This document shows positions 1 to 64,000 of a DNA stretch of 64,000 bases, one piece after another (position 1 is the stretch's first letter; each line of letters starts with the position of its first letter). Below the pieces are notes generated by a model that was not told where the DNA came from, ran no database searches, and saw nothing but the letters and a program-made list of their open reading frames with translations. The position numbers and the translations under genes are program-made. This stretch comes from Pandoraea thiooxydans (GTDB taxonomy: Bacteria > Pseudomonadota > Gammaproteobacteria > Burkholderiales > Burkholderiaceae), in the NCBI RefSeq assembly GCF_001931675.1, contig NZ_CP014839.1:3906001-3970000 (forward strand). Reading direction: 5' to 3'.

Positions 1-302
1 GCAACCGGCACACCCCGGTCGAAGTCGGCGACGGCTTCCTGAAGCTCGAGGCCGACCCGGTGTTGCGCGACATGCTCGAGCGCCTGGGCATGCAGGTCGA
101 AGCCGCCAGCCTGCCGTTCGACCCGGAGGCCGGCGCTTATGGCGGCGGTCACCGGCATGGTCACGACGCCTCCTTCGAGGAGGACTATGCGCTGGCCCAG
201 CAGGTGTTCCGCGAGCATGACCATGGTGCCGCCGGCCATGGGCACGGCCATACCCATCCGCACGATCACACCCATGGACACGACCACCGCCACGGACATT
301 GA
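1..302 (+). CDS. ureE: urease accessory protein UreE (C-terminal part)
   Basis: The reading frame is open from the window edge (first full codon at base 3) to a TGA at 300-302, so only the C-terminal ~99 residues are present. UreE is the nickel metallochaperone that delivers Ni2+ to apo-urease in the cytoplasm. The visible part has the NRHTPV motif of the Ni-binding domain, the family segment around AYGGGH, and a long His-rich tail (repeated HGH, HPH, HDH) that binds nickel in other UreE proteins. It is followed by ureF and ureG in the usual order. The end of the gene overlaps the start of ureF by 29 bases. Confidence 0.93.
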
Positions 303-978
303 CCTGCACGAGCTCAGCGCGCTGCTGCACCTGGCCTCGCCGGCGCTGCCGATCGGCGCATTCAGTTATTCGCAGGGACTGGAGGCGGCCGTCGAGAGCG
401 GCCTGATTACCGACGCGGCCACCGCCGGCCGATGGATCGGCAGTCAGTTGCAGTGCGTTTTCGCGCGCTGCGAGGCGCCGTTGCTGGCGCTGCAGTGGCG
501 CCGCTGGCGCGGCGACGATTTCGCCGCCGTCGCGCAAGGTAACGCGTGGCTGCTCGCCAGCCGCGAAAGCGCCGAATTGCGCGCCGAAACCGAGCAGATG
601 GGCTGGTCGCTTGCGCAACTGGCTTTGGCCCTTGGCTGGGGCGGCGCCGCGCAGCAGGCGGTGCTGGCCGCGCTCAAGCCGGTCGCGCTGCCGACCGTGT
701 TCGCCTACGCGGCAATCGCGCATGACATCGGCCTCCCGGCGTGCCTGAACGCATATGCGTTCAGCTGGCTGGAAAACCAGGTGGCCGCCGCGCTCAAGGC
801 GGTGCCGCTCGGACAGTTGGCCGCGCAAAAACTGATCGTCGCGCTGCGGGCCGAGCTGCCTGCGGTCGTAGCGCGCGCGATCGACACGCCGCCCGAGGCC
901 GTGTCGACCTTCGCGCCGCATCTGGCGATTCTGTCGGCGCGGCACGAGAACCAGTATTCCCGTTTATTTCGTTCGTAA
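274..978 (+). CDS. ureF: urease accessory protein UreF
   Basis: UreF joins UreD and UreG in the complex that activates apo-urease and is thought to gate GTP-dependent nickel transfer. The 234-residue all-helical product has the family motif [13 protein letters not shown] near residues 25-37 and the C-terminal signature [11 protein letters not shown]. The start chosen is the ATG at 274, inside the His-codon tract that ends ureE. The frame is open further upstream, but that part reads as a shadow of ureE. No clear Shine-Dalgarno precedes this ATG, so translational coupling to ureE is likely. ureG follows after 11 bases. Confidence 0.93.
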
Positions 979-989
979 AACAAGCGACC

Positions 990-1625
990 ATGAGCCAATC
1001 TCCCACAAGCCGCGGCAAGCCCAATCCCCCATTACGCGTCGGCATCGGCGGCCCGGTCGGTTCGGGCAAGACCACCCTGGTGGAAATGCTGTGCAAGGCA
1101 ATGCGCGAGCGCTATGACCTGGTGGTGATCACCAACGACATCTACACCAAGGAGGACCAGCGGCTGCTGACCGTTGCCGGCGCGCTGCCGGCCGAGCGCA
1201 TCCTGGGGGTCGAGACCGGAGGCTGCCCGCACACGGCGATCCGGGAAGACGCATCGATCAATCTGGAGGCGGTCGACCGCATGCTGGAGCGCTTTCCCGA
1301 AGCCGACGTGGTTTTCATCGAGTCCGGCGGAGATAACCTGGCGGCCACCTTCAGTCCGGAACTGTCGGATCTGACGATTTACGTGATCGACGTGGCCGGC
1401 GGCGAGAAGATTCCGCGCAAGGGCGGGCCGGGCATCACCAAATCGGATCTGCTGATCATCAACAAGATCGACCTGGCGCCCTATGTCGGCGCATCGCTCG
1501 AGATCATGCGCAGCGACGCCGAGAAAATGCGGGGCGCGCGGCCGTTCGTGATGTGCGATCTAAAAAAAGGCAGCGGTCTCGACCAGATCATCGCCTTCAT
1601 CGAGCAGCGCGGCATGCTCGCCTGA
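990..1625 (+). CDS. ureG: urease accessory GTPase UreG
   Basis: UreG is the SIMIBI-class GTPase that carries nickel and powers urease maturation. The 211-residue product has the P-loop [10 protein letters not shown] at about residues 20-29, the conserved Cys-Pro-His nickel motif in [10 protein letters not shown] near residue 85, ESGGDNL in the switch region and the guanine-specificity motif NKID near residue 160. Length is typical. The ATG at 990 lies 11 bases after the ureF stop. A GC-rich hairpin begins in the last codons, and the next gene is convergent. Confidence 0.96.
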
Positions 1626-1642
1626 GCCCGGTGGCCGGGCTC
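1624..1642. repeat. GC hairpin at the ureG / TraB-GumN convergent junction
   Basis: An 8-base inverted repeat (GAGCCCGG / CCGGGCTC) with a 3-base loop overlaps the ureG stop codon. The 3' end of the convergent gene starts 10 bases beyond. There is no T-tract on either side, so it is at best a weak or Rho-assisted terminator. Confidence 0.4.
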
Positions 1643-1652
1643 GTGGCGGGCC

Positions 1653-2594
1653 TCAACGCTGGCTGACGATGAAGCCTTGCTCGCGCAGCAGGCTGAGCAC
1701 ACCGCGCGGCCCCCCCAGATGCAGCGCGCCGATGGCGACGAACACAGGTTTGTTGGGGTCGGCGATGAACAGCATGCGGGTGACGAACCGGCGATTGCGC
1801 GCGAAAAGAATGCGCTCGTCGATCTCCCGAGCCAGACGCGGCGATTGCCGCACCTGACGGGCCTCGCTTTGCGACCAATCGTAGATCATCTCAGCGTCGC
1901 CCGCGCGCCACAGGCGGTGCAGCTCGTGGAGCTGCTCGATACCGGCCGACGGCGGCAGCGCAAGCTCCTCGGCGACCATCTCGTCCTGCTCGGCACGGCT
2001 CAACCCGGTAAATGCCGACATTTGCTCGTCGATCGTCTCGAGACCGAGAATGCGGCCCGGGTAGAGATTTTCCAGCTGATTCTCGGTGCCGTACTCGGTC
2101 TGCAGGTCGGCGGACATCGAATTGAGGGTGTCGAGCAGCAGCGCCGCCAACCAGGGGCGCATATGCTGGATCTCACGCAGCATGGCCGGATTGCCATGCA
2201 GGCGCCGCGCGATCTTGTGCCACAGAGGTCGGGGCAGCAGCCGGGGCAGGCAGGCATGCGAGCACATGCCATAGCGTTGCACGGCGTCCTGCGACATCAC
2301 GACATCGTCGGGAGACAGCTCGAACGCCACCTTGCTGGCACCGCGCAAGGCGTCGAGCACGACCGGGCGAAACGGGTAATCGGTGGGTTTGCCCACATGC
2401 AGCGTGCCGAGCAGGAAAATCGTCAAGGCTCCCTTGCGGGCCTCGTAGAACGGCAGATTGGCACCGGGAGGCGCCGCCTGCGGGGCAGTCGAAACGGGGC
2501 GAGGCCACCCTTGATTGGCCACTGCCTGCGCGCTGCACAGTACCAGCAAGCAGCACAGCAGCCACCCGCCGACACAGCGTTGCCCTACCCTCAA
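1653..2594 (-). CDS. TraB/GumN family protein, secreted
   Basis: A 313-residue protein with an N-terminal signal sequence (hydrophobic stretch about residues 9-25, ending near AVANQ). The mature part has the TraB/GumN (PrgY-like) hallmarks: FLLGTLHVG near residue 60, conserved acidic residues in VAFELSPDD and LGLETIDEQ, and the C-terminal GALHLGGPRGVLSLL. The family is thought to contain metal-dependent proteases/peptidases, but the substrate here is unknown. The start is a TTG with GGAGG five bases upstream. Starting later would remove the signal peptide. It is convergent with ureG and independent of it. Confidence 0.8.
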   Translation of the reverse strand: MRVGQRCVGGWLLCCLLVLCSAQAVANQGWPRPVSTAPQAAPPGANLPFYEARKGALTIFLLGTLHVGKPTDYPFRPVVLDALRGASKVAFELSPDDVVMSQDAVQRYGMCSHACLPRLLPRPLWHKIARRLHGNPAMLREIQHMRPWLAALLLDTLNSMSADLQTEYGTENQLENLYPGRILGLETIDEQMSAFTGLSRAEQDEMVAEELALPPSAGIEQLHELHRLWRAGDAEMIYDWSQSEARQVRQSPRLAREIDERILFARNRRFVTRMLFIADPNKPVFVAIGALHLGGPRGVLSLLREQGFIVSQR

Positions 2595-2789
2595 ACGTGC
2601 CTCCGTACGTCGAAATCCCTACCAGTGCCGCCCACCCGGCGATGGCGGCCCGCGGCCGCTTCCAAGTGTACGCAGTTCCACCGCCTTTGGGCGATATGTT
2701 GTACTCAACACATGCATGGGGTGTTGCTTTGGCGCACCAGGCGGGCCAGCCGACTCACGGGTGTCACAAAGCAGGTATGGGCATGTAGA

Positions 2790-2823
2790 CCGTCCGGGCG
2801 GTGAAAATATCCCGGCCGGACGG
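2790..2823. repeat. 8-bp inverted repeat downstream of metF
   Basis: CCGTCCGG at 2790-2797 and CCGGACGG at 2816-2823 frame an AT-richer loop of 18 bases. It sits about 35 bases past the metF stop (metF on the minus strand), so it could end the ahcY-holin-metF transcript, but a terminator T-tract is missing on that strand. The remainder of the 264-base gap up to 2594 shows no gene and must hold the promoter of the TraB/GumN gene. Confidence 0.35.
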
Positions 2824-2858
2824 CATTTTCTCCGGCTGCGTGGCGACGGGGCCCGGCT

Positions 2859-3692
2859 TCAGGACAAGCCCAGCCGCTGCCAGATCGCCTTGGTCGCAGC
2901 GGCACCGTTGAGCGTATAGAAGTGCAGGCCCGGCGCATCGGCCGCGAGCAGACGCTCGCACAGGGCGGTCACCACGTCCAGGCCAAAGGCGCGGATCGCA
3001 TCGCGGTCGTCGCCGAAGCTTTCGAGCCGCTTGGCGATCCAGCGCGGCACTTCGGCGCCGCACATCTCGGAAAAACGCATCAACTGCGAGTAATTGGTGA
3101 TCGGCATGATGCCGGGCACGATCGGCACCTCGACACCCAGCTTGCGGGTATCGTCGACGAAGCGGAAATAGGCGTCGGCATTGAAGAAATACTGGGTAAT
3201 CGCCGAATTGGCGCCAGCCTTGACCTTGCGGGCGAAATTCTCCAGATCGTGGCGCGGCGACCTGGCCTGCGGGTGATACTCGGGATAGCCGGCGACTTCG
3301 ATATGGAACCAGTCGCCAGTCTCGGCACGAATGAATTCCACCAGCTCGGAGGCGAAGCGGAATTCGCCGATCTCGCCCATGCCGGACGGCATGTCGCCAC
3401 GCAGCGCGACAATATGGCGGATGCCATGATTGCGGTAAGTGTCGAGAATGGCGCGAATGCCCTCGCGTGAGGATCCCACGCACGACAGATGCGGCGCGGC
3501 CTCGGTGCCCTCACGCTGGATCTCGACCACGGTGTCGAGCGTGCCCTGCTGGGTCGAGCCGCCGGCGCCGAAAGTCACTGAGACGAAGCGCGGCTTGAGC
3601 GGTGCCAGCTGCATGCGGGTAGCGCGCAGCTTGTCGCTTCCCTCGGCCGTCTTGGGGGGGAAAAATTCAAAACTGAAAGAGCGCTGCGTCAT
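2859..3692 (-). CDS. metF: 5,10-methylenetetrahydrofolate reductase
   Basis: MetF reduces 5,10-methylene-THF to 5-methyl-THF using FAD, providing the methyl group for methionine. The 277-residue protein starts with the family FSFEFFPPKT segment (the Glu is the catalytic acid) and has VTFGAGGST near residue 40, the FAD-contacting HIVALRGDMP near residue 95, and YFFNADAYFRFVDD. Length matches bacterial MetF. It is the last gene of the ahcY-holin-metF unit, so it probably shares the SAH riboswitch upstream of ahcY. No strong Shine-Dalgarno precedes the ATG at 3692. Confidence 0.96.
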   Translation of the reverse strand: MTQRSFSFEFFPPKTAEGSDKLRATRMQLAPLKPRFVSVTFGAGGSTQQGTLDTVVEIQREGTEAAPHLSCVGSSREGIRAILDTYRNHGIRHIVALRGDMPSGMGEIGEFRFASELVEFIRAETGDWFHIEVAGYPEYHPQARSPRHDLENFARKVKAGANSAITQYFFNADAYFRFVDDTRKLGVEVPIVPGIMPITNYSQLMRFSEMCGAEVPRWIAKRLESFGDDRDAIRAFGLDVVTALCERLLAADAPGLHFYTLNGAAATKAIWQRLGLS

Positions 3693-3766
3693 GATGTGAA
3701 TAATCGATAAGCACCCCGCCGCCAGGCGGCGGCAGGGCGAGCGGGCCGCGCCGGGGCGGCCCGGGT

Positions 3767-4120
3767 TTAACGCAGGCGATCGCCGCCGAACACGAGCGCC
3801 GACAGGATCCAGGAGATCACGCTATACAGAATGGAGCCGAAGAAGGCCGGCCAGAAGCCGCCCACCTCGAAACCCTTCAGGATATGGCCCGCCAACTGGA
3901 ACAACAGCGCGTTGATGACCAGAATGAACAGGCCCAGCGTGAGCACCGTCACCGGCAGGGTGAGGATGACCAGGATCGGACGCAGCACCGCGTTGATCAG
4001 TCCCAGTATCACCGCGACCATCAACGCCGTGCCGAAACTGCGCAGCTGGATCGATGGAATGATGTAGGGCAGCAGAAACAAAGCCAGTGCGTTGATCAGC
4101 CAGATCAGCAGCAAGCGCAT
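3767..4120 (-). CDS. phage holin family 4-like membrane protein
   Basis: A 117-residue protein consisting almost wholly of hydrophobic helices: about four transmembrane segments near residues 5-22, 28-52, 58-80 and 90-112, with conserved LRPILVILTLPVTVLTLGLF in the middle. This matches the small membrane family labelled phage holin family 4 (superfamily IV). Members are common chromosomal proteins, and nothing phage-like surrounds this one. It has a good Shine-Dalgarno (AAGGAG, 6 bases from the ATG). It lies between ahcY (46-base gap) and metF (74-base gap) on the same strand, so it is probably co-transcribed with methyl-cycle genes. Function unknown. Confidence 0.82.
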   Translation of the reverse strand: MRLLLIWLINALALFLLPYIIPSIQLRSFGTALMVAVILGLINAVLRPILVILTLPVTVLTLGLFILVINALLFQLAGHILKGFEVGGFWPAFFGSILYSVISWILSALVFGGDRLR

Positions 4121-4166
4121 AGAATTCTCCTTGGAAGGTCAGCGGCAATCGCGGCGAGCGGTGCGA

Positions 4167-5588
4167 TCAATAGCGATAGTGCGCCGGTTTGTAGGGCCCC
4201 GCCTTGTCCACGCCGATGTAGCTTGCCTGCGCGTCGCTCAGGGTGGTGAGCTGCGCGCCGATGCGCTCCAGGTGCAGGCGTGCGACCTTTTCGTCGAGAT
4301 GCTTGGGCAGCACGTACACCTTGTTCTGGTATTGGCTGCCGTGCTTGAACAATTCGATCTGCGCCAGGGTCTGGTTGGTAAACGAGTTGCTCATCACGAA
4401 CGACGGGTGGCCGGTGCCGCAGCCCAGATTGACCAGGCGCCCCTCGGCCAGCAGGATGATACGCTTGCCGTCGGGAAACTCGATGTGATCGACTTGCGGC
4501 TTGATGTTTTCCCACCGGTACTGGCGCAGCGACGCGACGTCGATTTCCGAATCGAAGTGGCCGATGTTGCAGACGATGGCCTGGTGGCGCATCGCTTTCA
4601 TATGATCGTGGCCGATCACGTGGTAGTTGCCGGTGGCCGTGACGAAAATGTCGGCCTTGTCGGCGGCGTATTCCATGGTCACCACGCGGTAGCCTTCCAT
4701 GGCCGCCTGCAGTGCGCAGATCGGATCGACTTCGGTGACCCACACCGTCGCGCCCAGGCCGCGCAGGCTCTGCGCGCAGCCCTTGCCGACGTCGCCATAG
4801 CCGGCCACCACGGCGACCTTGCCGGCGATCATCACATCGGTCGCGCGCTTGATGCCGTCGACCAGCGATTCGCGGCAACCATACAGGTTATCGAACTTCG
4901 ATTTGGTGACCGAATCATTGACGTTGATGGCGGGAAACGGCAGGCGGCCGTCCTTTTCCATTTGATACAGGCGATGCACGCCGGTCGTGGTTTCCTCGGT
5001 CACGCCCTTGATCTGGGCAAGCCGCTTGCTGTACCAGTGCGGGTCGATGGCCAGGTGACGCGCGATGGCCGCATACAGTGCCTGTTCTTCTTCGTTGGTC
5101 GGCTTGGCGATGGCGCTGCGGTCCTGCTCGGCCTTGCTGCCCAGGATCAGCAGCAGCGTGGCGTCGCCGCCGTCGTCGAGAATCATGTTGGCATGCTGCT
5201 CGCCCGGCCATTCGAAAATGCGGTGGGTGAATTCCCAGTATTCGTCAAGCGTCTCGCCCTTGTAGGCGAACACCGGCGTGCCGGACGCGGCGATCGCGGC
5301 GGCGGCGTGGTCCTGCGTCGAGAAGATGTTGCACGAGGCCCAGCGCACTTCGGCGCCCAGGGCGGTGAGCGTCTCGATCAGCACGGCGGTCTGGATCGTC
5401 ATGTGCAGCGATCCGGCCACACGCGCGCCCTTGAGCGGCAGGGTGCTCCTGTATTCGTCGCGCAGCGCCATCAGGCCGGGCATTTCGGTCTCGGCAATGG
5501 CGATTTCCTTGCGGCCCCAATCGGCCAGCTTGAGATCGGCGACGATGTAATTGGCTTGCGATTTGCTATCGACTACGGCGTTCATCAC
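4167..5588 (-). CDS. ahcY: adenosylhomocysteinase (SAH hydrolase)
   Basis: AhcY splits S-adenosylhomocysteine to adenosine and homocysteine with a tightly bound NAD+, relieving product inhibition of methyltransferases. The 473-residue protein has the NAD-binding [13 protein letters not shown] motif near residue 260, the catalytic-region segments [15 protein letters not shown] and TTTGVHRLY, and the C-terminal KPAHYRY that reaches into the neighbouring subunit. The ATG at 5588 follows a very strong Shine-Dalgarno (AAGGAGG, 5-6 bases). The leader carries an SAH riboswitch, so the enzyme is expected to be induced by its own substrate. Confidence 0.98.
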
Positions 5589-5620
5589 GCCTCCTTTCTA
5601 TGAAGTCTAGAAATTAAAGA

Positions 5621-5715
5621 CGTGAGCGCCGTTGCGGTGTACGGCCGCGCAGGCGGCCGACGGGAACACTGCCTTGAGCCTGGCGGCGCGGGGGCCGTTG
5701 CAACGCTCCTCAAGA
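5621..5715 (-). promoter_or_regulatory. SAH riboswitch in the ahcY leader
   Basis: Read on the minus strand, the leader contains the two best conserved blocks of the SAH riboswitch at the expected positions: GAGGAGCGTTGCAACGG at the 5' side and CAACGGCGCTCACG at the 3' side, joined by the conserved CCAGGCTC segment and a variable GC-rich hairpin (GGCCGCC / GCGGCCG). The GAGCG and CGCTC ends pair to form P1, and GTTGC/GCAAC form the flanking pseudoknot-region pairings. SAH riboswitches are known to switch on ahcY and methionine-cycle genes in beta- and gammaproteobacteria. The ahcY ribosome site lies about 25 bases downstream. Confidence 0.92.
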
Positions 5716-5720
5716 CAGAG

Positions 5721-5742
5721 ATTCGCCGAACGAGCGGCGAAT
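5721..5742. repeat. 8-bp inverted repeat upstream of the SAH riboswitch
   Basis: ATTCGCCG and CGGCGAAT form a perfect inverted repeat with a 6-base spacer, immediately 5' of the riboswitch on the ahcY strand. It may be a 5' hairpin of the leader RNA or a protein operator. The sequence does not decide between them. The rest of the gap to 5866 holds the divergent promoters of ahcY and xth, with no clean -35/-10 pair. Confidence 0.45.
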
Positions 5743-5866
5743 CGCGGTATTGTAGCAGGGATAAAATGAATCGGTTATCCGGCGGCGAATCGGCCGGGCC
5801 GCCGTGCCGCAGCCATTGTCTTGCGGTATCCTTGGCGCGGTTCATGCCTCCATTTCGCCCACCGCC

Positions 5867-6643
5867 ATGCTACGTATCGTCACCGCAAATCTGAACGGCG
5901 TGCGCTCCGCCGCCAAAAAAGGCTTCTTCGACTGGTTCGGCAAACAGGATGCCGACCTGGTCTGTGTGCAGGAACTCAAGGCGCAAGCTCCCGACATGAC
6001 ATCGGAGTTCCTCGCGCCACACGGCTTTCAGGGCTTTTTCCATTACGCGCAGAAAAAGGGCTACAGCGGCGCCGGCCTCTACACCCGGCACGCGCCCGAC
6101 GATGTGCTGATCGGTTTCGGCAACGAGGAATTCGACAACGAGGGGCGTTACGTCGAAGCGCGTTTTGGCGACCTGTCGGTGATTTCGGTCTACGTGCCGT
6201 CCGGCTCCAGCTCGGAAGACCGGCAGCAGGCAAAGTATCGCTTTATGGAAGTGTTCATGCCGCACCTGAAGGCGCTCAAAGCCGCCGGGCGCGAAGTGGT
6301 GCTGTGCGGCGACGTCAACATCGCCCACCACGAAATCGATATCAAGAACTGGAAGGGCAATCTGAAGAACTCCGGCTTCCTGCCGGAGGAACGCGCCTGG
6401 CTCACGCATCTGTTCGACGAGGCCGGCTACGTCGATGTATTCCGCACGCTCGACACGCGCGCCGAGCAGTACACTTGGTGGAGCAATCGCGGCCAGGCCT
6501 ATGCGAAGAACGTCGGGTGGCGCATCGACTATCAGATCGCCACTCCCGGCATTGCGCAGACGGCCCACGCCACCGCGATCTACAAGGATCAGAAGTTCAG
6601 CGATCACGCTCCCCTGACGATGGACTATCGCTGGGAGCTGTAG
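5867..6643 (+). CDS. xth: exodeoxyribonuclease III
   Basis: A Mg2+-dependent AP endonuclease and 3'-5' exonuclease of the EEP fold, acting in base-excision repair. The 258-residue product has LRIVTANLNGVRSA at the N terminus, the metal-binding Glu in VCVQELKAQ near residue 34, CGDVNIAHHEID near residue 150, WWSNRGQAY, WRIDYQIAT near residue 225 and the C-terminal SDHAPLTMDY carrying the catalytic His. The start at 5867 matches the family's first residues. The longer open frame is leader sequence. Divergent from ahcY. Confidence 0.94.
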   Translation: MLRIVTANLNGVRSAAKKGFFDWFGKQDADLVCVQELKAQAPDMTSEFLAPHGFQGFFHYAQKKGYSGAGLYTRHAPDDVLIGFGNEEFDNEGRYVEARFGDLSVISVYVPSGSSSEDRQQAKYRFMEVFMPHLKALKAAGREVVLCGDVNIAHHEIDIKNWKGNLKNSGFLPEERAWLTHLFDEAGYVDVFRTLDTRAEQYTWWSNRGQAYAKNVGWRIDYQIATPGIAQTAHATAIYKDQKFSDHAPLTMDYRWEL

Positions 6644-6688
6644 GCGGCGGGCACCGCACGCGCCATGCCCGCCGCATTTGCCGGCGCC

Positions 6689-7543
6689 TTAGTGCGTGCC
6701 TTCCGGATAATCGGCGCCGATGGTGGTCGCCTCCCACGCATCGAAGTCGCCGCGCAGCTTGTCGAGCTTCTCGCGCGCCAGTCCCAGGGCGGCCTTGCCC
6801 AGCAGCAGTCGCAGCGGCGGCGTGTCCGACAGCGCCGCGTCGATGATGGCTTGCGCGGCGCGCACCGGGTCGCCCACCTGCTTGCCGCTGCGCGCTTCGG
6901 TCTGCTTGCGGCGCTCGCCAGCCGTTTCCGCATAGTCGTCGATGCGCACCGCCGATTGCTGGATCGAGGGGCCTGCCCAGTTGGTGCGGAATGGCCCCGG
7001 CTCGACGATCAGCACGCCGATGCCCAGCGGCTTGAGTTCGATCGCGAGCGACTCGGAAATGCCCTCGACCGCGTACTTGGTGCCATGGTAATAGCCGGTC
7101 GCGGCAAAGCTGGTCAGGCCGCCGATCGACGAGACGTTGACGATCAGGCCGCTGCGCTGCGCGCGCAGGGTTGGCAGCACCGCCTTGGTCAGGTCGACCA
7201 GCCCGAATACGTTGGTTTCGAACATCGCGCGCACCGCGCCATCCTCGCCCTCCTCGATCGCCGCCAGATAGCCATACCCGGCGTTGTTGACGAGCACGTC
7301 GATGCGGCCGAATTTCGCCTTGGCCTGCGCCACTGCCGACTCGATCTGATCGTGCCGGGTCACGTCCAGCGCCAGCGCCAGCGCACGGTCTTCATGCCCG
7401 GCGACGATGTCGGCCACCTTGGCCGGATCGCGTGCGCTCACGACCGCGCGCCAGCCGCGCGCGAGCACCAGTTTGGCCAGTTCGCGGCCGAAGCCGGTGG
7501 AGCAGCCGGTGATCAGCCACACCGGGTTGTCTCGATTCATCAT
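6689..7543 (-). CDS. short-chain dehydrogenase/reductase
   Basis: A classical SDR of 284 residues. The NAD(P)-binding motif TGCSTGFG lies near residues 11-18, NNAGYG near 88, the catalytic Ser in NVSSIGG near 138 and the Tyr/Lys pair in YYHGTKYAVEG near 152-158, followed by EPGPFRT. The substrate cannot be deduced. The start is the ATG at 7543 with AGGAGA seven bases upstream. It lies on the same strand as, and 100 bases downstream of, the aldo/keto reductase gene, so both may form a unit controlled by the divergent LysR gene. Confidence 0.88.
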   Translation of the reverse strand: MMNRDNPVWLITGCSTGFGRELAKLVLARGWRAVVSARDPAKVADIVAGHEDRALALALDVTRHDQIESAVAQAKAKFGRIDVLVNNAGYGYLAAIEEGEDGAVRAMFETNVFGLVDLTKAVLPTLRAQRSGLIVNVSSIGGLTSFAATGYYHGTKYAVEGISESLAIELKPLGIGVLIVEPGPFRTNWAGPSIQQSAVRIDDYAETAGERRKQTEARSGKQVGDPVRAAQAIIDAALSDTPPLRLLLGKAALGLAREKLDKLRGDFDAWEATTIGADYPEGTH

Positions 7544-7643
7544 TTGCACATCTCCTGTTGACATCGCATCAATCAAAAAGGGAGCGCGCACCGAGTGGGC
7601 GCGCGCATTCGGCCAAGTCCGCGTCGTGCCGATACGGGCAAGG

Positions 7644-8627
<984 letters not shown>

Positions 8628-8727
8628 GCTGATTGACTCCCATGCTGAAACGGCGCTTGCGCTTGCCGGCCAATAGCCACCGGACATGCTTCGAGGCGCC
8701 AACGGCATTTAATTTAACTCATGTAAA

Positions 8728-8744
8728 ATTGAAATAAATTCAAT
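8728..8744. promoter_or_regulatory. palindrome between the AKR and LysR genes (candidate LysR operator)
   Basis: ATTGAA-N5-TTCAAT is a perfect 6+6 inverted repeat in a locally AT-rich patch (8707-8745) in the 184-base spacer between divergent genes. It contains a T-N11-A arrangement, as expected for LysR-type recognition boxes, and lies where an autoregulating LysR protein would bind. The assignment rests on position and symmetry only. Confidence 0.55.
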
Positions 8745-8811
8745 GCCGCGTTGAACGCGCATTGCAGCAACCCGTTCGTTGCCACCCGTTGGCACACTCC
8801 GACTCCCTCAC

Positions 8812-9717
8812 ATGCCCGTTTTCAATCGCTCCGATCTGGCGGATCTCAACGTCTTCGTCACCATTTGCCGTCGCCGCAGCTTTCGACTGTCTGCCGCCGA
8901 ACTCGGTGTCTCGACATCGGCGCTCAGCCACGCGATGCGCAACCTGGAGACGCGCCTGGGCGTCAAGCTGCTGAACCGCACCAGCCGCTCGGTGGTGCCG
9001 ACGGCCGCGGGCATGGCACTCGCGGAACAACTTGAACGCGGTTTTCACACGATCGGCGAGGCGCTCGATCAACTCGAGCGCTATCGCGGCTCGCCCGCCG
9101 GGCGCTTGCGCCTGAATGTGCCGCGCGATGCGTCGCGCCTGCTGCTCAGCCCGGTGCTGCCGGCCTTCTTCAGCGCCTACCCGGACATCCAACTCGATAT
9201 CACCGTGGACGATCACCTGGTCGACATCATTGCCGAGGGATATGACGCCGGCATTCGCTATGGAGACACCGTGCCGCGCGACATGATCGCTACTCCGCTG
9301 AGCGGGCCGCTGCGCTGGGTCGTGGTGGGCTCGCCGGCGTATGTGGCGCGGCACGGGCGGCCAGCCAGGCCGGAAGATCTGATGCATCACGCGTGTGTGC
9401 GCATGCGCATCGGCGACAATTCACTGTACAAATGGGAGCTGAGCAATGGTCAACAGGCGCTGGCGCTGGATGTGCCGGGTGCGATCAGCGCCAACGAAAC
9501 CGATGTGGCAGTCGATGCGGCGCTCGGCGGTTTGGCGCTCGCCTACTGCCTGGAGAGGCGCGTTGCACCCGATCTGCAGGCCGGGCGGCTGGAGATCGTG
9601 CTGCCCGATTGGGCCGTCGCCGGCCCGCCGATGGTGATGTACTACCCGAGCCGCCGGCAGACACTGCCCGGGCTGCGGCAGCTCATCGAAATGATTCGCG
9701 CGGCCGACCGAACCTGA
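8812..9717 (+). CDS. LysR family transcriptional regulator
   Basis: A 301-residue LysR-type regulator. The N-terminal winged helix-turn-helix (residues ~5-63) contains DLNVFVTICRRRSFRLSAAELG, then SALSHAMRNLETRLG and LLNRTSRSVVPT. The periplasmic-binding-protein-like effector domain follows (residues ~90-298), including PDIQLDITVDD and GYDAGIRYGD, typical of the subgroup that often neighbours oxidoreductase genes. The start at 8812 is chosen because the domain begins a few residues later. Its likely target is the divergent aldo/keto reductase-SDR pair. The effector is unknown. Confidence 0.93.
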   Translation: MPVFNRSDLADLNVFVTICRRRSFRLSAAELGVSTSALSHAMRNLETRLGVKLLNRTSRSVVPTAAGMALAEQLERGFHTIGEALDQLERYRGSPAGRLRLNVPRDASRLLLSPVLPAFFSAYPDIQLDITVDDHLVDIIAEGYDAGIRYGDTVPRDMIATPLSGPLRWVVVGSPAYVARHGRPARPEDLMHHACVRMRIGDNSLYKWELSNGQQALALDVPGAISANETDVAVDAALGGLALAYCLERRVAPDLQAGRLEIVLPDWAVAGPPMVMYYPSRRQTLPGLRQLIEMIRAADRT

Positions 9718-9747
9718 GCGCCGCGCGTGCCGTCCGCGCCGCCGGGA

Positions 9748-10077
9748 CTAGCGCTCGGTCCTGGCGAAAGCGTAGTCGCGCTCGACCCGGCAGATCCGCA
9801 CCTTGAATGTCTCGTACCAGGTGTCCCGGCCGCGCTGCTGAGCTACCAGATGCGCGGTATTTTGCTTCCATGCGGCGATCGCCTCCAGGCTGTCCCAGTA
9901 GGACACCGTAATGCCCAGGCCGTCACGGGCGGACTCGACGCCGAGGAAGCCCGGCTGCTGAGAGGCCAGCTGCACCATTGCATTCGACATCTTTTCGTAA
10001 CCGTTGTCGCCTTCGGTGCGCATCGAGGTGAAAATCACGGCGTAGTAAGGGACGGCGGGCGTAGCTGCTGCTGTCAT
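9748..10077 (-). CDS. antibiotic biosynthesis monooxygenase (ABM) domain protein
   Basis: A 109-residue single-domain protein with a ferredoxin-like ABM fold: VPYYAVIFTSMRTEGDNGYEKM at the start, PGFLGVESARDGLGITVSYWDSLEAIAAWK in the middle and WYETFKVRICRVERDY at the end. Relatives include small cofactor-free or heme-degrading monooxygenases and many proteins of unknown role, so the reaction is uncertain. The ATG at 10077 has AGGAG six bases upstream. It is divergent from a GntR gene, with a perfect palindrome between them just upstream of this gene's ribosome site. Confidence 0.85.
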   Translation of the reverse strand: MTAAATPAVPYYAVIFTSMRTEGDNGYEKMSNAMVQLASQQPGFLGVESARDGLGITVSYWDSLEAIAAWKQNTAHLVAQQRGRDTWYETFKVRICRVERDYAFARTER

Positions 10078-10093
10078 GGTCAACTCCTGTTGG

Positions 10094-10105
10094 ATGGTAT
10101 ACCAT
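10094..10105. promoter_or_regulatory. perfect 12-bp palindrome, candidate GntR operator
   Basis: ATGGTATACCAT is a perfect palindrome containing TGGTATACCA, the kind of GT-N-AC dyad bound by FadR/VanR-subfamily GntR repressors. It lies between the divergent ABM and GntR genes, 17 bases before the ABM start and 27 bases before the GntR start. One bound dimer could therefore block both. Confidence 0.72.
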
Positions 10106-10131
10106 TATGCCATCCCAGCCAGATTAATTCG

Positions 10132-10797
10132 ATGGAAAAATCAATCGACTCAACCGCCGATGCCGTCGCAGCGCGTTTGCGCCAGGCGATTGCCGAGGGC
10201 GATTTGCCGGACGGCACGCGCCTGGTCGAGCGCGACCTCGCCAGCCGCTTCGCGGTCAGCCGTATCCCGTTGCGCGAAGCGCTGCAAAAACTCGCATTCG
10301 AGGGGCTGGTGGAGATTCACAAGAACCGGGGCGCGGTGGTGCGCACGCTCGACGCGGCCGACCTCGATGAAATCTACCGGTTGCGCATGCTGCTCGAAGG
10401 CGATGCAATCTACCGCGCGGTGCCCAACCTGAGCGCCGAGACGCTGGCCCGCGCCGAACTGGTTCACCGGCTGCTGGGCGAGGCCGGCACACGCGAGAAG
10501 CAGGGCGAGCTCAATCGCGAGTTCCACGCGCTGCTGTACGCACCTTGCGGCAACCGCCAACAACTGAAGGTCATCTGGGAATTGCGCAACCAGGTGGAAC
10601 GTTACGAGCGTCTGCAGGAGACGCTGCTGGCGCAGACCCAGGCCTTTCAATTGGAGCATGCGCAAATTCTCGCCGCATGCCAGGCCGGCAACGCGCGGCT
10701 GGCGCGTGCGGCCACCGTGGCGCACCTCAGATCGGCACGGCGCCTGGTGGCAGGCGCGAGCGCCCCACGCACGCCCGGCCAACCCGTGGCACCATAG
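10132..10797 (+). CDS. GntR family transcriptional regulator (FadR-type, FCD domain)
   Basis: A 221-residue regulator. The winged helix at residues ~8-75 shows GDLPDGTRLVERDLASRFAVSRIPLREALQKL, and the FCD all-helical ligand domain covers residues ~85-210, with EIYRLRMLLEGDA and a metal-site-like pattern of Glu, Asn and His residues (REFHALLY, HAQILAAC). The ATG at 10132 opens directly on the DNA-binding domain. It is divergent from the ABM gene with the ATGGTATACCAT dyad between them, so autoregulation and repression of the ABM gene are likely. Ligand unknown. Confidence 0.92.
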   Translation: MEKSIDSTADAVAARLRQAIAEGDLPDGTRLVERDLASRFAVSRIPLREALQKLAFEGLVEIHKNRGAVVRTLDAADLDEIYRLRMLLEGDAIYRAVPNLSAETLARAELVHRLLGEAGTREKQGELNREFHALLYAPCGNRQQLKVIWELRNQVERYERLQETLLAQTQAFQLEHAQILAACQAGNARLARAATVAHLRSARRLVAGASAPRTPGQPVAP

Positions 10798-10867
10798 GCG
10801 ATGCGCGTGCCGCCGGCCACCCCGCATGTCCGGCAACACCGCACTCCCCACACACAAGGTACGCATC

Positions 10868-11242
10868 ATGTCCGCTTCGCCCGCGCAAGCCACTGAATAC
10901 TTGTTTTCTTACGGCACGCTCCAGTTGGAAGCCGTGCAGCTCGCCACTTTCGGGCGGCTGCTGGCCGGCCAGGCCGATCGGTTGCCCGGCTACCGGCTGA
11001 CCCTGCTGGAAATACGCGACGCGGCGGTGCTCGCCACCAGCGGCAAGACCCACCACCCGATCGCCAGTTTCACGGGGCTGGCGGCCGACGGCGTCCCCGG
11101 CACGGTGTTCGCCATTACCGCAGCGGAGCTGGCCCATGCCGATGCCTACGAGGTGTCGGACTACCGGCGCGAACGCGTCAGGCTCGACTCGGGCCAGGAT
11201 GCCTGGGTGTACGTCGATGCCCGTGACGGCGCATCGGACTGA
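10868..11242 (+). CDS. gamma-glutamylcyclotransferase-like (AIG2/GGCT) protein
   Basis: A 124-residue protein with the GGCT/AIG2 fold: the YGTLQ substrate-binding loop near residues 16-20, GYRLTLLEI near 43, PGTVFAITAAELAHADAYEV (the Glu typically acts as the general acid/base) near 82, and YRRERVRL plus AWVYV at the end. Relatives release 5-oxoproline from gamma-glutamyl amines or amino acids, but many bacterial members lack a known substrate. It stands alone between the GntR gene and the esterase, all on the plus strand. Confidence 0.85.
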   Translation: MSASPAQATEYLFSYGTLQLEAVQLATFGRLLAGQADRLPGYRLTLLEIRDAAVLATSGKTHHPIASFTGLAADGVPGTVFAITAAELAHADAYEVSDYRRERVRLDSGQDAWVYVDARDGASD

Positions 11243-11359
11243 GCCACTGGCCGGTTGCGCCACACAGGCGGTGCCCTTTACCCGACGAAGCGGGTATCTT
11301 GTCGGCAGCCGCTCCGATCGAAAGCGGCCCTTTGACCCCGAGAACTGCGAGCCCACACC

Positions 11360-12037
11360 ATGAGCACCTTACTGCCCTGCATCGAAATCGAAACCGAGCC
11401 AAACCCGGCTTTCGCGGTAATCTGGCTGCATGGCCTGGGCGCCGACGGCAACGACTTCGTGCCGCTCGTGCCGGAGCTGGCGCTGGACGACGCGCCGGCG
11501 GTGCGCTTCGTGTTTCCGCATGCGCCGCAGATTCCGGTTACGGGCAATGGCGGCTACGTGATGCGCGCATGGTATGACATTCTGTCGTTCGAGGGCCTGA
11601 ACCGGCGTGTCGACGAGGCCGGCATCCTGGCCTCGCGTGCTGCCGTTGGCCGCCTGATCGAGCGCGAGAACGAGCGCGGCATCCCGAGCCACAGGATCTT
11701 CCTGGCCGGCTTCTCGCAGGGCGGCGCGATGGCCTATACGACGGGACTCACCTATGCGGCGACGCTGGCCGGCATCATCGCGCTGTCGGCTTACCTGCCG
11801 GCACCGCATCTGATCACCGAGGCGCTGAGCGAGGCCAATCGCAGCACGCCGATTTTCGCCGCGCATGGCACGCAGGACGAGATATTGCCGCTGCCGCTCG
11901 GCGAGCAAGCCGCCGCATTTGCCCGCCAATGCGGCAATCCGCTGGTGTGGCACACCTACCCGATGCCGCATGCGGTATGCGCCGAGGAGATCGCGGCGCT
12001 GGCCGTTTGGCTCAAAGCGCGCCTGCGCGCGCAGTGA
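11360..12037 (+). CDS. alpha/beta hydrolase, carboxylesterase (EstB-like)
   Basis: A 225-residue esterase of the phospholipase/carboxylesterase family. The oxyanion-hole motif WLHGLGADGNDF is near residues 22-33, the nucleophile Ser is in LAGFSQGGAMAY near residue 117, the Asp is in AAHGTQDEILPL near residue 172 and the His is in PMPHAVCAEE near residue 204. Length and spacing fit the short bacterial carboxylesterases. No signal peptide, so cytoplasmic. It is convergent with ampG, whose stop lies 16 bases downstream. Confidence 0.9.
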   Translation: MSTLLPCIEIETEPNPAFAVIWLHGLGADGNDFVPLVPELALDDAPAVRFVFPHAPQIPVTGNGGYVMRAWYDILSFEGLNRRVDEAGILASRAAVGRLIERENERGIPSHRIFLAGFSQGGAMAYTTGLTYAATLAGIIALSAYLPAPHLITEALSEANRSTPIFAAHGTQDEILPLPLGEQAAAFARQCGNPLVWHTYPMPHAVCAEEIAALAVWLKARLRAQ

Positions 12038-12052
12038 ACGCGGCATGGCCTG

Positions 12053-13333
12053 CTAGCCGTCGATATCGGGATCCCTGCCCCACGGCGCGATCTTGGGCAG
12101 CAGCAACATGCCAGGCAACGCCAGCACGGCGCAAATCAGGAAGAAGTGAGTCCAGCCGGTGACATCGACGATATAGCCGGTGCCGGCGTTGGCAAACGTG
12201 CGCGGCACCGATGCCAGGCTCGTGAAAAGCGCGAACTGCGTGGCCGTGTAGCGCGGGTCGGTAGTGCGCGCGATGTAGGCGGTGAAAGCGGCGGTGCCCA
12301 GCCCTGCGCAAAAGGCCTCGAGAGCGATGACCACGCCCAGGCCGAACAGATCCGGACCGGTATGTGCGAGCCACGCGAACCCCAGCGTGGAAATCATTTG
12401 CGCGACCCCGAACACCCACAGGCCGCGATGGATACCGAGCTTGAACAGCCAGGCGCCGCCGATCAGGCCGCCGGCCACGCTCGCCCACAGGCCGGTCGCT
12501 TTGGCAATCACGCCGATCTCGGTGCGCGTGAAGCCGATGTCGAGATAGAACGACGTCGATAGCGACGTCGCCATGCTGTCGCCGAGCTTGTAGAGAAAGA
12601 TGAAGCCCAGGATGTACAGCGCCTGCCGCCAGCCGGCGCGGCCGATGAATTCGTTGAACGGCAAAATCACCGCCTCGCGCAGCGTGCGCGGCGGCGCGCC
12701 CTGGATCTTCGGCTCGGCCACGAGCAACGTCATGATGATGCCCGGCACCATGAACAGTGCCGTGATCAAAAACACCTGCGACCATGGCAGATGGTCGGAC
12801 AGAATCAGCGCGAGCGAGCCCGGTATCAGCCCGGCAACCTTGTAGGCATTGACGTGCACGGCCGTGCCCAACCCTTGTTCGAGGTCGGGCAGCAACTCTC
12901 GCCGGTAGGCATCGATCGAGATATCGGCGCTGGCGCTGAAAAAGGCCAGTGCCGCCGCCAGTGCGGCGACCGTCCAGATATTCTGCTGCGGCGAGAACAG
13001 CCCCATGACGGCAATCGTGCCGGCCACCAGCAATTGCGTGAGCAGCATCCAGCCGCGCCGCCTGCCGGGCCGCCAGCCGAGATAATTCGGCATGAAGCGG
13101 TCCATCAGCGGCGACCAGAGGAATTTCCACGTATAGGGAAACTGGATCAGCGCAAACAGGCCGATCGCCTCGAGATTGACCCCTTCGGAGCGCAGCCACG
13201 CCTGCACCAGGCTGATCAGGGTGAACAGCGGCAGGCCGGAGGTGAATCCCAGCACCACGCAAATCAGCATGCGGGTGTTGAAATACGCGCGCCAGCCGCT
13301 GGGCGCGAGCGAATCAGGTGTTGGTGTCGACAT
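12053..13333 (-). CDS. ampG: AmpG-type muropeptide MFS transporter
   Basis: AmpG imports GlcNAc-anhydroMurNAc peptides from the periplasm for cell-wall recycling and, where present, AmpC beta-lactamase induction. The 426-residue protein has ~12 transmembrane helices and family segments GFTSGLPLFTL near residue 30, QFPYTWKFLWSPLMDR near 70, GRRRGWMLL near 93, and DISIDAYRRELLP near 140. The ATG at 13333 is used. The longer open frame upstream has no family match. It lies downstream of metX-metW on the same strand, 56 bases from metW. Confidence 0.92.
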   Translation of the reverse strand: MSTPTPDSLAPSGWRAYFNTRMLICVVLGFTSGLPLFTLISLVQAWLRSEGVNLEAIGLFALIQFPYTWKFLWSPLMDRFMPNYLGWRPGRRRGWMLLTQLLVAGTIAVMGLFSPQQNIWTVAALAAALAFFSASADISIDAYRRELLPDLEQGLGTAVHVNAYKVAGLIPGSLALILSDHLPWSQVFLITALFMVPGIIMTLLVAEPKIQGAPPRTLREAVILPFNEFIGRAGWRQALYILGFIFLYKLGDSMATSLSTSFYLDIGFTRTEIGVIAKATGLWASVAGGLIGGAWLFKLGIHRGLWVFGVAQMISTLGFAWLAHTGPDLFGLGVVIALEAFCAGLGTAAFTAYIARTTDPRYTATQFALFTSLASVPRTFANAGTGYIVDVTGWTHFFLICAVLALPGMLLLPKIAPWGRDPDIDG

Positions 13334-13389
13334 GAAAACGGCTCGTGGATGAGGCGTGCGCGGCCTCGCTCGGACGGGCCGCGCCACGC

Positions 13390-14019
13390 TCAGTTACGCT
13401 TGACGCGATAGACCGCAAGACTACCACGCCAATTGGCACCCCAATTCACCGGCCGGCCATCATGCAGCACCGCGCGGTCGAGAATGCGAACGCCGACCTC
13501 GGGCGCGAGAGCCTCGAAATCGCGAATCGTCAGCACCCGTACGTTGGGCGTGTTGTGCCACTGGAACGGCAGGCTTTTCGATACCGGCATGCGCCCGCGC
13601 AGCACGGCGAGGCGATGCGGCCAGTAGCCGAAGTTCGGGAACGAGACGATCGCCTCGCGCCCGACGCGCACCGTCTCGCGCAGGATATCGGCGGTGCGGT
13701 GAATGGTTTGCAGCGTTTGCGACAGGATCACCATGTCGAAACTTTGGTCTTCGAACAAAGCAAGGCCGCCTTCCATGTCCTGCTGGATCACGTTGATGCC
13801 CCTTTGCGCGCTGGCCAGCACGCCGGCATCGTTGATCTCGACGCCGTAGCCGCTGACATCGAGTTCGTCGGTCAGAAAACGCAGCAGCGAGCCGTCGCCG
13901 CAGCCCAGGTCGAGCACTTGCGAGCCGGGCTGGATCCAGCGTGCGATGACGCGAAAGTCGTTACGCGGCGCGAGCCCTTGCAGGGCATTGTTCTGCGCCT
14001 GGATAGCGGTTGCATTCAT
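13390..14019 (-). CDS. metW: methionine biosynthesis protein MetW
   Basis: A 209-residue protein with a Rossmann methyltransferase-like fold: the SAM-site motif [16 protein letters not shown] near residues 31-46, then GYGVEIND and [12 protein letters not shown]. MetW is required with MetX for homoserine acylation in several proteobacteria. The start ATG overlaps the metX stop (ATGA, 14016-14019), so the two are translationally coupled. It is probably under the SAM-II riboswitch that precedes metX. Confidence 0.95.
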
Positions 14020-15185
14020 GCGCCGACCTCCGTGGCGATGCGGTCGTAATAGGCGCGCACCAGGTTGTGGTAGCGCGGATCGGTCAGCAGGAAGGCGTCG
14101 TGGCCATGGGGCGCATCGATCTCGGCATAGCTCACCTGGTGCCGATGATCGAGCAGCGCCTTGACGATCTCGCGCGAGCGCGCGGGAGCAAAACGCCAAT
14201 CGGTGGCGAACGACACCACCAGATATTTGGCGGTGGTATGCGCCAGCGCGCGCGACAGGTCGCCGCCGTAGGCGCGTGCCGGATCGAAGTAATCGAGCGC
14301 GCGGGTGATCAGCAAATAGGTGTTGGCATCGAAATACTCGGCAAACTTGTCGCCCTGGTAGCGCAGGTACGACTCCACTTCGAACTCGACGTCGAAACTG
14401 AACTTGTAGCCGTCGCGCTCGACCGCGGCGCCGTCGGCCAGCGCTTCGGCGCGCTGCAGCGAGCGGCCGAATTTGACCGCCATGTCTTCATCGGACAGAT
14501 AGGTGATGTGCCCGATCATGCGCGCCACGCGCAGGCCGCGGCGCGGCACCACGCCATGGGCGTAGTAGTCGCCGCCGTGAAAGTCCGGATCGGACAGAAT
14601 CGCCGAACGCGCGACTTCATTGAAGGCGATGTTCTGCGCCGAGAGTTTGGGCGTCGAGGCGATCACCAGGCAGTGCCCGACCCGCTCCGGGTACATGATG
14701 CTCCACGCCATCGCCTGCATGCCCCCGAGGCTGCCGCCCATGACCGCGGCAAAGCGCTCGATGCCGAACGCGTCGGCCACGCGCGCCTGCGCGTTGACCC
14801 AGTCCTCCACGGTCACCAGCGGGAAACTCGCGCCATAGGGCTTGCCGGTCGTCGGGTCCAGGCTCATCGGGCCGGTCGAGCCGAAGCACGAACCCAGGTT
14901 GTTGACCCCGATGACGAAGAAACGATTGGTGTCGAGCGGCTTGCCGGGGCCGACCATGTTGTCCCACCAGCCAGCCGTTTTGGGGTCATCGCTATAGCGC
15001 CCGGCGACGTGATGGGAGGCATTGAGCGCATGGCATACCAGCACGGCATTGCTGCGCGCGGCGTTGAGTTCGCCGTAGGTTTCCACGGTAAGGTCGTAGC
15101 CGGCCAGCGTGCTGCCGTTCTGCAACGGCAGGGGCTCGGCGAAATGCATGCTTTGCGGCGTAACGATGCCGATCGACGATTCCAT
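14016..15185 (-). CDS. metX: homoserine O-acyltransferase (MetX)
   Basis: MetX activates homoserine for methionine synthesis. It is an alpha/beta hydrolase-fold acyltransferase of 389 residues. The nucleophile Ser sits in [14 protein letters not shown] near residue 155, the Asp in [11 protein letters not shown] near 320 and the His in [12 protein letters not shown] near 353. [14 protein letters not shown] is the substrate-site segment. MetX proteins paired with MetW in proteobacteria have been reported to use succinyl-CoA rather than acetyl-CoA. I cannot fix the acyl donor from the sequence alone. Its leader contains a SAM-II riboswitch, implying repression by SAM. Confidence 0.96.
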
Positions 15186-15253
15186 AAATGCTTGTCCGAA
15201 GGGCGGCACAAAGGGGTCGATCGACTGGCGACATCGGGAATGAGCGCCGGCAA

Positions 15254-15334
15254 CCTCTTTAGCCGCATTTATATGAAATCCGGTCTTGCGACAGGAGTCC
15301 GCGCGCCCGCAAGCGAGTCACCAAATCGGCGCGC
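15254..15334 (-). promoter_or_regulatory. SAM-II riboswitch in the metX leader
   Basis: On the minus strand a perfect 7-bp P1 stem (GCGCGCC / GGCGCGC, 15328-15334 with 15301-15307) closes a loop with the SAM-II pattern GATTT...CTTGC. It is followed by an inserted hairpin with a GCAA loop, then the conserved tail ATAAATG-CGGCTAAAGAGG. CTTGC in the loop can pair with GC-U-AAG in the tail to form the H-type pseudoknot P2. The layout matches SAM-II (SAM-alpha), which represses methionine genes when SAM is high. The metX ATG lies 68 bases downstream. Confidence 0.85.
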
Positions 15335-15436
15335 AATCCGTGAAATGCCGGCCAGGCGTCGAACCATCGTGCCGCGACGCCGGCATAACCCGCGGCAAGT
15401 ATAACGCGTCGTCGGGGCGCTTGCAGCGCCGCACAC

Positions 15437-16075
15437 TCAGCGCAACAGGATCGCGACCTGCGCCTCGGCCGATTCGCTGGGCGCACGCTTGAAGCCGCTC
15501 TTGGCGTAGCGGTGCCAGCGCCCCAGCGCGTAGCTGACCAGCAAATTGGCGCGCGAGGCCGCGTCGCCGTCGTCGGGCGTGCCCGCCTGAGCGGCTGCCA
15601 GGCGCAGCACCTGCTTGAGCGACGTCTCGATGCGATCGAGCAATTGATTGATGCGCTCCTGCAGCCGCTCGTGTTCTCCGACCAGCGCCTCGCCGGTCAG
15701 CACCCGCGTCATGCCGGGATTTTTCTCGGCAAAACCGAGCAGCATCAGCACGATGGCGTGCGCCTGCTCGGCGCCCGCCTCACGTTGCGTCGAGATCTGA
15801 TTGATGAGACTGAAAATCGACTGCTCGATGAATTCGATCAGGCCCTCGAACATCTGCGCCTTGCTGGCGAAGTGCCGATACAGCGCGGCCTCGGACACCT
15901 CGAGCCGGGCCGCCAGCGCGGCCGTGGTGATTTTCTCGCTCTTGGGCTGCTCGAGCATGGCCGCGAGCGTTTGCAATACTTTGACGCGTCGCTCTCCCGG
16001 TTTGGGGCGCGGCACCTTGGCGGGCATGGGAACGGAGGGTGAAGCGGCTTCGGTGGGCGTGACTTCCGGTGGCAT
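15437..16075 (-). CDS. slmA: SlmA-type nucleoid occlusion factor (TetR fold)
   Basis: A 212-residue TetR-family protein. After a Pro-rich N terminus, the DNA-binding domain (residues ~25-75) reads VLQTLAAMLEQPKSEKITTAALAARL and VSEAALYRHFASKAQMFEGLIEFIE, matching SlmA, which binds chromosomal sites and blocks FtsZ assembly over the nucleoid. The C-terminal helices fit the dimer domain. The ATG at 16075 is the first ATG. A TTG 24 bases earlier is possible, and neither has a strong Shine-Dalgarno. It sits between metX and the HAD/PP-loop/argB group, on the same strand. Confidence 0.85.
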   Translation of the reverse strand: MPPEVTPTEAASPSVPMPAKVPRPKPGERRVKVLQTLAAMLEQPKSEKITTAALAARLEVSEAALYRHFASKAQMFEGLIEFIEQSIFSLINQISTQREAGAEQAHAIVLMLLGFAEKNPGMTRVLTGEALVGEHERLQERINQLLDRIETSLKQVLRLAAAQAGTPDDGDAASRANLLVSYALGRWHRYAKSGFKRAPSESAEAQVAILLR

Positions 16076-16168
16076 TGGCTGGTCTGGATAAAGTAACAAT
16101 TTTTGTCGATGCCCCTGCGCTGTCCGCCCTGATGCCGCGCCGCCCCTCGGCGGACGGATGGCACTACA

Positions 16169-16918
16169 TCAGCGGGCGACGCGAATCGGGCATTTTTTCA
16201 ATGTTTTGAGTGATTGTACTTTGATATCCACATAATGTGGGCGCCCACTGCGCCGGTTAGTCGCACCAAGACCGCTCTTTTCCGGCAGGTAGCCGGTCAC
16301 CCAGACCGTGCGCAAGCCCTGCGCCCGGTAATTCTTCAGATGGGAGCGTGTGTCTTCGACCAGCCAGACATGCGCGGCGCGCAGCCGTTCGCGCGCCAGC
16401 AGGCGGCGCATCATTTTCGGGTCGGGCTTGGCTCGCCAGGCGCTGCGATCGCGCATCTGCTCGATGCTGATGCAGCGTTCGAACACATGGCTGATGCCGA
16501 TTTCCCGCAGTATGGCTTCGGCATAGTCCCGCGGACCATTGGTGAGCACATACTTACGCCCGGGTAGCGCACGCAGGTGGCGTACCAACCCGCGCTCGGC
16601 ACGCAGCAGCGCGCTCAGATCGGGAAAATCGTGAACTGCCGCGAGAAAATCGTGCGCGTCGACGCCGTGGTGGCGAACCAGCCCCAACAGCGTGGCGCCG
16701 TAGCGCCGCGTATATTCGACGCGCAGATGATTGGCGAGATCGACCTCGATACCCAGGCGCTCGACGATGTAGGCGGTCATGCCGGCGTTGATGCGCGGAA
16801 AAATCGCGTGCGAAGCGTGGTGCAGCGTGTTGTCCAGATCGAACAGCCAGACCGGGCCGGCGGACCCTCGCGCGGGATTCTGCGGGCGAGAACGGGAACA
16901 GCGGCGGGACGGGGTCAC
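16169..16918 (-). CDS. HAD hydrolase, pyrimidine 5'-nucleotidase type
   Basis: A 249-residue HAD-superfamily phosphatase. Motif I WLFDLDNTLHH (DxDxT) is near residues 24-34, motif II VLTNGPRDYAE near 122, the Lys in AWRAKPDPKMMRRLL near 160 and the acidic motif IV VWLVEDTRSHLKNY near 185. This arrangement fits the SDT1/pyrimidine 5'-nucleotidase group, but the in vivo substrate is not proven. The start is a GTG at 16918 with AGGAG seven bases upstream. The PP-loop gene stop lies 12 bases upstream in the same transcript direction. Confidence 0.85.
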   Translation of the reverse strand: MTPSRRCSRSRPQNPARGSAGPVWLFDLDNTLHHASHAIFPRINAGMTAYIVERLGIEVDLANHLRVEYTRRYGATLLGLVRHHGVDAHDFLAAVHDFPDLSALLRAERGLVRHLRALPGRKYVLTNGPRDYAEAILREIGISHVFERCISIEQMRDRSAWRAKPDPKMMRRLLARERLRAAHVWLVEDTRSHLKNYRAQGLRTVWVTGYLPEKSGLGATNRRSGRPHYVDIKVQSLKTLKKCPIRVAR

Positions 16919-16930
16919 GATGCGCTCCTG

Positions 16931-18633
<1,703 letters not shown>

Positions 18634-18695
18634 TTAGGGCCGCAAGCCCGAACCAGCCGGCATGGCGCCGGACACATGAACCCGAGAGCATCGGC

Positions 18696-19265
18696 ATGAC
18701 GGTCGATACCGCCGAACTGGAAACACTGCGTACGCCACTGCTGAAGTTTGCGCGGCTGCAGCTGCGCAACGACGCGATGGCCGAGGACGTGGTGCAGGAA
18801 ACACTGATCGCCGCGCTCGAGCGGCCCGATCGCTTTGCCGGCCAATCGTCGCTCAAGACGTATCTGACAGGCATTCTCAAGCACAAGATCATCGACGCAC
18901 TGCGCGCCGGCGCGCGGGAAATCTCGCTGTCGCACGCCGGGGCCGACGACGAGCGCACCGACGACGAACTGTTCGACGCGCTGTTCGACGCCACCGGGCA
19001 CTTCCGCGATAAGCCGCGAGACTGGGGCGATCCGGACGCCGTATTGCGGCAAAAGCAGTTTTTCGAGATCCTGGAGTTGTGTGTCGAGAAACTGCCCGCC
19101 AAGACCGGGCGGGTGTTCATGATGCGGGAGTGGCTCGAACTCGACACCGACGAAATCTGTAAGGAGCTGGGCGTGAGTACGACTCATGTTTGGGTCATGC
19201 TCTACCGGGCACGCATGCGGCTGCGCGAGTGTCTCGATCTGAACTGGCTGGGTCAAAGCGCTTAA
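18696..19265 (+). CDS. ECF-family RNA polymerase sigma factor
   Basis: A 189-residue sigma-70 family protein with only the ECF core: region 2 at residues ~15-85 (NDAMAEDVVQETLIAALERPDRF, then the DNA-melting segment SSLKTYLTGILKHKIIDALR) and region 4 at ~125-185 (CVEKLPAKTGRVFMMREWLELDTDEICKELG reads as two helices, then a recognition helix in VSTTHVWVMLYRARMRLREC). The ATG at 18696 is the only one that fits. The next gene, 16 bases downstream, encodes a minimal zinc-finger protein that is probably its anti-sigma partner. The inducing signal is unknown. Confidence 0.92.
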   Translation: MTVDTAELETLRTPLLKFARLQLRNDAMAEDVVQETLIAALERPDRFAGQSSLKTYLTGILKHKIIDALRAGAREISLSHAGADDERTDDELFDALFDATGHFRDKPRDWGDPDAVLRQKQFFEILELCVEKLPAKTGRVFMMREWLELDTDEICKELGVSTTHVWVMLYRARMRLRECLDLNWLGQSA

Positions 19266-19281
19266 CGCCTGGGGGTTGCCG

Positions 19282-19467
19282 ATGAAATTCAAATTGACTT
19301 GCCATCAAGCACACCGTCTGGTGATCGAGCGCATGGATCGCCAACTCGGTAGCTTCGAGCGTGTGCGGCTGCGGGCGCACCTGGTGATTTGCGACGCCTG
19401 CACGATCTTCAACAGGCAGATGCGCCTGCTGCGCCGCGCCATGCGCCAACTCGGCCAGGATGACTGA
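19282..19467 (+). CDS. small zinc-finger anti-sigma factor (zf-HC2 / ZAS-like)
   Basis: A 61-residue protein with the ZAS signature: an N-terminal His/Cys pair in TCHQAHRL and the H-x3-C-x2-C element HLVICDAC near residues 33-40. Such domains bind the sigma factor and may release it on oxidation or zinc loss. There is no transmembrane segment and no sensor domain, so it would act in the cytoplasm. The ATG at 19282 follows a G-rich stretch. An in-frame TTG lies 6 bases earlier. Position directly behind the sigma gene supports the pairing. Confidence 0.8.
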   Translation: MKFKLTCHQAHRLVIERMDRQLGSFERVRLRAHLVICDACTIFNRQMRLLRRAMRQLGQDD

Positions 19468-19469
19468 CC

Positions 19470-19694
19470 GTGCCGCGCGCTACCCAAGGCAATCGCGATG
19501 GCATGGCGACACCGGCCGACTGCCCCCGTTGCGGCGCGCCGGTGAGTTGCGGGCATGCGCAGGGCGCCGCGCGATGCTGGTGTTATACCGCGCCGCATCT
19601 GCCGCGCGAACAACTGGGCGAATATGACCGCTGCCTGTGCCCTGCGTGCCTGAGCGCGGCGCAGGCCACCGCCGCCATACGTAACGGGCGGTGA
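19470..19694 (+). CDS. cysteine-rich CWC family protein
   Basis: A 74-residue (from GTG 19470) or 63-residue (from ATG 19503) protein with a cysteine-rich domain: CPRCGAPVSCGH, then CWCYTAPHLPREQL, and CLCPACLSAA. The CPRCG...CWC...CLCPACL arrangement is that of the cysteine-rich CWC family, likely zinc-binding, of unknown function. Only 2 bases separate it from the anti-sigma gene, so the three genes form one transcript. Which start is used is not settled. Confidence 0.72.
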   Translation: MPRATQGNRDGMATPADCPRCGAPVSCGHAQGAARCWCYTAPHLPREQLGEYDRCLCPACLSAAQATAAIRNGR

Positions 19695-19715
19695 CGGCCG
19701 ATCCGCGCGCGGCGC

Positions 19716-20108
19716 TCAATCTTGCGGCACGTCGTCTTTGCTTGCGGCCGGCAGCCACGGACACAGGCGCCGATTGGCGCCCTGCCGCGGGCCGGCGCCG
19801 GCATTGTGCGGTGCGCCCGTGCGCCACGGCGATGCAGGCGGACCAGGCACGGGGGCCTGCTTGCGCGGCGGGCTGACGCGCTTTTGCTGCCCATCGCGAA
19901 ATACCAGTTTCTGGCGAGTACCGAGCGTTTTGTTGGCCATGATGATTACGATCCGGACAGGACCATCGCTGCCGCCCCAGGCGTCCCAGCCATCGGCTGG
20001 CATCGGGGCATGCTCATCCCATAGTCTACGCCCGCGCGCGACAGCCTGCGCCAATGTGGCATAGTGTCGCAGTTTGTCGCGCTCCCTGCGCGGTAAACTC
20101 GCCGCCAT
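19716..20108 (-). CDS. hypothetical basic protein opposite the regB promoter
   Basis: I do not recognise a family. The frame gives up to 130 residues. The segment RLWDEHAP, WDAWGGSDGP and MANKTLGTRQKLVF reads as one domain, followed by a basic Pro/Ala/Gly-rich tail. Third codon positions are GC-rich as in neighbouring genes, and no annotated gene covers 19716-20100 on the other strand. The start is uncertain: ATG 20108 (GGAGG 11 bases upstream, and sharing CATG with the divergent regB start), ATG 20003, or ATG 19940. It could still be a spurious frame. Confidence 0.45.
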   Translation of the reverse strand: MAASLPRRERDKLRHYATLAQAVARGRRLWDEHAPMPADGWDAWGGSDGPVRIVIIMANKTLGTRQKLVFRDGQQKRVSPPRKQAPVPGPPASPWRTGAPHNAGAGPRQGANRRLCPWLPAASKDDVPQD

Positions 20109-21402
20109 GAAACTGTTTCCCTCCGGACGCACCAACCTCGCCCAGCTGTTCTGGCTGCGCTGCCTGTCGATTGCCGGCCAGCTCATTGCCATCTTCGTCG
20201 CCCGCGAGGGACTGGGCGCCCACTTCCCGCTCACGCCAATGCTGGTGGTGATCGCCCTGGAGGTGGCTTTCAACGGGCTGACATGGGTGCGCATGCAATT
20301 CACCGCCGGCAAGCTCGGTCGCGATACCGACGTGGAATTGATGGGCCATCTGCTGGTGGACATCGGCGCGCTGTCGGTCCTGCTGTTCTTCTCGGGCGGC
20401 GCGACCAACCCGTTCGTCTCGCTCTATCTGCCCGGACTGGCGATTGCCGCGGCGGTATTGCCATGGCGCTATGCGGCGCTGCTGGCGCTGCTGTCGCTGA
20501 CCGCCTACGGGATTCTGAGCGTCGCTTATGTGCCCCTGAATCTGGACTATCCGGCCGATCTGATGACGTTGCACCTGGCCGGTCTGTGGGTCAATTTCGT
20601 CATCAGCGTGCTGTTGATCACGTGGTTCGTCTCGCGCATGTCGGGCGCCCTGCGCACCCGGGATGCCCAACTCTCGGCCGCCGAGCAGCGCCTGCTGCGC
20701 GACGAGCGGATGGCCGCGCTCGGCTCGCAGGCAGCCAGTGTCGCGCATGAACTCGGCACGCCATTGTCGACCATGGCGGTGGTGATCGGCGAGTTGCGCG
20801 ACGAGATGCGCACCAACCCGGAACTGAAGCCGTTCGACGCCGACCTGGAGACGCTGGAGCAGCAGATCGCGCTGTGCAAGGGGGCGATCAGCCATGTTCA
20901 GGCGCGCGCGGCGGCGTCCGTGCGCCAATCGGTGCAGGTCTGGCTGCCGGCGTTCGTCGAGCAATGGCGGCTGCGCCATCCCAATGTGGAATTCACGCTG
21001 AAGCTGCCGCGTACACTGAGTGCGCCGGTCGACGATACCGTGCAGGTCGGACAAATTCTGACGATTCTGCTCGATAATGCAGCAACGGTCTGCCCCTCGC
21101 ACGTCGTGCTCGGCTGCGAACTGAGCAGCTCCGGCCTGGTCTTCCATGTTATCGATCATGGGCCGGGCATTCATCCGCTGCTGCGCACCCAACTCGGCAC
21201 GGCTCCGGTGGTGAGCAGCCACGGCGGCCACGGCATGGGGCTGTACCTTGCATTTGCGAGTGTGGCGCGGCTGGGCGGCACACTGGCGCTGCACGAGAAC
21301 CGTCCGCTGGGCACGCGCGCCGAATTGCGTCTGCCGATGACGCCCAGGTCGCGCCCGGACTCACCGGACCTATCCACCGATAACGAGACGCTACCCGAAT
21401 GA
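20107..21402 (+). CDS. regB: RegB/PrrB-type redox sensor histidine kinase
   Basis: A 431-residue membrane kinase with about six transmembrane helices in residues ~14-175. The quinone-site heptapeptide GGATNPF (GGxxNPF) lies at residues 97-103. The phosphoacceptor His is H214 in SVAHELGTPLSTM, and a Cys at residue 257 (IALCKG) matches the redox-active cysteine of RegB. The ATPase domain has DNAAT near 323 and GGHGMGLYLA near 375. RegB signals oxygen/redox state to RegA. The ATG at 20107 has no strong Shine-Dalgarno. The stop overlaps the regA start by 4 bases (ATGA). Confidence 0.92.
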   Translation: MKLFPSGRTNLAQLFWLRCLSIAGQLIAIFVAREGLGAHFPLTPMLVVIALEVAFNGLTWVRMQFTAGKLGRDTDVELMGHLLVDIGALSVLLFFSGGATNPFVSLYLPGLAIAAAVLPWRYAALLALLSLTAYGILSVAYVPLNLDYPADLMTLHLAGLWVNFVISVLLITWFVSRMSGALRTRDAQLSAAEQRLLRDERMAALGSQAASVAHELGTPLSTMAVVIGELRDEMRTNPELKPFDADLETLEQQIALCKGAISHVQARAAASVRQSVQVWLPAFVEQWRLRHPNVEFTLKLPRTLSAPVDDTVQVGQILTILLDNAATVCPSHVVLGCELSSSGLVFHVIDHGPGIHPLLRTQLGTAPVVSSHGGHGMGLYLAFASVARLGGTLALHENRPLGTRAELRLPMTPRSRPDSPDLSTDNETLPE

Positions 21403-21941
21403 GCGAGCAGCATTTTCTTCTGATCGACGACAACCCCGTATTTGCCAGCACGCTGGCACGCGCGCTCACGCGTCGCGGCTTTGCCGTGCAGATCGCGCAC
21501 GATGCGAGCGCGGCGCTGGCGCTGGCGCGCACGCGCGCGTTCGACGCGATCACCGTCGACCTGCACCTGGGGCCGGATCCCGGCCTGCCGCTGATCGCGC
21601 CGTTGCGCGCGCTGCAGCCCAAGGCCAGTATTTTGGTGCTGACCGGCTACGCCAGCATCGCCACGGCCGTGCAGGCCGTCAAAGACGGCGCCGACAATTA
21701 TCTGGCCAAACCGGCCAATGCCGAGACGATCCTGGCGTCACTGCGCCTGGACGCAAGCGAGGCGCGTGCCGAGGCGGCCCTCGAGCGCCCGTCGCCGCTG
21801 TCGGTGGCTCGGCTGGAGTGGGAGCATATCCAGCGTGTCCTGGCCGAGCACGAGGGCAATGTCTCGGCCACCGCCCGCGCCCTGAACATGCATCGCCGCA
21901 CATTGCAGCGCAAACTCGCCAAGAAGCCGGTCAAGCAATAG
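21399..21941 (+). CDS. regA: RegA/PrrA-type response regulator
   Basis: A 180-residue response regulator. The receiver domain has the acidic pair in LLIDDN near residue 10, the phosphorylated Asp at residue 54 (VDLHLG), the Thr in LVLTGYAS near 83 and the Lys in YLAKPAN near 105. A short linker leads to a Fis-type helix-turn-helix at ~145-175 (GNVSATARALNMHRRTLQRKL), identical in style to RegA/ActR. It is coupled to regB by a 4-base overlap. Expected role is global control of respiration and redox genes. Confidence 0.93.
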   Translation: MSEQHFLLIDDNPVFASTLARALTRRGFAVQIAHDASAALALARTRAFDAITVDLHLGPDPGLPLIAPLRALQPKASILVLTGYASIATAVQAVKDGADNYLAKPANAETILASLRLDASEARAEAALERPSPLSVARLEWEHIQRVLAEHEGNVSATARALNMHRRTLQRKLAKKPVKQ

Positions 21942-21948
21942 CGAGGGC

Positions 21949-21977
21949 AAAAAAAATTGGCCGCGCAGGCGGCCAAT
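21949..21977 (-). terminator. Rho-independent terminator of hslVU
   Basis: On the minus strand ATTGGCCGCC-TGC-GCGGCCAAT is followed by a run of eight T. It lies 26 bases past the hslU stop. On the plus strand it is only 8 bases past the regA stop but has no T-tract in that direction. Confidence 0.88.
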
Positions 21978-22002
21978 CGAAATACCCGGGAAACACGCCG
22001 CG

Positions 22003-23358
22003 TCAGAGGACGTAACGCGACAGATCTTCGTCCTGCGACAGCGCGCCGAGGTACTTGTCGACATAGGCGGCGTCGATCACCACCTGCTCGCTGGCGCGTT
22101 TGCCTGCCGAGAAGGAAATCTCTTCCAGCAGTTTTTCCATCACCGTATAGAGCCGCCGCGCACCGATGTTTTCGGTCTTCTCGTTGACCGAGTAGGCAAT
22201 TTCCGCCAGGCGCTGAATGCCGTCCCGGCTGAACTCCAGCCCCACGTCCTCGGTCGCGAGCAGCGCCTGGTACTGCTTGACGAGGCTCGCATCGGTCTGG
22301 GTCAGGATCGATTCAAAGTCGCCCACGGACAGCGAGTCGAGCTCGACGCGAATCGGGAAGCGACCCTGCAACTCGGGAATCAGATCGCTCGGCTTGGCCA
22401 GATGAAAGGCGCCGCTGGCAATGAACAGGATGTGATCGGTCTTGATCATGCCGTACTTGGTGCTGATCGTGGTGCCTTCGACCAGCGGCAGCAGATCGCG
22501 CTGCACACCTTGCCGGGAAACCTCGCCGCCGCCCACTTCGCTGCGTGAAGCGATCTTGTCGATTTCGTCGAGGAACACGATGCCGTTTTGCTCGACATTG
22601 CGCACCGCCTGCAGCTTGATCTCGTCGTCGTTGAGCATTTTCGCCGCTTCCTCGTCGGTGAGCAGCTTGAGCGCTTCCTTGACCTTGAGCTTCTGGCGTT
22701 TCTTGCGGCCCGTGCCCAGATTGGCGAACATGCCCTTGATCTGCTCGGTCATTTCTTCCATGCCGGGCGGGCCCATGATTTCCATGCCGGGGGCGGCCTG
22801 CTCCAGATCGACTTCGATGTCCTTGTCGTCGAGCTGGCCTTCTCGCAAGCGTTTGCGGAAGGTTTGTCGCGTCGCGCTCTCCGGTCCTTCTTCCGGAGCG
22901 CTGTCGGCCGCGTGAAAGCGAATGTCACGCGACGGCTCCCGCGCGGGCGGCAGCAGGATGTCGAGGATGCGGTCCTCGGCCTGATCTTCGGCCTTGGTAC
23001 GCACCTTGCGCATTTCGGTCTCGCGGGTCTGCTTGACGGCGATCTCGATCAGGTCCCGCACGATGCTGTCGACATCGCGCCCGACGTAGCCGACTTCGGT
23101 GAATTTGGTGGCCTCGATCTTGATGAACGGCGCGTCTGCCAGCTTGGCCAGGCGACGCGCGATTTCGGTTTTGCCGACCCCGGTCGGGCCGATCATCAGG
23201 ATGTTCTTCGGCGTGATTTCCTGGCGCAGCGGGTCGGCGACCTGCTGCCGGCGCCAGCGGTTGCGCAACGCCACCGCGACGGCCTTCTTGGCCTTGTGCT
23301 GTCCAATGATGTGCTTATCAAGTTCCGAAACGATTTCGGAAGGCGTCATATGTGTCAT
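22003..23358 (-). CDS. hslU: HslU ATPase of the HslVU protease
   Basis: HslU is the AAA+ unfoldase that feeds substrates to HslV. The 451-residue protein has Walker [18 protein letters not shown] near residue 55, the pore loop around GYVGRDV near 88, the inserted I-domain with acidic and basic stretches (residues ~110-240), Walker [14 protein letters not shown] near 258 and the sensor-2/C-terminal segment [16 protein letters not shown], ending SRYVL for docking to HslV. Its stop-to-start gap with hslV is 21 bases, so both come from the sigma-32 promoter upstream of hslV. Confidence 0.97.
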
Positions 23359-23379
23359 GAGTCCGATCCTGTGGCCCGC

Positions 23380-23916
23380 TTATTCGAGCGTCTCGATGAT
23401 GTGGTTGCTGTTGGTGTAGATGCACATCTCGCCGGCGATGGCCAGCGACTTGCGCACGATCTCTTCGGGCGTCAAGTCAGTGTTTTCGAACAGCGCGCGA
23501 GCTGCGGCTTGCGCGTAGGAGCCGCCCGAACCGATCGCGGCAATGCCGCCTTCCGGGTCGAGCACGTCCCCGTTGCCCGTCAACACCAGCGTGGTCTCGC
23601 TGTCGGCGGCGATCAGCATCGCCTCGAGCCGGCGCAACATGCGATCGGTGCGCCAATCCTTGGCGAGTTCGACCGCGGCACGCGTCAGATTGCCCTGATG
23701 CTTCTCGAGCTTGGCCTCGAAGCGGTCCAGCAACGAAAAAGCGTCGGCGGTGCCGCCCGCGAAGCCCACCAGCACCTTGCCCTGGTAAATGCGGCGCACC
23801 TTGCGCGCGCTGCCCTTCATGACGATATTGCCCAATGTGACCTGGCCGTCGCCGCCCAGCGCCACCTGGTTGCCGCGCCGAACCGAGACAATCGTCGTAC
23901 CGTGATATTGCTCCAT
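23380..23916 (-). CDS. hslV: HslV protease subunit
   Basis: HslV is the threonine peptidase of HslVU. The 178-residue precursor begins [14 protein letters not shown]. Removal of the short propeptide exposes the catalytic Thr. The family segments [12 protein letters not shown] near residue 18, [23 protein letters not shown] near 39 and [15 protein letters not shown] near 126 are present. The ATG at 23916 has AGGAA upstream. It is the first gene of the hslVU heat-shock operon. Confidence 0.97.
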
Positions 23917-24013
23917 GCCTGTTCCTTCTAGAGGGGCACGATCTGCCCGTGAAAAACCGCCCAAGGCCGCGGGAGGTGACCGCCGGCGGTTTGGACGAAG
24001 ATTGTTTTTGTAG

Positions 24014-24039
24014 TTTAGGGCAGCCAAAAAAATATCAAG
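24014..24039 (-). promoter_or_regulatory. sigma-32 heat-shock promoter of hslVU
   Basis: On the minus strand CTTGATA (-35) is followed after 12 bases by CCCTAAA (-10), close to the sigma-32 consensus CTTGAAA / CCCATNT. It lies 98 bases before the hslV ATG. hslVU is a classic heat-shock operon. The group II intron ends 20 bases upstream of this promoter. Confidence 0.72.
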
Positions 24040-24058
24040 GCCGCGGCGCAGCATCGGC

Positions 24059-24126
24059 ATAGGGGGTAGCCAATAGGCTACACCCCTGCCACACCACCCG
24101 GCATGCGGGTCCGCACCGGGCGGTTC
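24059..24126 (-). ncRNA. group II intron domains V and VI
   Basis: On the minus strand GAACCGCCCGG...GCGG-ACC-CGC...CCGGGTGGTG folds as the domain V hairpin. It is followed by domain VI, GGGGTGTAGCC-TATT-GGCTACCCCC, which would hold the branch-point adenosine. The intron then ends in TAT, the usual AY end. The first base of the 3' exon would be G at 24058. Confidence 0.8.
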
Positions 24127-24138
24127 GAGAAGTTGAGG

Positions 24139-25506
24139 TCAAGAGAGTCGGGGCACACCCAGGCTGTCGAAATAGGCAATGGTGAGCACACGATTCAGAG
24201 CCAGTCCGCTGTTTCGCCACCAGCAACGGCTGTTCGCCGCGACTCGTCGCGCAATTTCGGTGCTGGCCCCTAGCGCGCTCAATTCCCGGTAGATGGTCGG
24301 GCCGCGTTTCCACTGTTTGAGCTGAATGGCCCGTAACCGGTGACGAAGCCATTCGTCCAGCGTTAGCCAGACCCTCGGCGTTTGCGCCAACCGGTAATAA
24401 GCCCTCCAACCCAATAGGTAGGAGCGCAGTCTTTGCGCTACTTCCAACATGCTGCGCCCGCCACCGCGGCGGGTCAGCTCCCGAATGCGTTGCTTGAACG
24501 TTGCAAGTGCTTTGGTGGCCACTTTACGCTTGATCGCGCCACCCGCTGCCACCCAGAAGCTGTAGCCCAGGAATTTGCGACCGAACACACTCGCCACCGC
24601 GCTCTTGGTCTCGTTGACCCTCAAACGCAGCCGCCCGTACAGCTTTCGCAGCAGCGCCATCACCCGTTCGCCCGCCCGGCGTGAGCGAACGTACACGTTC
24701 GCATCATCCGCGTAGCGAACGAAGCAATGGCCTCGCCGTTCCAATTCCTTATCCACCTCGTCCAGCAGCACGTTTGCCAGCAGCGGCGAGAGCGGTCCGC
24801 CTTGCGGCGTACCCTCATAGCGCTCCTGCACCACGCCATGGCTCATCATTCCCGCGTTCAAGTAGGCTCGGATCAGCCCGATTACGCCAGCATCGCCGAT
24901 ACGCTTCTGTAGGCGGTCGATAAGAATGTCGTGATTGACCCGGTCGAAGAACTTTTCCAAGTCCACGTCCACGACCACCCGGCGGCCCGACTGCACGTAC
25001 GATTGTGCGGCTAACACCGCGTCGTGCGCGCGCCGGCCCGGTCGGAAACCGTAGCTGTGCTCGCTGAATGTGGGATCGAGAATCGGTTGCAGTACTTGCA
25101 GCAACGCCTGTTGGATCAGCCGATCCGTCACCGTCGGGATGCCTAGCTCGCGCTCGCCTCCGTCCGGCTTCGGGATCGTCACCCGTCGTACCGGTTTTGG
25201 CCGGTACGTCCCCCGCAACAGTTCTTCTCGTATCGCAGGCCACGCCGTCACCAGATGTCGCGCAGTCCGGTCAATGTCCAGACCGTCAACTCCCGGCGCA
25301 CCCTTATTGGCCCGCACCCGTTTGAACGCCTGCCGCAGGTTCTCTCTTGTCAAGGCCGCATCTAGCAGCGCTGACCCTGTGTTCTTCGCTTCACGCCGCG
25401 AGCCGCAGGCTTCGTCACTCACGGCTTCTCGCGCAGCTTCACCGCGCGCCGCCACCGCTCGCCCCGCTTGCGCCGGCATCTGACGCCTGGCCTGTTGCGT
25501 CGGCAT
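24139..25506 (-). CDS. ltrA: group II intron reverse transcriptase/maturase
   Basis: A 455-residue intron-encoded protein. The RT domain covers residues ~45-300 with RANKGAPGVDGLDID, YRPKPVRRVTIPKPDGGERELGI reading into RT2, DVDLEKFFDRVNHDIL (RT3), GTPQGGPLSPLLANVLL (RT4) and the catalytic YADD (RT5) in FVRYADDANVYV. The maturase (X) domain follows, with LRSYLLGWRAYYRLA, and ends GVPRLS. There is no HNH endonuclease domain. The start is the ATG at 25506 with AAGGAG 11 bases upstream. A GTG 12 bases earlier overlaps that ribosome site. Confidence 0.93.
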   Translation of the reverse strand: MPTQQARRQMPAQAGRAVAARGEAAREAVSDEACGSRREAKNTGSALLDAALTRENLRQAFKRVRANKGAPGVDGLDIDRTARHLVTAWPAIREELLRGTYRPKPVRRVTIPKPDGGERELGIPTVTDRLIQQALLQVLQPILDPTFSEHSYGFRPGRRAHDAVLAAQSYVQSGRRVVVDVDLEKFFDRVNHDILIDRLQKRIGDAGVIGLIRAYLNAGMMSHGVVQERYEGTPQGGPLSPLLANVLLDEVDKELERRGHCFVRYADDANVYVRSRRAGERVMALLRKLYGRLRLRVNETKSAVASVFGRKFLGYSFWVAAGGAIKRKVATKALATFKQRIRELTRRGGGRSMLEVAQRLRSYLLGWRAYYRLAQTPRVWLTLDEWLRHRLRAIQLKQWKRGPTIYRELSALGASTEIARRVAANSRCWWRNSGLALNRVLTIAYFDSLGVPRLS

Positions 25507-25909
25507 GTCGTCGAACACTCCTTCTCGTTCGGCCCTTCGCCACTAGCTTCAGTCTCGCCGACCTATCCCGTGACTACTACGGCCTCTGCTGACGCCTCGC
25601 TCCGATTCGACACCGTTGCCCTTTCAGGCATGAGGCGAGGACTCCCCAGGTAAGAGCGCACTCCTTCATCGCACAACCGCTGCATTTACGCTGCTTCGCC
25701 TTGGTCACGAGAGCTTCGCGGTTTCATGCCCGCTCGCCCTGCTAGGCAGCGCCTTCTATGCAGTTCTTGTTCATCGGCTCGCGATTTACGATCCACGCTT
25801 CCTCCCCACACTCGGTCGCCCTCATGCAGTTGCGCTTCGCTTCATTCGCTGTGACCAGCTTGTGGCGGGACTTACACCCGCAGGAGTGCGCCCATGCTGG
25901 GCGCACATG

Positions 25910-25938
25910 AAAAAAGCACACGCGCTGCGTGTGCTTTT
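25910..25938 (-). terminator. Rho-independent terminator of dksA
   Basis: On the minus strand AAAGCACACGC-AGC-GCGTGTGC forms an 11-bp stem followed by six T. It is 63 bases past the dksA stop. The group II intron is inserted 3 bases beyond the T-tract. Confidence 0.9.
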
Positions 25939-25952
25939 CGGGGAAACTCGTT

Positions 25953-25980
25953 ACCAGTGTGATTAAAAAACCACACTGGT
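25953..25980. repeat. second hairpin in the dksA 3' region
   Basis: ACCAGTGTG and CACACTGGT form a perfect 9-bp inverted repeat with a 10-base loop. In the dksA sense the loop reads GTTTTTTAAT. It lies between the dksA stop (26001) and the terminator, so the dksA mRNA would end in two consecutive hairpins. Purpose unknown. Confidence 0.6.
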
Positions 25981-26000
25981 GCGGTTGTGTTGCAGACCGA

Positions 26001-26435
26001 TCAGTCGCCGAACAGTTTTTGGCGCAATTCGCGCCGCTCCTGCGCTTCGAGCGACAGCGTGGCGGTCGGCCGCGCCAGCAATCGCGGCACGCCGATCGGC
26101 TCGCCGGTTTCCTCGCACCAGCCGTATTCGCCCGATTCGATGCGCGCGAGCGACTGTTGCACCTTCTTGAGAAGCTTGCGCTCCCGATCGCGCGTGCGCA
26201 ACTCGAGCGCGTGCTCTTCCTCGATGGTCGCGCGGTCGGCCGGGTCGGGGACAATCACGGTCTCACGCAGATTCTCCGTCGTTTGCCCCGCATTGCGAAG
26301 AATTTCTTCCTGAAGCTGCTCGAGCCGATGCTTGAAGAACGCGAGCTGATCCTCGTTCATGTAATCCTTCTCGCTCATCTTCAGGATTTCGGCTTCGGTC
26401 AAAAGTTTTTTCTTGCTCATGGGTTTTTGTGGCAT
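26001..26435 (-). CDS. dksA: RNA polymerase-binding protein DksA
   Basis: DksA binds the RNAP secondary channel and, with ppGpp, reprograms transcription. The 144-residue protein has the coiled-coil (residues ~35-110) with the tip motif IVPDPADRATIEEE (the DxxDxA element) and the C-terminal globular domain EYGWCEETGEPIGVPRLLARPTATLSLEAQ read in two parts. Only one of the four zinc-finger cysteines remains (CEET; the second pair is LSLEA), so it should not bind zinc. The ATG at 26435 is preceded by GAGAGA. A second ATG is 15 bases later. Confidence 0.95.
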   Translation of the reverse strand: MPQKPMSKKKLLTEAEILKMSEKDYMNEDQLAFFKHRLEQLQEEILRNAGQTTENLRETVIVPDPADRATIEEEHALELRTRDRERKLLKKVQQSLARIESGEYGWCEETGEPIGVPRLLARPTATLSLEAQERRELRQKLFGD

Positions 26436-26771
26436 CTCTCTCGGATTGGCTGGCGATGCCGCAGCCGGCATATCGCCGGCCTCAGCGCCAGTGCTACCGG
26501 TTCCGTATCGGTCACGTGGCAATACGGCTCCGGGCTAACCTCCTGGTGTGCCGCATCGCCGAACCATCCCGCCATCAGACGCAGCGCGGTGTCTCCCACC
26601 CCGCTGCCGCCTCGAAATGGGTCGCTCCAACGCTCCCGCACCCCGTTTGGCGATACGCACCCTTCTTACCATTGCACCGGCAATGTGCATGCGGCGCGCT
26701 GGCGCCGCGACCCCCGGTGGGCAGGTATTGTAACCGAATCATTCTTCAATGCCCGGAACGCCTGTTGCCCG
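26436..26771. other. 336-base gap between cobW and dksA (dksA leader)
   Basis: No convincing gene on either strand. The plus-strand frame through it has atypical composition. On the dksA strand a TACAAT hexamer (26728-26733) about 290 bases before dksA could be a -10 element, but no -35 sits at the right distance. A GC-rich hairpin is present near 26698 (GGCGCGCTGGCGCC). The stretch probably holds the dksA promoter and a long leader. Confidence 0.5.
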
Positions 26772-27803
26772 TTAAATCAGGCAGCGCTCCAATCCTTGCA
26801 GAATAATCTCTTTCGGCAAATCGGCCCCGATAAATACCATTTTGGTATTCGGCCGCTCGCCGATCTGCCACGGTCGTCCCAGGTCGCTGCCCATCATCTG
26901 ATGCACGCCTTGGAAAACCACCCGCCGGGGAACGCCTTTCATGCTCAACACACCTTTATAACGCAATAAGCGCTCGCCGTACACCTGCAGAATGCTGCCC
27001 AGGAAATCCTCCAGCTTTGCCGCATCGAAAGGACGCTCACTGCGGAACGTGAAGGATTTGATCGCATCGTCGTGAGCGTGATGATGGTGGTGGTGATCAT
27101 GACCGCAATGCGCGTGATCGTGATCGTGCCCATGCTCATGCTCGTGGGCCTCGTCGGCGAGAAAATCGGGGTCGATGTCCAGCTTCTCGTTCAGATTGAA
27201 TCCGTTCAGATCGAAAAAGTCTTTCAGGTTCGCATCCCCGAAGTTGACCTGCTGCTGAGGCGCGCGCGGGTTCATATGCGTGAGGCGATGCTTGAGTTCG
27301 GCCAGCTCGGCTTCGTTTACCTGGTCGGACTTGGTGATGAACAGGCGGTCGGCGAACCCGACCTGCCGCTGCACGACCTCGTGCTGATCGAGCTGCTGCT
27401 GGCCGTGCTTGGCGTCGACCAGCGTGATGACCGCATCGAGCCGGTACGTATCGGCGATTTCGTCGTCGATGAAAAAAGTTTGCGCGACCGGGCCCGGATT
27501 GGCCAGCCCCGTGGTCTCGATCACGACGCGATCAAACGCGATCTGCCCGTCATCGCGCCGCGTATTCAGATCGGACAGCGCCTGCACCAGATCGCCGCGA
27601 ATCGTGCAGCAGATGCAGCCATTGCTCATCTGCACGATCTGCTCGCTGCTTTCCTGCACCAGAATATCGTTATCGATATTCTCCTCGCCGAATTCGTTTT
27701 CGATCACGGCGATCTTCATGCCGTGCGCTTCGGTAAGGATCCGCTTGAGCAGCGTCGTTTTGCCACTGCCGAGAAAGCCGGTCAGGATGGTCACGGGAAT
27801 CAT
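26772..27803 (-). CDS. CobW/COG0523 family GTPase (zinc metallochaperone type)
   Basis: A 343-residue G3E GTPase. Walker A is TGFLGSGKTTLL near residues 8-19, the metal motif GCICC near 65, Walker B region VIETTGLANP near 95 and the base motif TKSDQV near 160. A strongly His-rich stretch (repeats of HEH, HDH and a run of six His) at about 207-235 fits zinc binding, and the CobW C-terminal domain follows. Family members deliver zinc to enzymes under starvation. It is directly downstream of a Zur-like gene (63-base gap, same strand), supporting a zinc role. Confidence 0.92.
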   Translation of the reverse strand: MIPVTILTGFLGSGKTTLLKRILTEAHGMKIAVIENEFGEENIDNDILVQESSEQIVQMSNGCICCTIRGDLVQALSDLNTRRDDGQIAFDRVVIETTGLANPGPVAQTFFIDDEIADTYRLDAVITLVDAKHGQQQLDQHEVVQRQVGFADRLFITKSDQVNEAELAELKHRLTHMNPRAPQQQVNFGDANLKDFFDLNGFNLNEKLDIDPDFLADEAHEHEHGHDHDHAHCGHDHHHHHHAHDDAIKSFTFRSERPFDAAKLEDFLGSILQVYGERLLRYKGVLSMKGVPRRVVFQGVHQMMGSDLGRPWQIGERPNTKMVFIGADLPKEIILQGLERCLI

Positions 27804-27866
27804 GGAGATGAGGTCCTTTTCAATGAAATTGCTGAAATCCAAAAGCCAGGGCTTCAACCAGCGCCG

Positions 27867-28346
27867 TCAACTCGCGCATTGAGCGCACCTGCCCCGAACG
27901 GTAAATTCGATCTGCTCGCCGACAAAGCCCCGCGGTAACCGCCTGAACTCGTGCCCGCTCAGTTGGGGGCGAGCCGGCCAATCGTCAAGGCAAAAGGTGC
28001 GATGGCACTGCATGCAGCGGAAATGACCATGCCCGGCGTGGGGTTGTGCCGCCAGCGCCTGCTCGGCGCCCGCGGCCGTTGCCATCGCAAAGCGGTAAAG
28101 CCGGTCGTCGCCGACCTGCCTGAGCGCCCAGCCTTGCGCCACCAGCCAGTCGAGCACGCGGTAGACGGTCACCCGGTCGAGCGGATCGCCGGCCAGGGCG
28201 GCCAGCACTTCATGATGCGCCAGCGGCCGGCCGGCCTTGAGCAGCAGCGCGAAAATCCTGGCGCGGGCAGCCGTCACCCGCTCGCCGCGCTCGCGTAGAC
28301 GGTCACACGCCTGTTCCAGGTAGGGCTGCAAGACAAGCTTATCCAT
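27867..28346 (-). CDS. zur: Fur-family repressor, Zur-like
   Basis: A 159-residue Fur-family regulator. The winged helix (residues ~10-85) includes RGERVTAARARIFALLL and HHEVLAALAGDPLDRVTVYRVLDWLV read in parts. The metal/dimer domain has HAGHGHFRCMQCHRTFCLDD and the C-terminal CAQC that complete the structural zinc site. The lack of Fur-specific N-terminal His residues, together with the adjacent CobW gene, favours Zur over Fur. It likely represses its own operon through the inverted repeat just upstream. ATG at 28346. Confidence 0.82.
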   Translation of the reverse strand: MDKLVLQPYLEQACDRLRERGERVTAARARIFALLLKAGRPLAHHEVLAALAGDPLDRVTVYRVLDWLVAQGWALRQVGDDRLYRFAMATAAGAEQALAAQPHAGHGHFRCMQCHRTFCLDDWPARPQLSGHEFRRLPRGFVGEQIEFTVRGRCAQCAS

Positions 28347-28374
28347 GGGCCGATTTAAGCACAGCCATTTTACA

Positions 28375-28393
28375 GACGCAACAGAGTTGCATC
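28375..28393 (-). promoter_or_regulatory. inverted repeat upstream of zur (candidate Zur box)
   Basis: On the minus strand GATGCAAC-TCT-GTTGCGTC is an 8+8 inverted repeat with one mismatch, 29 bases before the zur ATG, where a repressor would cover the promoter. Zur boxes are dyads of this size. The exact consensus for this genus is not known to me. Confidence 0.5.
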
Positions 28394-28439
28394 AGCATGG
28401 CGCCACCCTCGCGGGCTCGTCAGCCGGCCGCGCCAGTCG

Positions 28440-29639
28440 TTAATCGGCCCGCTGCAGCCACAACCCTTTCAGATATTCGCCTTCGGGAAAGCTCATCAGC
28501 ATCGGATGATCGAGCCCGGCCGACAGGCGTCTGAGCAGGCGGGCGTCGACGCCGGCATCGGCCGCCGCGCCGGCCACGATCTTCTGGAACAATTCGCCGT
28601 CGATCGCGCCGGAACACGAATAGGTCCACAACTGGCCGCCGGGGCGCAACAGGCGCAGCGCTGCCATATTGATGTCCTTGTAGGCGCGCGCGGCGCGCGT
28701 CACGTGTTGCGGAGACGGCGCGAATTTCGGGGGATCGAGCACGATCATGTCAAAACTCTTGCCTTCCTCGCGCAGCGCTCGCAGCGTCTTGAACACGTCC
28801 GCGTCCCGCCACTCGGCGCGCGACGCTTCGAAGCCATTGGCCTGTGCGTTGCGCGCAGCCAGCGCGAGCGCCTCGCCGGAAGAGTCGATCGAAATCACGT
28901 GGCGTGCTCCGCCCTTGAGGGCCGCCAGCGAAAAGCCACCGGTATAGCAAAAGCAGTTGAGCACGTCGCGCCCCGCCGCCTGCTGCTGAATCAGCAGGCG
29001 ATTGTCGCGCTGATCGATATAAAACCCGGTCTTGTGGCCACGACGCACGTCGACGTGATAGCGTATGCCGCTCTCTTCGGTCAGCAGTGCCTCGGGCGGC
29101 TCGGCCCCGGCCAGCACGCCGGTGATGCTGGCCAGCCCTTCGCGCTCGCGCACCGCGACGTCCGAGCGCTCATAGACGTTGGGACAGCCGGTGGCGGAGG
29201 TGAGTGCCGCCACCAGTGCCGCCTTCCAGTGCTCGACGCCGGCGGCCATGAATTGGCAGACCAATTGGTCAGCCCCATGCTCGCCGCGATAGCGATCGAC
29301 AATCAGCCCCGGCAGGCCATCGGCCTCGCCAAAAATCAACCGCACGGCCGCCGTGCCGGGCACCATGGCCTCGCGGTAGGCAAGCGCCGTCTGGACGCGA
29401 CGCTTGAAAAATGCATGATCGACCGGCTCTGCCTCGTTGAGGGTCCATACCCGGGCGCGGATCGCCGAGTGCGGGCTGTACGCCGCACGCGCCAGAAAGC
29501 GGCCGTCGTCAGCCTTGACCACAACCGTGGCACCCAGCGCGGGCTTGCCCTCCACGCGCGCGACGGCGCCCGCATAGATCCATGGATGGCGGCGCAAGAG
29601 CGACTTTTCCTTACCGGGTTTGAGGATCAGTGTGTTCAT
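28440..29639 (-). CDS. rlmI: 23S rRNA (cytosine-C5) methyltransferase RlmI-like
   Basis: A 399-residue class I SAM-dependent RNA methyltransferase. An N-terminal PUA domain (residues ~1-75, LKPGKEKSLLRRHPWIYAGAV) is followed by a central domain and the Rossmann catalytic domain: NCFCYTGGFSLAALKGGA near residue 225, ISIDSS, and the catalytic-loop motif VLDPPKFAPS near 310. RlmI (YccW) makes m5C1962 in E. coli 23S rRNA. The ATG at 29639 is the PUA start. The gene stands 96 bases after xerC on the same strand. Confidence 0.9.
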   Translation of the reverse strand: MNTLILKPGKEKSLLRRHPWIYAGAVARVEGKPALGATVVVKADDGRFLARAAYSPHSAIRARVWTLNEAEPVDHAFFKRRVQTALAYREAMVPGTAAVRLIFGEADGLPGLIVDRYRGEHGADQLVCQFMAAGVEHWKAALVAALTSATGCPNVYERSDVAVREREGLASITGVLAGAEPPEALLTEESGIRYHVDVRRGHKTGFYIDQRDNRLLIQQQAAGRDVLNCFCYTGGFSLAALKGGARHVISIDSSGEALALAARNAQANGFEASRAEWRDADVFKTLRALREEGKSFDMIVLDPPKFAPSPQHVTRAARAYKDINMAALRLLRPGGQLWTYSCSGAIDGELFQKIVAGAAADAGVDARLLRRLSAGLDHPMLMSFPEGEYLKGLWLQRAD

Positions 29640-29735
29640 GGATGCAAGGCTGTGCGAGGGATCGGCGCGGGCGCTGGCACGGCGGCGGGGCCCGGCGAAG
29701 AGGGCCGCATGATACACCCGCCCCGGCGACCCGGC

Positions 29736-30701
29736 TCAATCTTTCTTTTTGGCGCGCGGATGGGCCTGATCATAAACCTTGGCCAGATGCTGGAAGTCGA
29801 GCTTGGTATAGATCTGCGTGGTGGAAATATTGGCGTGCCCCAGCATTTCCTGCACCGCGCGCAGATCGCCGCTCGATTGCAGCACGTGGGAGGCGAACGA
29901 GTGCCGCAGCATGTGCGGATGCACATGGGTTGGCAAGCCCGCGGCCAGCGCGTGCTGCTCGAGCGCAAGCTGAACGGCTCGGGCATTGATGCGGGCTCCG
30001 CGCACCGACAGAAAAAGGGCGTGCGGCTCGCCCCTGGCCATTTGTTCGCGCACGGCCAGCCACGCCTGAAGGGCCTTGGCCGCATGGCTGCCAACCGGTA
30101 CGCTGCGCATTTTTCCGCCTTTGCCTGTCACCACGACTTCGTGCTCGGCGGCGTTGAGCCAGCTGCGTGAACGATAGCCGGAGCTGTCAAAGAATGCTGT
30201 ATCGAGACTGACCAGTTCGGACAGGCGCAGCCCGGACGAATAAAGCAACTCGAACATCGCGTGATTGCGCCGGGCAAGCGGCTCGTCACCTGCACAATAG
30301 GCCGTGAGCGCCACGGCCTGCTCGGCCGACAATGCCTTGGGCAAGGGTTTGGGGCTCTTGGGCGCGCGCACCCCATTGACCGGATTGGCCGCGAGCGCCA
30401 CGCGCTGCGCCAGCCACGCGAAGAATCCGCGCCAGGCCGACAATTTGCGCGCAATAGAGCGCCCGCTCAGGCCTTGCGCATGCAATTGCATGGCAAACCG
30501 GCGAATATCGGGATGCGTCAATTGCGCCAGCGCCCTGCCGTCGGCCAGCTGCATCAATTGCGCCAGATCGCGTCGATAGCCCTCCAGCGTATGCGTGGCG
30601 AGCTTGCGCTCGGTCGCCAGTGCCGCGAGATATTCATGCACCTGCGCTTGCCCGGCTCGCCCAGATTCAGGCTCGGCGAGGTCGTCTGCGCGGGTCGGCA
30701 T
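29736..30701 (-). CDS. xerC: tyrosine recombinase XerC
   Basis: XerC with XerD resolves chromosome dimers at dif. The 321-residue protein has the SAM-like core-binding domain (residues ~20-105, EYLAALATERKLATHTLEGYRRDL) and the catalytic domain with all expected residues: Arg in LLYSSGLRLSEL near 170, Lys in VTGKGGKMRSVPV near 206, HMLRHSFASHVL near 268, His in EMLGHANISTTQ near 294 and Tyr in IYTKLDF near 303. It follows DUF484 after 17 bases, the conserved dapF-DUF484-xerC order. Confidence 0.95.
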   Translation of the reverse strand: MPTRADDLAEPESGRAGQAQVHEYLAALATERKLATHTLEGYRRDLAQLMQLADGRALAQLTHPDIRRFAMQLHAQGLSGRSIARKLSAWRGFFAWLAQRVALAANPVNGVRAPKSPKPLPKALSAEQAVALTAYCAGDEPLARRNHAMFELLYSSGLRLSELVSLDTAFFDSSGYRSRSWLNAAEHEVVVTGKGGKMRSVPVGSHAAKALQAWLAVREQMARGEPHALFLSVRGARINARAVQLALEQHALAAGLPTHVHPHMLRHSFASHVLQSSGDLRAVQEMLGHANISTTQIYTKLDFQHLAKVYDQAHPRAKKKD

Positions 30702-30718
30702 GGGGCTTTGGACAGCGC

Positions 30719-31387
30719 TTAGCAGGTGGTCCGCAGCCTGCCGAGCGTGGCGCTGGCCAGCTGCCCGATCTGCGTGAGGAAATCGGTCGACATGCCTGCG
30801 TGAAAGCGACGCGGGTCGGGCGAGCCCATGACCAGCAACCCGAATACTTCGGCGTCCTCGCGCAGCGGATCGCGCAAGGCCAGCAGCGCCACCGATGCGG
30901 GCTCGACTTCGGCGCCCAGCCAGGTCACCGCCTCGAAGCCGGTGTTGCTGCCGCAGTACGGAGTGCTCAGACTGCCCGCGAAGATGCGCACTTCCTCGCT
31001 GACATTGCGCGCAAATTCGGCCGGCTGATAAGGTTCGTCGACATGCCACGCGCGCAATGCCGAGACCGGCACGTCGAACACCTCACGCAAGCCTCGCGTG
31101 ATGGCGCCCGGCACGGCGTGCGGATCGCGCTCGCCGAGCACTTGCAAAGTCCAGCGATGAATTTTGCTCGAGGTGCCGTCGTTCTCGTGACCATAACGCA
31201 GCAGCTCGGCCAGACGGCGTTCGAGCTGCTTGTTTTTGTCGCGCTGCATCTCGACCTGCCGCTCCTGCAGCGACACGGCGCGCTGGCCATGCGGGCTGGT
31301 CAGCTTGATGTTGGCCACCAATTCAGCATGCTTTTCGAAGAATTCGGGGTGGGACTGCAAATATTCGGCAATGTCGCGATCGTTCAT
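30719..31387 (-). CDS. DUF484 family protein
   Basis: A 222-residue protein of the DUF484 family, whose C-terminal half has a GAF-like fold. The start MNDRDIAEYLQSHPEFFEKHAELVANIKL (read in two parts) with HGQRAVSLQERQVEMQR, and the end PRRFHAGMSTDFLTQIGQLA, are family hallmarks. A helical/coiled segment lies at residues ~40-68. Function is not established. It is consistently found between dapF and xerC, as here (49 and 17 bases). Confidence 0.9.
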   Translation of the reverse strand: MNDRDIAEYLQSHPEFFEKHAELVANIKLTSPHGQRAVSLQERQVEMQRDKNKQLERRLAELLRYGHENDGTSSKIHRWTLQVLGERDPHAVPGAITRGLREVFDVPVSALRAWHVDEPYQPAEFARNVSEEVRIFAGSLSTPYCGSNTGFEAVTWLGAEVEPASVALLALRDPLREDAEVFGLLVMGSPDPRRFHAGMSTDFLTQIGQLASATLGRLRTTC

Positions 31388-31436
31388 GGTGTCCGTGAAA
31401 ATGAGGAGGGCGCCCGCCAAGGGTGCGCGCCTCGCA

Positions 31437-32285
31437 TTACAGTTCGATTTCGCCTTCGAACACGGTGGTTGCCGCGCCGGTCATGACGACAGCGCCGGCA
31501 CCGTCCCAGGCGATCGACAGGATGCCGCCGTGCGTATGCACTGCTACCGGGGTATCGAGCAAACCGCGGCGAATGCCGGCCACCACCGCCGCGCATGCGC
31601 CCGTGCCGCAAGCGAGCGTCTCGCCGGCGCCCCGCTCGTAGACGCGCAACCTGATCGTGTGACGATCGAGCACTTGCATGAACCCGGCATTGACCCGGTT
31701 CGGAAAGCGCGCATGACGCTCGATGAGCGGGCCATCGTGCGCCACCGGGAACCGCTCGACGTCATCGACCGTTTGCACCGCGTGAGGGTTGCCCATCGAC
31801 ACCACGGAGATCCAGACGGTCTTGCCGTCGACCTCGAGCGGCCATAGCAGATCGTCATGCTCCGGCCGGCCGGTGAGCCCGTGCGCGTCGAATGGCACCT
31901 TGGCCGGCGACAGTTCTGGCCGGCCCATATCGACCGAGACTTGCCCGTCCTCATGCATGGTCAGGGTGAGAATGCCCTGTTGCACCTGTACGCGCACGCT
32001 GCGCTGGTCGGTCAGCTGATGGTCGCGCACGAATTTGACGAAGCAGCGCGCGCCATTGCCGCAATGCTCGACCTCGCCACCGTCCGCATTGAAAATCCGG
32101 TAGCGGAAATCGACGCCATCGATGGTCGGCTTCTCGACCACCAGGAGCTGGTCCGCGCCCACACCGAAGTGGCGGTCGGCCAGCGCGCGCCATTGCTCGG
32201 CACTCAGGTCTACCTGTTGATGGATGCCGTCGAGCACGACAAAGTCGTTGCCGGCGCCGTGCATTTTGGTGAATTTGAGTTTCAT
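31437..32285 (-). CDS. dapF: diaminopimelate epimerase
   Basis: DapF converts LL-DAP to meso-DAP for lysine and peptidoglycan. The 282-residue protein starts [16 protein letters not shown]. The two catalytic cysteines are in [12 protein letters not shown] near residue 80 and [12 protein letters not shown] near residue 224. The internal duplication of the fold is visible in repeated NAD/GG segments. It lies between the acyltransferase gene (38 bases) and DUF484 on one transcript. Confidence 0.97.
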
Positions 32286-32323
32286 TGCGCTATTGTAGTG
32301 GAGTCGCGGCGCCGGCACCGGCG

Positions 32324-33220
32324 TCAATACACGCCGGCCTCGCCCTCGGGCCGCGTCTTGAAGCGCTTGTGCACCCAGTAGTACTGCTCTGGCATGCGCA
32401 GGATCTGTTCCTCGAGGAAGGCATTCATGCGGCGCGTATCGGCCACCGGGTCACCGCTCGGGTAATTCTCCCACGGGGCGAACACCTTGAGCTTGTAGCC
32501 GCGGTAATTCGGCAGCACTTCGGTGACGATCGGCAGGATCTGCGCGCGGCCGGCCTGCGCCAGACGCGAGATCGATGTCAGGGTGCATGCCTGCACACCG
32601 AAAAACGGCACGAACACCGAATTGCGCAACCCATAGTCCATATCCGCGGCCAGCATGATCGGCTTGCGCTCGCGCAGCACCCTCAGCACCTCTCGCGCGC
32701 TGTCGGCGCGCGATATCATTTCGGCGTCGAAACGGCCCCGCTGCCGTTTGGCCAGCGCGTCGAAAAACGGGTTCGACATCGGCGTGTAGAGCGAAGCGCA
32801 TGGCCGCCTGAGCGCATGGTTGATAAAAATCGAGCCCGCCTCGATGCCGACAAAATGAAACCCGAGCAGAATCGTCGGCGGCATGTCGGGATCGGTCAGG
32901 TCCACTTCGCTCTCGACCTGCACCAGTCGCTCCATCTTCTCGCGGTCGGCAAACCACTGCACGCTGCGCTCGGCGTAGCTGCGAATCGCGTGCCGGAACG
33001 CGGCGCGCGCCACGCGCTCGCGCTGCGCGTCATCCCAGTGCGGGAAACACAGGCGCAAATTGGTGTGCACGACCCGGCGGCGCGAACTTGGGATCAGGTA
33101 CAGCAGGCTGCCCAGCGCATCGCCGAATCGGCCCACCACGCCATAAGGCAGGCAATTCAGGGCGCGCAACAAGGTCGCGCCGAACAAGTAACCGAATTTC
33201 CCGGGTTTCTTCTTGGACAT
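32324..33220 (-). CDS. lpxL: lipid A biosynthesis (late) acyltransferase, LpxL/HtrB family
   Basis: A 298-residue LABLAT-family acyltransferase. An N-terminal hydrophobic helix (residues ~8-30) anchors it to the inner membrane. The catalytic H-x4-E is in [12 protein letters not shown] near residue 120, and [12 protein letters not shown] plus [20 protein letters not shown] complete the active-site wall. It adds a secondary acyl chain to Kdo-lipid A, or could be a related lysophospholipid acyltransferase. The start at 33220 is favoured because the preceding residues lack family features. It is divergent from metK. Confidence 0.85.
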
Positions 33221-33292
33221 AATCGAATCACAATCAGCCGCAAAGCCGCCGCGCCCCTGCTCGCTCATCCTCGGCGACCCCCCTGCGGCGAC

Positions 33293-33325
33293 TTGACAGC
33301 GCAAAAATTTTCAGAGGCGTATAAT
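33293..33325 (+). promoter_or_regulatory. possible metK promoter
   Basis: A perfect TATAAT at 33320-33325 lies a few bases before the riboswitch and is a convincing -10. The only good -35, TTGACA at 33293-33298, is 21 bases away, longer than usual, so the pair is doubtful even though each hexamer is perfect. Confidence 0.4.
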
Positions 33326-33330
33326 AAACG

Positions 33331-33412
33331 GATCGCCGAGTTAACAGACAACTTGCGGGGCGATTCACGGTCGGGGTGACCCGGCCGTCAGTAAAGTAAT
33401 CCGCTAAAGCGT
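33331..33412 (+). promoter_or_regulatory. SAM-II riboswitch in the metK leader
   Basis: P1 (ATCGCC at 33332-33337 with GGCGAT at 33358-33363) closes a loop with GAGTTAACAG...CTTGCGG. A separate GGTCGGG-GTGA-CCCGGCC hairpin follows, then the tail GTAAAGTAATCCGCTAAAGCG. TTGCGG in the loop can pair with CCGC-U-AA in the tail, the pseudoknot helix P2 of SAM-II, with the unpaired U where the family has its U-A-U triple. The order and conserved letters match SAM-II. The metK ribosome site is 46 bases downstream. High SAM should lower metK expression. Confidence 0.83.
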
Positions 33413-33468
33413 CGCCGCTTCAACGAAAGACGGCAACGTGAAAAGCCAAAATCGTTTAGGAGCTTGAA

Positions 33469-34647
33469 GTGGCGACCGACTACCTGTTTACCTCCGAGTC
33501 CGTTTCCGAAGGCCATCCCGACAAGGTGGCCGACCAGATTTCCGATGCTGTGCTCGACGCCATCCTGGCCCAGGACAAGTATGCGCGCGTCGCAGCCGAG
33601 ACACTATGCAATACCGGCCTGGTCGTGATGGCCGGTGAAATCACCACCACCGCCACCGTCGATTACCAGCAGGTCGCGCGCGAAACGATCCGCCGCATCG
33701 GTTACGACAACACCGACTACGGCATCGACTACAAGGGTTGCGCGGTGCTCGTGGCCTACGACCGCCAATCACCCGACATCGCGCAGGGCGTGGACCGCGC
33801 CCACGACGACAACCTCGACCAGGGCGCCGGCGACCAGGGCCTGATGTTCGGTTTCGCCTGCAACGAGACGCCGGAGCTGATGCCGCTGCCAATTTATCTG
33901 GCGCACCGGCTGGTCGAGCGGCAATCCGAGCTGCGTCGCGACGGCCGCCTGGACTGGCTGCGCCCGGATGCCAAGTCGCAGGTGACGATCCGTTACGTCA
34001 ACGACCGGCCGCACAGCATCGACACGGTCGTGCTCTCGACCCAGCATCACCCTGACATCACACTGGACAAATTGCGCGAGGCAGTCGTCGAGGAAATCAT
34101 CAAGCCAGTGCTGCCGAAGGATCTCATCAAGGGCGACGTCAAATTCCTGGTGAATCCGACCGGACGCTTCGTGGTTGGCGGCCCGCAGGGCGACGCCGGC
34201 CTGACCGGGCGCAAGATCATCGTCGACACGTACGGCGGAGCCGCGCCGCACGGCGGCGGAGCCTTCTCCGGCAAGGACCCGTCCAAGGTAGACCGTTCGG
34301 CTGCCTATGCGGGCCGTTACGTTGCGAAAAACATCGTGGCCGCCGGTCTGGCGGAAAAATGCCTGATTCAGGTGTCTTATGCGATCGGCGTGGCGCGCCC
34401 GACCTCGGTGATGGTCAATACCTTCGGCACCGGCAAGGTCAGCGATGCGAAGATCACCGAACTGGTGATGAAGCATTTCGATCTGCGACCCAAGGGCATT
34501 ATCCAGATGCTCGACCTGCTGCGTCCGATTTACACCAAGGCCGCAGCCTACGGCCATTTCGGTCGCGAAGAGCCGGAATTCACCTGGGAGGCGACCGACA
34601 AGGCCGCCGAACTGCTGGCCGATGCGGGCCTGCGCGCCGTGGCCTGA
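33469..34647 (+). CDS. metK: S-adenosylmethionine synthetase
   Basis: MetK makes SAM from methionine and ATP. The 392-residue protein begins with [27 protein letters not shown] read in parts (ATP-site His in GHPDK). [12 protein letters not shown] lies near residue 121, the phosphate-binding [19 protein letters not shown] near 260 and [21 protein letters not shown] near 285. The start is a GTG at 33469 with TTAGGAG seven bases upstream. The leader holds a SAM-II riboswitch, so the enzyme should be feedback-controlled by its product. Confidence 0.98.
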
Positions 34648-34669
34648 GCCCCGCCAGCCCGAATTCCGC

Positions 34670-34703
34670 AACGCGCCGCCGGGGTAACCCGCGGCGCGTT
34701 TTT
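34670..34703 (+). terminator. Rho-independent terminator of metK
   Basis: AACGCGCCGC and GCGGCGCGTT pair over an 11-base loop and run into a T-tract, 23 bases after the metK stop. Confidence 0.9.
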
Positions 34704-34710
34704 CATTGGC

Positions 34711-36105
34711 TCAGCGCAGCAACAATCGAAGCATTGCGGCAAAGCGCTTGCCGTAGGGGGCGCTGAGCAGTCCCATGCCGTTGACGCGCGCCTGGTAGAA
34801 CACCGGTTTCATTTTGGTGAAGGCCAGAAAGCCGTCATAACCGTGGTAAGCGCCCATGCCCGAGGCGCCGACGCCGCCGAACGGCAACGTATCCTGCGCG
34901 ATATGCAGCAGGGTGTCGTTGACCGTCACGCCGCCCGCCACGGTTTGCGTCAGGACCTGCTCGACCCGCCGGCGATCATCGTCGAACATATACAACGCCA
35001 ATGGACGGGCATGAGCGTTGACATAGGCGATCGCCTCGTCGAGCGAGTCATAGGGCACCAGCGGCAGGAGCGGCCCGAAAATTTCTTCCTGCATCAGGCG
35101 CATCGAATCGCTGACGCCGGTGTAGACCACCGGCGGCAAGCGCCGCCGGTCAACTTGCGGGGTATCGGCCGACAGCAGATGCGCCATCGCGCCCTGGCTC
35201 AGCGCATCGTCGTGCAGCCCTTGCAGCCGGCCGAAATGCCGCGGTGAAATGATGCTGGCGAAGTCGGGATTGTCGGCCGGCCGCGGATAGAGGCGCTGGG
35301 CAATGCGCGTTGCCTCGGTAACGAATTCGTTCTGCCGCTCGCGCGGGACCAGCACGTAGTCCGGCGCGATGCACGTCTGGCCGGCGTTGAGCAGCTTGCC
35401 CGCGAGAATGCGCTCCACCGCATTCGAAAAACGCGCGCCCGGGCCAATGATGGCGGGCGATTTGCCACCGAGTTCGAGCGTGACCGGCGTCAGATGCTCG
35501 CTTGCGGCACGCATCACGTGATGGCCTACCGCGGTCGAGCCGGTGAACAATAAATGGTCGAACGGCAGCGCGGAGAATTCGCGGGCGACCTCTGCATCGC
35601 CATTGACCACGGTGATCTGATCGGGCGGGAAGTAGCGTGCAACCAGTTCGGCAAAAAGCTCTCCAAAACGCGGCGTGTATTCCGACAGCTTGATCATCAC
35701 ACGGTTGCCCGCGGCCAGCGCATCGGTCAGCGGGCCGACGGCCAGATACAGGGGATAATTCCACGGCACAATGATGCCGACGACCCCCAACGGCTGCGGT
35801 ACCAGCGCGGTGCGAGCCGGCAGGAACCACAGGCCGGCCCACTGCCGGCGCCGTCGCATCCAGCGCTTGCCGTGCGCCAGCGCATGGCCGATTCCGCCCA
35901 GGCTGGGAAACAGTTCGAGCAAATCGGTCTCCTGCCGCGGCCGCCCGCCGAAATCGGTGTCGATGGCCTGCGCCAGCGCCTCGCGATGCTCGCGCAGCAT
36001 CGTGCGCAAAGTGGTCAAGCGGGCCGCTCGCGTCGACCAGCCGGGTACCGGTTCGCGCGCATAAGCCTCGCGCAGCGCAGCAAAACGTTGCGCCAAATTT
36101 TCCAT
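34711..36105 (-). CDS. aldehyde dehydrogenase, coniferyl-aldehyde type
   Basis: A 464-residue NAD(P)-dependent aldehyde dehydrogenase of the class-3/coniferyl aldehyde group. IVPWNYPLYLAVGPL lies near residue 112, the cofactor loop FTGSTAVGHHVM near 188, the Glu in LELGGKSPAI near 212, the catalytic Cys in NAGQTCIAPDYV near 247 and EEIFGPLLPL near 340. A hydrophobic C-terminal tail (FAAMLRLLL) resembles membrane-associated class-3 enzymes. GGGAGA precedes the ATG. It is 33 bases downstream of the acyl-CoA dehydrogenase gene, likely one operon. The aldehyde is unknown. Confidence 0.88.
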   Translation of the reverse strand: MENLAQRFAALREAYAREPVPGWSTRAARLTTLRTMLREHREALAQAIDTDFGGRPRQETDLLELFPSLGGIGHALAHGKRWMRRRRQWAGLWFLPARTALVPQPLGVVGIIVPWNYPLYLAVGPLTDALAAGNRVMIKLSEYTPRFGELFAELVARYFPPDQITVVNGDAEVAREFSALPFDHLLFTGSTAVGHHVMRAASEHLTPVTLELGGKSPAIIGPGARFSNAVERILAGKLLNAGQTCIAPDYVLVPRERQNEFVTEATRIAQRLYPRPADNPDFASIISPRHFGRLQGLHDDALSQGAMAHLLSADTPQVDRRRLPPVVYTGVSDSMRLMQEEIFGPLLPLVPYDSLDEAIAYVNAHARPLALYMFDDDRRRVEQVLTQTVAGGVTVNDTLLHIAQDTLPFGGVGASGMGAYHGYDGFLAFTKMKPVFYQARVNGMGLLSAPYGKRFAAMLRLLLR

Positions 36106-36138
36106 CCTGCTCTCCCTGTCGATTTTATTGATGTCTCG

Positions 36139-37803
36139 TTATGGCGCGAACGCGCGCGCCAGAATCGCTTCCTGTGTTGCCTGGTTGACGTCGGCCGGCA
36201 GCGTACCGTAGACGCGTCCGCCGGACATTTCGAAGCGGCTGGCGAGAAAAGCTCCGGCGAGCGCGCTCGGCGCATGTGCGAGCATCAGGCCGGCCTGCGC
36301 CAGCAGGATCCATTGCTGAGCGATATGCCGCGCCATCGCTTCACGCGTCTCGGGCGGGCCGCTCACCTGCCGTCTCAGATCGGCCAATGCCGCCTTGAGC
36401 GCCGCGTGCCCCGACACCTGGTCGTCCAGTGCGTCGAGCAACGCATGCGCCAGCTCGGGCTCGCGCTGCACCGCACGCAACACGTCGAGGCACATGATGT
36501 TGCCGGAGCCCTCCCAAATCGAATTGACGGGCGCCTCGCGGTACAGCCGCGCCATCGGCCCGGTCTCGACGTAGCCGTTGCCGCCCCACACCTCCATGCT
36601 CTCGCCGGCGAATTCGAGCGCGCGCTTGCAAACCCAGAATTTCGCCGCAGGCAGCAAAATTCGCCGCCACGCGCGCGCCACGGGATCGTCCGGTCGGTCG
36701 AATGCGGCCGCCAGCTGCATCATCAGCAAGGTGGCGGCGGCCGACTCGAGCGCCAAATCGGTCAATACATTGCGCATCAGCGGCTGGGCGATCAGCGCCT
36801 GGCCGAACGCGCGCCGATGCCGCGCGTGATGGATTGCCTGCACCAACGACTGGCGCATCAGCGCGGCGCTGCCGATCACGCAGTCGAGCCGCGTATAGGT
36901 GGCCATCTCGAGGATGGTGGGAATGCCGCGCCCCTCGTCGCCCACCATCACGCCGTAGGCGTCCAGGAACTCGACCTCGCTGCTGGCGTTCGAGCGGTTG
37001 CCCAGCTTGTCCTTCAAACGCTGGATCTGCACCGGATTCTTTTGTCCGTCCGGCTTGAACCGCGGTACGAAAAAGCACGACAACGCATCGTGATCGGTGG
37101 TGCGCGCCAGCACCAGGTGGGCATCGCACATCGGCGCGGAGAAGAACCATTTATGCCCCACCAGCGCATATGCGCCGCCGCGCCCGCCCGGCCCCAGCGG
37201 CGTGGCCCGCGTCGTATTGGTACGCACGTCCGAGCCGCCCTGCTTCTCGGTCATGCCCATGCCGATCAGCACACTGCGCTTTTGCGCCAGCGGCAAATCG
37301 CGGGCGTCATGCTCGCGGGCGAAAAGTTTGTCCTGGAGTTGCGCAAACAGCGCCGGCTCCCTGGCGAGCACAGGAATGCTGGCGAAGGTCATGGTGGTCG
37401 GGCACAGGGTGCCGGCCTCGACCTGCCCATGCAGGAAATAGCCGGCCGCGCGCGCGGCCATCGCGCCCGGGCCCGGCGCGGACCACGGCAGCGCATGCAG
37501 GCCCTCGCCGCGCAACAGCCCCAGCAACGCATGCCAGCTCGGATGGAAATCCACCCGATCGATACGCCGCCCCTGGGGATCGTGGGTCACCAGTTCGGGC
37601 AAATGGTGATTGGCCTCGTCGGCCCATTGCTGCACCTGCGTCTGGCCAAGACGCGCACCGAAGCGCTGCAATTCGGCGGCGTGCCAGCCGGCGCCATGAC
37701 GCTCGACGGCCTCACCGAGCAAGGCATCGCAGCCATACAGGTCGTAGTTCTCCAGCATGGGCACCTGGTTTTCGACCTGATGCGTCGTCCATGGTGAACT
37801 CAT
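36139..37803 (-). CDS. acyl-CoA dehydrogenase, AidB-like
   Basis: A 554-residue flavoprotein of the AidB/long acyl-CoA dehydrogenase group. The N-terminal NQVPMLENYDLY motif, MGMTEKQGGSDVRTNTT near residue 190, the catalytic-region EMATYTRLDCVIGSAALMRQ near 312 and SIWEGSGNIMCLDVLRA near 435 all match AidB. E. coli AidB binds DNA and is induced by alkylation. Other members may oxidise short branched acyl-CoAs, so the role is open. GGAGGGAC precedes the ATG at 37803. It is divergent from the GMC oxidoreductase gene. Confidence 0.88.
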   Translation of the reverse strand: MSSPWTTHQVENQVPMLENYDLYGCDALLGEAVERHGAGWHAAELQRFGARLGQTQVQQWADEANHHLPELVTHDPQGRRIDRVDFHPSWHALLGLLRGEGLHALPWSAPGPGAMAARAAGYFLHGQVEAGTLCPTTMTFASIPVLAREPALFAQLQDKLFAREHDARDLPLAQKRSVLIGMGMTEKQGGSDVRTNTTRATPLGPGGRGGAYALVGHKWFFSAPMCDAHLVLARTTDHDALSCFFVPRFKPDGQKNPVQIQRLKDKLGNRSNASSEVEFLDAYGVMVGDEGRGIPTILEMATYTRLDCVIGSAALMRQSLVQAIHHARHRRAFGQALIAQPLMRNVLTDLALESAAATLLMMQLAAAFDRPDDPVARAWRRILLPAAKFWVCKRALEFAGESMEVWGGNGYVETGPMARLYREAPVNSIWEGSGNIMCLDVLRAVQREPELAHALLDALDDQVSGHAALKAALADLRRQVSGPPETREAMARHIAQQWILLAQAGLMLAHAPSALAGAFLASRFEMSGGRVYGTLPADVNQATQEAILARAFAP

Positions 37804-38015
37804 GATATGTCCCTCCGAGCACGGTCCGTTCCGCGAACGGCCTGCTTTCATCATAGATGACGCGCCGCTTGCGCCGCGCTGCCCACATCATAGAAGGGTT
37901 GCCGGCGCCAGGCAGCCGGCAAATTAGAGGAATACCTCGCATTGAGTCCGCCGACGCCGCGATTGCCGTGACTACAATCAGCGCACAACGACGATATAAA
38001 AACCGGGAGGAAGAC

Positions 38016-39608
38016 ATGGAGTACGACTATCTCGTGGTCGGCGCGGGATCGGGCGGGTGCGCGCTCGCGGCGCGCCTGGCCGACGCGCTGCCCGAGCGCA
38101 CGATTGCACTGCTGGAGGCCGGGCCCGACGACCATCACTGGCTGGTCAAAACGCCGCTCGGGCTGGCCGGCCTGGTGCCGTTCAAGTCGGCGCGCAACTG
38201 GGCGTTCCATACGACGCCGCAGCCCGCGCTCGACGGCCGGCGAGGCTATCAGCCGCGCGGGCGCGGCCTGGGCGGCAGCAGCTCGATCAACGCCATGATC
38301 TACACACGCGGGCATCCGCTCGATTACGACGCGTGGGCCGACGCCGGTTGCCCCGGCTGGCGCTGGCAGGACGTGCTGCCGTATTTCAAGCGAGCCGAGC
38401 ACAATGAACGCGGCGCCGACGCCTGGCACGGCACGCAAGGGCCGTTGAACGTGGCCGACCTGCGTTCGCCCAACCCGTTTTCGATGCGCTTTGTCGAGGC
38501 CGGCCGCCAAGCCGGCTTTGCGGTCAATGGGGATTTCAACGGTGCCTCGCAAGAGGGTGTGGGCCTGTACCAGGTGACGCAAAAGAACGGCGAGCGCTGG
38601 AACGCGGCACGCGCTTATTTGCACGGCCGCACGCGGCAAAACCTGCATGTCATGACAGGCACCAGCGCATTGCGTATCGTCTTCGAGGGCCGGCGCGCCG
38701 TGGGAGTCGAGGTGCAGCGGGGCGGCCGGCGCGAGACGTTGCGCGCACGCGCCGAAATCGTGCTTGCCGCCGGCGCCTTCAACAGCCCGCAATTGCTGAT
38801 GTGCTCCGGCATCGGTCCGACCGAGCACTTGCAATCGCTGGGCATCCCGGCGTTGGTCGAGGCCCCCGGGGTCGGCGCCAACCTGCAGGATCACCTCGAT
38901 GTCATCATCAATAAATGCGTGCCGTCGAGCGATCTGATCGGCTTCTCACCCGCCGGCATCGCACATTTGAGCGGTGCGCTGTTTGGCTACCTGCGCGAGC
39001 GGCGCGGCGTGTTCAGCAGCAACGTGGCCGAGGCCGGCGGCTTTTTGTCGAGCCAGCCGGGGCTCGATCGCCCCGATCTGCAATTGCACTTCCTGGTGGG
39101 GATTTCCGACGATCACAATCGCAAGCTGCATGTGCGTCACGGCTTTTCGTGCCACGTGTGCGTCTTGCGCCCGAAAAGTCGCGGCAACGTCACCCTGGCC
39201 AGTGCCGATGCGCGCCAGGCGCCGGTGATCGACCCGCGCTTTTTGAGCGAGCCCGAAGATCTCGAAGGCCTGTTGCGGGGCCTGCGCATCGTGCGCAAGA
39301 TTCTGGCGGCGCCCGCGCTCGCCGAATTCGGTGGCAAGGAGTTGTACTCGCAGGATGTGCAGAGCGATGACGGGCTGCGGGCGCTGATCCGCGCGCGGGC
39401 CGATACGATCTACCACCCGGTGGGTACCTGCCGGATGGGCAGCGACGCGGCCGCCGTGGTCGATCCGCAGTTGCGCGTGCGCGGTATCGAGCGGCTGCGC
39501 GTGGTCGATGCCTCGATCATGCCCACGCTGATCGGCGGCAACACCAACGCGCCGACCATCATGATTGCCGAAAAGGCCGCCGATCTGATGCGGCATGACG
39601 CGTCGTGA
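38016..39608 (+). CDS. GMC family oxidoreductase (choline dehydrogenase-like)
   Basis: A 530-residue FAD-dependent alcohol oxidoreductase. The FAD motif DYLVVGAGSGGCALAARLA is at residues 4-22, GMC signature 1 GRGLGGSSSINAMIYTRG near 82-99, signature 2 GAFNSPQLLMCSGIG near 254, and the active-site His/Asn are in YHPVGTCRMG near 467 and IGGNTNAPTIMIAEKAADLM near 510. GGGAGG precedes the ATG. The alcohol substrate is not identifiable. Divergent placement beside the aldehyde dehydrogenase operon suggests an alcohol-aldehyde-acid route. Confidence 0.92.
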   Translation: MEYDYLVVGAGSGGCALAARLADALPERTIALLEAGPDDHHWLVKTPLGLAGLVPFKSARNWAFHTTPQPALDGRRGYQPRGRGLGGSSSINAMIYTRGHPLDYDAWADAGCPGWRWQDVLPYFKRAEHNERGADAWHGTQGPLNVADLRSPNPFSMRFVEAGRQAGFAVNGDFNGASQEGVGLYQVTQKNGERWNAARAYLHGRTRQNLHVMTGTSALRIVFEGRRAVGVEVQRGGRRETLRARAEIVLAAGAFNSPQLLMCSGIGPTEHLQSLGIPALVEAPGVGANLQDHLDVIINKCVPSSDLIGFSPAGIAHLSGALFGYLRERRGVFSSNVAEAGGFLSSQPGLDRPDLQLHFLVGISDDHNRKLHVRHGFSCHVCVLRPKSRGNVTLASADARQAPVIDPRFLSEPEDLEGLLRGLRIVRKILAAPALAEFGGKELYSQDVQSDDGLRALIRARADTIYHPVGTCRMGSDAAAVVDPQLRVRGIERLRVVDASIMPTLIGGNTNAPTIMIAEKAADLMRHDAS

Positions 39609-39637
39609 AACGCGCCTGCCGTCACACCGGAGTCAGG

Positions 39638-41110
39638 CTAGGCTGACAGCTTCTTGCGCAGCAATTCGTTGACCTGCTGGGGGTTCGCCTTGCCTTTGGT
39701 GGCTTTCATCGCCTGGCCGATCAGCGCGTTGAAGGCCTTCTCCTTGCCGGCCCTGAACTCTTCGACCGACTTGGCATTGGCCGCCAGCACTTCGTCGATG
39801 ATCTTCTCCAGCGCACCGGTGTCGGAGATCTGCTTGAGGCCTTTCGACTCGATGATGCGATCGGCTGCCGCTTCGTCGTCGGCGGGCTCGTCCCACATAT
39901 GCTGGAACACTTCCTTGGCGATCTTGTTGGAGATCGTGCCGTCGGCGATGCGCGCCAGCAAGCCGGCGAGTTGCGCGGCCGACACCGGGCAGGCCGCCAG
40001 TTCGATGCCGTCACGGTTGAGTTGCGAGGCCAGCTCGCCCATGATCCAGTTGGCGGCCGGCTTGGCACTGGCCGCGCCGGCCCGGGCGACGACCGCCTCG
40101 AAATAGGTCGCCATGGCCTTGGATGACGTCAGCACGGCGGCGTCGTATTTGGTCAGTCCGTACTGCTCGACCAGACGCGCCTGCATCGCCCCGGGCAACT
40201 CCGGCAGCTCGCCGCGCACACGCTCGATCCAGTCGGCGGCGATCACCAAGGGCATCAGATCCGGATCGGGGAAATAGCGATAATCATGCGCGTCTTCCTT
40301 GCTGCGCATCGAGCGGGTTTCTCTCTTGTCCGGATCGTACAGGCGCGTCTCCTGCACGACCTCGCCACCGTCCTCGATCAATTCGATCTGACGCCGCACC
40401 TCATAGTGAATTGCCTCCTCGAGGAAGCGAAACGAGTTCAGGTTCTTGATTTCGGCGCGCGTGCCGAAAGCTTCCTGCCCCACCGGGCGCACCGAGACGT
40501 TCGCGTCGCAGCGAAACGATCCTTCCTGCATGTTGCCGTCGCAAATGCCCAGCCACACCACCAGGCCGTGCAGCGCCTTGGCATAGGCCACCGCCTCCGC
40601 GGCGCTGCGCATATCCGGCTCGGTGACGATTTCGAGCAGCGGCGTGCCGGCCCGGTTCAGATCGATACCGGTCATGCCGGCGAAATCCTCATGCAGCGAC
40701 TTGCCGGCATCTTCCTCGAGATGGGCGCGCGTGAGCTGCACCGTCTTTTCGTAGGCCGGCATGCCCGTCTTCTCGTCGGCCGGGACTTGAATGGTCAGCG
40801 CGCCGCCCTGCACCACCGGGATTTCGTACTGGCTGATTTGATAGCCCTTGGGCAAATCCGGGTAGAAATAATTTTTCCGGGCGAAAATGCTTTGCGGCGC
40901 AATCGTCGCACCGATCGACAGCCCGAACTGGATCGCGCGTTCGACCGCGCCCCGGTTCATGACCGGCAATACGCCAGGCAGCGCCAGATCCACCGGGCAC
41001 GCCTGTGTGTTGGGCGCCGCCCCGAAGCGGGTCGATGCCCCTGAAAAAATTTTTGATGCCGTGGAGAGCTGCGCATGCGTCTCCAGGCCAATCACGACTT
41101 CCCATTGCAT
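39638..41110 (-). CDS. gatB: Asp-tRNA(Asn)/Glu-tRNA(Gln) amidotransferase subunit B
   Basis: GatB phosphorylates and positions the misacylated tRNA in GatCAB. The 490-residue protein has [13 protein letters not shown] at residue 2, [21 protein letters not shown] near 78, [11 protein letters not shown] near 130, [15 protein letters not shown] near 152, and the YqeY-like tail domain ending LLRKKLSA. The ATG at 41110 has AAGG upstream. An in-frame ATG lies 21 bases earlier. It is downstream of gatA with a small lipoprotein gene between. Confidence 0.97.
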
Positions 41111-41130
41111 AGTGCTTACCTTTTCATTCA

Positions 41131-41583
41131 TCAGCCCGCGCGGCGCGTGGCCGCCGCGCAGATGCCGGCGTGAGGATCGAACATGACCGGCCATGCCTCT
41201 TGGTAAATGCCCGGCGTACAGTACTGCTCGCAATTCGCATGCGCCAGCGTCACGCGCCCCGGCTCCTGCCAGATCATCAGCTCGCAAGCGCTGCCGTCGC
41301 GCGCGCGCAGCTCGATTTGCGGACGTGTGCGCGTTTGCCGAAACTCGGACAGCTCGAAATGGCAACTGCCGCGCTGCCCAACCCATAGCCGCCAGGACAG
41401 CGCCTGCACCCAGTTGTCGCGCACCTTCAGGGTCGCCTGCTCGCGAAAGCCGTCCACATCCGTCTGAGCACAATGGCCGTCGAGATCGATCGGGTGATAG
41501 GCGATCGGCGCACTCGGCAGCGAACTGAAACTGCACGACGCAAGGAGCACGGCACAACCGGCCGCGGCCAGCGCATACCGCAT
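41131..41583 (-). CDS. small lipoprotein between gatA and gatB
   Basis: A 150-residue protein with a lipoprotein signal: a hydrophobic helix at residues 3-15 and lipobox LLASC with the acylated Cys at residue 17. No family is recognised. The mature part has pairs of Cys (residues ~38, 74, 99, 117, 121 and 142) and an aromatic-rich core ([13 protein letters not shown]). The start ATG shares one base with the gatA stop (TGATG), so it is translationally coupled. Why an envelope protein is tied to a tRNA amidotransferase is unclear. Confidence 0.8.
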
Positions 41584-43079
41584 CAGACGCCCCCCTGCGG
41601 TTGGCGGCGATGCCAGTCGGTCACCTGCTGGAACGCGTGCGCGACCTGCAGCATGCGCGCCTCGTCAAAATAATTGCCGATGATCTGCATGCCGACCGGG
41701 CGCTGCGCCTGGCCGAAGCCAACCGGCACGCTCATGCCCGGCAAGCCCGCCAGACTGACCGACAGCGTATAGATATCGGCCAGGTACATCTTGAGCGGAT
41801 CGTCGCTCTTCTCACCCAGATTCCATGCCACGCTCGGCGCGACCGGTCCGATGATGAGGTCGCACTGGGCGAAAGCGTCCTGGAAGTCCTGCGCGATCAG
41901 GCGGCGAATGCGCTGCGCCTGCAGGTAATAGGCGTCGTAATAGCCATGCGACAGCACGTACGTGCCCACCAGGATGCGGCGCTTGACCTCGGCGCCGAAG
42001 CCTTCGGCGCGGGTCTTCTTGTACATGTCGAGCAGATCGGCATATTGCGCGGCCCGATGTCCGTAACGCACGCCGTCGAAGCGCGACAGATTGGACGACG
42101 CCTCGGCCGGCGCGATCACGTAATACACCGGGATCGACAGTTCGGTCTTGGGCAACGAAATCTCGACTCGCACGGCCCCGAGGCTCTCCAGCGTCTGCAA
42201 GGCATTTTCGATCGCCGTGCGTACGTCGTCGGCCAGCCCGTCGCCGAAATACTCGCGCGGCAGGCCGACGCGCAGCCCGGCCAGCGGCTGAGCCGCACTC
42301 GCGCCGGGCAACGGCTGGCCGAGCTGGCGCATGTAATTTTCGGCCGGACGCTCCAGGCTGGTCGAGTCGCGCTTGTCGAACCCTGCCATGGCGCTGAGCA
42401 ACTGCGCGCAGTCCGCCGCGCTGCGGCCGAGCGGGCCGCCCTGGTCGAGCGACGAGGCAAACGCGATCATGCCGTAGCGCGACACGTTGCCGTACGTCGG
42501 CTTGATGCCCGTGAGCCCGCAAAAAGCGGCGGGCTGCCGAATCGAGCCGCCGGTGTCCGTGCCGGTAGCCACCGGCGCCAGCCCACCGGCAACTGCCGCG
42601 GCAGACCCGCCGGACGATCCGCCGGGCACGGCGCTCAGGTCCCATGGGTTTTTCACGGGGCCAAAATGGGAGTTTTCGTTCGACGAGCCCATCGCGAACT
42701 CGTCCATATTGGTTTTGCCAAGGCATACCATGCCCGCTTCGGCCAGGCGCTCGACGACGGCGGCATCGAACGGACTGCGGTAGCCCGCCAGCATGCGCGA
42801 GCCGGCCGTGGAAACCCATTCGCGGGTGACGAAAACGTCCTTGTGAGCCAGCGGAATACCCAGCAGCGGGGCGGTCGCGCCGCCTTCGCCGCGCGCCAGC
42901 CGTGCGTCGGCCGCGCGGGCCTGGGCCAGCGTGGCCTCGGGCGACACGTCGACAAAGGCGTTGAGCGCCCGAGCCGCGTCGATACGGGCCAGATAATGTT
43001 GGGCCAGCTCGACGCTGGACACGCGCTTGGTGTCGAGCGCCGTGCGCAGGTCTTGCAAATCGGTCAGGGAGAGTTCCAT
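41583..43079 (-). CDS. gatA: Asp-tRNA(Asn)/Glu-tRNA(Gln) amidotransferase subunit A
   Basis: GatA is the glutaminase/amidase subunit, releasing ammonia from glutamine. The 498-residue amidase-signature protein has the catalytic Lys in [12 protein letters not shown] near residue 75, and the cis-Ser and nucleophile Ser in [17 protein letters not shown] and [16 protein letters not shown] near residues 146-180. The ATG at 43079 matches the family start. The upstream gene gatC ends 51 bases away, and the downstream lipoprotein gene overlaps by one base. Confidence 0.97.
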
Positions 43080-43130
43080 AAAACCATCAGGAGAAAATGC
43101 GATTGAGCGGCGCACAGCATTGCGCCGCGC

Positions 43131-43430
43131 TCATTCAATGACTTTGGGTACCAGATACAGCCCGTCCTGCACGGCCGGCGCGGGCCGTTGATTGGCCTCG
43201 CGGTCGACCGCCTCGGTCACCGCGTCCTCGCGCAGGCGCAGGCTCACCGCCTGGATCTGTTCGATCGGATGCGCCAGCGGCGCGACGCCTTCGGTGTCGA
43301 CCGCCTGCATCTGTTCGACCAGCCCGAAAAACCCATTCAATTCCGCAAGCGTGTGCTCGGCTTCGCCGGGCGCGAGTTCGATGCGCGCCAGATGCGCGAT
43401 GCGCGTGACATCGCTGAGATTCAATGCCAT
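43131..43430 (-). CDS. gatC: Asp-tRNA(Asn)/Glu-tRNA(Gln) amidotransferase subunit C
   Basis: GatC stabilises the GatA-GatB interface. The 99-residue protein shows [14 protein letters not shown] at residues 6-19, [25 protein letters not shown] in the middle and [11 protein letters not shown] at the end, all family hallmarks. The ATG at 43430 is followed by the conserved first helix. First gene of the gatCA-lipoprotein-gatB operon. Confidence 0.95.
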
Positions 43431-44882
<1,452 letters not shown>

Positions 44883-44950
44883 TCCTGCGACGAGCACGGC
44901 TCCGCGGCACAGCCGACGGATCCTTTTAAGACGGTTTTTCAAGGCATTGC

Positions 44951-45937
44951 ATGCAGTACAGTCCGCCGCCACTCTTCAAGCAAGGGCCGTCGGCGCTGGC
45001 GCGACTCATCTGTTTCGTCGCGTTGGCCGTCGGCCTGCTCGTGGTCGACTCGCACTACAAAACGCTCGAAAAGCTGCGCTACTTCATCGGCACGGCGCTC
45101 TACCCATTGCAGCGCGTCATGCTGGTGCCACGCGACAGTTTGGTGGGCGCCTCCGATTTTCTGGTCAGCGAAGGCCAGTTGCGCGCCCAGAATCGTCTGC
45201 TGCGCGAGCGCAACCTGGCGTTGTCGGCGCAAGCCATGCTCAACGCCGAGCTCAGCGCCGAGAACGACCACCTGCGACAATTGCTGGCGTTACGCGATCG
45301 CATGCAGGTGCCGACCATTCCCGCTCAGATCGAATACGACACACGCGATCCGTTCACGCAGAAGGTCGTCATCGACCGGGGCTCGCGACAGGGCGTCAAG
45401 GCCGGCGCGCCGGTGATCACCGAGCAGGGGTTGCTGGGCCAGGTCACGCGCGTGTTTCTGATGTATTCCGAAGTAACTCTGATCACCGACAAGGATCAGG
45501 CAGTGCCCGTGCAACTGTTGCGCAGCGGTGTCAACAGTGTGGTCTACGGCGGCCTGCCGGGCGGTGCGCTCGATCTGCGATACATTCCTTTGAGTGCCGA
45601 CGTGAAAGTTGGCGATCAGGTCGTCACCAACGGCCTGGGCGGCGTGTATCCCGCCGGCGTGCCGGTCGCGCGAGTCACGCGTGTGGACAAGCAGTCCGAC
45701 ACGACATTCGCGCGTATCGTTTGCCAGCCGGTGGCGCAACTGCATAGCCAACGCCAAGTGCTGGTGCTGCAATATAATCCGCCCCCACCGCCGGAGGCCG
45801 AGGCCGCCACCGATCAAAAAGCGCCGCCGACGGGCAAGGACGGCAAAGATAGCAAGAAGGCCGAGACCCGCAAGACAGGCAAGTCTCAAGGCGCGGCCGC
45901 GCACGCGCAGAAAGCGCCCGCAAAGAAAACACCATGA
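44951..45937 (+). CDS. mreC: rod shape-determining protein MreC
   Basis: MreC links cytoplasmic MreB to periplasmic wall enzymes and activates PBP2. The 328-residue protein has one transmembrane helix (residues ~16-36), a coiled coil at ~65-115 (NRLLRERNLALSAQAML) and two beta-barrel domains with VVIDRGSRQGVKAGAPVI near 137 and GDQVVTNGLGGVYPAGVPV near 220. The C-terminal 55 residues are a Pro-, Lys- and Ala-rich tail that is probably disordered. It lies 68 bases after mreB. Confidence 0.96.
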   Translation: MQYSPPPLFKQGPSALARLICFVALAVGLLVVDSHYKTLEKLRYFIGTALYPLQRVMLVPRDSLVGASDFLVSEGQLRAQNRLLRERNLALSAQAMLNAELSAENDHLRQLLALRDRMQVPTIPAQIEYDTRDPFTQKVVIDRGSRQGVKAGAPVITEQGLLGQVTRVFLMYSEVTLITDKDQAVPVQLLRSGVNSVVYGGLPGGALDLRYIPLSADVKVGDQVVTNGLGGVYPAGVPVARVTRVDKQSDTTFARIVCQPVAQLHSQRQVLVLQYNPPPPPEAEAATDQKAPPTGKDGKDSKKAETRKTGKSQGAAAHAQKAPAKKTP

Positions 45938-45947
45938 AGAGTCTTCC

Positions 45948-46460
45948 ATGACCCGCCCGCAATACATACTGCTGCCGGTCAATCCGTACTTCATCGCCAT
46001 CAGCCTGATCGGCGCCTTTCTGGTCAATCTGATGCCATGGGGCGACATTCCGGTGATGCCCGACTTCGTCGCGCTGGTGTTGATTTTCTGGAATATCCAC
46101 CAGCCCCGCAAAGTCGGCATGGGCATTGCGTTCATCGTCGGCCTGCTGATGGACGTGCACAATGCGGGCCTGCTCGGCGAGCACGCACTGGCCTACACGC
46201 TGCTGTCGTATGGCGCGATCATGATCCACCGGCGCGTGCTGTGGTTCACCCTCTTCACCCAGTCGCTGCTGGTGCTGCCGCTGCTGTTGCTGGCGCATCT
46301 CGTGCCGTTCCTGATACGTTTGGCGACCGGCGCGCCGTTTCCCGGCTGGTGGCCGTTGCTCGCCGCTTTCGTCGAAGCGGCCTTGTGGCCGATCGTCAGC
46401 ATTCTCCTGCTGGCCCCCCAGAAGCGCGCCGTCGACCGCGACGATACGCGGCCGATCTGA
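45948..46460 (+). CDS. mreD: rod shape-determining protein MreD
   Basis: A 170-residue integral membrane protein with five or six transmembrane helices. Family segments are PWGDIPVMPDFVALVLIFW near residue 30, KVGMGIAFIVGLLMDVHNAGLLGEHALAYTLLSY (read in parts) near 55, and PGWWPLLAAFVEAALWPIV near 130. MreD works with MreC and PBP2 in the elongasome. The ATG at 45948 is 10 bases past the mreC stop. Confidence 0.94.
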   Translation: MTRPQYILLPVNPYFIAISLIGAFLVNLMPWGDIPVMPDFVALVLIFWNIHQPRKVGMGIAFIVGLLMDVHNAGLLGEHALAYTLLSYGAIMIHRRVLWFTLFTQSLLVLPLLLLAHLVPFLIRLATGAPFPGWWPLLAAFVEAALWPIVSILLLAPQKRAVDRDDTRPI

Positions 46461-46490
46461 TTTCGTCACGCCAGGGACGGCCCGCTTCGC

Positions 46491-48614
46491 ATGACCGAAT
46501 TCAAAAATCTCGAACAGCAGCTCAAACAGTTTCACCTGCGCATCACCGCCGCCGGGCTGTTCGTGCTGCTGTGCTTTTCGCTGCTCGCGGGACGCTTTGT
46601 TTATTTGCAGGTATTCAAGCACAAGCTGTACGCGCTGCAAGCCGACGAGAATCGCATTGCACTGGCACCCATCGTGCCCAACCGCGGCATCATCATGGAC
46701 CGCAACGGCGTGGTGCTGGCCGACAATTACTCCGCTTACACGCTGGAGATCACGCCGTCGAAAATCGACGAACCCCTGCCCAAGCTGATCGACAAGTTGG
46801 CCACGGTGGTGCGCATTACGCCGCGCGACCGCTCGCGCTTCAAGCGGCTGCTCGAGGACGGCAAGAGCTTCGAGAGTCTGCCGATCCGCACTCGGCTGAG
46901 CGACGACGAAGTCGCGCATTTCGTTGCGCAGCGCTATCGTTTTCCGGGCGTCGAGGTGCATGCCCGCCTGTTCCGGCAGTATCCGCTGGGCGAGACGGCC
47001 GCACATGTGATCGGCTATGTCGGACGCATTTCGCAGCGCGACCGCGACCACCTCGAAAAAATGAGCGAGGAAAACGACGCCGACCCGTCTCACTACGATA
47101 TTCGCCGCGACATCAACAACTATCGCGGCACCGATTACATCGGCAAGACCGGGGTCGAGCAGAGTTACGAGACCCAACTGCATGGCATCACCGGTTTCGA
47201 GGAAGTCGAAGTGACTGCGGGCGGGCGGCCTGTGCGTGTCATCTCTCGCACGCCGGCGACGCCGGGCGACAACCTGATCCTGTCGATCGACATCAAGCTG
47301 CAGGAGGTCGCCGAGAAGGCTTTTGCCGGCCAGCGCGGTGCATTGGTGGCCATCGAACCGTCGACCGGCGACGTGTTGGCCTTCGTGTCGGAGCCCAGTT
47401 TCAACCCCAACCTGTTCGTCGAGGGCATCGATCAGCAAAACTGGGATGCGCTGAACAACTCACCCGACAAGCCACTGCTCGACCGTCCGCTGCGCGGCAC
47501 TTATCCGATCGGCTCGACCTATAAGCCGTTCATGGCGCTGGCCGGGCTGACGCTGGGCAAGCGCACCGAAGACTGGAGCTTCCACGATCCCGGTTATTAC
47601 AAGCTTGGCAACCACGTGTTCCGCAACGACGTGCGCAGCGGGCAAGGGCAAGTCAATATGTACCGCTCCATCGTGGTGTCGAACGATACCTACTACTACA
47701 TGCTCGCGCACGATCTCGGCGTCGACGCGATTCACGACTTCATGGTGCCGTGGGGGTTCGGCCAGTTGACCGGCATCGACATCGCCGGCGAAGCGCGCGG
47801 CGTGTTGCCGTCCAAGGCCTGGAAACGCAAGGCGTACAAGACGCCCGCGCAGCAGCAGTGGTACGAGGGCGAGACGGTGAGCCTTGGCATCGGGCAGGGG
47901 TATAACTCGTTTACGATCCTGCAGACCGCGCACGCGGTCGCCACGCTGGCCAATAACGGCGTGGTGATGAAACCTCACCTGGTGCAAGCCGTTCAGGATC
48001 CGATCACGCATCAAATTCAATTGACCGTGCCGCATGCGAGCTTCCGGATCCCGGTCAAGCAAAAATACATCGACTTCGTCAAACATGCGATGGAAGGCGT
48101 GACGAGCGACCCGGCGGGCACGGCGTACCGTCAATTCATTGGGGTTCCCTACACGGTCGCCGGCAAAACCGGGACCGCACAGGTCTTTTCGCTGACCAAG
48201 GGCGAGGTGTACAACCATAATCTTGTGCCGGAATTCAAGCGGGATCACGCCGTCTTTGAAGCGTTTGCTCCGGTGGACCACCCGAAGATCGCGCTGGCGT
48301 TGCTGGTCGAAAACGCCGGCTGGGGAGCGGCAGTGGCCGCGCCGATCGCCCGCAAGGTGCTGGATTATTATCTGATCGATGAGCCCAAGGAGCGCGCCGC
48401 GCAAGCCGCGGCCAAACTAGCTGCCGGAGCGCCCGACGGCGCCAGCGGCGTCGCGGCTCCCGCTTCGACGGCGGACGCGGGCCCTGCGCAGGCACCCGGC
48501 ACAACGATTCCGCGCACACCGGGGGCGCCGCACGCGGCCAAAGCCCCGCTGCCGCTGTTCAGGGACGAGGCCCGCCGGCGCGCCGCGCTTCGCTCCCACG
48601 GAGAAAGCCAATGA
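46491..48614 (+). CDS. mrdA: penicillin-binding protein 2 (transpeptidase)
   Basis: PBP2 cross-links peptidoglycan during elongation. The 707-residue class B PBP has a transmembrane anchor at residues ~20-40, the pedestal domain with NRGIIMDRNGVVLADNYSAYTLEI read from residue 64, and the transpeptidase domain with the active-site Ser at residue 342 (STYK), SND near 400 and KTGTAQ near 560. The ~75-residue C-terminal Ala/Pro-rich extension is longer than in E. coli PBP2. The stop overlaps the rodA start by 4 bases (ATGA). Confidence 0.96.
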   Translation: MTEFKNLEQQLKQFHLRITAAGLFVLLCFSLLAGRFVYLQVFKHKLYALQADENRIALAPIVPNRGIIMDRNGVVLADNYSAYTLEITPSKIDEPLPKLIDKLATVVRITPRDRSRFKRLLEDGKSFESLPIRTRLSDDEVAHFVAQRYRFPGVEVHARLFRQYPLGETAAHVIGYVGRISQRDRDHLEKMSEENDADPSHYDIRRDINNYRGTDYIGKTGVEQSYETQLHGITGFEEVEVTAGGRPVRVISRTPATPGDNLILSIDIKLQEVAEKAFAGQRGALVAIEPSTGDVLAFVSEPSFNPNLFVEGIDQQNWDALNNSPDKPLLDRPLRGTYPIGSTYKPFMALAGLTLGKRTEDWSFHDPGYYKLGNHVFRNDVRSGQGQVNMYRSIVVSNDTYYYMLAHDLGVDAIHDFMVPWGFGQLTGIDIAGEARGVLPSKAWKRKAYKTPAQQQWYEGETVSLGIGQGYNSFTILQTAHAVATLANNGVVMKPHLVQAVQDPITHQIQLTVPHASFRIPVKQKYIDFVKHAMEGVTSDPAGTAYRQFIGVPYTVAGKTGTAQVFSLTKGEVYNHNLVPEFKRDHAVFEAFAPVDHPKIALALLVENAGWGAAVAAPIARKVLDYYLIDEPKERAAQAAAKLAAGAPDGASGVAAPASTADAGPAQAPGTTIPRTPGAPHAAKAPLPLFRDEARRRAALRSHGESQ

Positions 48615-49762
48615 TGACGCTCGACAAGCCGTCCCTCACGGACCGCGTGAAACGGGCATTTGCCGCGTTCGACCTGCCCCTGATGGTGATCATGCTGCTG
48701 CTGCTGGCGATCGGACTGGTCGCACTCTACAGCGCCAGCATCGACGTGCCGAGCCGGGTCGCCAGCCAGTTGCGCAATATCGGACTGGCTTTCCTGCTGA
48801 TGTGGCTGCTGGCATCGTTGCCGACCCAGAAGCTGATGCGTATCGCCGTACCCCTTTACGCGTTCGGCATCGCGCTGCTGATCGCGGTATTCGTGATCGG
48901 CGTCACCAAGAACGGCGCACGGCGCTGGATCAACGTGGGTGTGGTGATCCAGCCCTCCGAGATCATGAAAATCGCCATGCCGCTGCTGCTGGCCTGGTAT
49001 TTTCAGAAGCGCGAAGGCGGCGTGCGCTGGTACGACTATGTCGTGGCGATGGTTTTGTTACTGATCCCGGTCGGATTGATCGCCAAACAGCCCGACCTGG
49101 GCACGGCAATATTGGTCGCCGCCGCCGGGCTTTATGTGATTTATCTCGCCGGACTGAGCTGGAAGCTGATTTTGCCGGTCTTCCTCGCCGGCGTCATCGC
49201 AATCGGTTCCCTGCTGGCGTTCGAGAGCCGCATCTGTCAACCCGACGTCACCTGGGTCGGGCTGCACGACTATCAGAAACATCGAATCTGTACGTTTCTG
49301 GACCCAACGTCGGATCCGCTGGGCAAGGGGTTCCACACCATTCAGGCGGTCATCGCGATCGGCTCCGGCGGGGTAACCGGCAAAGGCTGGCTCAAGGGCA
49401 CCCAGGCCCACCTCGAATTCATTCCGGAAAAACACACTGACTTCATTTTCGCGGTCTTCGCCGAAGAATTCGGCCTGATGGGCGAGAGCGTGCTGCTGCT
49501 GCTTTATTTCTCGCTGGTGGTGCGCGGCCTGATGATCGCCGCGGGCGGCGCCACGCAGTTCGGGCGGTTGCTTGCCGGCGCGATCAGCATGATTTTCTTT
49601 ACCTACTCATTCGTCAACATGGGCATGGTCAGCGGCATCCTTCCCGTGGTCGGCGTGCCATTGCCGTTCATGAGCTACGGCGGCACGGCGCTGGTCACTT
49701 TGGGTGTGGGCGTGGGCATCCTGATGAGTGTCGCGCGCGAAAAGCGTCTGATGCAAAGTTAG
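48611..49762 (+). CDS. rodA: SEDS peptidoglycan glycosyltransferase RodA
   Basis: RodA polymerises glycan strands with PBP2. The 383-residue membrane protein has ~10 transmembrane helices, the loop GARRWINVGVVIQPSEIMKIAMPL (read in parts) near residue 100, KQPDLGTAILV near 158, GKGWLKGTQAHLEFIPEKHTDFIFA with the catalytic-region Asp near 262, and the SEDS signature GMVSGILPVVGVPLPFMSYGGTA near 340. It starts inside the mrdA stop and ends the operon. Confidence 0.97.
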   Translation: MMTLDKPSLTDRVKRAFAAFDLPLMVIMLLLLAIGLVALYSASIDVPSRVASQLRNIGLAFLLMWLLASLPTQKLMRIAVPLYAFGIALLIAVFVIGVTKNGARRWINVGVVIQPSEIMKIAMPLLLAWYFQKREGGVRWYDYVVAMVLLLIPVGLIAKQPDLGTAILVAAAGLYVIYLAGLSWKLILPVFLAGVIAIGSLLAFESRICQPDVTWVGLHDYQKHRICTFLDPTSDPLGKGFHTIQAVIAIGSGGVTGKGWLKGTQAHLEFIPEKHTDFIFAVFAEEFGLMGESVLLLLYFSLVVRGLMIAAGGATQFGRLLAGAISMIFFTYSFVNMGMVSGILPVVGVPLPFMSYGGTALVTLGVGVGILMSVAREKRLMQS

Positions 49763-49806
49763 GGGCCGCCGGCCATGCACACGCTGGCGGCGGCACTCCT
49801 GCGGGT

Positions 49807-50535
49807 TCAGTGTGCCGTGCTGCCAGGCGTCGGCTGCTGGGCGGTCTCGGCCGCACGCCGCTCCGTCAGGGCCCGCAACTTGCCCAAGGCGGCGACGTCC
49901 CCCTGCGCTGCCGCACGCGCATACCAAACACGCGCCTGGTCGATATCGGGCGTCATGACGCCGTAGCCGTGCTCGTAGTAACTTGCAACGATATATTGCG
50001 AGGGCAAGTCACCCCCTCGGGCCGCTTTGAGATAGAGGTCGAACGCTTTGTGGTAATCGAGCGGGACACCGCGTCCGATGAAGTATTCGTTGGCCATCGC
50101 CGCCTCGGCCTCGATGTGCCCCTGCTCCGCCGCTTTGCCGTACCAAAAATTGGCGTCCTTGATGGATTTGTTGACCACATACCCATCGTCGAACATCTTG
50201 CCGTACAGAAACTGCGCCTGGCTCATGCCCGCCTGGGCGGCCTTGTGCAGCCATTGCGCGGCTTCCTGCGGGGCCGCCTTCGCTCCGCCCTCACCGTTGA
50301 GCAGCATCATCGCGTAGTCGAATTGAGCCAGCCGGTTGCCTTGGCCGGCCGCCTGGCGAAACTGCGCCAATGCCTGCTTCCGATGCCCCGCCTGATAATT
50401 GTGAACGGCCTGCTCGGTCAATTTTTTTGCCGGCGGCGCCTGGGCGGCGTCTGCCGACAATGAAAACCCCGCCATCGCAACACAGCAGACAAGCGCCATC
50501 GACGCGATCCGCCCCACGTTTTGCCATGCCTTCAT
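49807..50535 (-). CDS. Sel1-repeat protein, secreted
   Basis: A 242-residue protein with a signal peptide (residues ~1-30, cut near SADAA) and about four to five Sel1-like helical repeats, recognisable as AxxLYxxAxxG units: AAQWLHKAAQAGMSQAQFLYG, ANFWYGKAAEQGHIEAEAAMA, AFDLYLKAARGGDLPSQYIVA and ARVWYARAAAQGDVAALGKL. Such proteins usually scaffold protein-protein contacts in the periplasm. The partner is unknown. Convergent with rodA. Confidence 0.88.
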   Translation of the reverse strand: MKAWQNVGRIASMALVCCVAMAGFSLSADAAQAPPAKKLTEQAVHNYQAGHRKQALAQFRQAAGQGNRLAQFDYAMMLLNGEGGAKAAPQEAAQWLHKAAQAGMSQAQFLYGKMFDDGYVVNKSIKDANFWYGKAAEQGHIEAEAAMANEYFIGRGVPLDYHKAFDLYLKAARGGDLPSQYIVASYYEHGYGVMTPDIDQARVWYARAAAQGDVAALGKLRALTERRAAETAQQPTPGSTAH

Positions 50536-50671
50536 GAAAAACCTCCGACGCTTCAGTGCATTTGGTTGAACATCTGTCGCTTAGTCGGTATGGGAGCGAA
50601 ATCCTGACACCCGGCTCGTTGCACTGAGCATCATAGCCCGATCCTCTCGAACCGGTGCGGCGAGCGGTCGG

Positions 50672-51115
50672 CTAGCGGCAGACTTCCGCCCAGCAGTTCG
50701 GCGTTTCATATAGACGCACCCGCGCCAGACGCAGATTGACGCCGTAATGGGCGTCGAATACCGCGGCCAGGATATCGAAAGCCACAGCCGCAAGATTCTC
50801 GACCGTCGGCACGCGATCCAGCACGACCGTCTTGTGATCCGGCAACGTGTCGAGAAACCCTCTGACGGCAGCGTCGTTCTCGTAGACCAGGAAGGCGTGA
50901 TCCCAGACGTCGATCAGGTGCTCGCGTGCGAGCGTCTTGACGTCGGCGAAGTCCATCACCATGCCGTTGTCGGAGGCGCCCTCGTGCTGCATGATCTCGC
51001 CGCACAGGGTGATTTCCAGGACGTAACGATGGCCATGCAGATTACGGCACTGGCTCCGATGATCGGGAATGCGGTGACCTGCGTCGAATTCAAGTTTTCG
51101 GGTAATCGTAATCAC
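50672..51115 (-). CDS. queD: 6-carboxy-5,6,7,8-tetrahydropterin synthase QueD
   Basis: QueD converts dihydroneopterin triphosphate to carboxytetrahydropterin in queuosine synthesis. The 147-residue protein has zinc-binding His in FDAGHRI near residue 14 and NLHGHRY near 26-31, the catalytic Cys in QCRNLHGH, MVMDFADVK near 53, DHAFLV, and the C-terminal VRLYETPNCWAEV. The start is a GTG at 51115. It is third in queC-queE-queD, 88 bases after queE. Confidence 0.94.
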   Translation of the reverse strand: MITITRKLEFDAGHRIPDHRSQCRNLHGHRYVLEITLCGEIMQHEGASDNGMVMDFADVKTLAREHLIDVWDHAFLVYENDAAVRGFLDTLPDHKTVVLDRVPTVENLAAVAFDILAAVFDAHYGVNLRLARVRLYETPNCWAEVCR

Positions 51116-51203
51116 GCAAAATGGCTCTTCAATGAGGAGACAGCCTTGCGGCCGGCGTCGCGCGTTGCCGCGCCCGCCCCGCCAACCGGGCCAGGCGCCC
51201 CCT

Positions 51204-51839
51204 CTAGGGGATGTTCAAATATTTGTGCGTTTGCATCGACAGTCGCCAGCGCGGATGTTGCTTGCAATAGTCGATCGCCCAACGCGTGTTGGCCTCGCGC
51301 AGCGGGCCGTCCATCGGTTGCAGATAAAAGTGCTCGAAGTCCAACGCCTCGTAGTCGGCCAGCGACTGACGCGCCTGCGGCACCACCACTTTCAGCTCAT
51401 GTCCGCGCGTCACGACCAGCGGCGCATCCGCCTTCGGGCTGACGCAAACCCAATCGATCCCGGGCGGCACCGGTTGGGTGCCGTTGGTCTCGATCGCGAT
51501 ACGGAAGTGTGCGCGATGCAGCGCGTCGATCAATGGCGCATCGAGCTGCAGCAACGGTTCTCCGCCGGTACACACGACGAAGCGATGCGCGCTGTCGCCG
51601 GCAGGCCAGAGCGACGCGATGCGTTCGGCCAGGGCTTCCGGCGTCGCATATTTTCCGCCGTTCTCGCCATCGGTGCCGACAAAATCGGTATCGCAAAAGC
51701 GGCACACCGCGTCGGCGCGGTCCTGCTCCCGGCCAGTCCACAGGTTGCAGCCCGCAAAACGGCAAAACACGGCCGGCCGGCCGGCGTTGGCGCCCTCGCC
51801 CTGCAAGGTGTAGAAAATTTCCTTGACGGTATAGGTCAT
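51204..51839 (-). CDS. queE: 7-carboxy-7-deazaguanine synthase QueE
   Basis: A radical-SAM enzyme that forms the deazapurine ring. The 211-residue protein has [26 protein letters not shown] (read in parts), in which the cluster cysteines are spaced C-x14-C-x2-C (C in FAGCN, then VCRFC), the same unusual spacing as the Burkholderia multivorans enzyme, instead of CxxxCxx[12 protein letters not shown] near residue 90 binds SAM. The ATG overlaps the queC stop by 4 bases (ATGA). Confidence 0.95.
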
Positions 51840-52549
51840 TGTCCGCCCTGGGCTCGATAGCCCTCGTATCCGCGGCGACGCAACTCGCACGCCGGGCATT
51901 CGCCGCAACCGTAGCCCCAGGCGTGCAACTCGCCTCGCTCGCCGAGGTAACACGTATGTGTGGCCTCACGCACCAGTTCGACCAAAGCCGCGCCGCCCAG
52001 CGAATGCGCAAGCTGCCAGGTCTGCGTCTTGTCGATCCACATCAGCGGCGTCTCGACGATGAAACGGCGGTCCATGCCAAGGTTGAGCGCCACCTGGAGC
52101 GCCTTCATGGTGTCGTCCCGGCAATCCGGGTAACCGGAGAAGTCAGTCTCGCACATGCCGCCGACCAGCACGCGCAGGCCGCGCCGATAGGCAATGGTAG
52201 CGCCGATCGTCATGAACAGCAGGTTACGGCCCGGCACGAAAGTGTTGGGGAGATGATCCGCGCTCATCGCAATCGAGACTTCGCGCGTCAAGGCGGTGTC
52301 GCTGATCTGACCCAGCACCGACAGATCGATCATGTGATCCTCGCCCAGCCGCGGGCTCCACGCCGGAAATTCGGCGCGCAGGCGTGCCAGCACATCGGTG
52401 CGGCAATCCAGCTCGACCCGGTGGCGCTGGCCGTAATCGAAACCGAGGGTTTCCACCCGCGCATAGCGCGCCAGCGCCCAGGCCAGGCAAGTGGTCGAGT
52501 CCTGTCCGCCGGAGAACAGGACCAGTGCGGTATCTTCCGATATTGTCAT
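51836..52549 (-). CDS. queC: 7-cyano-7-deazaguanine (preQ0) synthase QueC
   Basis: QueC converts carboxydeazaguanine to preQ0 with ATP and ammonia. The 237-residue protein has the PP-loop [13 protein letters not shown] at residues ~11-23, [14 protein letters not shown] near 103, [16 protein letters not shown] near 128 and the zinc site [17 protein letters not shown] near 213. The ATG at 52549 begins just before the PP-loop. No clear Shine-Dalgarno is visible. It leads the que operon, whose promoter must lie in the 135 bases after the tRNA-Phe terminator. Confidence 0.95.
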
Positions 52550-52684
52550 GATCACATGTACGCAAATTCCCCTGCCGCGGGGATTCCCGCGCCGAGTCCA
52601 TCGCACGTGCGGGACCGCGGCGGGCTCTGGCGGCGGCCATTTTGCCAGGCCGCACAAGAGGCGGGCAAAACCGTCGCAAAACGC

Positions 52685-52713
52685 AAAAAGGGCTTGCATG
52701 ACTGCAAGCCCTT
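52685..52713 (-). terminator. Rho-independent terminator after tRNA-Phe
   Basis: On the minus strand AAGGGCTTGCA-GTCA-TGCAAGCCCTT forms a perfect 11-bp stem ending in a T-run. It is 8 bases past the tRNA 3' end and separates it from queC. Confidence 0.92.
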
Positions 52714-52721
52714 GGTGTTCT

Positions 52722-52797
52722 TGGTGGCCTGGGACGGAATCGAACCATCGACACACGGATTTTCAATCCGCTGCTCTACCAACTGAGCTACCGGGCC
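52722..52797 (-). tRNA. tRNA-Phe (GAA)
   Basis: A 76-nt tRNA with encoded CCA. The acceptor starts GGCCCGG and ends CAGGCC-ACCA. The D-arm reads GCTCAGTTGGTAGAGC, the anticodon stem-loop GCGGA-TTGAAAA-TCCGT with anticodon GAA, and the T-arm GGTTCGATTCC. All four stems pair. Confidence 0.97.
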
Positions 52798-52808
52798 AAG
52801 GAAGCGAG

Positions 52809-52837
52809 ATTATAAGCAAATCCCTGTTTGACTGCAA
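52809..52837 (-). promoter_or_regulatory. promoter of tRNA-Phe
   Basis: On the minus strand TTGCAG (-35) and TATAAT (-10) are separated by 17 bases, and the -10 lies 11 bases before the tRNA 5' end. Confidence 0.8.
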
Positions 52838-52863
52838 GCCGCATGCAACAAATAGGCGGCGCG

Positions 52864-53589
52864 TCAACGTTCGTGCTTGGCCCTGCTCAGTTCGACCCCC
52901 AATTGCTTGAGCTTGCGATACAGATGCGTGCGCTCCAGCCCGGTTTTCTCGGCCACGCGCGTCATGCTGCCGTTTTCCTTGGTCAGGTGATACTCGAAAT
53001 AGGCACGCTCGAAGGCGTCGCGCGCCTCGCGCAGCGGAACGTCGAACGAAATGCCGGAAGCCGACGCCGGCGCAGTACCGTCATGCGAGCTGGCTCGGCT
53101 TGCCACGCCACCGCCGAAGCCGTCCTCGTCGATATCGCCATAGCCGTCCGACTCGTCGCCACCGCCCGCGGCTTCTACGCCAGCCGCGTCGGCCGCACCC
53201 GCCTTGCCCTGGCCCGCGTCCTGTCTGCCGTGGGCGAGTCCTTGCGCCACCGCTTGCAGCAATTTCTGCAACGCGATCGGCTTCTCGAGGAAATTCAGCG
53301 CGCCGATCTTGGTCGCCTCGACCGCGGTATCGATCGTCGCATGCCCGGACATCATGATGACCGGCATCGTCAGCTGGCCCTGGGCGGCCCACTCCTTGAG
53401 CAGTGTCACACCGTCGGTATCGGGCATCCAGATGTCGAGCAGGACCAGATCCGGAACCTGCTGCGCGCGATAGGCGCGCGCAGCCTGTGCGTTCTCCGCC
53501 ACTTCCACCACATGACCTTCGTCGCTGAGGATCTCCGAGAGCAACTCCCGGATACCCATTTCGTCGTCCACCACCAAGATGGTTGCCAT
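52864..53589 (-). CDS. ntrX: NtrX-like response regulator lacking the AAA+ domain
   Basis: A 241-residue regulator. The receiver domain (residues 1-118) has VVDDE, the phospho-Asp at residue 52 (LLDIWMPDTDG), MMSGHA and FLEKPIAL. A Gly/Ala/Asp-rich linker (~122-175) replaces the central sigma-54-interacting AAA+ ATPase found in classical NtrX. The Fis-type helix-turn-helix (~195-235) ends GSMTRVAEKTGLERTHLYRKL. Without GAFTGA it cannot activate sigma-54 promoters. The start directly abuts the ntrY stop, so the two are coupled. Confidence 0.9.
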   Translation of the reverse strand: MATILVVDDEMGIRELLSEILSDEGHVVEVAENAQAARAYRAQQVPDLVLLDIWMPDTDGVTLLKEWAAQGQLTMPVIMMSGHATIDTAVEATKIGALNFLEKPIALQKLLQAVAQGLAHGRQDAGQGKAGAADAAGVEAAGGGDESDGYGDIDEDGFGGGVASRASSHDGTAPASASGISFDVPLREARDAFERAYFEYHLTKENGSMTRVAEKTGLERTHLYRKLKQLGVELSRAKHER

Positions 53590-55926
53590 TTACGCTACCT
53601 TCGTGTGTTCCACCGTCTGCTCGCCGGACGGCGCAGGGTCTTCTTTCAACTGCGTGAACAGAATTGCGATCTGCGCGCCGATCACGCCCTCACCATTGGG
53701 CCCCGGTCGATTCCGGATGTCGATGCGCGCGTCATGCTCATCGATGATCTTCTTGACCATCGCCAACCCCAGCCCGGTTCCCTTGGCCTTGGTGGTGGCA
53801 TACGGCTCAAAGGCGCGAGTGAGGATGCGCGCCGAAAATCCCGGGCCGCTGTCGGTAACTGTCAAGCGCACCGCATTGCGCTTGTGCGCGCCATCGCGCG
53901 ACTCGGCTTCTTTGTATTCTACTGTCTTCGTTTCAATACTGATAAGAGGGTTTGCGGATTCGGCGACCGCGTCCTGCGCATTTTGCAGCAAATTGTGAAT
54001 CACTTGGCGCAATTGCGTGGGGTCGCCCCGAATGATCGGCAAATCGGCCGCCAGGTTGGCGGTGATGATATGACGGCTGCCGTCGTCGCCATACAGGCCC
54101 AGCACTTCGACGATCAGGTCGTTGAGCTGCAGGTTCTGCAACACGGCCGGCGGGGTACGCGCATAGTCGCGAAAATCGTCGACCATCCGTTTCATTGCCG
54201 CGACCTGATTGACGATCGTGGCGGCCCCTCGTCGGAGCACCTCAGCATCGGCCGGCGGCAGCTTGTCCGACAGCTTGTGCTGCAAGCGCTCGGCCGACAG
54301 TTGAATGGGCGTCAGCGGATTCTTGATCTCGTGCGCCAGCCTGCGCGCCACTTCGCCCCAGGCCGCCGAACGCTGGGCCGAGATCACATCGCTGATGTCG
54401 TCGAACACCACCACATAACCGCCGGTGTTTTGGCCGCCCTCCGGCAAGCGCGCTCCGCGCACCAGCAACGTCACGGGATCCGGCTCGTCGGGCAGCGTCA
54501 AGGCGATCTGATGCTGCCAGTGTCCGCCCGTGAGTTCGGCATTCGCGCCCTGATCGGCGAACGCCTTGCGCAGGATCGCGCCAAACTCCACCAAGGCAGG
54601 GATATCGCCCAGCAAGCGATTGAGCTCGTCCTGGAAGCTTTGCTTGAAAATACGTTCAGCGCCGGGATTGGCGGTCGTCAATCGAAACTCGTGATCGAAC
54701 ACGAACACGCCGGCCGTCAGATTGGAAAGGATGCTCTCGAGGTAGGCCTTGGAACTCTCCAGAGCCAACCGGTTATGCTCGACCGCGATGCGGGCATCGG
54801 CCAACTGGCGAGTCATCGCATTGAACGCCTGAGTCAGAAAACCGAGTTCGTCGTTGGTGCGCATCTCGTGCTTGGGCGTGTAGTCTCCCTCGGCCACCTC
54901 CTTGGTGCCCTTGGCCAGCAGGAACAGCGGGCGAGCCAGCTGGTTGCCCAGCGCCAGCGCCAGCATCATCGCCACGAAGGTCGCCAGGAACAGGCTCAAG
55001 GTCAGCGTGCCGATATACATTTTGCGCAGACCGGTCCGCCCCAGCGCCTTCTCCTGATATTCCCGATAAGCGGTCTGTACCGCCTCGGCGTTACTGGCCA
55101 GGTTGCGCGGCACCAGCTGGGTGACTTGCAGCAGCCGCTGGCTGCTGCGTAGCGACGCGCCATATGACGATGGTATGGGGATGATGACGAGCCAGCGCAA
55201 CTGATTGTTTTGCGCATCGCTGCTCTTGATGTCGCCGCCGCTATCGATGCTTTCATTGCCTCCCTCGAAACCGGCGTAGCCGCCAGGCGCACGCGCCTGG
55301 CGCAATTCGAGGGCCGTTGGCGCCTGGGGCAGCAACTGACTGAAATTGCTCGATGCCGAGGCAAGCACGCGGCCATTGCTGTCGAGCACCGTGGCTTCCT
55401 GCAGACCGAACTGATCGCGCAGGCGCAGCAGGCCCAGCGATGAGGTCGGATCACCGCTTGCCGCGAGCTGATCCGCAACCAGATGCGCTTTGTTGCGCAG
55501 GTCGCTCAGCCCATTGTCGAGCACCGCTCGGCCAAGTTCCAGGCCGGAGTCGAGCGCCGACTCGACCCGCACGTCGAACCACGACTCGATGCTGCGAGAT
55601 ACGAATTGGAGCGACACCAGATAGATGATCACACCGGGCAATACGCCGACCAGGGCAAAGTAGAACGCCAGCTTGGCCAGCAGCCGCGTGCCGAATTTGC
55701 CCTGCCGCAAGCGCGCGACGATGATCCAGATCAGCGAGAAAAAGATCAGCAGGAAAATCAGCGCAACCGCGACGTTGGCGCCGTAGAGCCACGAGTAATA
55801 GCGATCGAAAAATTCGGTGTTGGCGCTTGCCAGCGCCAACAGGATAAGCAACACCAGGGCGACCACCGCGACGGTGGCTACCAGCGCCCGACTGACGATC
55901 CTCTTGAGACGGTCGCTATTTGCCAT
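53590..55926 (-). CDS. ntrY: NtrY-type sensor histidine kinase
   Basis: A 778-residue membrane kinase. Transmembrane helices lie at residues ~12-36, 46-70 and 82-105, an extracytoplasmic region at ~110-290 and another helix near 300-325. A HAMP domain follows (NQLARPLFLLAKGTKEVAEGDY), then a PAS domain near 395-500, HisKA with the phospho-His in RRLAHEIKNPLTPIQLSAERL near 540, and HATPase with NLLQNAQDA and KGTGLGLAMVKKI. The ATG at 55926 overlaps the DUF4390 gene. A GTG 12 bases earlier is possible. Confidence 0.93.
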   Translation of the reverse strand: MANSDRLKRIVSRALVATVAVVALVLLILLALASANTEFFDRYYSWLYGANVAVALIFLLIFFSLIWIIVARLRQGKFGTRLLAKLAFYFALVGVLPGVIIYLVSLQFVSRSIESWFDVRVESALDSGLELGRAVLDNGLSDLRNKAHLVADQLAASGDPTSSLGLLRLRDQFGLQEATVLDSNGRVLASASSNFSQLLPQAPTALELRQARAPGGYAGFEGGNESIDSGGDIKSSDAQNNQLRWLVIIPIPSSYGASLRSSQRLLQVTQLVPRNLASNAEAVQTAYREYQEKALGRTGLRKMYIGTLTLSLFLATFVAMMLALALGNQLARPLFLLAKGTKEVAEGDYTPKHEMRTNDELGFLTQAFNAMTRQLADARIAVEHNRLALESSKAYLESILSNLTAGVFVFDHEFRLTTANPGAERIFKQSFQDELNRLLGDIPALVEFGAILRKAFADQGANAELTGGHWQHQIALTLPDEPDPVTLLVRGARLPEGGQNTGGYVVVFDDISDVISAQRSAAWGEVARRLAHEIKNPLTPIQLSAERLQHKLSDKLPPADAEVLRRGAATIVNQVAAMKRMVDDFRDYARTPPAVLQNLQLNDLIVEVLGLYGDDGSRHIITANLAADLPIIRGDPTQLRQVIHNLLQNAQDAVAESANPLISIETKTVEYKEAESRDGAHKRNAVRLTVTDSGPGFSARILTRAFEPYATTKAKGTGLGLAMVKKIIDEHDARIDIRNRPGPNGEGVIGAQIAILFTQLKEDPAPSGEQTVEHTKVA

Positions 55927-56641
55927 GATCGGCGGCACTGGCCGGCCCCGGTGTAGGTAACACGCCGGTCGCGGCGCCCGACGCCGGAGCGGTCTGCGAC
56001 GCGGGCGCCAGTGTGGACGCCGGGGTGGGCGCCGGTGCAGGTGCGGGGGCGGGCGTCGGCACCGGCTCGGCCGGCGCAGGGGTGAATACGAAATGCTTCC
56101 AGTTGGAACTCATATTCCAGTCTCGATTGTTGACCGCATCGATCTGGAACGGCTTGGGCATCAAAGCGGTATCGAGCCGCATGCGTACCGAGGCATGGTA
56201 AGTCTCGCCGGGCTTGACTTCGTCGCTTTTGATCACCCGCCAGGCGCTGACGTTGCGCACCAGGGCCAGCGCGGACGCCAGGGTCGGAAACCCGAGTTGC
56301 AGACCGCCGCCGTTCGAGACGCGGTACTGGCGGGTCAAAGGCTGGAACCACAGGCGAGTGCTTTGCGAGGTGCTGACGACTTGCCGGTCGAACCAGTACC
56401 AGCGCGACTGGGTCAACTCGAAGTCGGTCGTGAAGTAAAGCGGAATGCCTCGATTGACCGCATCCTCCAGACTGCTGTTGAGCACGAAGTCGAAGTGGGC
56501 ATCCAGCGTCCAGCCGCCGTCACCGCGCTCGAGCCTGATATCGCCGACCTTGATCTCGTTATCCGCGCGCGCGGCCTCCATGCGCAACAGCGCAGAAGCG
56601 GCCAGCAGCAGCGTGAGCCAAACCAGGAGCGGTCGTCGCAA
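55916..56641 (-). CDS. DUF4390 domain protein, secreted
   Basis: A 241-residue protein with a signal peptide (residues ~1-26, cut near ARADN), the DUF4390 domain (~27-190: LDAHFDFVLNSSLEDAVNRGIPLYF, WYWFDRQVVSTSQSTRLWFQPLTRQYRV, read in parts) and a Pro/Ala repeat tail (alternating PAPAPAP). Function unknown. The family regularly precedes ntrY in betaproteobacteria. The start is a TTG two bases after the rsmB stop. A later start would lose the signal peptide. The 3' end overlaps ntrY by 11 bases. Confidence 0.85.
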   Translation of the reverse strand: MRRPLLVWLTLLLAASALLRMEAARADNEIKVGDIRLERGDGGWTLDAHFDFVLNSSLEDAVNRGIPLYFTTDFELTQSRWYWFDRQVVSTSQSTRLWFQPLTRQYRVSNGGGLQLGFPTLASALALVRNVSAWRVIKSDEVKPGETYHASVRMRLDTALMPKPFQIDAVNNRDWNMSSNWKHFVFTPAPAEPVPTPAPAPAPAPTPASTLAPASQTAPASGAATGVLPTPGPASAADHGK

Positions 56642-56643
56642 GA

Positions 56644-57936
56644 TTACCGTTTCCGAAAACGAGCGTAAAAGAAGCCGTCATGCGCGCCGCCTGGGGCGGG
56701 CAACAACTGGCCGGGAGCGTCCAATCGTACCGCATCTGGAGAGAATCGTTCAAACCATTGCGCCTGAGCCTCGTTTTCGTCGGGAAATATCGAACACGTG
56801 ACGTACAACAGTTCGCCGCCCACCGCCAGGGTGCTCCACAAGGCCTGCATGATGCGGCGCTGCGTTTCGACCAGACGGGGTATGTCGTCGGCCCGACGCA
56901 ACCAGCGAATGTCGGGATGGCGCCGCACGATGCCCGAGGCCGAGCATGGCACGTCGGCCAGAATACGCTCGAACGGCCGGCCGTCCCACCATTGCGCCGG
57001 GTCGCCGGCATCACCCACGCGTATCGTCGCGCGCAGCCCCAGGCGATCGAGATTTTGATGAATGCGCTCGGCACGGCCGGCATCGGCCTCGAGCGCCACC
57101 AGATCGAGATCGGCCATTTCGAGCAAGTGCCCGGTCTTGCCGCCGGGGGCTGCGCAAGCGTCGAGCACCCGCATGCCGTCGGCCGCGCGCAAAAGCGGCG
57201 CGGCGAGTTGCGCTCCGGCATCCTGAACCGACAACAGGCCTTGCTGGAATCCCGGCAAGCGCTCGACCGGCACCGCGCGCGCGAGCCGGATCGACATGGC
57301 ATCGCCCGGCTCGCCATCGAGGCCAGCCGCGCGCAGGCTGGCCAGCGCAGCCTCCGGCGTCGTGCCGCGGCAATTGACTCGCACCGTCAGCGGCCCGCGC
57401 GTATCGCCGGCCGCCAGAATCGACTCCCATTGCGCCGGCCACGCGCGGCGCACCGCGTCGATCCACCACAATGGATAATTCCAGCGTGCCTCAGGCTCTT
57501 GCATGACCCGCGCCGTGAGCGCCTCCTGCTCGCGCAGGAAGCGCCGCAGCACCGCATTCACGAACCCCTTGGCCGACGCCGTGCGGACGTTGGCGGCCAC
57601 CGCCGCCACCGCCTGGTCGACGAGCGTGAAGGGGGGATAGGCCGCCTCGCCGGGCGCGTCCAGCAACAATGCCAGAGCGCACAGCAATACGCCCCGCACT
57701 TGCCCGGCTGGCGCCTGTTTGGCCAGTGCGGCCAGTAACGCACGCGTGGTGCCCAGGCGCCGCATCGCGCGGTACGACAAATCCTGCGCCGCCGCCCGCG
57801 CGCTGGGGGGTGCGCCGATCGTCGCGCGGCTCAGGGCCGCCGGCAGGGCGGTGCCGCTCAGGACTGCGTCGACCGCGCGCGCGGCACGGTCGAGCGAGTA
57901 AGCCAGGCCTTCCGGATTCAACGATGATTTCGGCAT
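56644..57936 (-). CDS. rsmB: 16S rRNA m5C967 methyltransferase RsmB
   Basis: RsmB (Sun/Fmu) methylates C967 of 16S rRNA. The 430-residue protein has an N-terminal NusB-like helical domain (residues ~10-140, with KGFVNAVLRRFLRE) and the Rossmann domain: LDACAAPGGKTGHLLEM near 247, ADVPCSASGIVRRHPDI with one catalytic Cys near 316, and the second catalytic Cys in LLYVTCSIFPDENE near 375. It heads the rsmB-DUF4390-ntrY-ntrX group. Confidence 0.95.
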   Translation of the reverse strand: MPKSSLNPEGLAYSLDRAARAVDAVLSGTALPAALSRATIGAPPSARAAAQDLSYRAMRRLGTTRALLAALAKQAPAGQVRGVLLCALALLLDAPGEAAYPPFTLVDQAVAAVAANVRTASAKGFVNAVLRRFLREQEALTARVMQEPEARWNYPLWWIDAVRRAWPAQWESILAAGDTRGPLTVRVNCRGTTPEAALASLRAAGLDGEPGDAMSIRLARAVPVERLPGFQQGLLSVQDAGAQLAAPLLRAADGMRVLDACAAPGGKTGHLLEMADLDLVALEADAGRAERIHQNLDRLGLRATIRVGDAGDPAQWWDGRPFERILADVPCSASGIVRRHPDIRWLRRADDIPRLVETQRRIMQALWSTLAVGGELLYVTCSIFPDENEAQAQWFERFSPDAVRLDAPGQLLPAPGGAHDGFFYARFRKR

Positions 57937-57964
57937 GAAGCGCAGTGCCGCACGACGCGGCCTC

Positions 57965-57995
57965 AAAAAAAAGAAATGCCCGCACCAGGCGGGCA
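57965..57995 (-). terminator. Rho-independent terminator of htpX
   Basis: On the minus strand GCCCGC-CTGGT-GCGGGC is followed by ATTTC and a run of eight T, 20 bases past the htpX stop and before rsmB. Confidence 0.88.
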
Positions 57996-58014
57996 GGTCG
58001 GTTGGCGACCCCGG

Positions 58015-58875
58015 TTAAACCGGGTATTGCCCGGTGCGCGCCATTTCCATCAGGCGCGCAATCCGGTCTTCGGTGGCCGGGTGGGTCGAGAACAGATTGG
58101 CGATCGTGCCGCCTGCGAGCGGATTCATGATCATCATCTGTGCCGTGGCGGGGTGTTCTTCTGCCGCCTCGAACGGAATCCCCTGTGCATACCGGTGAAT
58201 CTTGTCGAGCGCCGCGGCCAGCGCCTGCGGGTCGCCGGAAATTTCTGCGCCGCCGCGGTCTGCTTCGTACTCGCGCGCGCGGGAAATTGCCATCTGGATC
58301 ATCATCGCGGCCAGCGGCGCGAGAATCGCGACCGCGATGCTGGCGATCGGATTGGCCGGGCGTCCGTTTTCATCGCGCCCGCCGAAAAACATCGCGAAAT
58401 TGGCCAGTGCCGAAATGGCGCCGGCCATGGTCGCCGAAATCGTCGAGATCAGGATGTCGCGATGCCGCACGTGCGTCAGCTCATGCGCCATGACGCCGCG
58501 CAACTCCCGCTCCGACAGGACCCGCAGGATGCCGGTGGTGGCTGCCACCGCGGCATGCTCGGGGTTGCGCCCGGTGGCAAACGCGTTGGGCGCATCCTCT
58601 TCGATCAGGTAGACGCGCGGCATCGGCAGGCCGGCCCGTTGCGCCAGCTCCTTGACGACGCGATAGAACTGCGGTGCATTGGTCTCGTCCACCTCCTGCG
58701 CGTTATACATGCGCAGCACCATCTTGTCCGAAAACCAGTAGGAAAAGAAATTCATCGCCAGCGCAAACGCGAGCGCCATCATCATGCCCCGCTGGCCCCC
58801 GATCACTCCACCGACGACGACGAATAAGGCCGTAATGGCAGCCATCAGGATGGTCGTTTTCACCCAATTGAACAT
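58015..58875 (-). CDS. htpX: membrane-bound zinc metalloprotease HtpX
   Basis: HtpX degrades damaged inner-membrane proteins. The 286-residue M48 protease has transmembrane helices at residues ~4-24 and 30-50, the catalytic motif [12 protein letters not shown] (HExxH) near residue 133, two further membrane helices at ~148-200, and the third zinc ligand Glu in [12 protein letters not shown] near 215. AAGGAGAG precedes the ATG at 58875. A sigma-32-type promoter lies upstream. Confidence 0.96.
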
Positions 58876-58945
58876 GCGCGTCTCTCCTTGCGTGCGAAGC
58901 ATTGCAGAGCCAAATGGCTCAACCACTTTATGTAGTCGGCGCTTT

Positions 58946-58973
58946 AGATGGGGGATTCTTCCAAAAATTCAAG
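58946..58973 (-). promoter_or_regulatory. sigma-32 heat-shock promoter of htpX
   Basis: On the minus strand CTTGAAT (-35), a 14-base spacer and CCCATCT (-10) fit the sigma-32 consensus (CTTGAAA / CCCATNT) almost perfectly. It lies 70 bases before the htpX ATG. htpX is a known heat-shock gene. Confidence 0.78.
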
Positions 58974-58995
58974 TGCTTAGGATCTGTCTTAGGAG

Positions 58996-59628
58996 CTAGC
59001 GCCGCACCAGGGCCAAGCGCAGGCCCAGCCCGATGAAGGCGCCGCCGACGACCCGGTTCAACCAGCGCTTGAGCGCCGGGCGTTGTCCCATGCGATCCGT
59101 AAGGCTGCCGGCCATCCATGCCACGCCGCTGTTCCAGACCGTGCTCATGGCGACGATGATCGCACCCAGCGTGAGAAACGCAAGCGCCTGGTGGGGGCTG
59201 TCGCCGCGCACGAACTGCGGCAGGAACGACAGAAAGAAGAGGATCACTTTCGGGTTCATGACGTTGGTCAGGAAACCCTGCAGGAAAACGGCCCGCAGCG
59301 ATCGCTGAGGCGCCGTCCTGGTCGGTTCGACCGGTGCCGCGTGGCGCGCGCTCAACAACCGAACGCCCAGATAGATCAAATAGGCTGCGCCGGAAAACTT
59401 GATGATGGTGAAAGCCAGCGGCGAGGCGGCCAGCAACGCAGTCAGCCCAAACGTGCTGGCCAGCGTATGCACGCAGCACCCGGCGGAAATGCCCAGCGCG
59501 GAGGCCACGCCCGCCGCACGCCCCTGCGCGACACTGCGACCGACGATGTAAGCCGTATCGGGGCCGGGGGTGACATTAAGCAAAAAGACGGTCAACACGA
59601 ACAACGGCAGACTCGAGATACCCAGCAT
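58996..59628 (-). CDS. LysE/RhtB family amino-acid exporter
   Basis: A 210-residue membrane protein with about six transmembrane helices. The family motif NVTPGPDTAYIVGRSVAQGRAAGVASALG (read in parts) is near residues 17-45, with GFLTNVMNPKVILFFLSFLPQF near 117. The substrate is not predictable. Two adjacent ATGs (59631, 59628) follow AGGAG. The second has the better spacing (6 bases), and both overlap the fmt stop, so it is coupled to fmt. Confidence 0.9.
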   Translation of the reverse strand: MLGISSLPLFVLTVFLLNVTPGPDTAYIVGRSVAQGRAAGVASALGISAGCCVHTLASTFGLTALLAASPLAFTIIKFSGAAYLIYLGVRLLSARHAAPVEPTRTAPQRSLRAVFLQGFLTNVMNPKVILFFLSFLPQFVRGDSPHQALAFLTLGAIIVAMSTVWNSGVAWMAGSLTDRMGQRPALKRWLNRVVGGAFIGLGLRLALVRR

Positions 59629-60620
59629 CATGCACTCCTGGCCGCACCCAGGCGCTCGCCTGGCTGAATGGAAAATCCCTGTAGGAAATCGCGCGTCGAC
59701 AAGCGTTTGCCGCCGGGCTTCTGCCAATGCGTGACACGCACGGCCTGCGCCGCATCGGCCGCACCGCAGGCGATCACCACGCCCTGCGGCCCGACCGACA
59801 ATACCGTGCCCGCGACTGCCCGGGGAACGGGCTCATCGACGATCTGCGCACCCCATACCTTGAGCGTGGTGTCGTGCAGCTCGGTCGTCGCGCCCGGAAA
59901 TGGGTCGAAGGCTCGGATCTGGCAAACCAGTTCCCGCGCGCTGCGGGTCCAGTCGAGCACGGCTTCGTCCTTGCTGATCTTGGCAGCGTAAGTTACTCCG
60001 TCGGCCGGCTGCGGCGTGGCGGGCAAGCCGCCGTCGCGCGCCAATTGAGCGAGGGCCGATACGATCTGGCGAGCACCCAGCGATGCGAGTCGATCGTGCA
60101 AGGTCGCGGTCGTGTCGTCGGAGCCGATCGACTCGCGCGCGACCGACACCATGGCGCCGGTGTCCAGCCCGGCGTCCATCTGCATGATGGTGATGCCGGT
60201 CTCATGATCGCCTGCTTCGATGGCGCGATGAATCGGCGCGGCACCGCGCCAGCGCGGCAGCAGCGACGCATGGATATTGAGACAGCCGTAGCGCGGAATA
60301 TCGAGCACCTCCTGCGGCAGCAACAGCCCGTAAGCCGCCACCACCATCACGTCGGCATGCGCCTGGCGCAATTGCGCGAGCGCCTCGGCGGCTTGCTCGG
60401 GATACTTGCCAGTGCGTTTGAGCGACGGCGGCTGCGCCACCGGCAAGCCGTGCGCCAGCGCAAACTGCTTGACCGGGCTGGCGTGAAGTTTCATGCCGCG
60501 CCCCGCCGGACGGTCGGGCTGGGTCAGCACCAGCGGCACCTCGAACCCTGCCGCGTGGATCGCGGCCAGGGCGGTTTCGGCAAATTCCGGCGTACCGGCA
60601 AAGACAACGCGCAAGGTCAT
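59628..60620 (-). CDS. fmt: methionyl-tRNA formyltransferase
   Basis: Fmt formylates initiator Met-tRNA with 10-formyl-THF. The 330-residue protein has [14 protein letters not shown] near residue 5, [35 protein letters not shown] (read in parts) with the catalytic Asn-His and the [11 protein letters not shown] signature near 105-120, and [16 protein letters not shown] near 140. The C-terminal OB domain follows. The upstream gene def lies 84 bases away on the same strand, the standard pairing. Confidence 0.96.
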
Positions 60621-60704
60621 GGGAGGTCGGGAATCCGAGTGAAAACAACCGGCTGCCAGATCGTCATGGCACCTTGCCGACAAAGGGTACCGCGGGGTGC
60701 CCGC

Positions 60705-61211
60705 TCAGCCGGCTTCGCGCTCCAGCTTTTTCATGCGGCCCTTGATGCGGTTGCGCTTGAGCGGCGACAGGTATTCGACGAACACGTGGCCTTTCAGATG
60801 ATCGATTTCATGCTGGATGCATACCGCCAGCAATCCCTCCGCTTCCAGCTCGAACGACTTGCCGTGCTGGTCGAGCGCGCGCACGCGTACCCGCTCCGCA
60901 CGCTCGACGTCGTCGTAGACGCCCGGCACCGACAGGCAGCCTTCTTCCCAGACCTTCCTCGCTTCGCTGCGCCAGACGATCTCCGGGTTGATAAAGACCT
61001 GCAACGCGTCGCGCGCATCGGAGACATCGATCACGATCACCTGCTCGTGGACATCGACCTGGGTTGCCGCCAGACCAACGCCGGGCGCGTCGTACATGGT
61101 TTCGGCCATATCGGCGACCAGCTTGCGGATACGCTCGTCCACCTCGCCAACAGGTTTGGCGATCTTGTGCAGCCGCGGATCGGGGTAACGAAGGATATTA
61201 AGTAACGCCAT
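60705..61211 (-). CDS. def: peptide deformylase
   Basis: Def removes the formyl group from nascent proteins. The 168-residue metalloenzyme has motif 1 [10 protein letters not shown] near residue 46, motif 2 [15 protein letters not shown] with the metal-binding Cys near 92 and motif 3 [19 protein letters not shown] with the two His ligands near 134. The ATG at 61211 fits the family start ([12 protein letters not shown]). It is transcribed with fmt and divergent from dprA. A TGC-TAAAAT extended -10-like element lies at 61356-61364 on its strand. Confidence 0.96.
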
Positions 61212-61415
61212 GGCAAATGTTTTAAGACAGCGCCGCCTTGTCACGGGCCAAGCGCTGCATGCAGAATCAGCGTCCGCACCAAGCAGCGCCGATCGTCAGA
61301 AAAACGGCCGGCGGCCAGCGCATTGCCCGCAAATTTGTATATCGGATAATGAAAAATTTTAGCACAGCACTCGCCTGGCCGCCCGGCACGGCCGGTGCCA
61401 ACCTTCCGCGTCGCC

Positions 61416-62558
61416 ATGCCCAGTTCCGCCGATGAAATCCGCGACTGGCTGCGCCTGATGCACACCACCGGCGTTGGCCCGGAATTCGCCCGCAAACTGC
61501 TTACGGCGTTCGGCTTGCCCGCCCAGATCTTCGCGCAATCCGCCCGCGCACTCGCCACGGTCGTGCCAGCCCGCCTGGCCGCTGCCCTGCTGGCCCAGCC
61601 TGACGAGCCCTTCGAAGCGCTGGCGGCCCGCACTGCGGCCTGGGCGGCAGAACCGGGCAATCATTTCCTGACACTGGCCGACCCCGACTACCCGCCAGCG
61701 CTGCTGGATCTCGCGGATCCACCCCCCGTGCTCTACGCCAAGGGGCAAGTCGCACGACTGGCCTGCCCCAGCGTGGCAATCGTCGGCAGCCGCCATGCGA
61801 CGCCCCAGGGCCTGGCCAATGCCGAGGCCTTCGCGCGCGCACTCGGCGGCACCGGCCTGACGGTCGCCTCGGGTCTCGCATTGGGAATCGATGCGGCGGC
61901 CCACGCCGGCGCCCTGGGCACGGCGGGCAGCACCGCGGCGGCCGTGGGCACCGGCCTCGATATCGTATACCCGGGCCGACACCGCGCGCTCGCCCAGCGC
62001 ATCGCCACCGACGGCGTGCTGCTGTCGGAATTCCCGCTGGGCACTCCGGCCCTGAGCCATCACTTTCCGCGCCGTAACCGCCTGATCGCCGCGCTTTGCC
62101 GCGGCACGCTGGTGGTCGAGGCCGCCGCCCAGTCCGGCTCGCTGATCACCGCGCGGCTGGCCGCCGAGCTCGGGCGCGAGGTGTTCGCCATACCGGGCTC
62201 GATTCACTCGCCGCTGGCCAAGGGGTGCCATCAACTTCTCAAGCAAGGGGCCAAGCTGGTGGAGACCGCGCAGGACATTTTCGAGGAGTTGCGCTGGGCC
62301 GCCGGCGAGGCGCCATGCGCGCCGCCCGCCAGGCTGATGCCGCTTCGACCGAACTTGGCTCGCCCGGGTCATGAAGGCCCAGCCAGCGACGACACCTTGC
62401 TGCGGGCGCTGGGGTATGATCCGGTGAGCGTCGACCAACTGTGCGAGCAAACCGGCGTGCCGGCCGCGCAAATGCAAAGACGCCTGTTGGCGCTGGAGCT
62501 GGACGGCGCCGTGACCCGCCTGCCTGGCGGACTTTACCAGCGCACCACCCAGATTTAA
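61416..62558 (+). CDS. dprA: DNA-processing protein DprA
   Basis: DprA loads RecA onto incoming single-stranded DNA in natural transformation. The 380-residue protein has an N-terminal SAM-like region (GVGPEFARKLL), the Rossmann core with VAIVGSRHATPQG near residue 122, VASGLALGIDAAAHAGAL near 150, EFPLGTPALSHHFPRRNRLIAAL near 205, VVEAAAQSGSLITARLAAELGREVFAIPGSIHSPLAKG (read in parts) near 232, and a C-terminal winged helix (YDPVSVDQLCEQTGV). The ATG at 61416 is preferred over a GTG 21 bases earlier. Confidence 0.94.
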   Translation: MPSSADEIRDWLRLMHTTGVGPEFARKLLTAFGLPAQIFAQSARALATVVPARLAAALLAQPDEPFEALAARTAAWAAEPGNHFLTLADPDYPPALLDLADPPPVLYAKGQVARLACPSVAIVGSRHATPQGLANAEAFARALGGTGLTVASGLALGIDAAAHAGALGTAGSTAAAVGTGLDIVYPGRHRALAQRIATDGVLLSEFPLGTPALSHHFPRRNRLIAALCRGTLVVEAAAQSGSLITARLAAELGREVFAIPGSIHSPLAKGCHQLLKQGAKLVETAQDIFEELRWAAGEAPCAPPARLMPLRPNLARPGHEGPASDDTLLRALGYDPVSVDQLCEQTGVPAAQMQRRLLALELDGAVTRLPGGLYQRTTQI

Positions 62559-62568
62559 CACGTTTTTC

Positions 62569-62958
62569 ATGGCTGCTCTCGACCCCGTCGCCCAGCGTGA
62601 CCTCATCATCGCCAAGCTCAACACGCCGGATACGCTGTTGGTCGCATGCCTGTGCGCGGCATGGTGCGGCACCTGCCGCGAATACCAGCAAGCCTTCGAT
62701 GCGCTGGCCGACAGCCATCCCGAGATGTGTTTCGTTTGGGTCGATATCGAAGATCATGGCGATTGGCTCGACGATCACGACATCGAAAACTTCCCGACAA
62801 TCTTGATCCAGGACGAGCAGCGCCCTCGCTTTTTCGGCACCGTACTGCCGTTTGCCAACATCCTGGAGCGCATGCTGGGCGATCCCGCGACCCTCGGCAG
62901 CAATACGCCGCAGGCCCCCGATCTGCGCGCCCACCTCATGGCAACCAACGCCCTCTGA
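62569..62958 (+). CDS. thioredoxin-fold protein
   Basis: A 129-residue cytoplasmic thioredoxin-like protein. The redox motif is CAAWCGTCREYQ near residues 29-40, followed by FVWVDIEDHGDWL and the cis-Pro in IENFPTILIQ near residue 84. Extra cysteines at ~27 and 29 precede the CGTC motif. The partner is unknown. It lies 10 bases after dprA, so probably co-transcribed. Confidence 0.9.
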   Translation: MAALDPVAQRDLIIAKLNTPDTLLVACLCAAWCGTCREYQQAFDALADSHPEMCFVWVDIEDHGDWLDDHDIENFPTILIQDEQRPRFFGTVLPFANILERMLGDPATLGSNTPQAPDLRAHLMATNAL

Positions 62959-63122
62959 GCACTGCCCCTCGCGCACCCACCCGTCGCTGCCACGCTTGCC
63001 GATTGACAAAACGGCGCTTATTATGTGCCGCGTCTGGGCCCCGGATGCCGGTCCAGCATGCGCCGGTATGTTATAAAGCGATCGAATGCAGCCGGCAGTC
63101 CCTCGGAACCCTATAGAACGTC

Positions 63123-64000
63123 ATGTCAAAAGCCCTGATCATTGCTGAAAAACCGTCCGTCGCGAATGACATCGCGCGGGCCCTGGGCGGCTTCACCAAA
63201 CACGACGACTATTTCGAGAGCGACGATTTCGTGTTGTCCTCCGCCGTCGGCCACTTGCTGGAAATTGGCGCCCCGGAAGAATATGAAGTCAAGCGAGGCA
63301 AATGGAGCTTCGCGCATCTGCCCGTCATCCCGCCGCATTTCGACCTCAAGCCGATCGCAAAAAGCGAATCGCGTCTGAAAATCCTGAACCGGCTGATCAA
63401 GCGCAAGGACGTCGATCGCCTGATCAACGCCTGCGACGCGGGCCGCGAGGGTGAATTGATTTTCCGGCTGATCGTCCAGCACGCCAAGGCCAAGCAACCG
63501 GTCACGCGACTCTGGCTGCAGTCGATGACACCCCAGTCGATCCGCGACGGTTTCGCCAAGTTGCGCGAAGATGCCGACATGCTGCCGCTGGCCGACGCCG
63601 CGCGCAGCCGCTCGGAAGCCGACTGGCTGGTCGGCATCAACGGCACGCGCGCCATGACCGCCTTCAATAGCAAGGGCGGCGGCTTTTTCCTGACCACCGT
63701 CGGTCGCGTACAGACGCCAACGCTGTCGATCGTCGTCGAACGGGAAGAAAAAATCCGCAAATTCGTATCACGCTCGTACTGGGAAGTGAAGGCGCAATTT
63801 GTCTGTGCGGCCGGATTCTACGAGGGCCGCTGGTTCGATCCGCAGTTCAAGCGCAACGAATTCGATCCCGAACAGCGCGATTCGCGTCTGTGGAGCCAGG
63901 CCGCCGCCGAATCGGTGGTCGCCGCCTGCCGCGGCAAGCCGGGCACCGTGACGGAAGACGCCAAACCGTCCACGCAGCTCTCACCGCTGCTGTTCGACCT
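63123..64000 (+). CDS. topB: DNA topoisomerase III (5' part)
   Basis: A type IA topoisomerase that decatenates DNA, cut off by the window edge after ~292 residues. The TOPRIM domain starts KALIIAEKPSVANDIARAL and contains the acidic metal triad in INACDAGREGELIFRLI near residue 102. Then follow RLWLQSMTPQSIRDGF near 130, ARSRSEADWLVGINGTRAM near 162 and the start of the gate domain TVGRVQTPTLSIVVERE near 195. The ATG at 63123 is the family start. It lies 164 bases after the thioredoxin-like gene. Confidence 0.95.
   Translation, partial: MSKALIIAEKPSVANDIARALGGFTKHDDYFESDDFVLSSAVGHLLEIGAPEEYEVKRGKWSFAHLPVIPPHFDLKPIAKSESRLKILNRLIKRKDVDRLINACDAGREGELIFRLIVQHAKAKQPVTRLWLQSMTPQSIRDGFAKLREDADMLPLADAARSRSEADWLVGINGTRAMTAFNSKGGGFFLTTVGRVQTPTLSIVVEREEKIRKFVSRSYWEVKAQFVCAAGFYEGRWFDPQFKRNEFDPEQRDSRLWSQAAAESVVAACRGKPGTVTEDAKPSTQLSPLLFD

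Follow-up and report, generated by a model that had tools for sequence, protein, structure and literature searches.

In the window, the 64-kb stretch of Pandoraea thiooxydans DNA analysed here, the S-adenosylmethionine (SAM) synthetase gene metK is directly preceded by a leader with the features of a SAM-II-type aptamer (Table 1). The P1 stem, TTGCGG loop and tail named in the original prediction were all located where it had placed them, and the pairs of the TTGCGG:CCGC-U-AA pseudoknot that it proposed are present. In the pseudoknot GCGG (33355-33358) pairs with CCGC (33401-33404), and the pairs U33354-A33406 and U33353-A33407 are added around a bulged U33405; the tail of the aptamer, GUAAAGUAAUCCGCUAAAGCGUC, ends at 33413. 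The P3 hairpin, which is variable and frequently missing in the alignment of relatives, had not been foreseen, nor had a helix that sequesters the start codon or a second copy of the element 5′ of metX.

Table 1. Features of the metK leader and of other SAM-cycle loci in the window.
Feature	Position	Strand	Details
SAM-II-type aptamer	33332-33413	+	Directly 5′ of metK; P1, pseudoknot and extra hairpin
metK, S-adenosylmethionine synthetase	33469-34647	+	PF00438, PF02772, PF02773
-10 box TATAAT	33320-33325	+	6 nt 5′ of P1; from sequence
P1 5′ strand AUCGCC	33332-33337	+	Partner 33359-33364
P1 3′ strand GGCGAU	33359-33364	+	Partner 33332-33337; sequence and covariation
Loop GAGUUAACAGACAACUUGCGG, 21 nt	33338-33358	+	Sequence
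Third-strand segment GAGUUAA	33338-33344	+	Aligned to SAM-II contacts of PMC3764141
Possible P2a strand GAC	33347-33349	+	Partner GUC 33411-33413; weak
Pseudoknot 5′ strand UUGCGG	33353-33358	+	Pairing and covariation
P3 hairpin in third loop	33367-33388	+	9 bp, GUGA loop; fold
Pseudoknot 3′ strand and ligand-contact run CCGCUAAA	33401-33408	+	Sequence and alignment
Sequestering strand GUCGCCGCUUCAA	33411-33423	+	Directly 3′ of aptamer core; 13-bp helix with 33464-33476
Putative Shine-Dalgarno UAGGAG	33457-33462	+	Sequence
Sequestered strand UUGAAGUGGCGAC	33464-33476	+	Includes GUG start codon 33469-33471
Second SAM-II-like element, classical type	15252-15333	-	Model R2, 19.7 bits, E 0.0018 in window
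metX, homoserine O-acetyltransferase	14016-15209	-	Identified from translation
SAH riboswitch	5617-5717	-	RF01057, 56.6 bits, gathering 37
ahcY	4167-5588	-	SAH riboswitch directly 5′

The metK leader scored 66.5 bits (E 2.9e-15) with a model whose training set excluded the window and its family, and the organism's own 4.46-Mb genome contained a single strong model match, the runner-up reaching 14.6 bits. When 200 genomes from the same order were searched at the DNA level, the segment turned up in many genera, mostly directly 5′ of metK, and 107 of 139 distinct long-pseudoknot aptamers precede this gene. The predicted association with metK is supported. Alignment of 25 sequences gave 97.3% standard pair cells and five pairs altered on both strands; no shuffle out of 500 matched the observed pairing or covariation score. 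Among the 139 distinct aptamers P1 was 97.1% paired (shuffles ≤86.7%), with compensatory changes at pairs 1-3, while the two pseudoknot-extension pairs were 100% paired (shuffles ≤92.1%). Both of these pairs exhibited GC to AU swaps, with 53 cases of A-U for G-C at the first. The statistics of both sets are only partly corrected for shared ancestry, but the swaps are spread over several distant families. The compensatory changes among relatives that the original prediction implied are present in P1 and the pseudoknot in both sequence sets. The motif in the metK leader is therefore real and exceeds what chance would produce.

Rfam scans at gathering and permissive thresholds gave no SAM-family match at the metK leader. 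The SAM_alpha model RF00521 (gathering threshold 36 bits), whose covariance search had been expected to recognize the element, returned nothing in the leader up to an E value of 10, and neither RF01726 (SAM-II long loops) nor RF01826 (SAM-V) matched it at E 10. RF00521 also lacked a significant match across the organism's own genome and, at gathering, any match in eight other metK loci; among the metK leaders scanned, L026 was the only one with an RF00521 score (20.9 bits). A pattern search of the organism's genome found no match because the third loop is longer than the permitted gap. Nevertheless, models R1 and R2 coincide with RF00521 places in G260, G444, G049, G476 and G696, where RF00521 itself scores above the Rfam cut-off in the first three and just under it in G476 and G696 (non-gammaproteobacterial). 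As models derived from metK leaders recover RF00521 loci, the metK element is homologous to SAM-II. The proposed SAM-II identity is upheld in this sense, but the absence of an RF00521 match, the G in place of U10 (see below) and the longer pseudoknot set the element apart. Since RF00521 is blind to the leader even at E 10, the leader is classed here as a divergent, putatively translational subtype of SAM-II in which the pseudoknot is longer, rather than as a plain Rfam member. Of five gammaproteobacterial SAM-II-like loci (L047, L048, L050, L055 and L062), RF00521 at gathering misses four, with L062 alone clearing the threshold (38.3 bits). The Rfam SAM-II model misses a large group of relatives, and genome annotations consequently undercount SAM-II-type switches.

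The ligand contacts of SAM-II (structure 2QWY) are tabulated in PMC3764141. The equivalents of pocket bases U11, U12, U20, U21, G22, C23, G42, C43, U44, A45, A46 and A47 are all kept in the metK leader, where 33340-33342 correspond to U10-U11-U12 and 33405-33408 to U44, A45, A46 and A47. The only SAM-pocket contact of 2QWY that is not kept is U10, which is invariant among the SAM-II sequences of PMC3764141 and is replaced by G at 33340. Position 10 is G in 96 of 107 distinct metK aptamers and U in the other 11; the subtype offers a naturally occurring test of a pocket position presumed to be invariant. In SAM-V the counterpart of U10, U8, props the adenine-pairing uridine via one hydrogen bond (PMC6061858). 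By analogy, G10 could plausibly stand in for U10.

Immediately downstream of the aptamer core, the 13-bp helix covers the GUG start codon of metK. In 118 metK leaders the equivalent start-site pairing averaged −20.6 kcal/mol compared with −14.9 kcal/mol for dinucleotide shuffles, a statistic that ignores shared ancestry, and was individually significant (p ≤ 0.05) in 73. The sequestering helix overlaps the start codon in 103 of these leaders and a Shine-Dalgarno-like word in 117. In 70 leaders, the mean pairing of matched strands was stronger than in all 10,000 between-species permutations. Start-site pairing that is both enriched and species-matched supports translational control, and the start-codon helix is a likely expression platform. 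A terminator scan 5′ of metK found none on the plus strand. The alternative pairing predicted for the SAM-free state was −12.8 kcal/mol in the 118 leaders, compared with −10.7 kcal/mol for shuffles, reaching p ≤ 0.05 in 20, and any excess was not specific to species (p 0.38). An exchange of strands involving P1 and the post-aptamer strand is thus compatible, but species-specific covariation does not support it.

With respect to the promoter, a -10-like hexamer occurs within 25 nt 5′ of P1 in 104 of 106 metK relatives, and its spacing from P1 is 6-7 nt in 75 relatives against 42 expected by shuffling. With this spacing, transcription probably starts at the first bases of the aptamer, which would then form the 5′ terminus of the message. 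A classical TTGACA-type promoter was rejected, as the hexamer at 33293-33298 is 21 nt from TATAAT; a promoter scan found none.

With good confidence, the metK leader is interpreted as a divergent aptamer of the SAM-II type, which would sense SAM and in response repress the translation of metK. Binding of SAM, the adenine of which would pair with U44, is proposed to lock P1 and the pseudoknot; G10, in place of U10, is expected to act as a hydrogen-bond donor to U44. In the locked aptamer the strand 33411-33423 would be free to pair over the start codon and no MetK would be made, while in the absence of SAM the same strand would pair instead with the freed aptamer segment GCGGGGCGA (33355-33363), leaving the start site open. 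Plentiful SAM would thus shut off SAM synthesis. We infer SAM binding, the OFF direction and the SAM-free pairing from the leader sequence.

The predominance of G10 in metK aptamers also fits a SAM-II relative with a pocket altered to accept SAH, methionine, decarboxylated SAM or a polyamine, and there is precedent in unrelated SAM-I class variants that switched to spermidine, one of which lies 5′ of metK (PMC10853860). The location of certain members 5′ of MATE transporters and MoxR ATPases points the same way. A change of ligand is nonetheless quite unlikely, as U11 and U21, the uridines that contact the sulfonium, are kept together with U44 and A47, and the metK aptamers with U10 show that either base is tolerated upstream of this gene. 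Also unlikely is the broader proposal that the G10 subtype constitutes a distinct class of the SAM-II/SAM-V superfamily, with changed ligand choice or affinity, which would control the essential gene metK across most betaproteobacteria and, elsewhere, MATE exporters and MoxR ATPases.

P2a and the 13-bp helix, at its base, compete for GUC (33411-33413), so the direction of control cannot be read from the sequence by itself. A SAM aptamer could therefore operate as an ON switch for metK if P2a in the bound state withdrew GUC from the sequestering helix, and GAC/GUC is indeed paired in 92% of cells in the 25-sequence alignment. Such a switch is very improbable, however, given that only three of the 13 helix pairs would be lost, that P2a displays no compensatory change in that alignment, and that a product activating its own synthetase would be metabolically odd. 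The GACAACUUGCRGGGC segment is highly conserved in sequence, which might alternatively reflect a protein-binding site or DNA operator rather than a metabolite-sensing RNA, but this is scarcely credible in view of the compensatory changes in the pseudoknot, the asymmetry of the conserved loop, the position 3′ of the -10 box and the homology to SAM-II. Repression of metK by a SAM-sensing aptamer remains the preferred interpretation.

The collected loci comprise two subtypes, a classical beta/gammaproteobacterial type and the long-pseudoknot type. In several loci a terminator comes after the classical type (GAUUUGA...CAGCUUGCGGGCGC...GCUAAAGCG), whose downstream genes, named from translations, are sulfhydrylase-like, metF-like, metE-like and transporter genes. 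The long-pseudoknot type (ACAACUUGCRGGGC...CYGCUAAAGCG) lies mostly 5′ of metK, but also 5′ of a small ORF and MATE transporter, there sometimes as the second member of a tandem with the classical type. Named carriers include Cupriavidus, Polynucleobacter, Polaromonas, Roseateles, Achromobacter, Thauera, Dechloromonas, Accumulibacter, Chromobacterium and Desulfobulbus alkaliphilus. The window also contains a weaker, SAM-II-like element of the classical type directly 5′ of metX, in which U10 and GCUAAA are present; RF00521 gave it a partial match of 15.6 bits, under Rfam detection, and it was found only with the new model. A metW-like methyltransferase ORF is next after metX. With the canonical SAH riboswitch of ahcY, further downstream of which lies metF, the metK and metX elements make three candidate SAM-cycle switches in one 64-kb stretch. 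Group II intron domains (RF02001, RF01998) matched at 25532-25825 on the minus strand.

The metK subtype shares with SAM-II (RF00521, 2QWY) an H-type pseudoknot, the equivalents of G8, U11, U12, U20-C23 and G42-A47, and an occurrence at methionine-pathway genes. It differs in G10, in the pseudoknot lengthened to GCGG/CCGC, in the GACAACUUGC loop and variable P3, and in scoring under RF00521 detection. Its predicted start-codon sequestration contrasts with the terminators usual in alpha- and betaproteobacterial SAM-II (PMC2258182). The view of SAM-II as an alphaproteobacterial class, on which the original prediction drew, is partly outdated: betaproteobacterial examples, mainly with terminators, were noted in 2007-2009 (PMC2258182, PMC2704228). 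SAM-V (RF01826) resembles the metK subtype in pocket geometry and in having P1 and the pseudoknot strand separated by a P3 stem-loop; its control is translational (PMC6061858), as that of the metK subtype would be if the start-site helix acts as proposed. In tandems with SAM-II, SAM-V forms the second, translational unit, a place that the metK subtype takes in some genomes. However, P1 is 4 bp in SAM-V and 6 bp in the metK subtype, and SAM-V sequesters via P2a over the Shine-Dalgarno sequence rather than via a long separate helix.

Leyn et al. 2014 (PMC4239095) describe a metXZ RNA element of betaproteobacteria, at metX and metZ and with a terminator. Like the elements studied here, it forms a pseudoknot, precedes methionine genes and occurs in the same bacteria, but metK is not reported there among its targets; the metXZ element is probably the classical subtype seen here 5′ of metX. 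Tandem SAM-II arrangements, in which the first aptamer is coupled to a terminator and the second acts on the ribosome-binding site, are described in the accessible part of PMC9481103. The same arrangement occurs at L032, L034 and L037, although a separate metK-associated subtype is not described in that part.

No report of a betaproteobacterial metK SAM riboswitch was found in the open-access literature; as most subscription journals lay outside the search, priority for the subtype is not established. The main comparative study of proteobacterial methionine regulation reported no RNA element 5′ of betaproteobacterial metK (PMC4239095), a gap that a widespread SAM-II subtype at this gene would fill, closing a feedback loop on SAM synthesis.

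Several further loci were observed. Tandems of a SAM-II-like aptamer and terminator followed by the long-pseudoknot subtype are present at L032 (1322-1554), L034 (1470-1721, minus strand), L037 (1362-1567) and L015. All four are followed by a small ORF with no Pfam match, with a MATE-like transporter ORF next in L032, L034 and L037 and none seen in L015. At L027, L044, L153 and L197 the genes that follow the long-pseudoknot subtype, or a close relative of it, encode MoxR-type AAA ATPases, which would not be expected as targets of a SAM switch. One gammaproteobacterial family (L051, L081-L084, L088-L091, L093 and L094) carries a related motif in which P3 is long; it lies 5′ of an ORF of ∼102 amino acids with no Pfam match (representative from L088). 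Outside the Pseudomonadota, metK of Desulfobulbus alkaliphilus has the motif with U10 (L173, 7269-7324, minus strand), with another, weaker match a short distance upstream (7406-7455).
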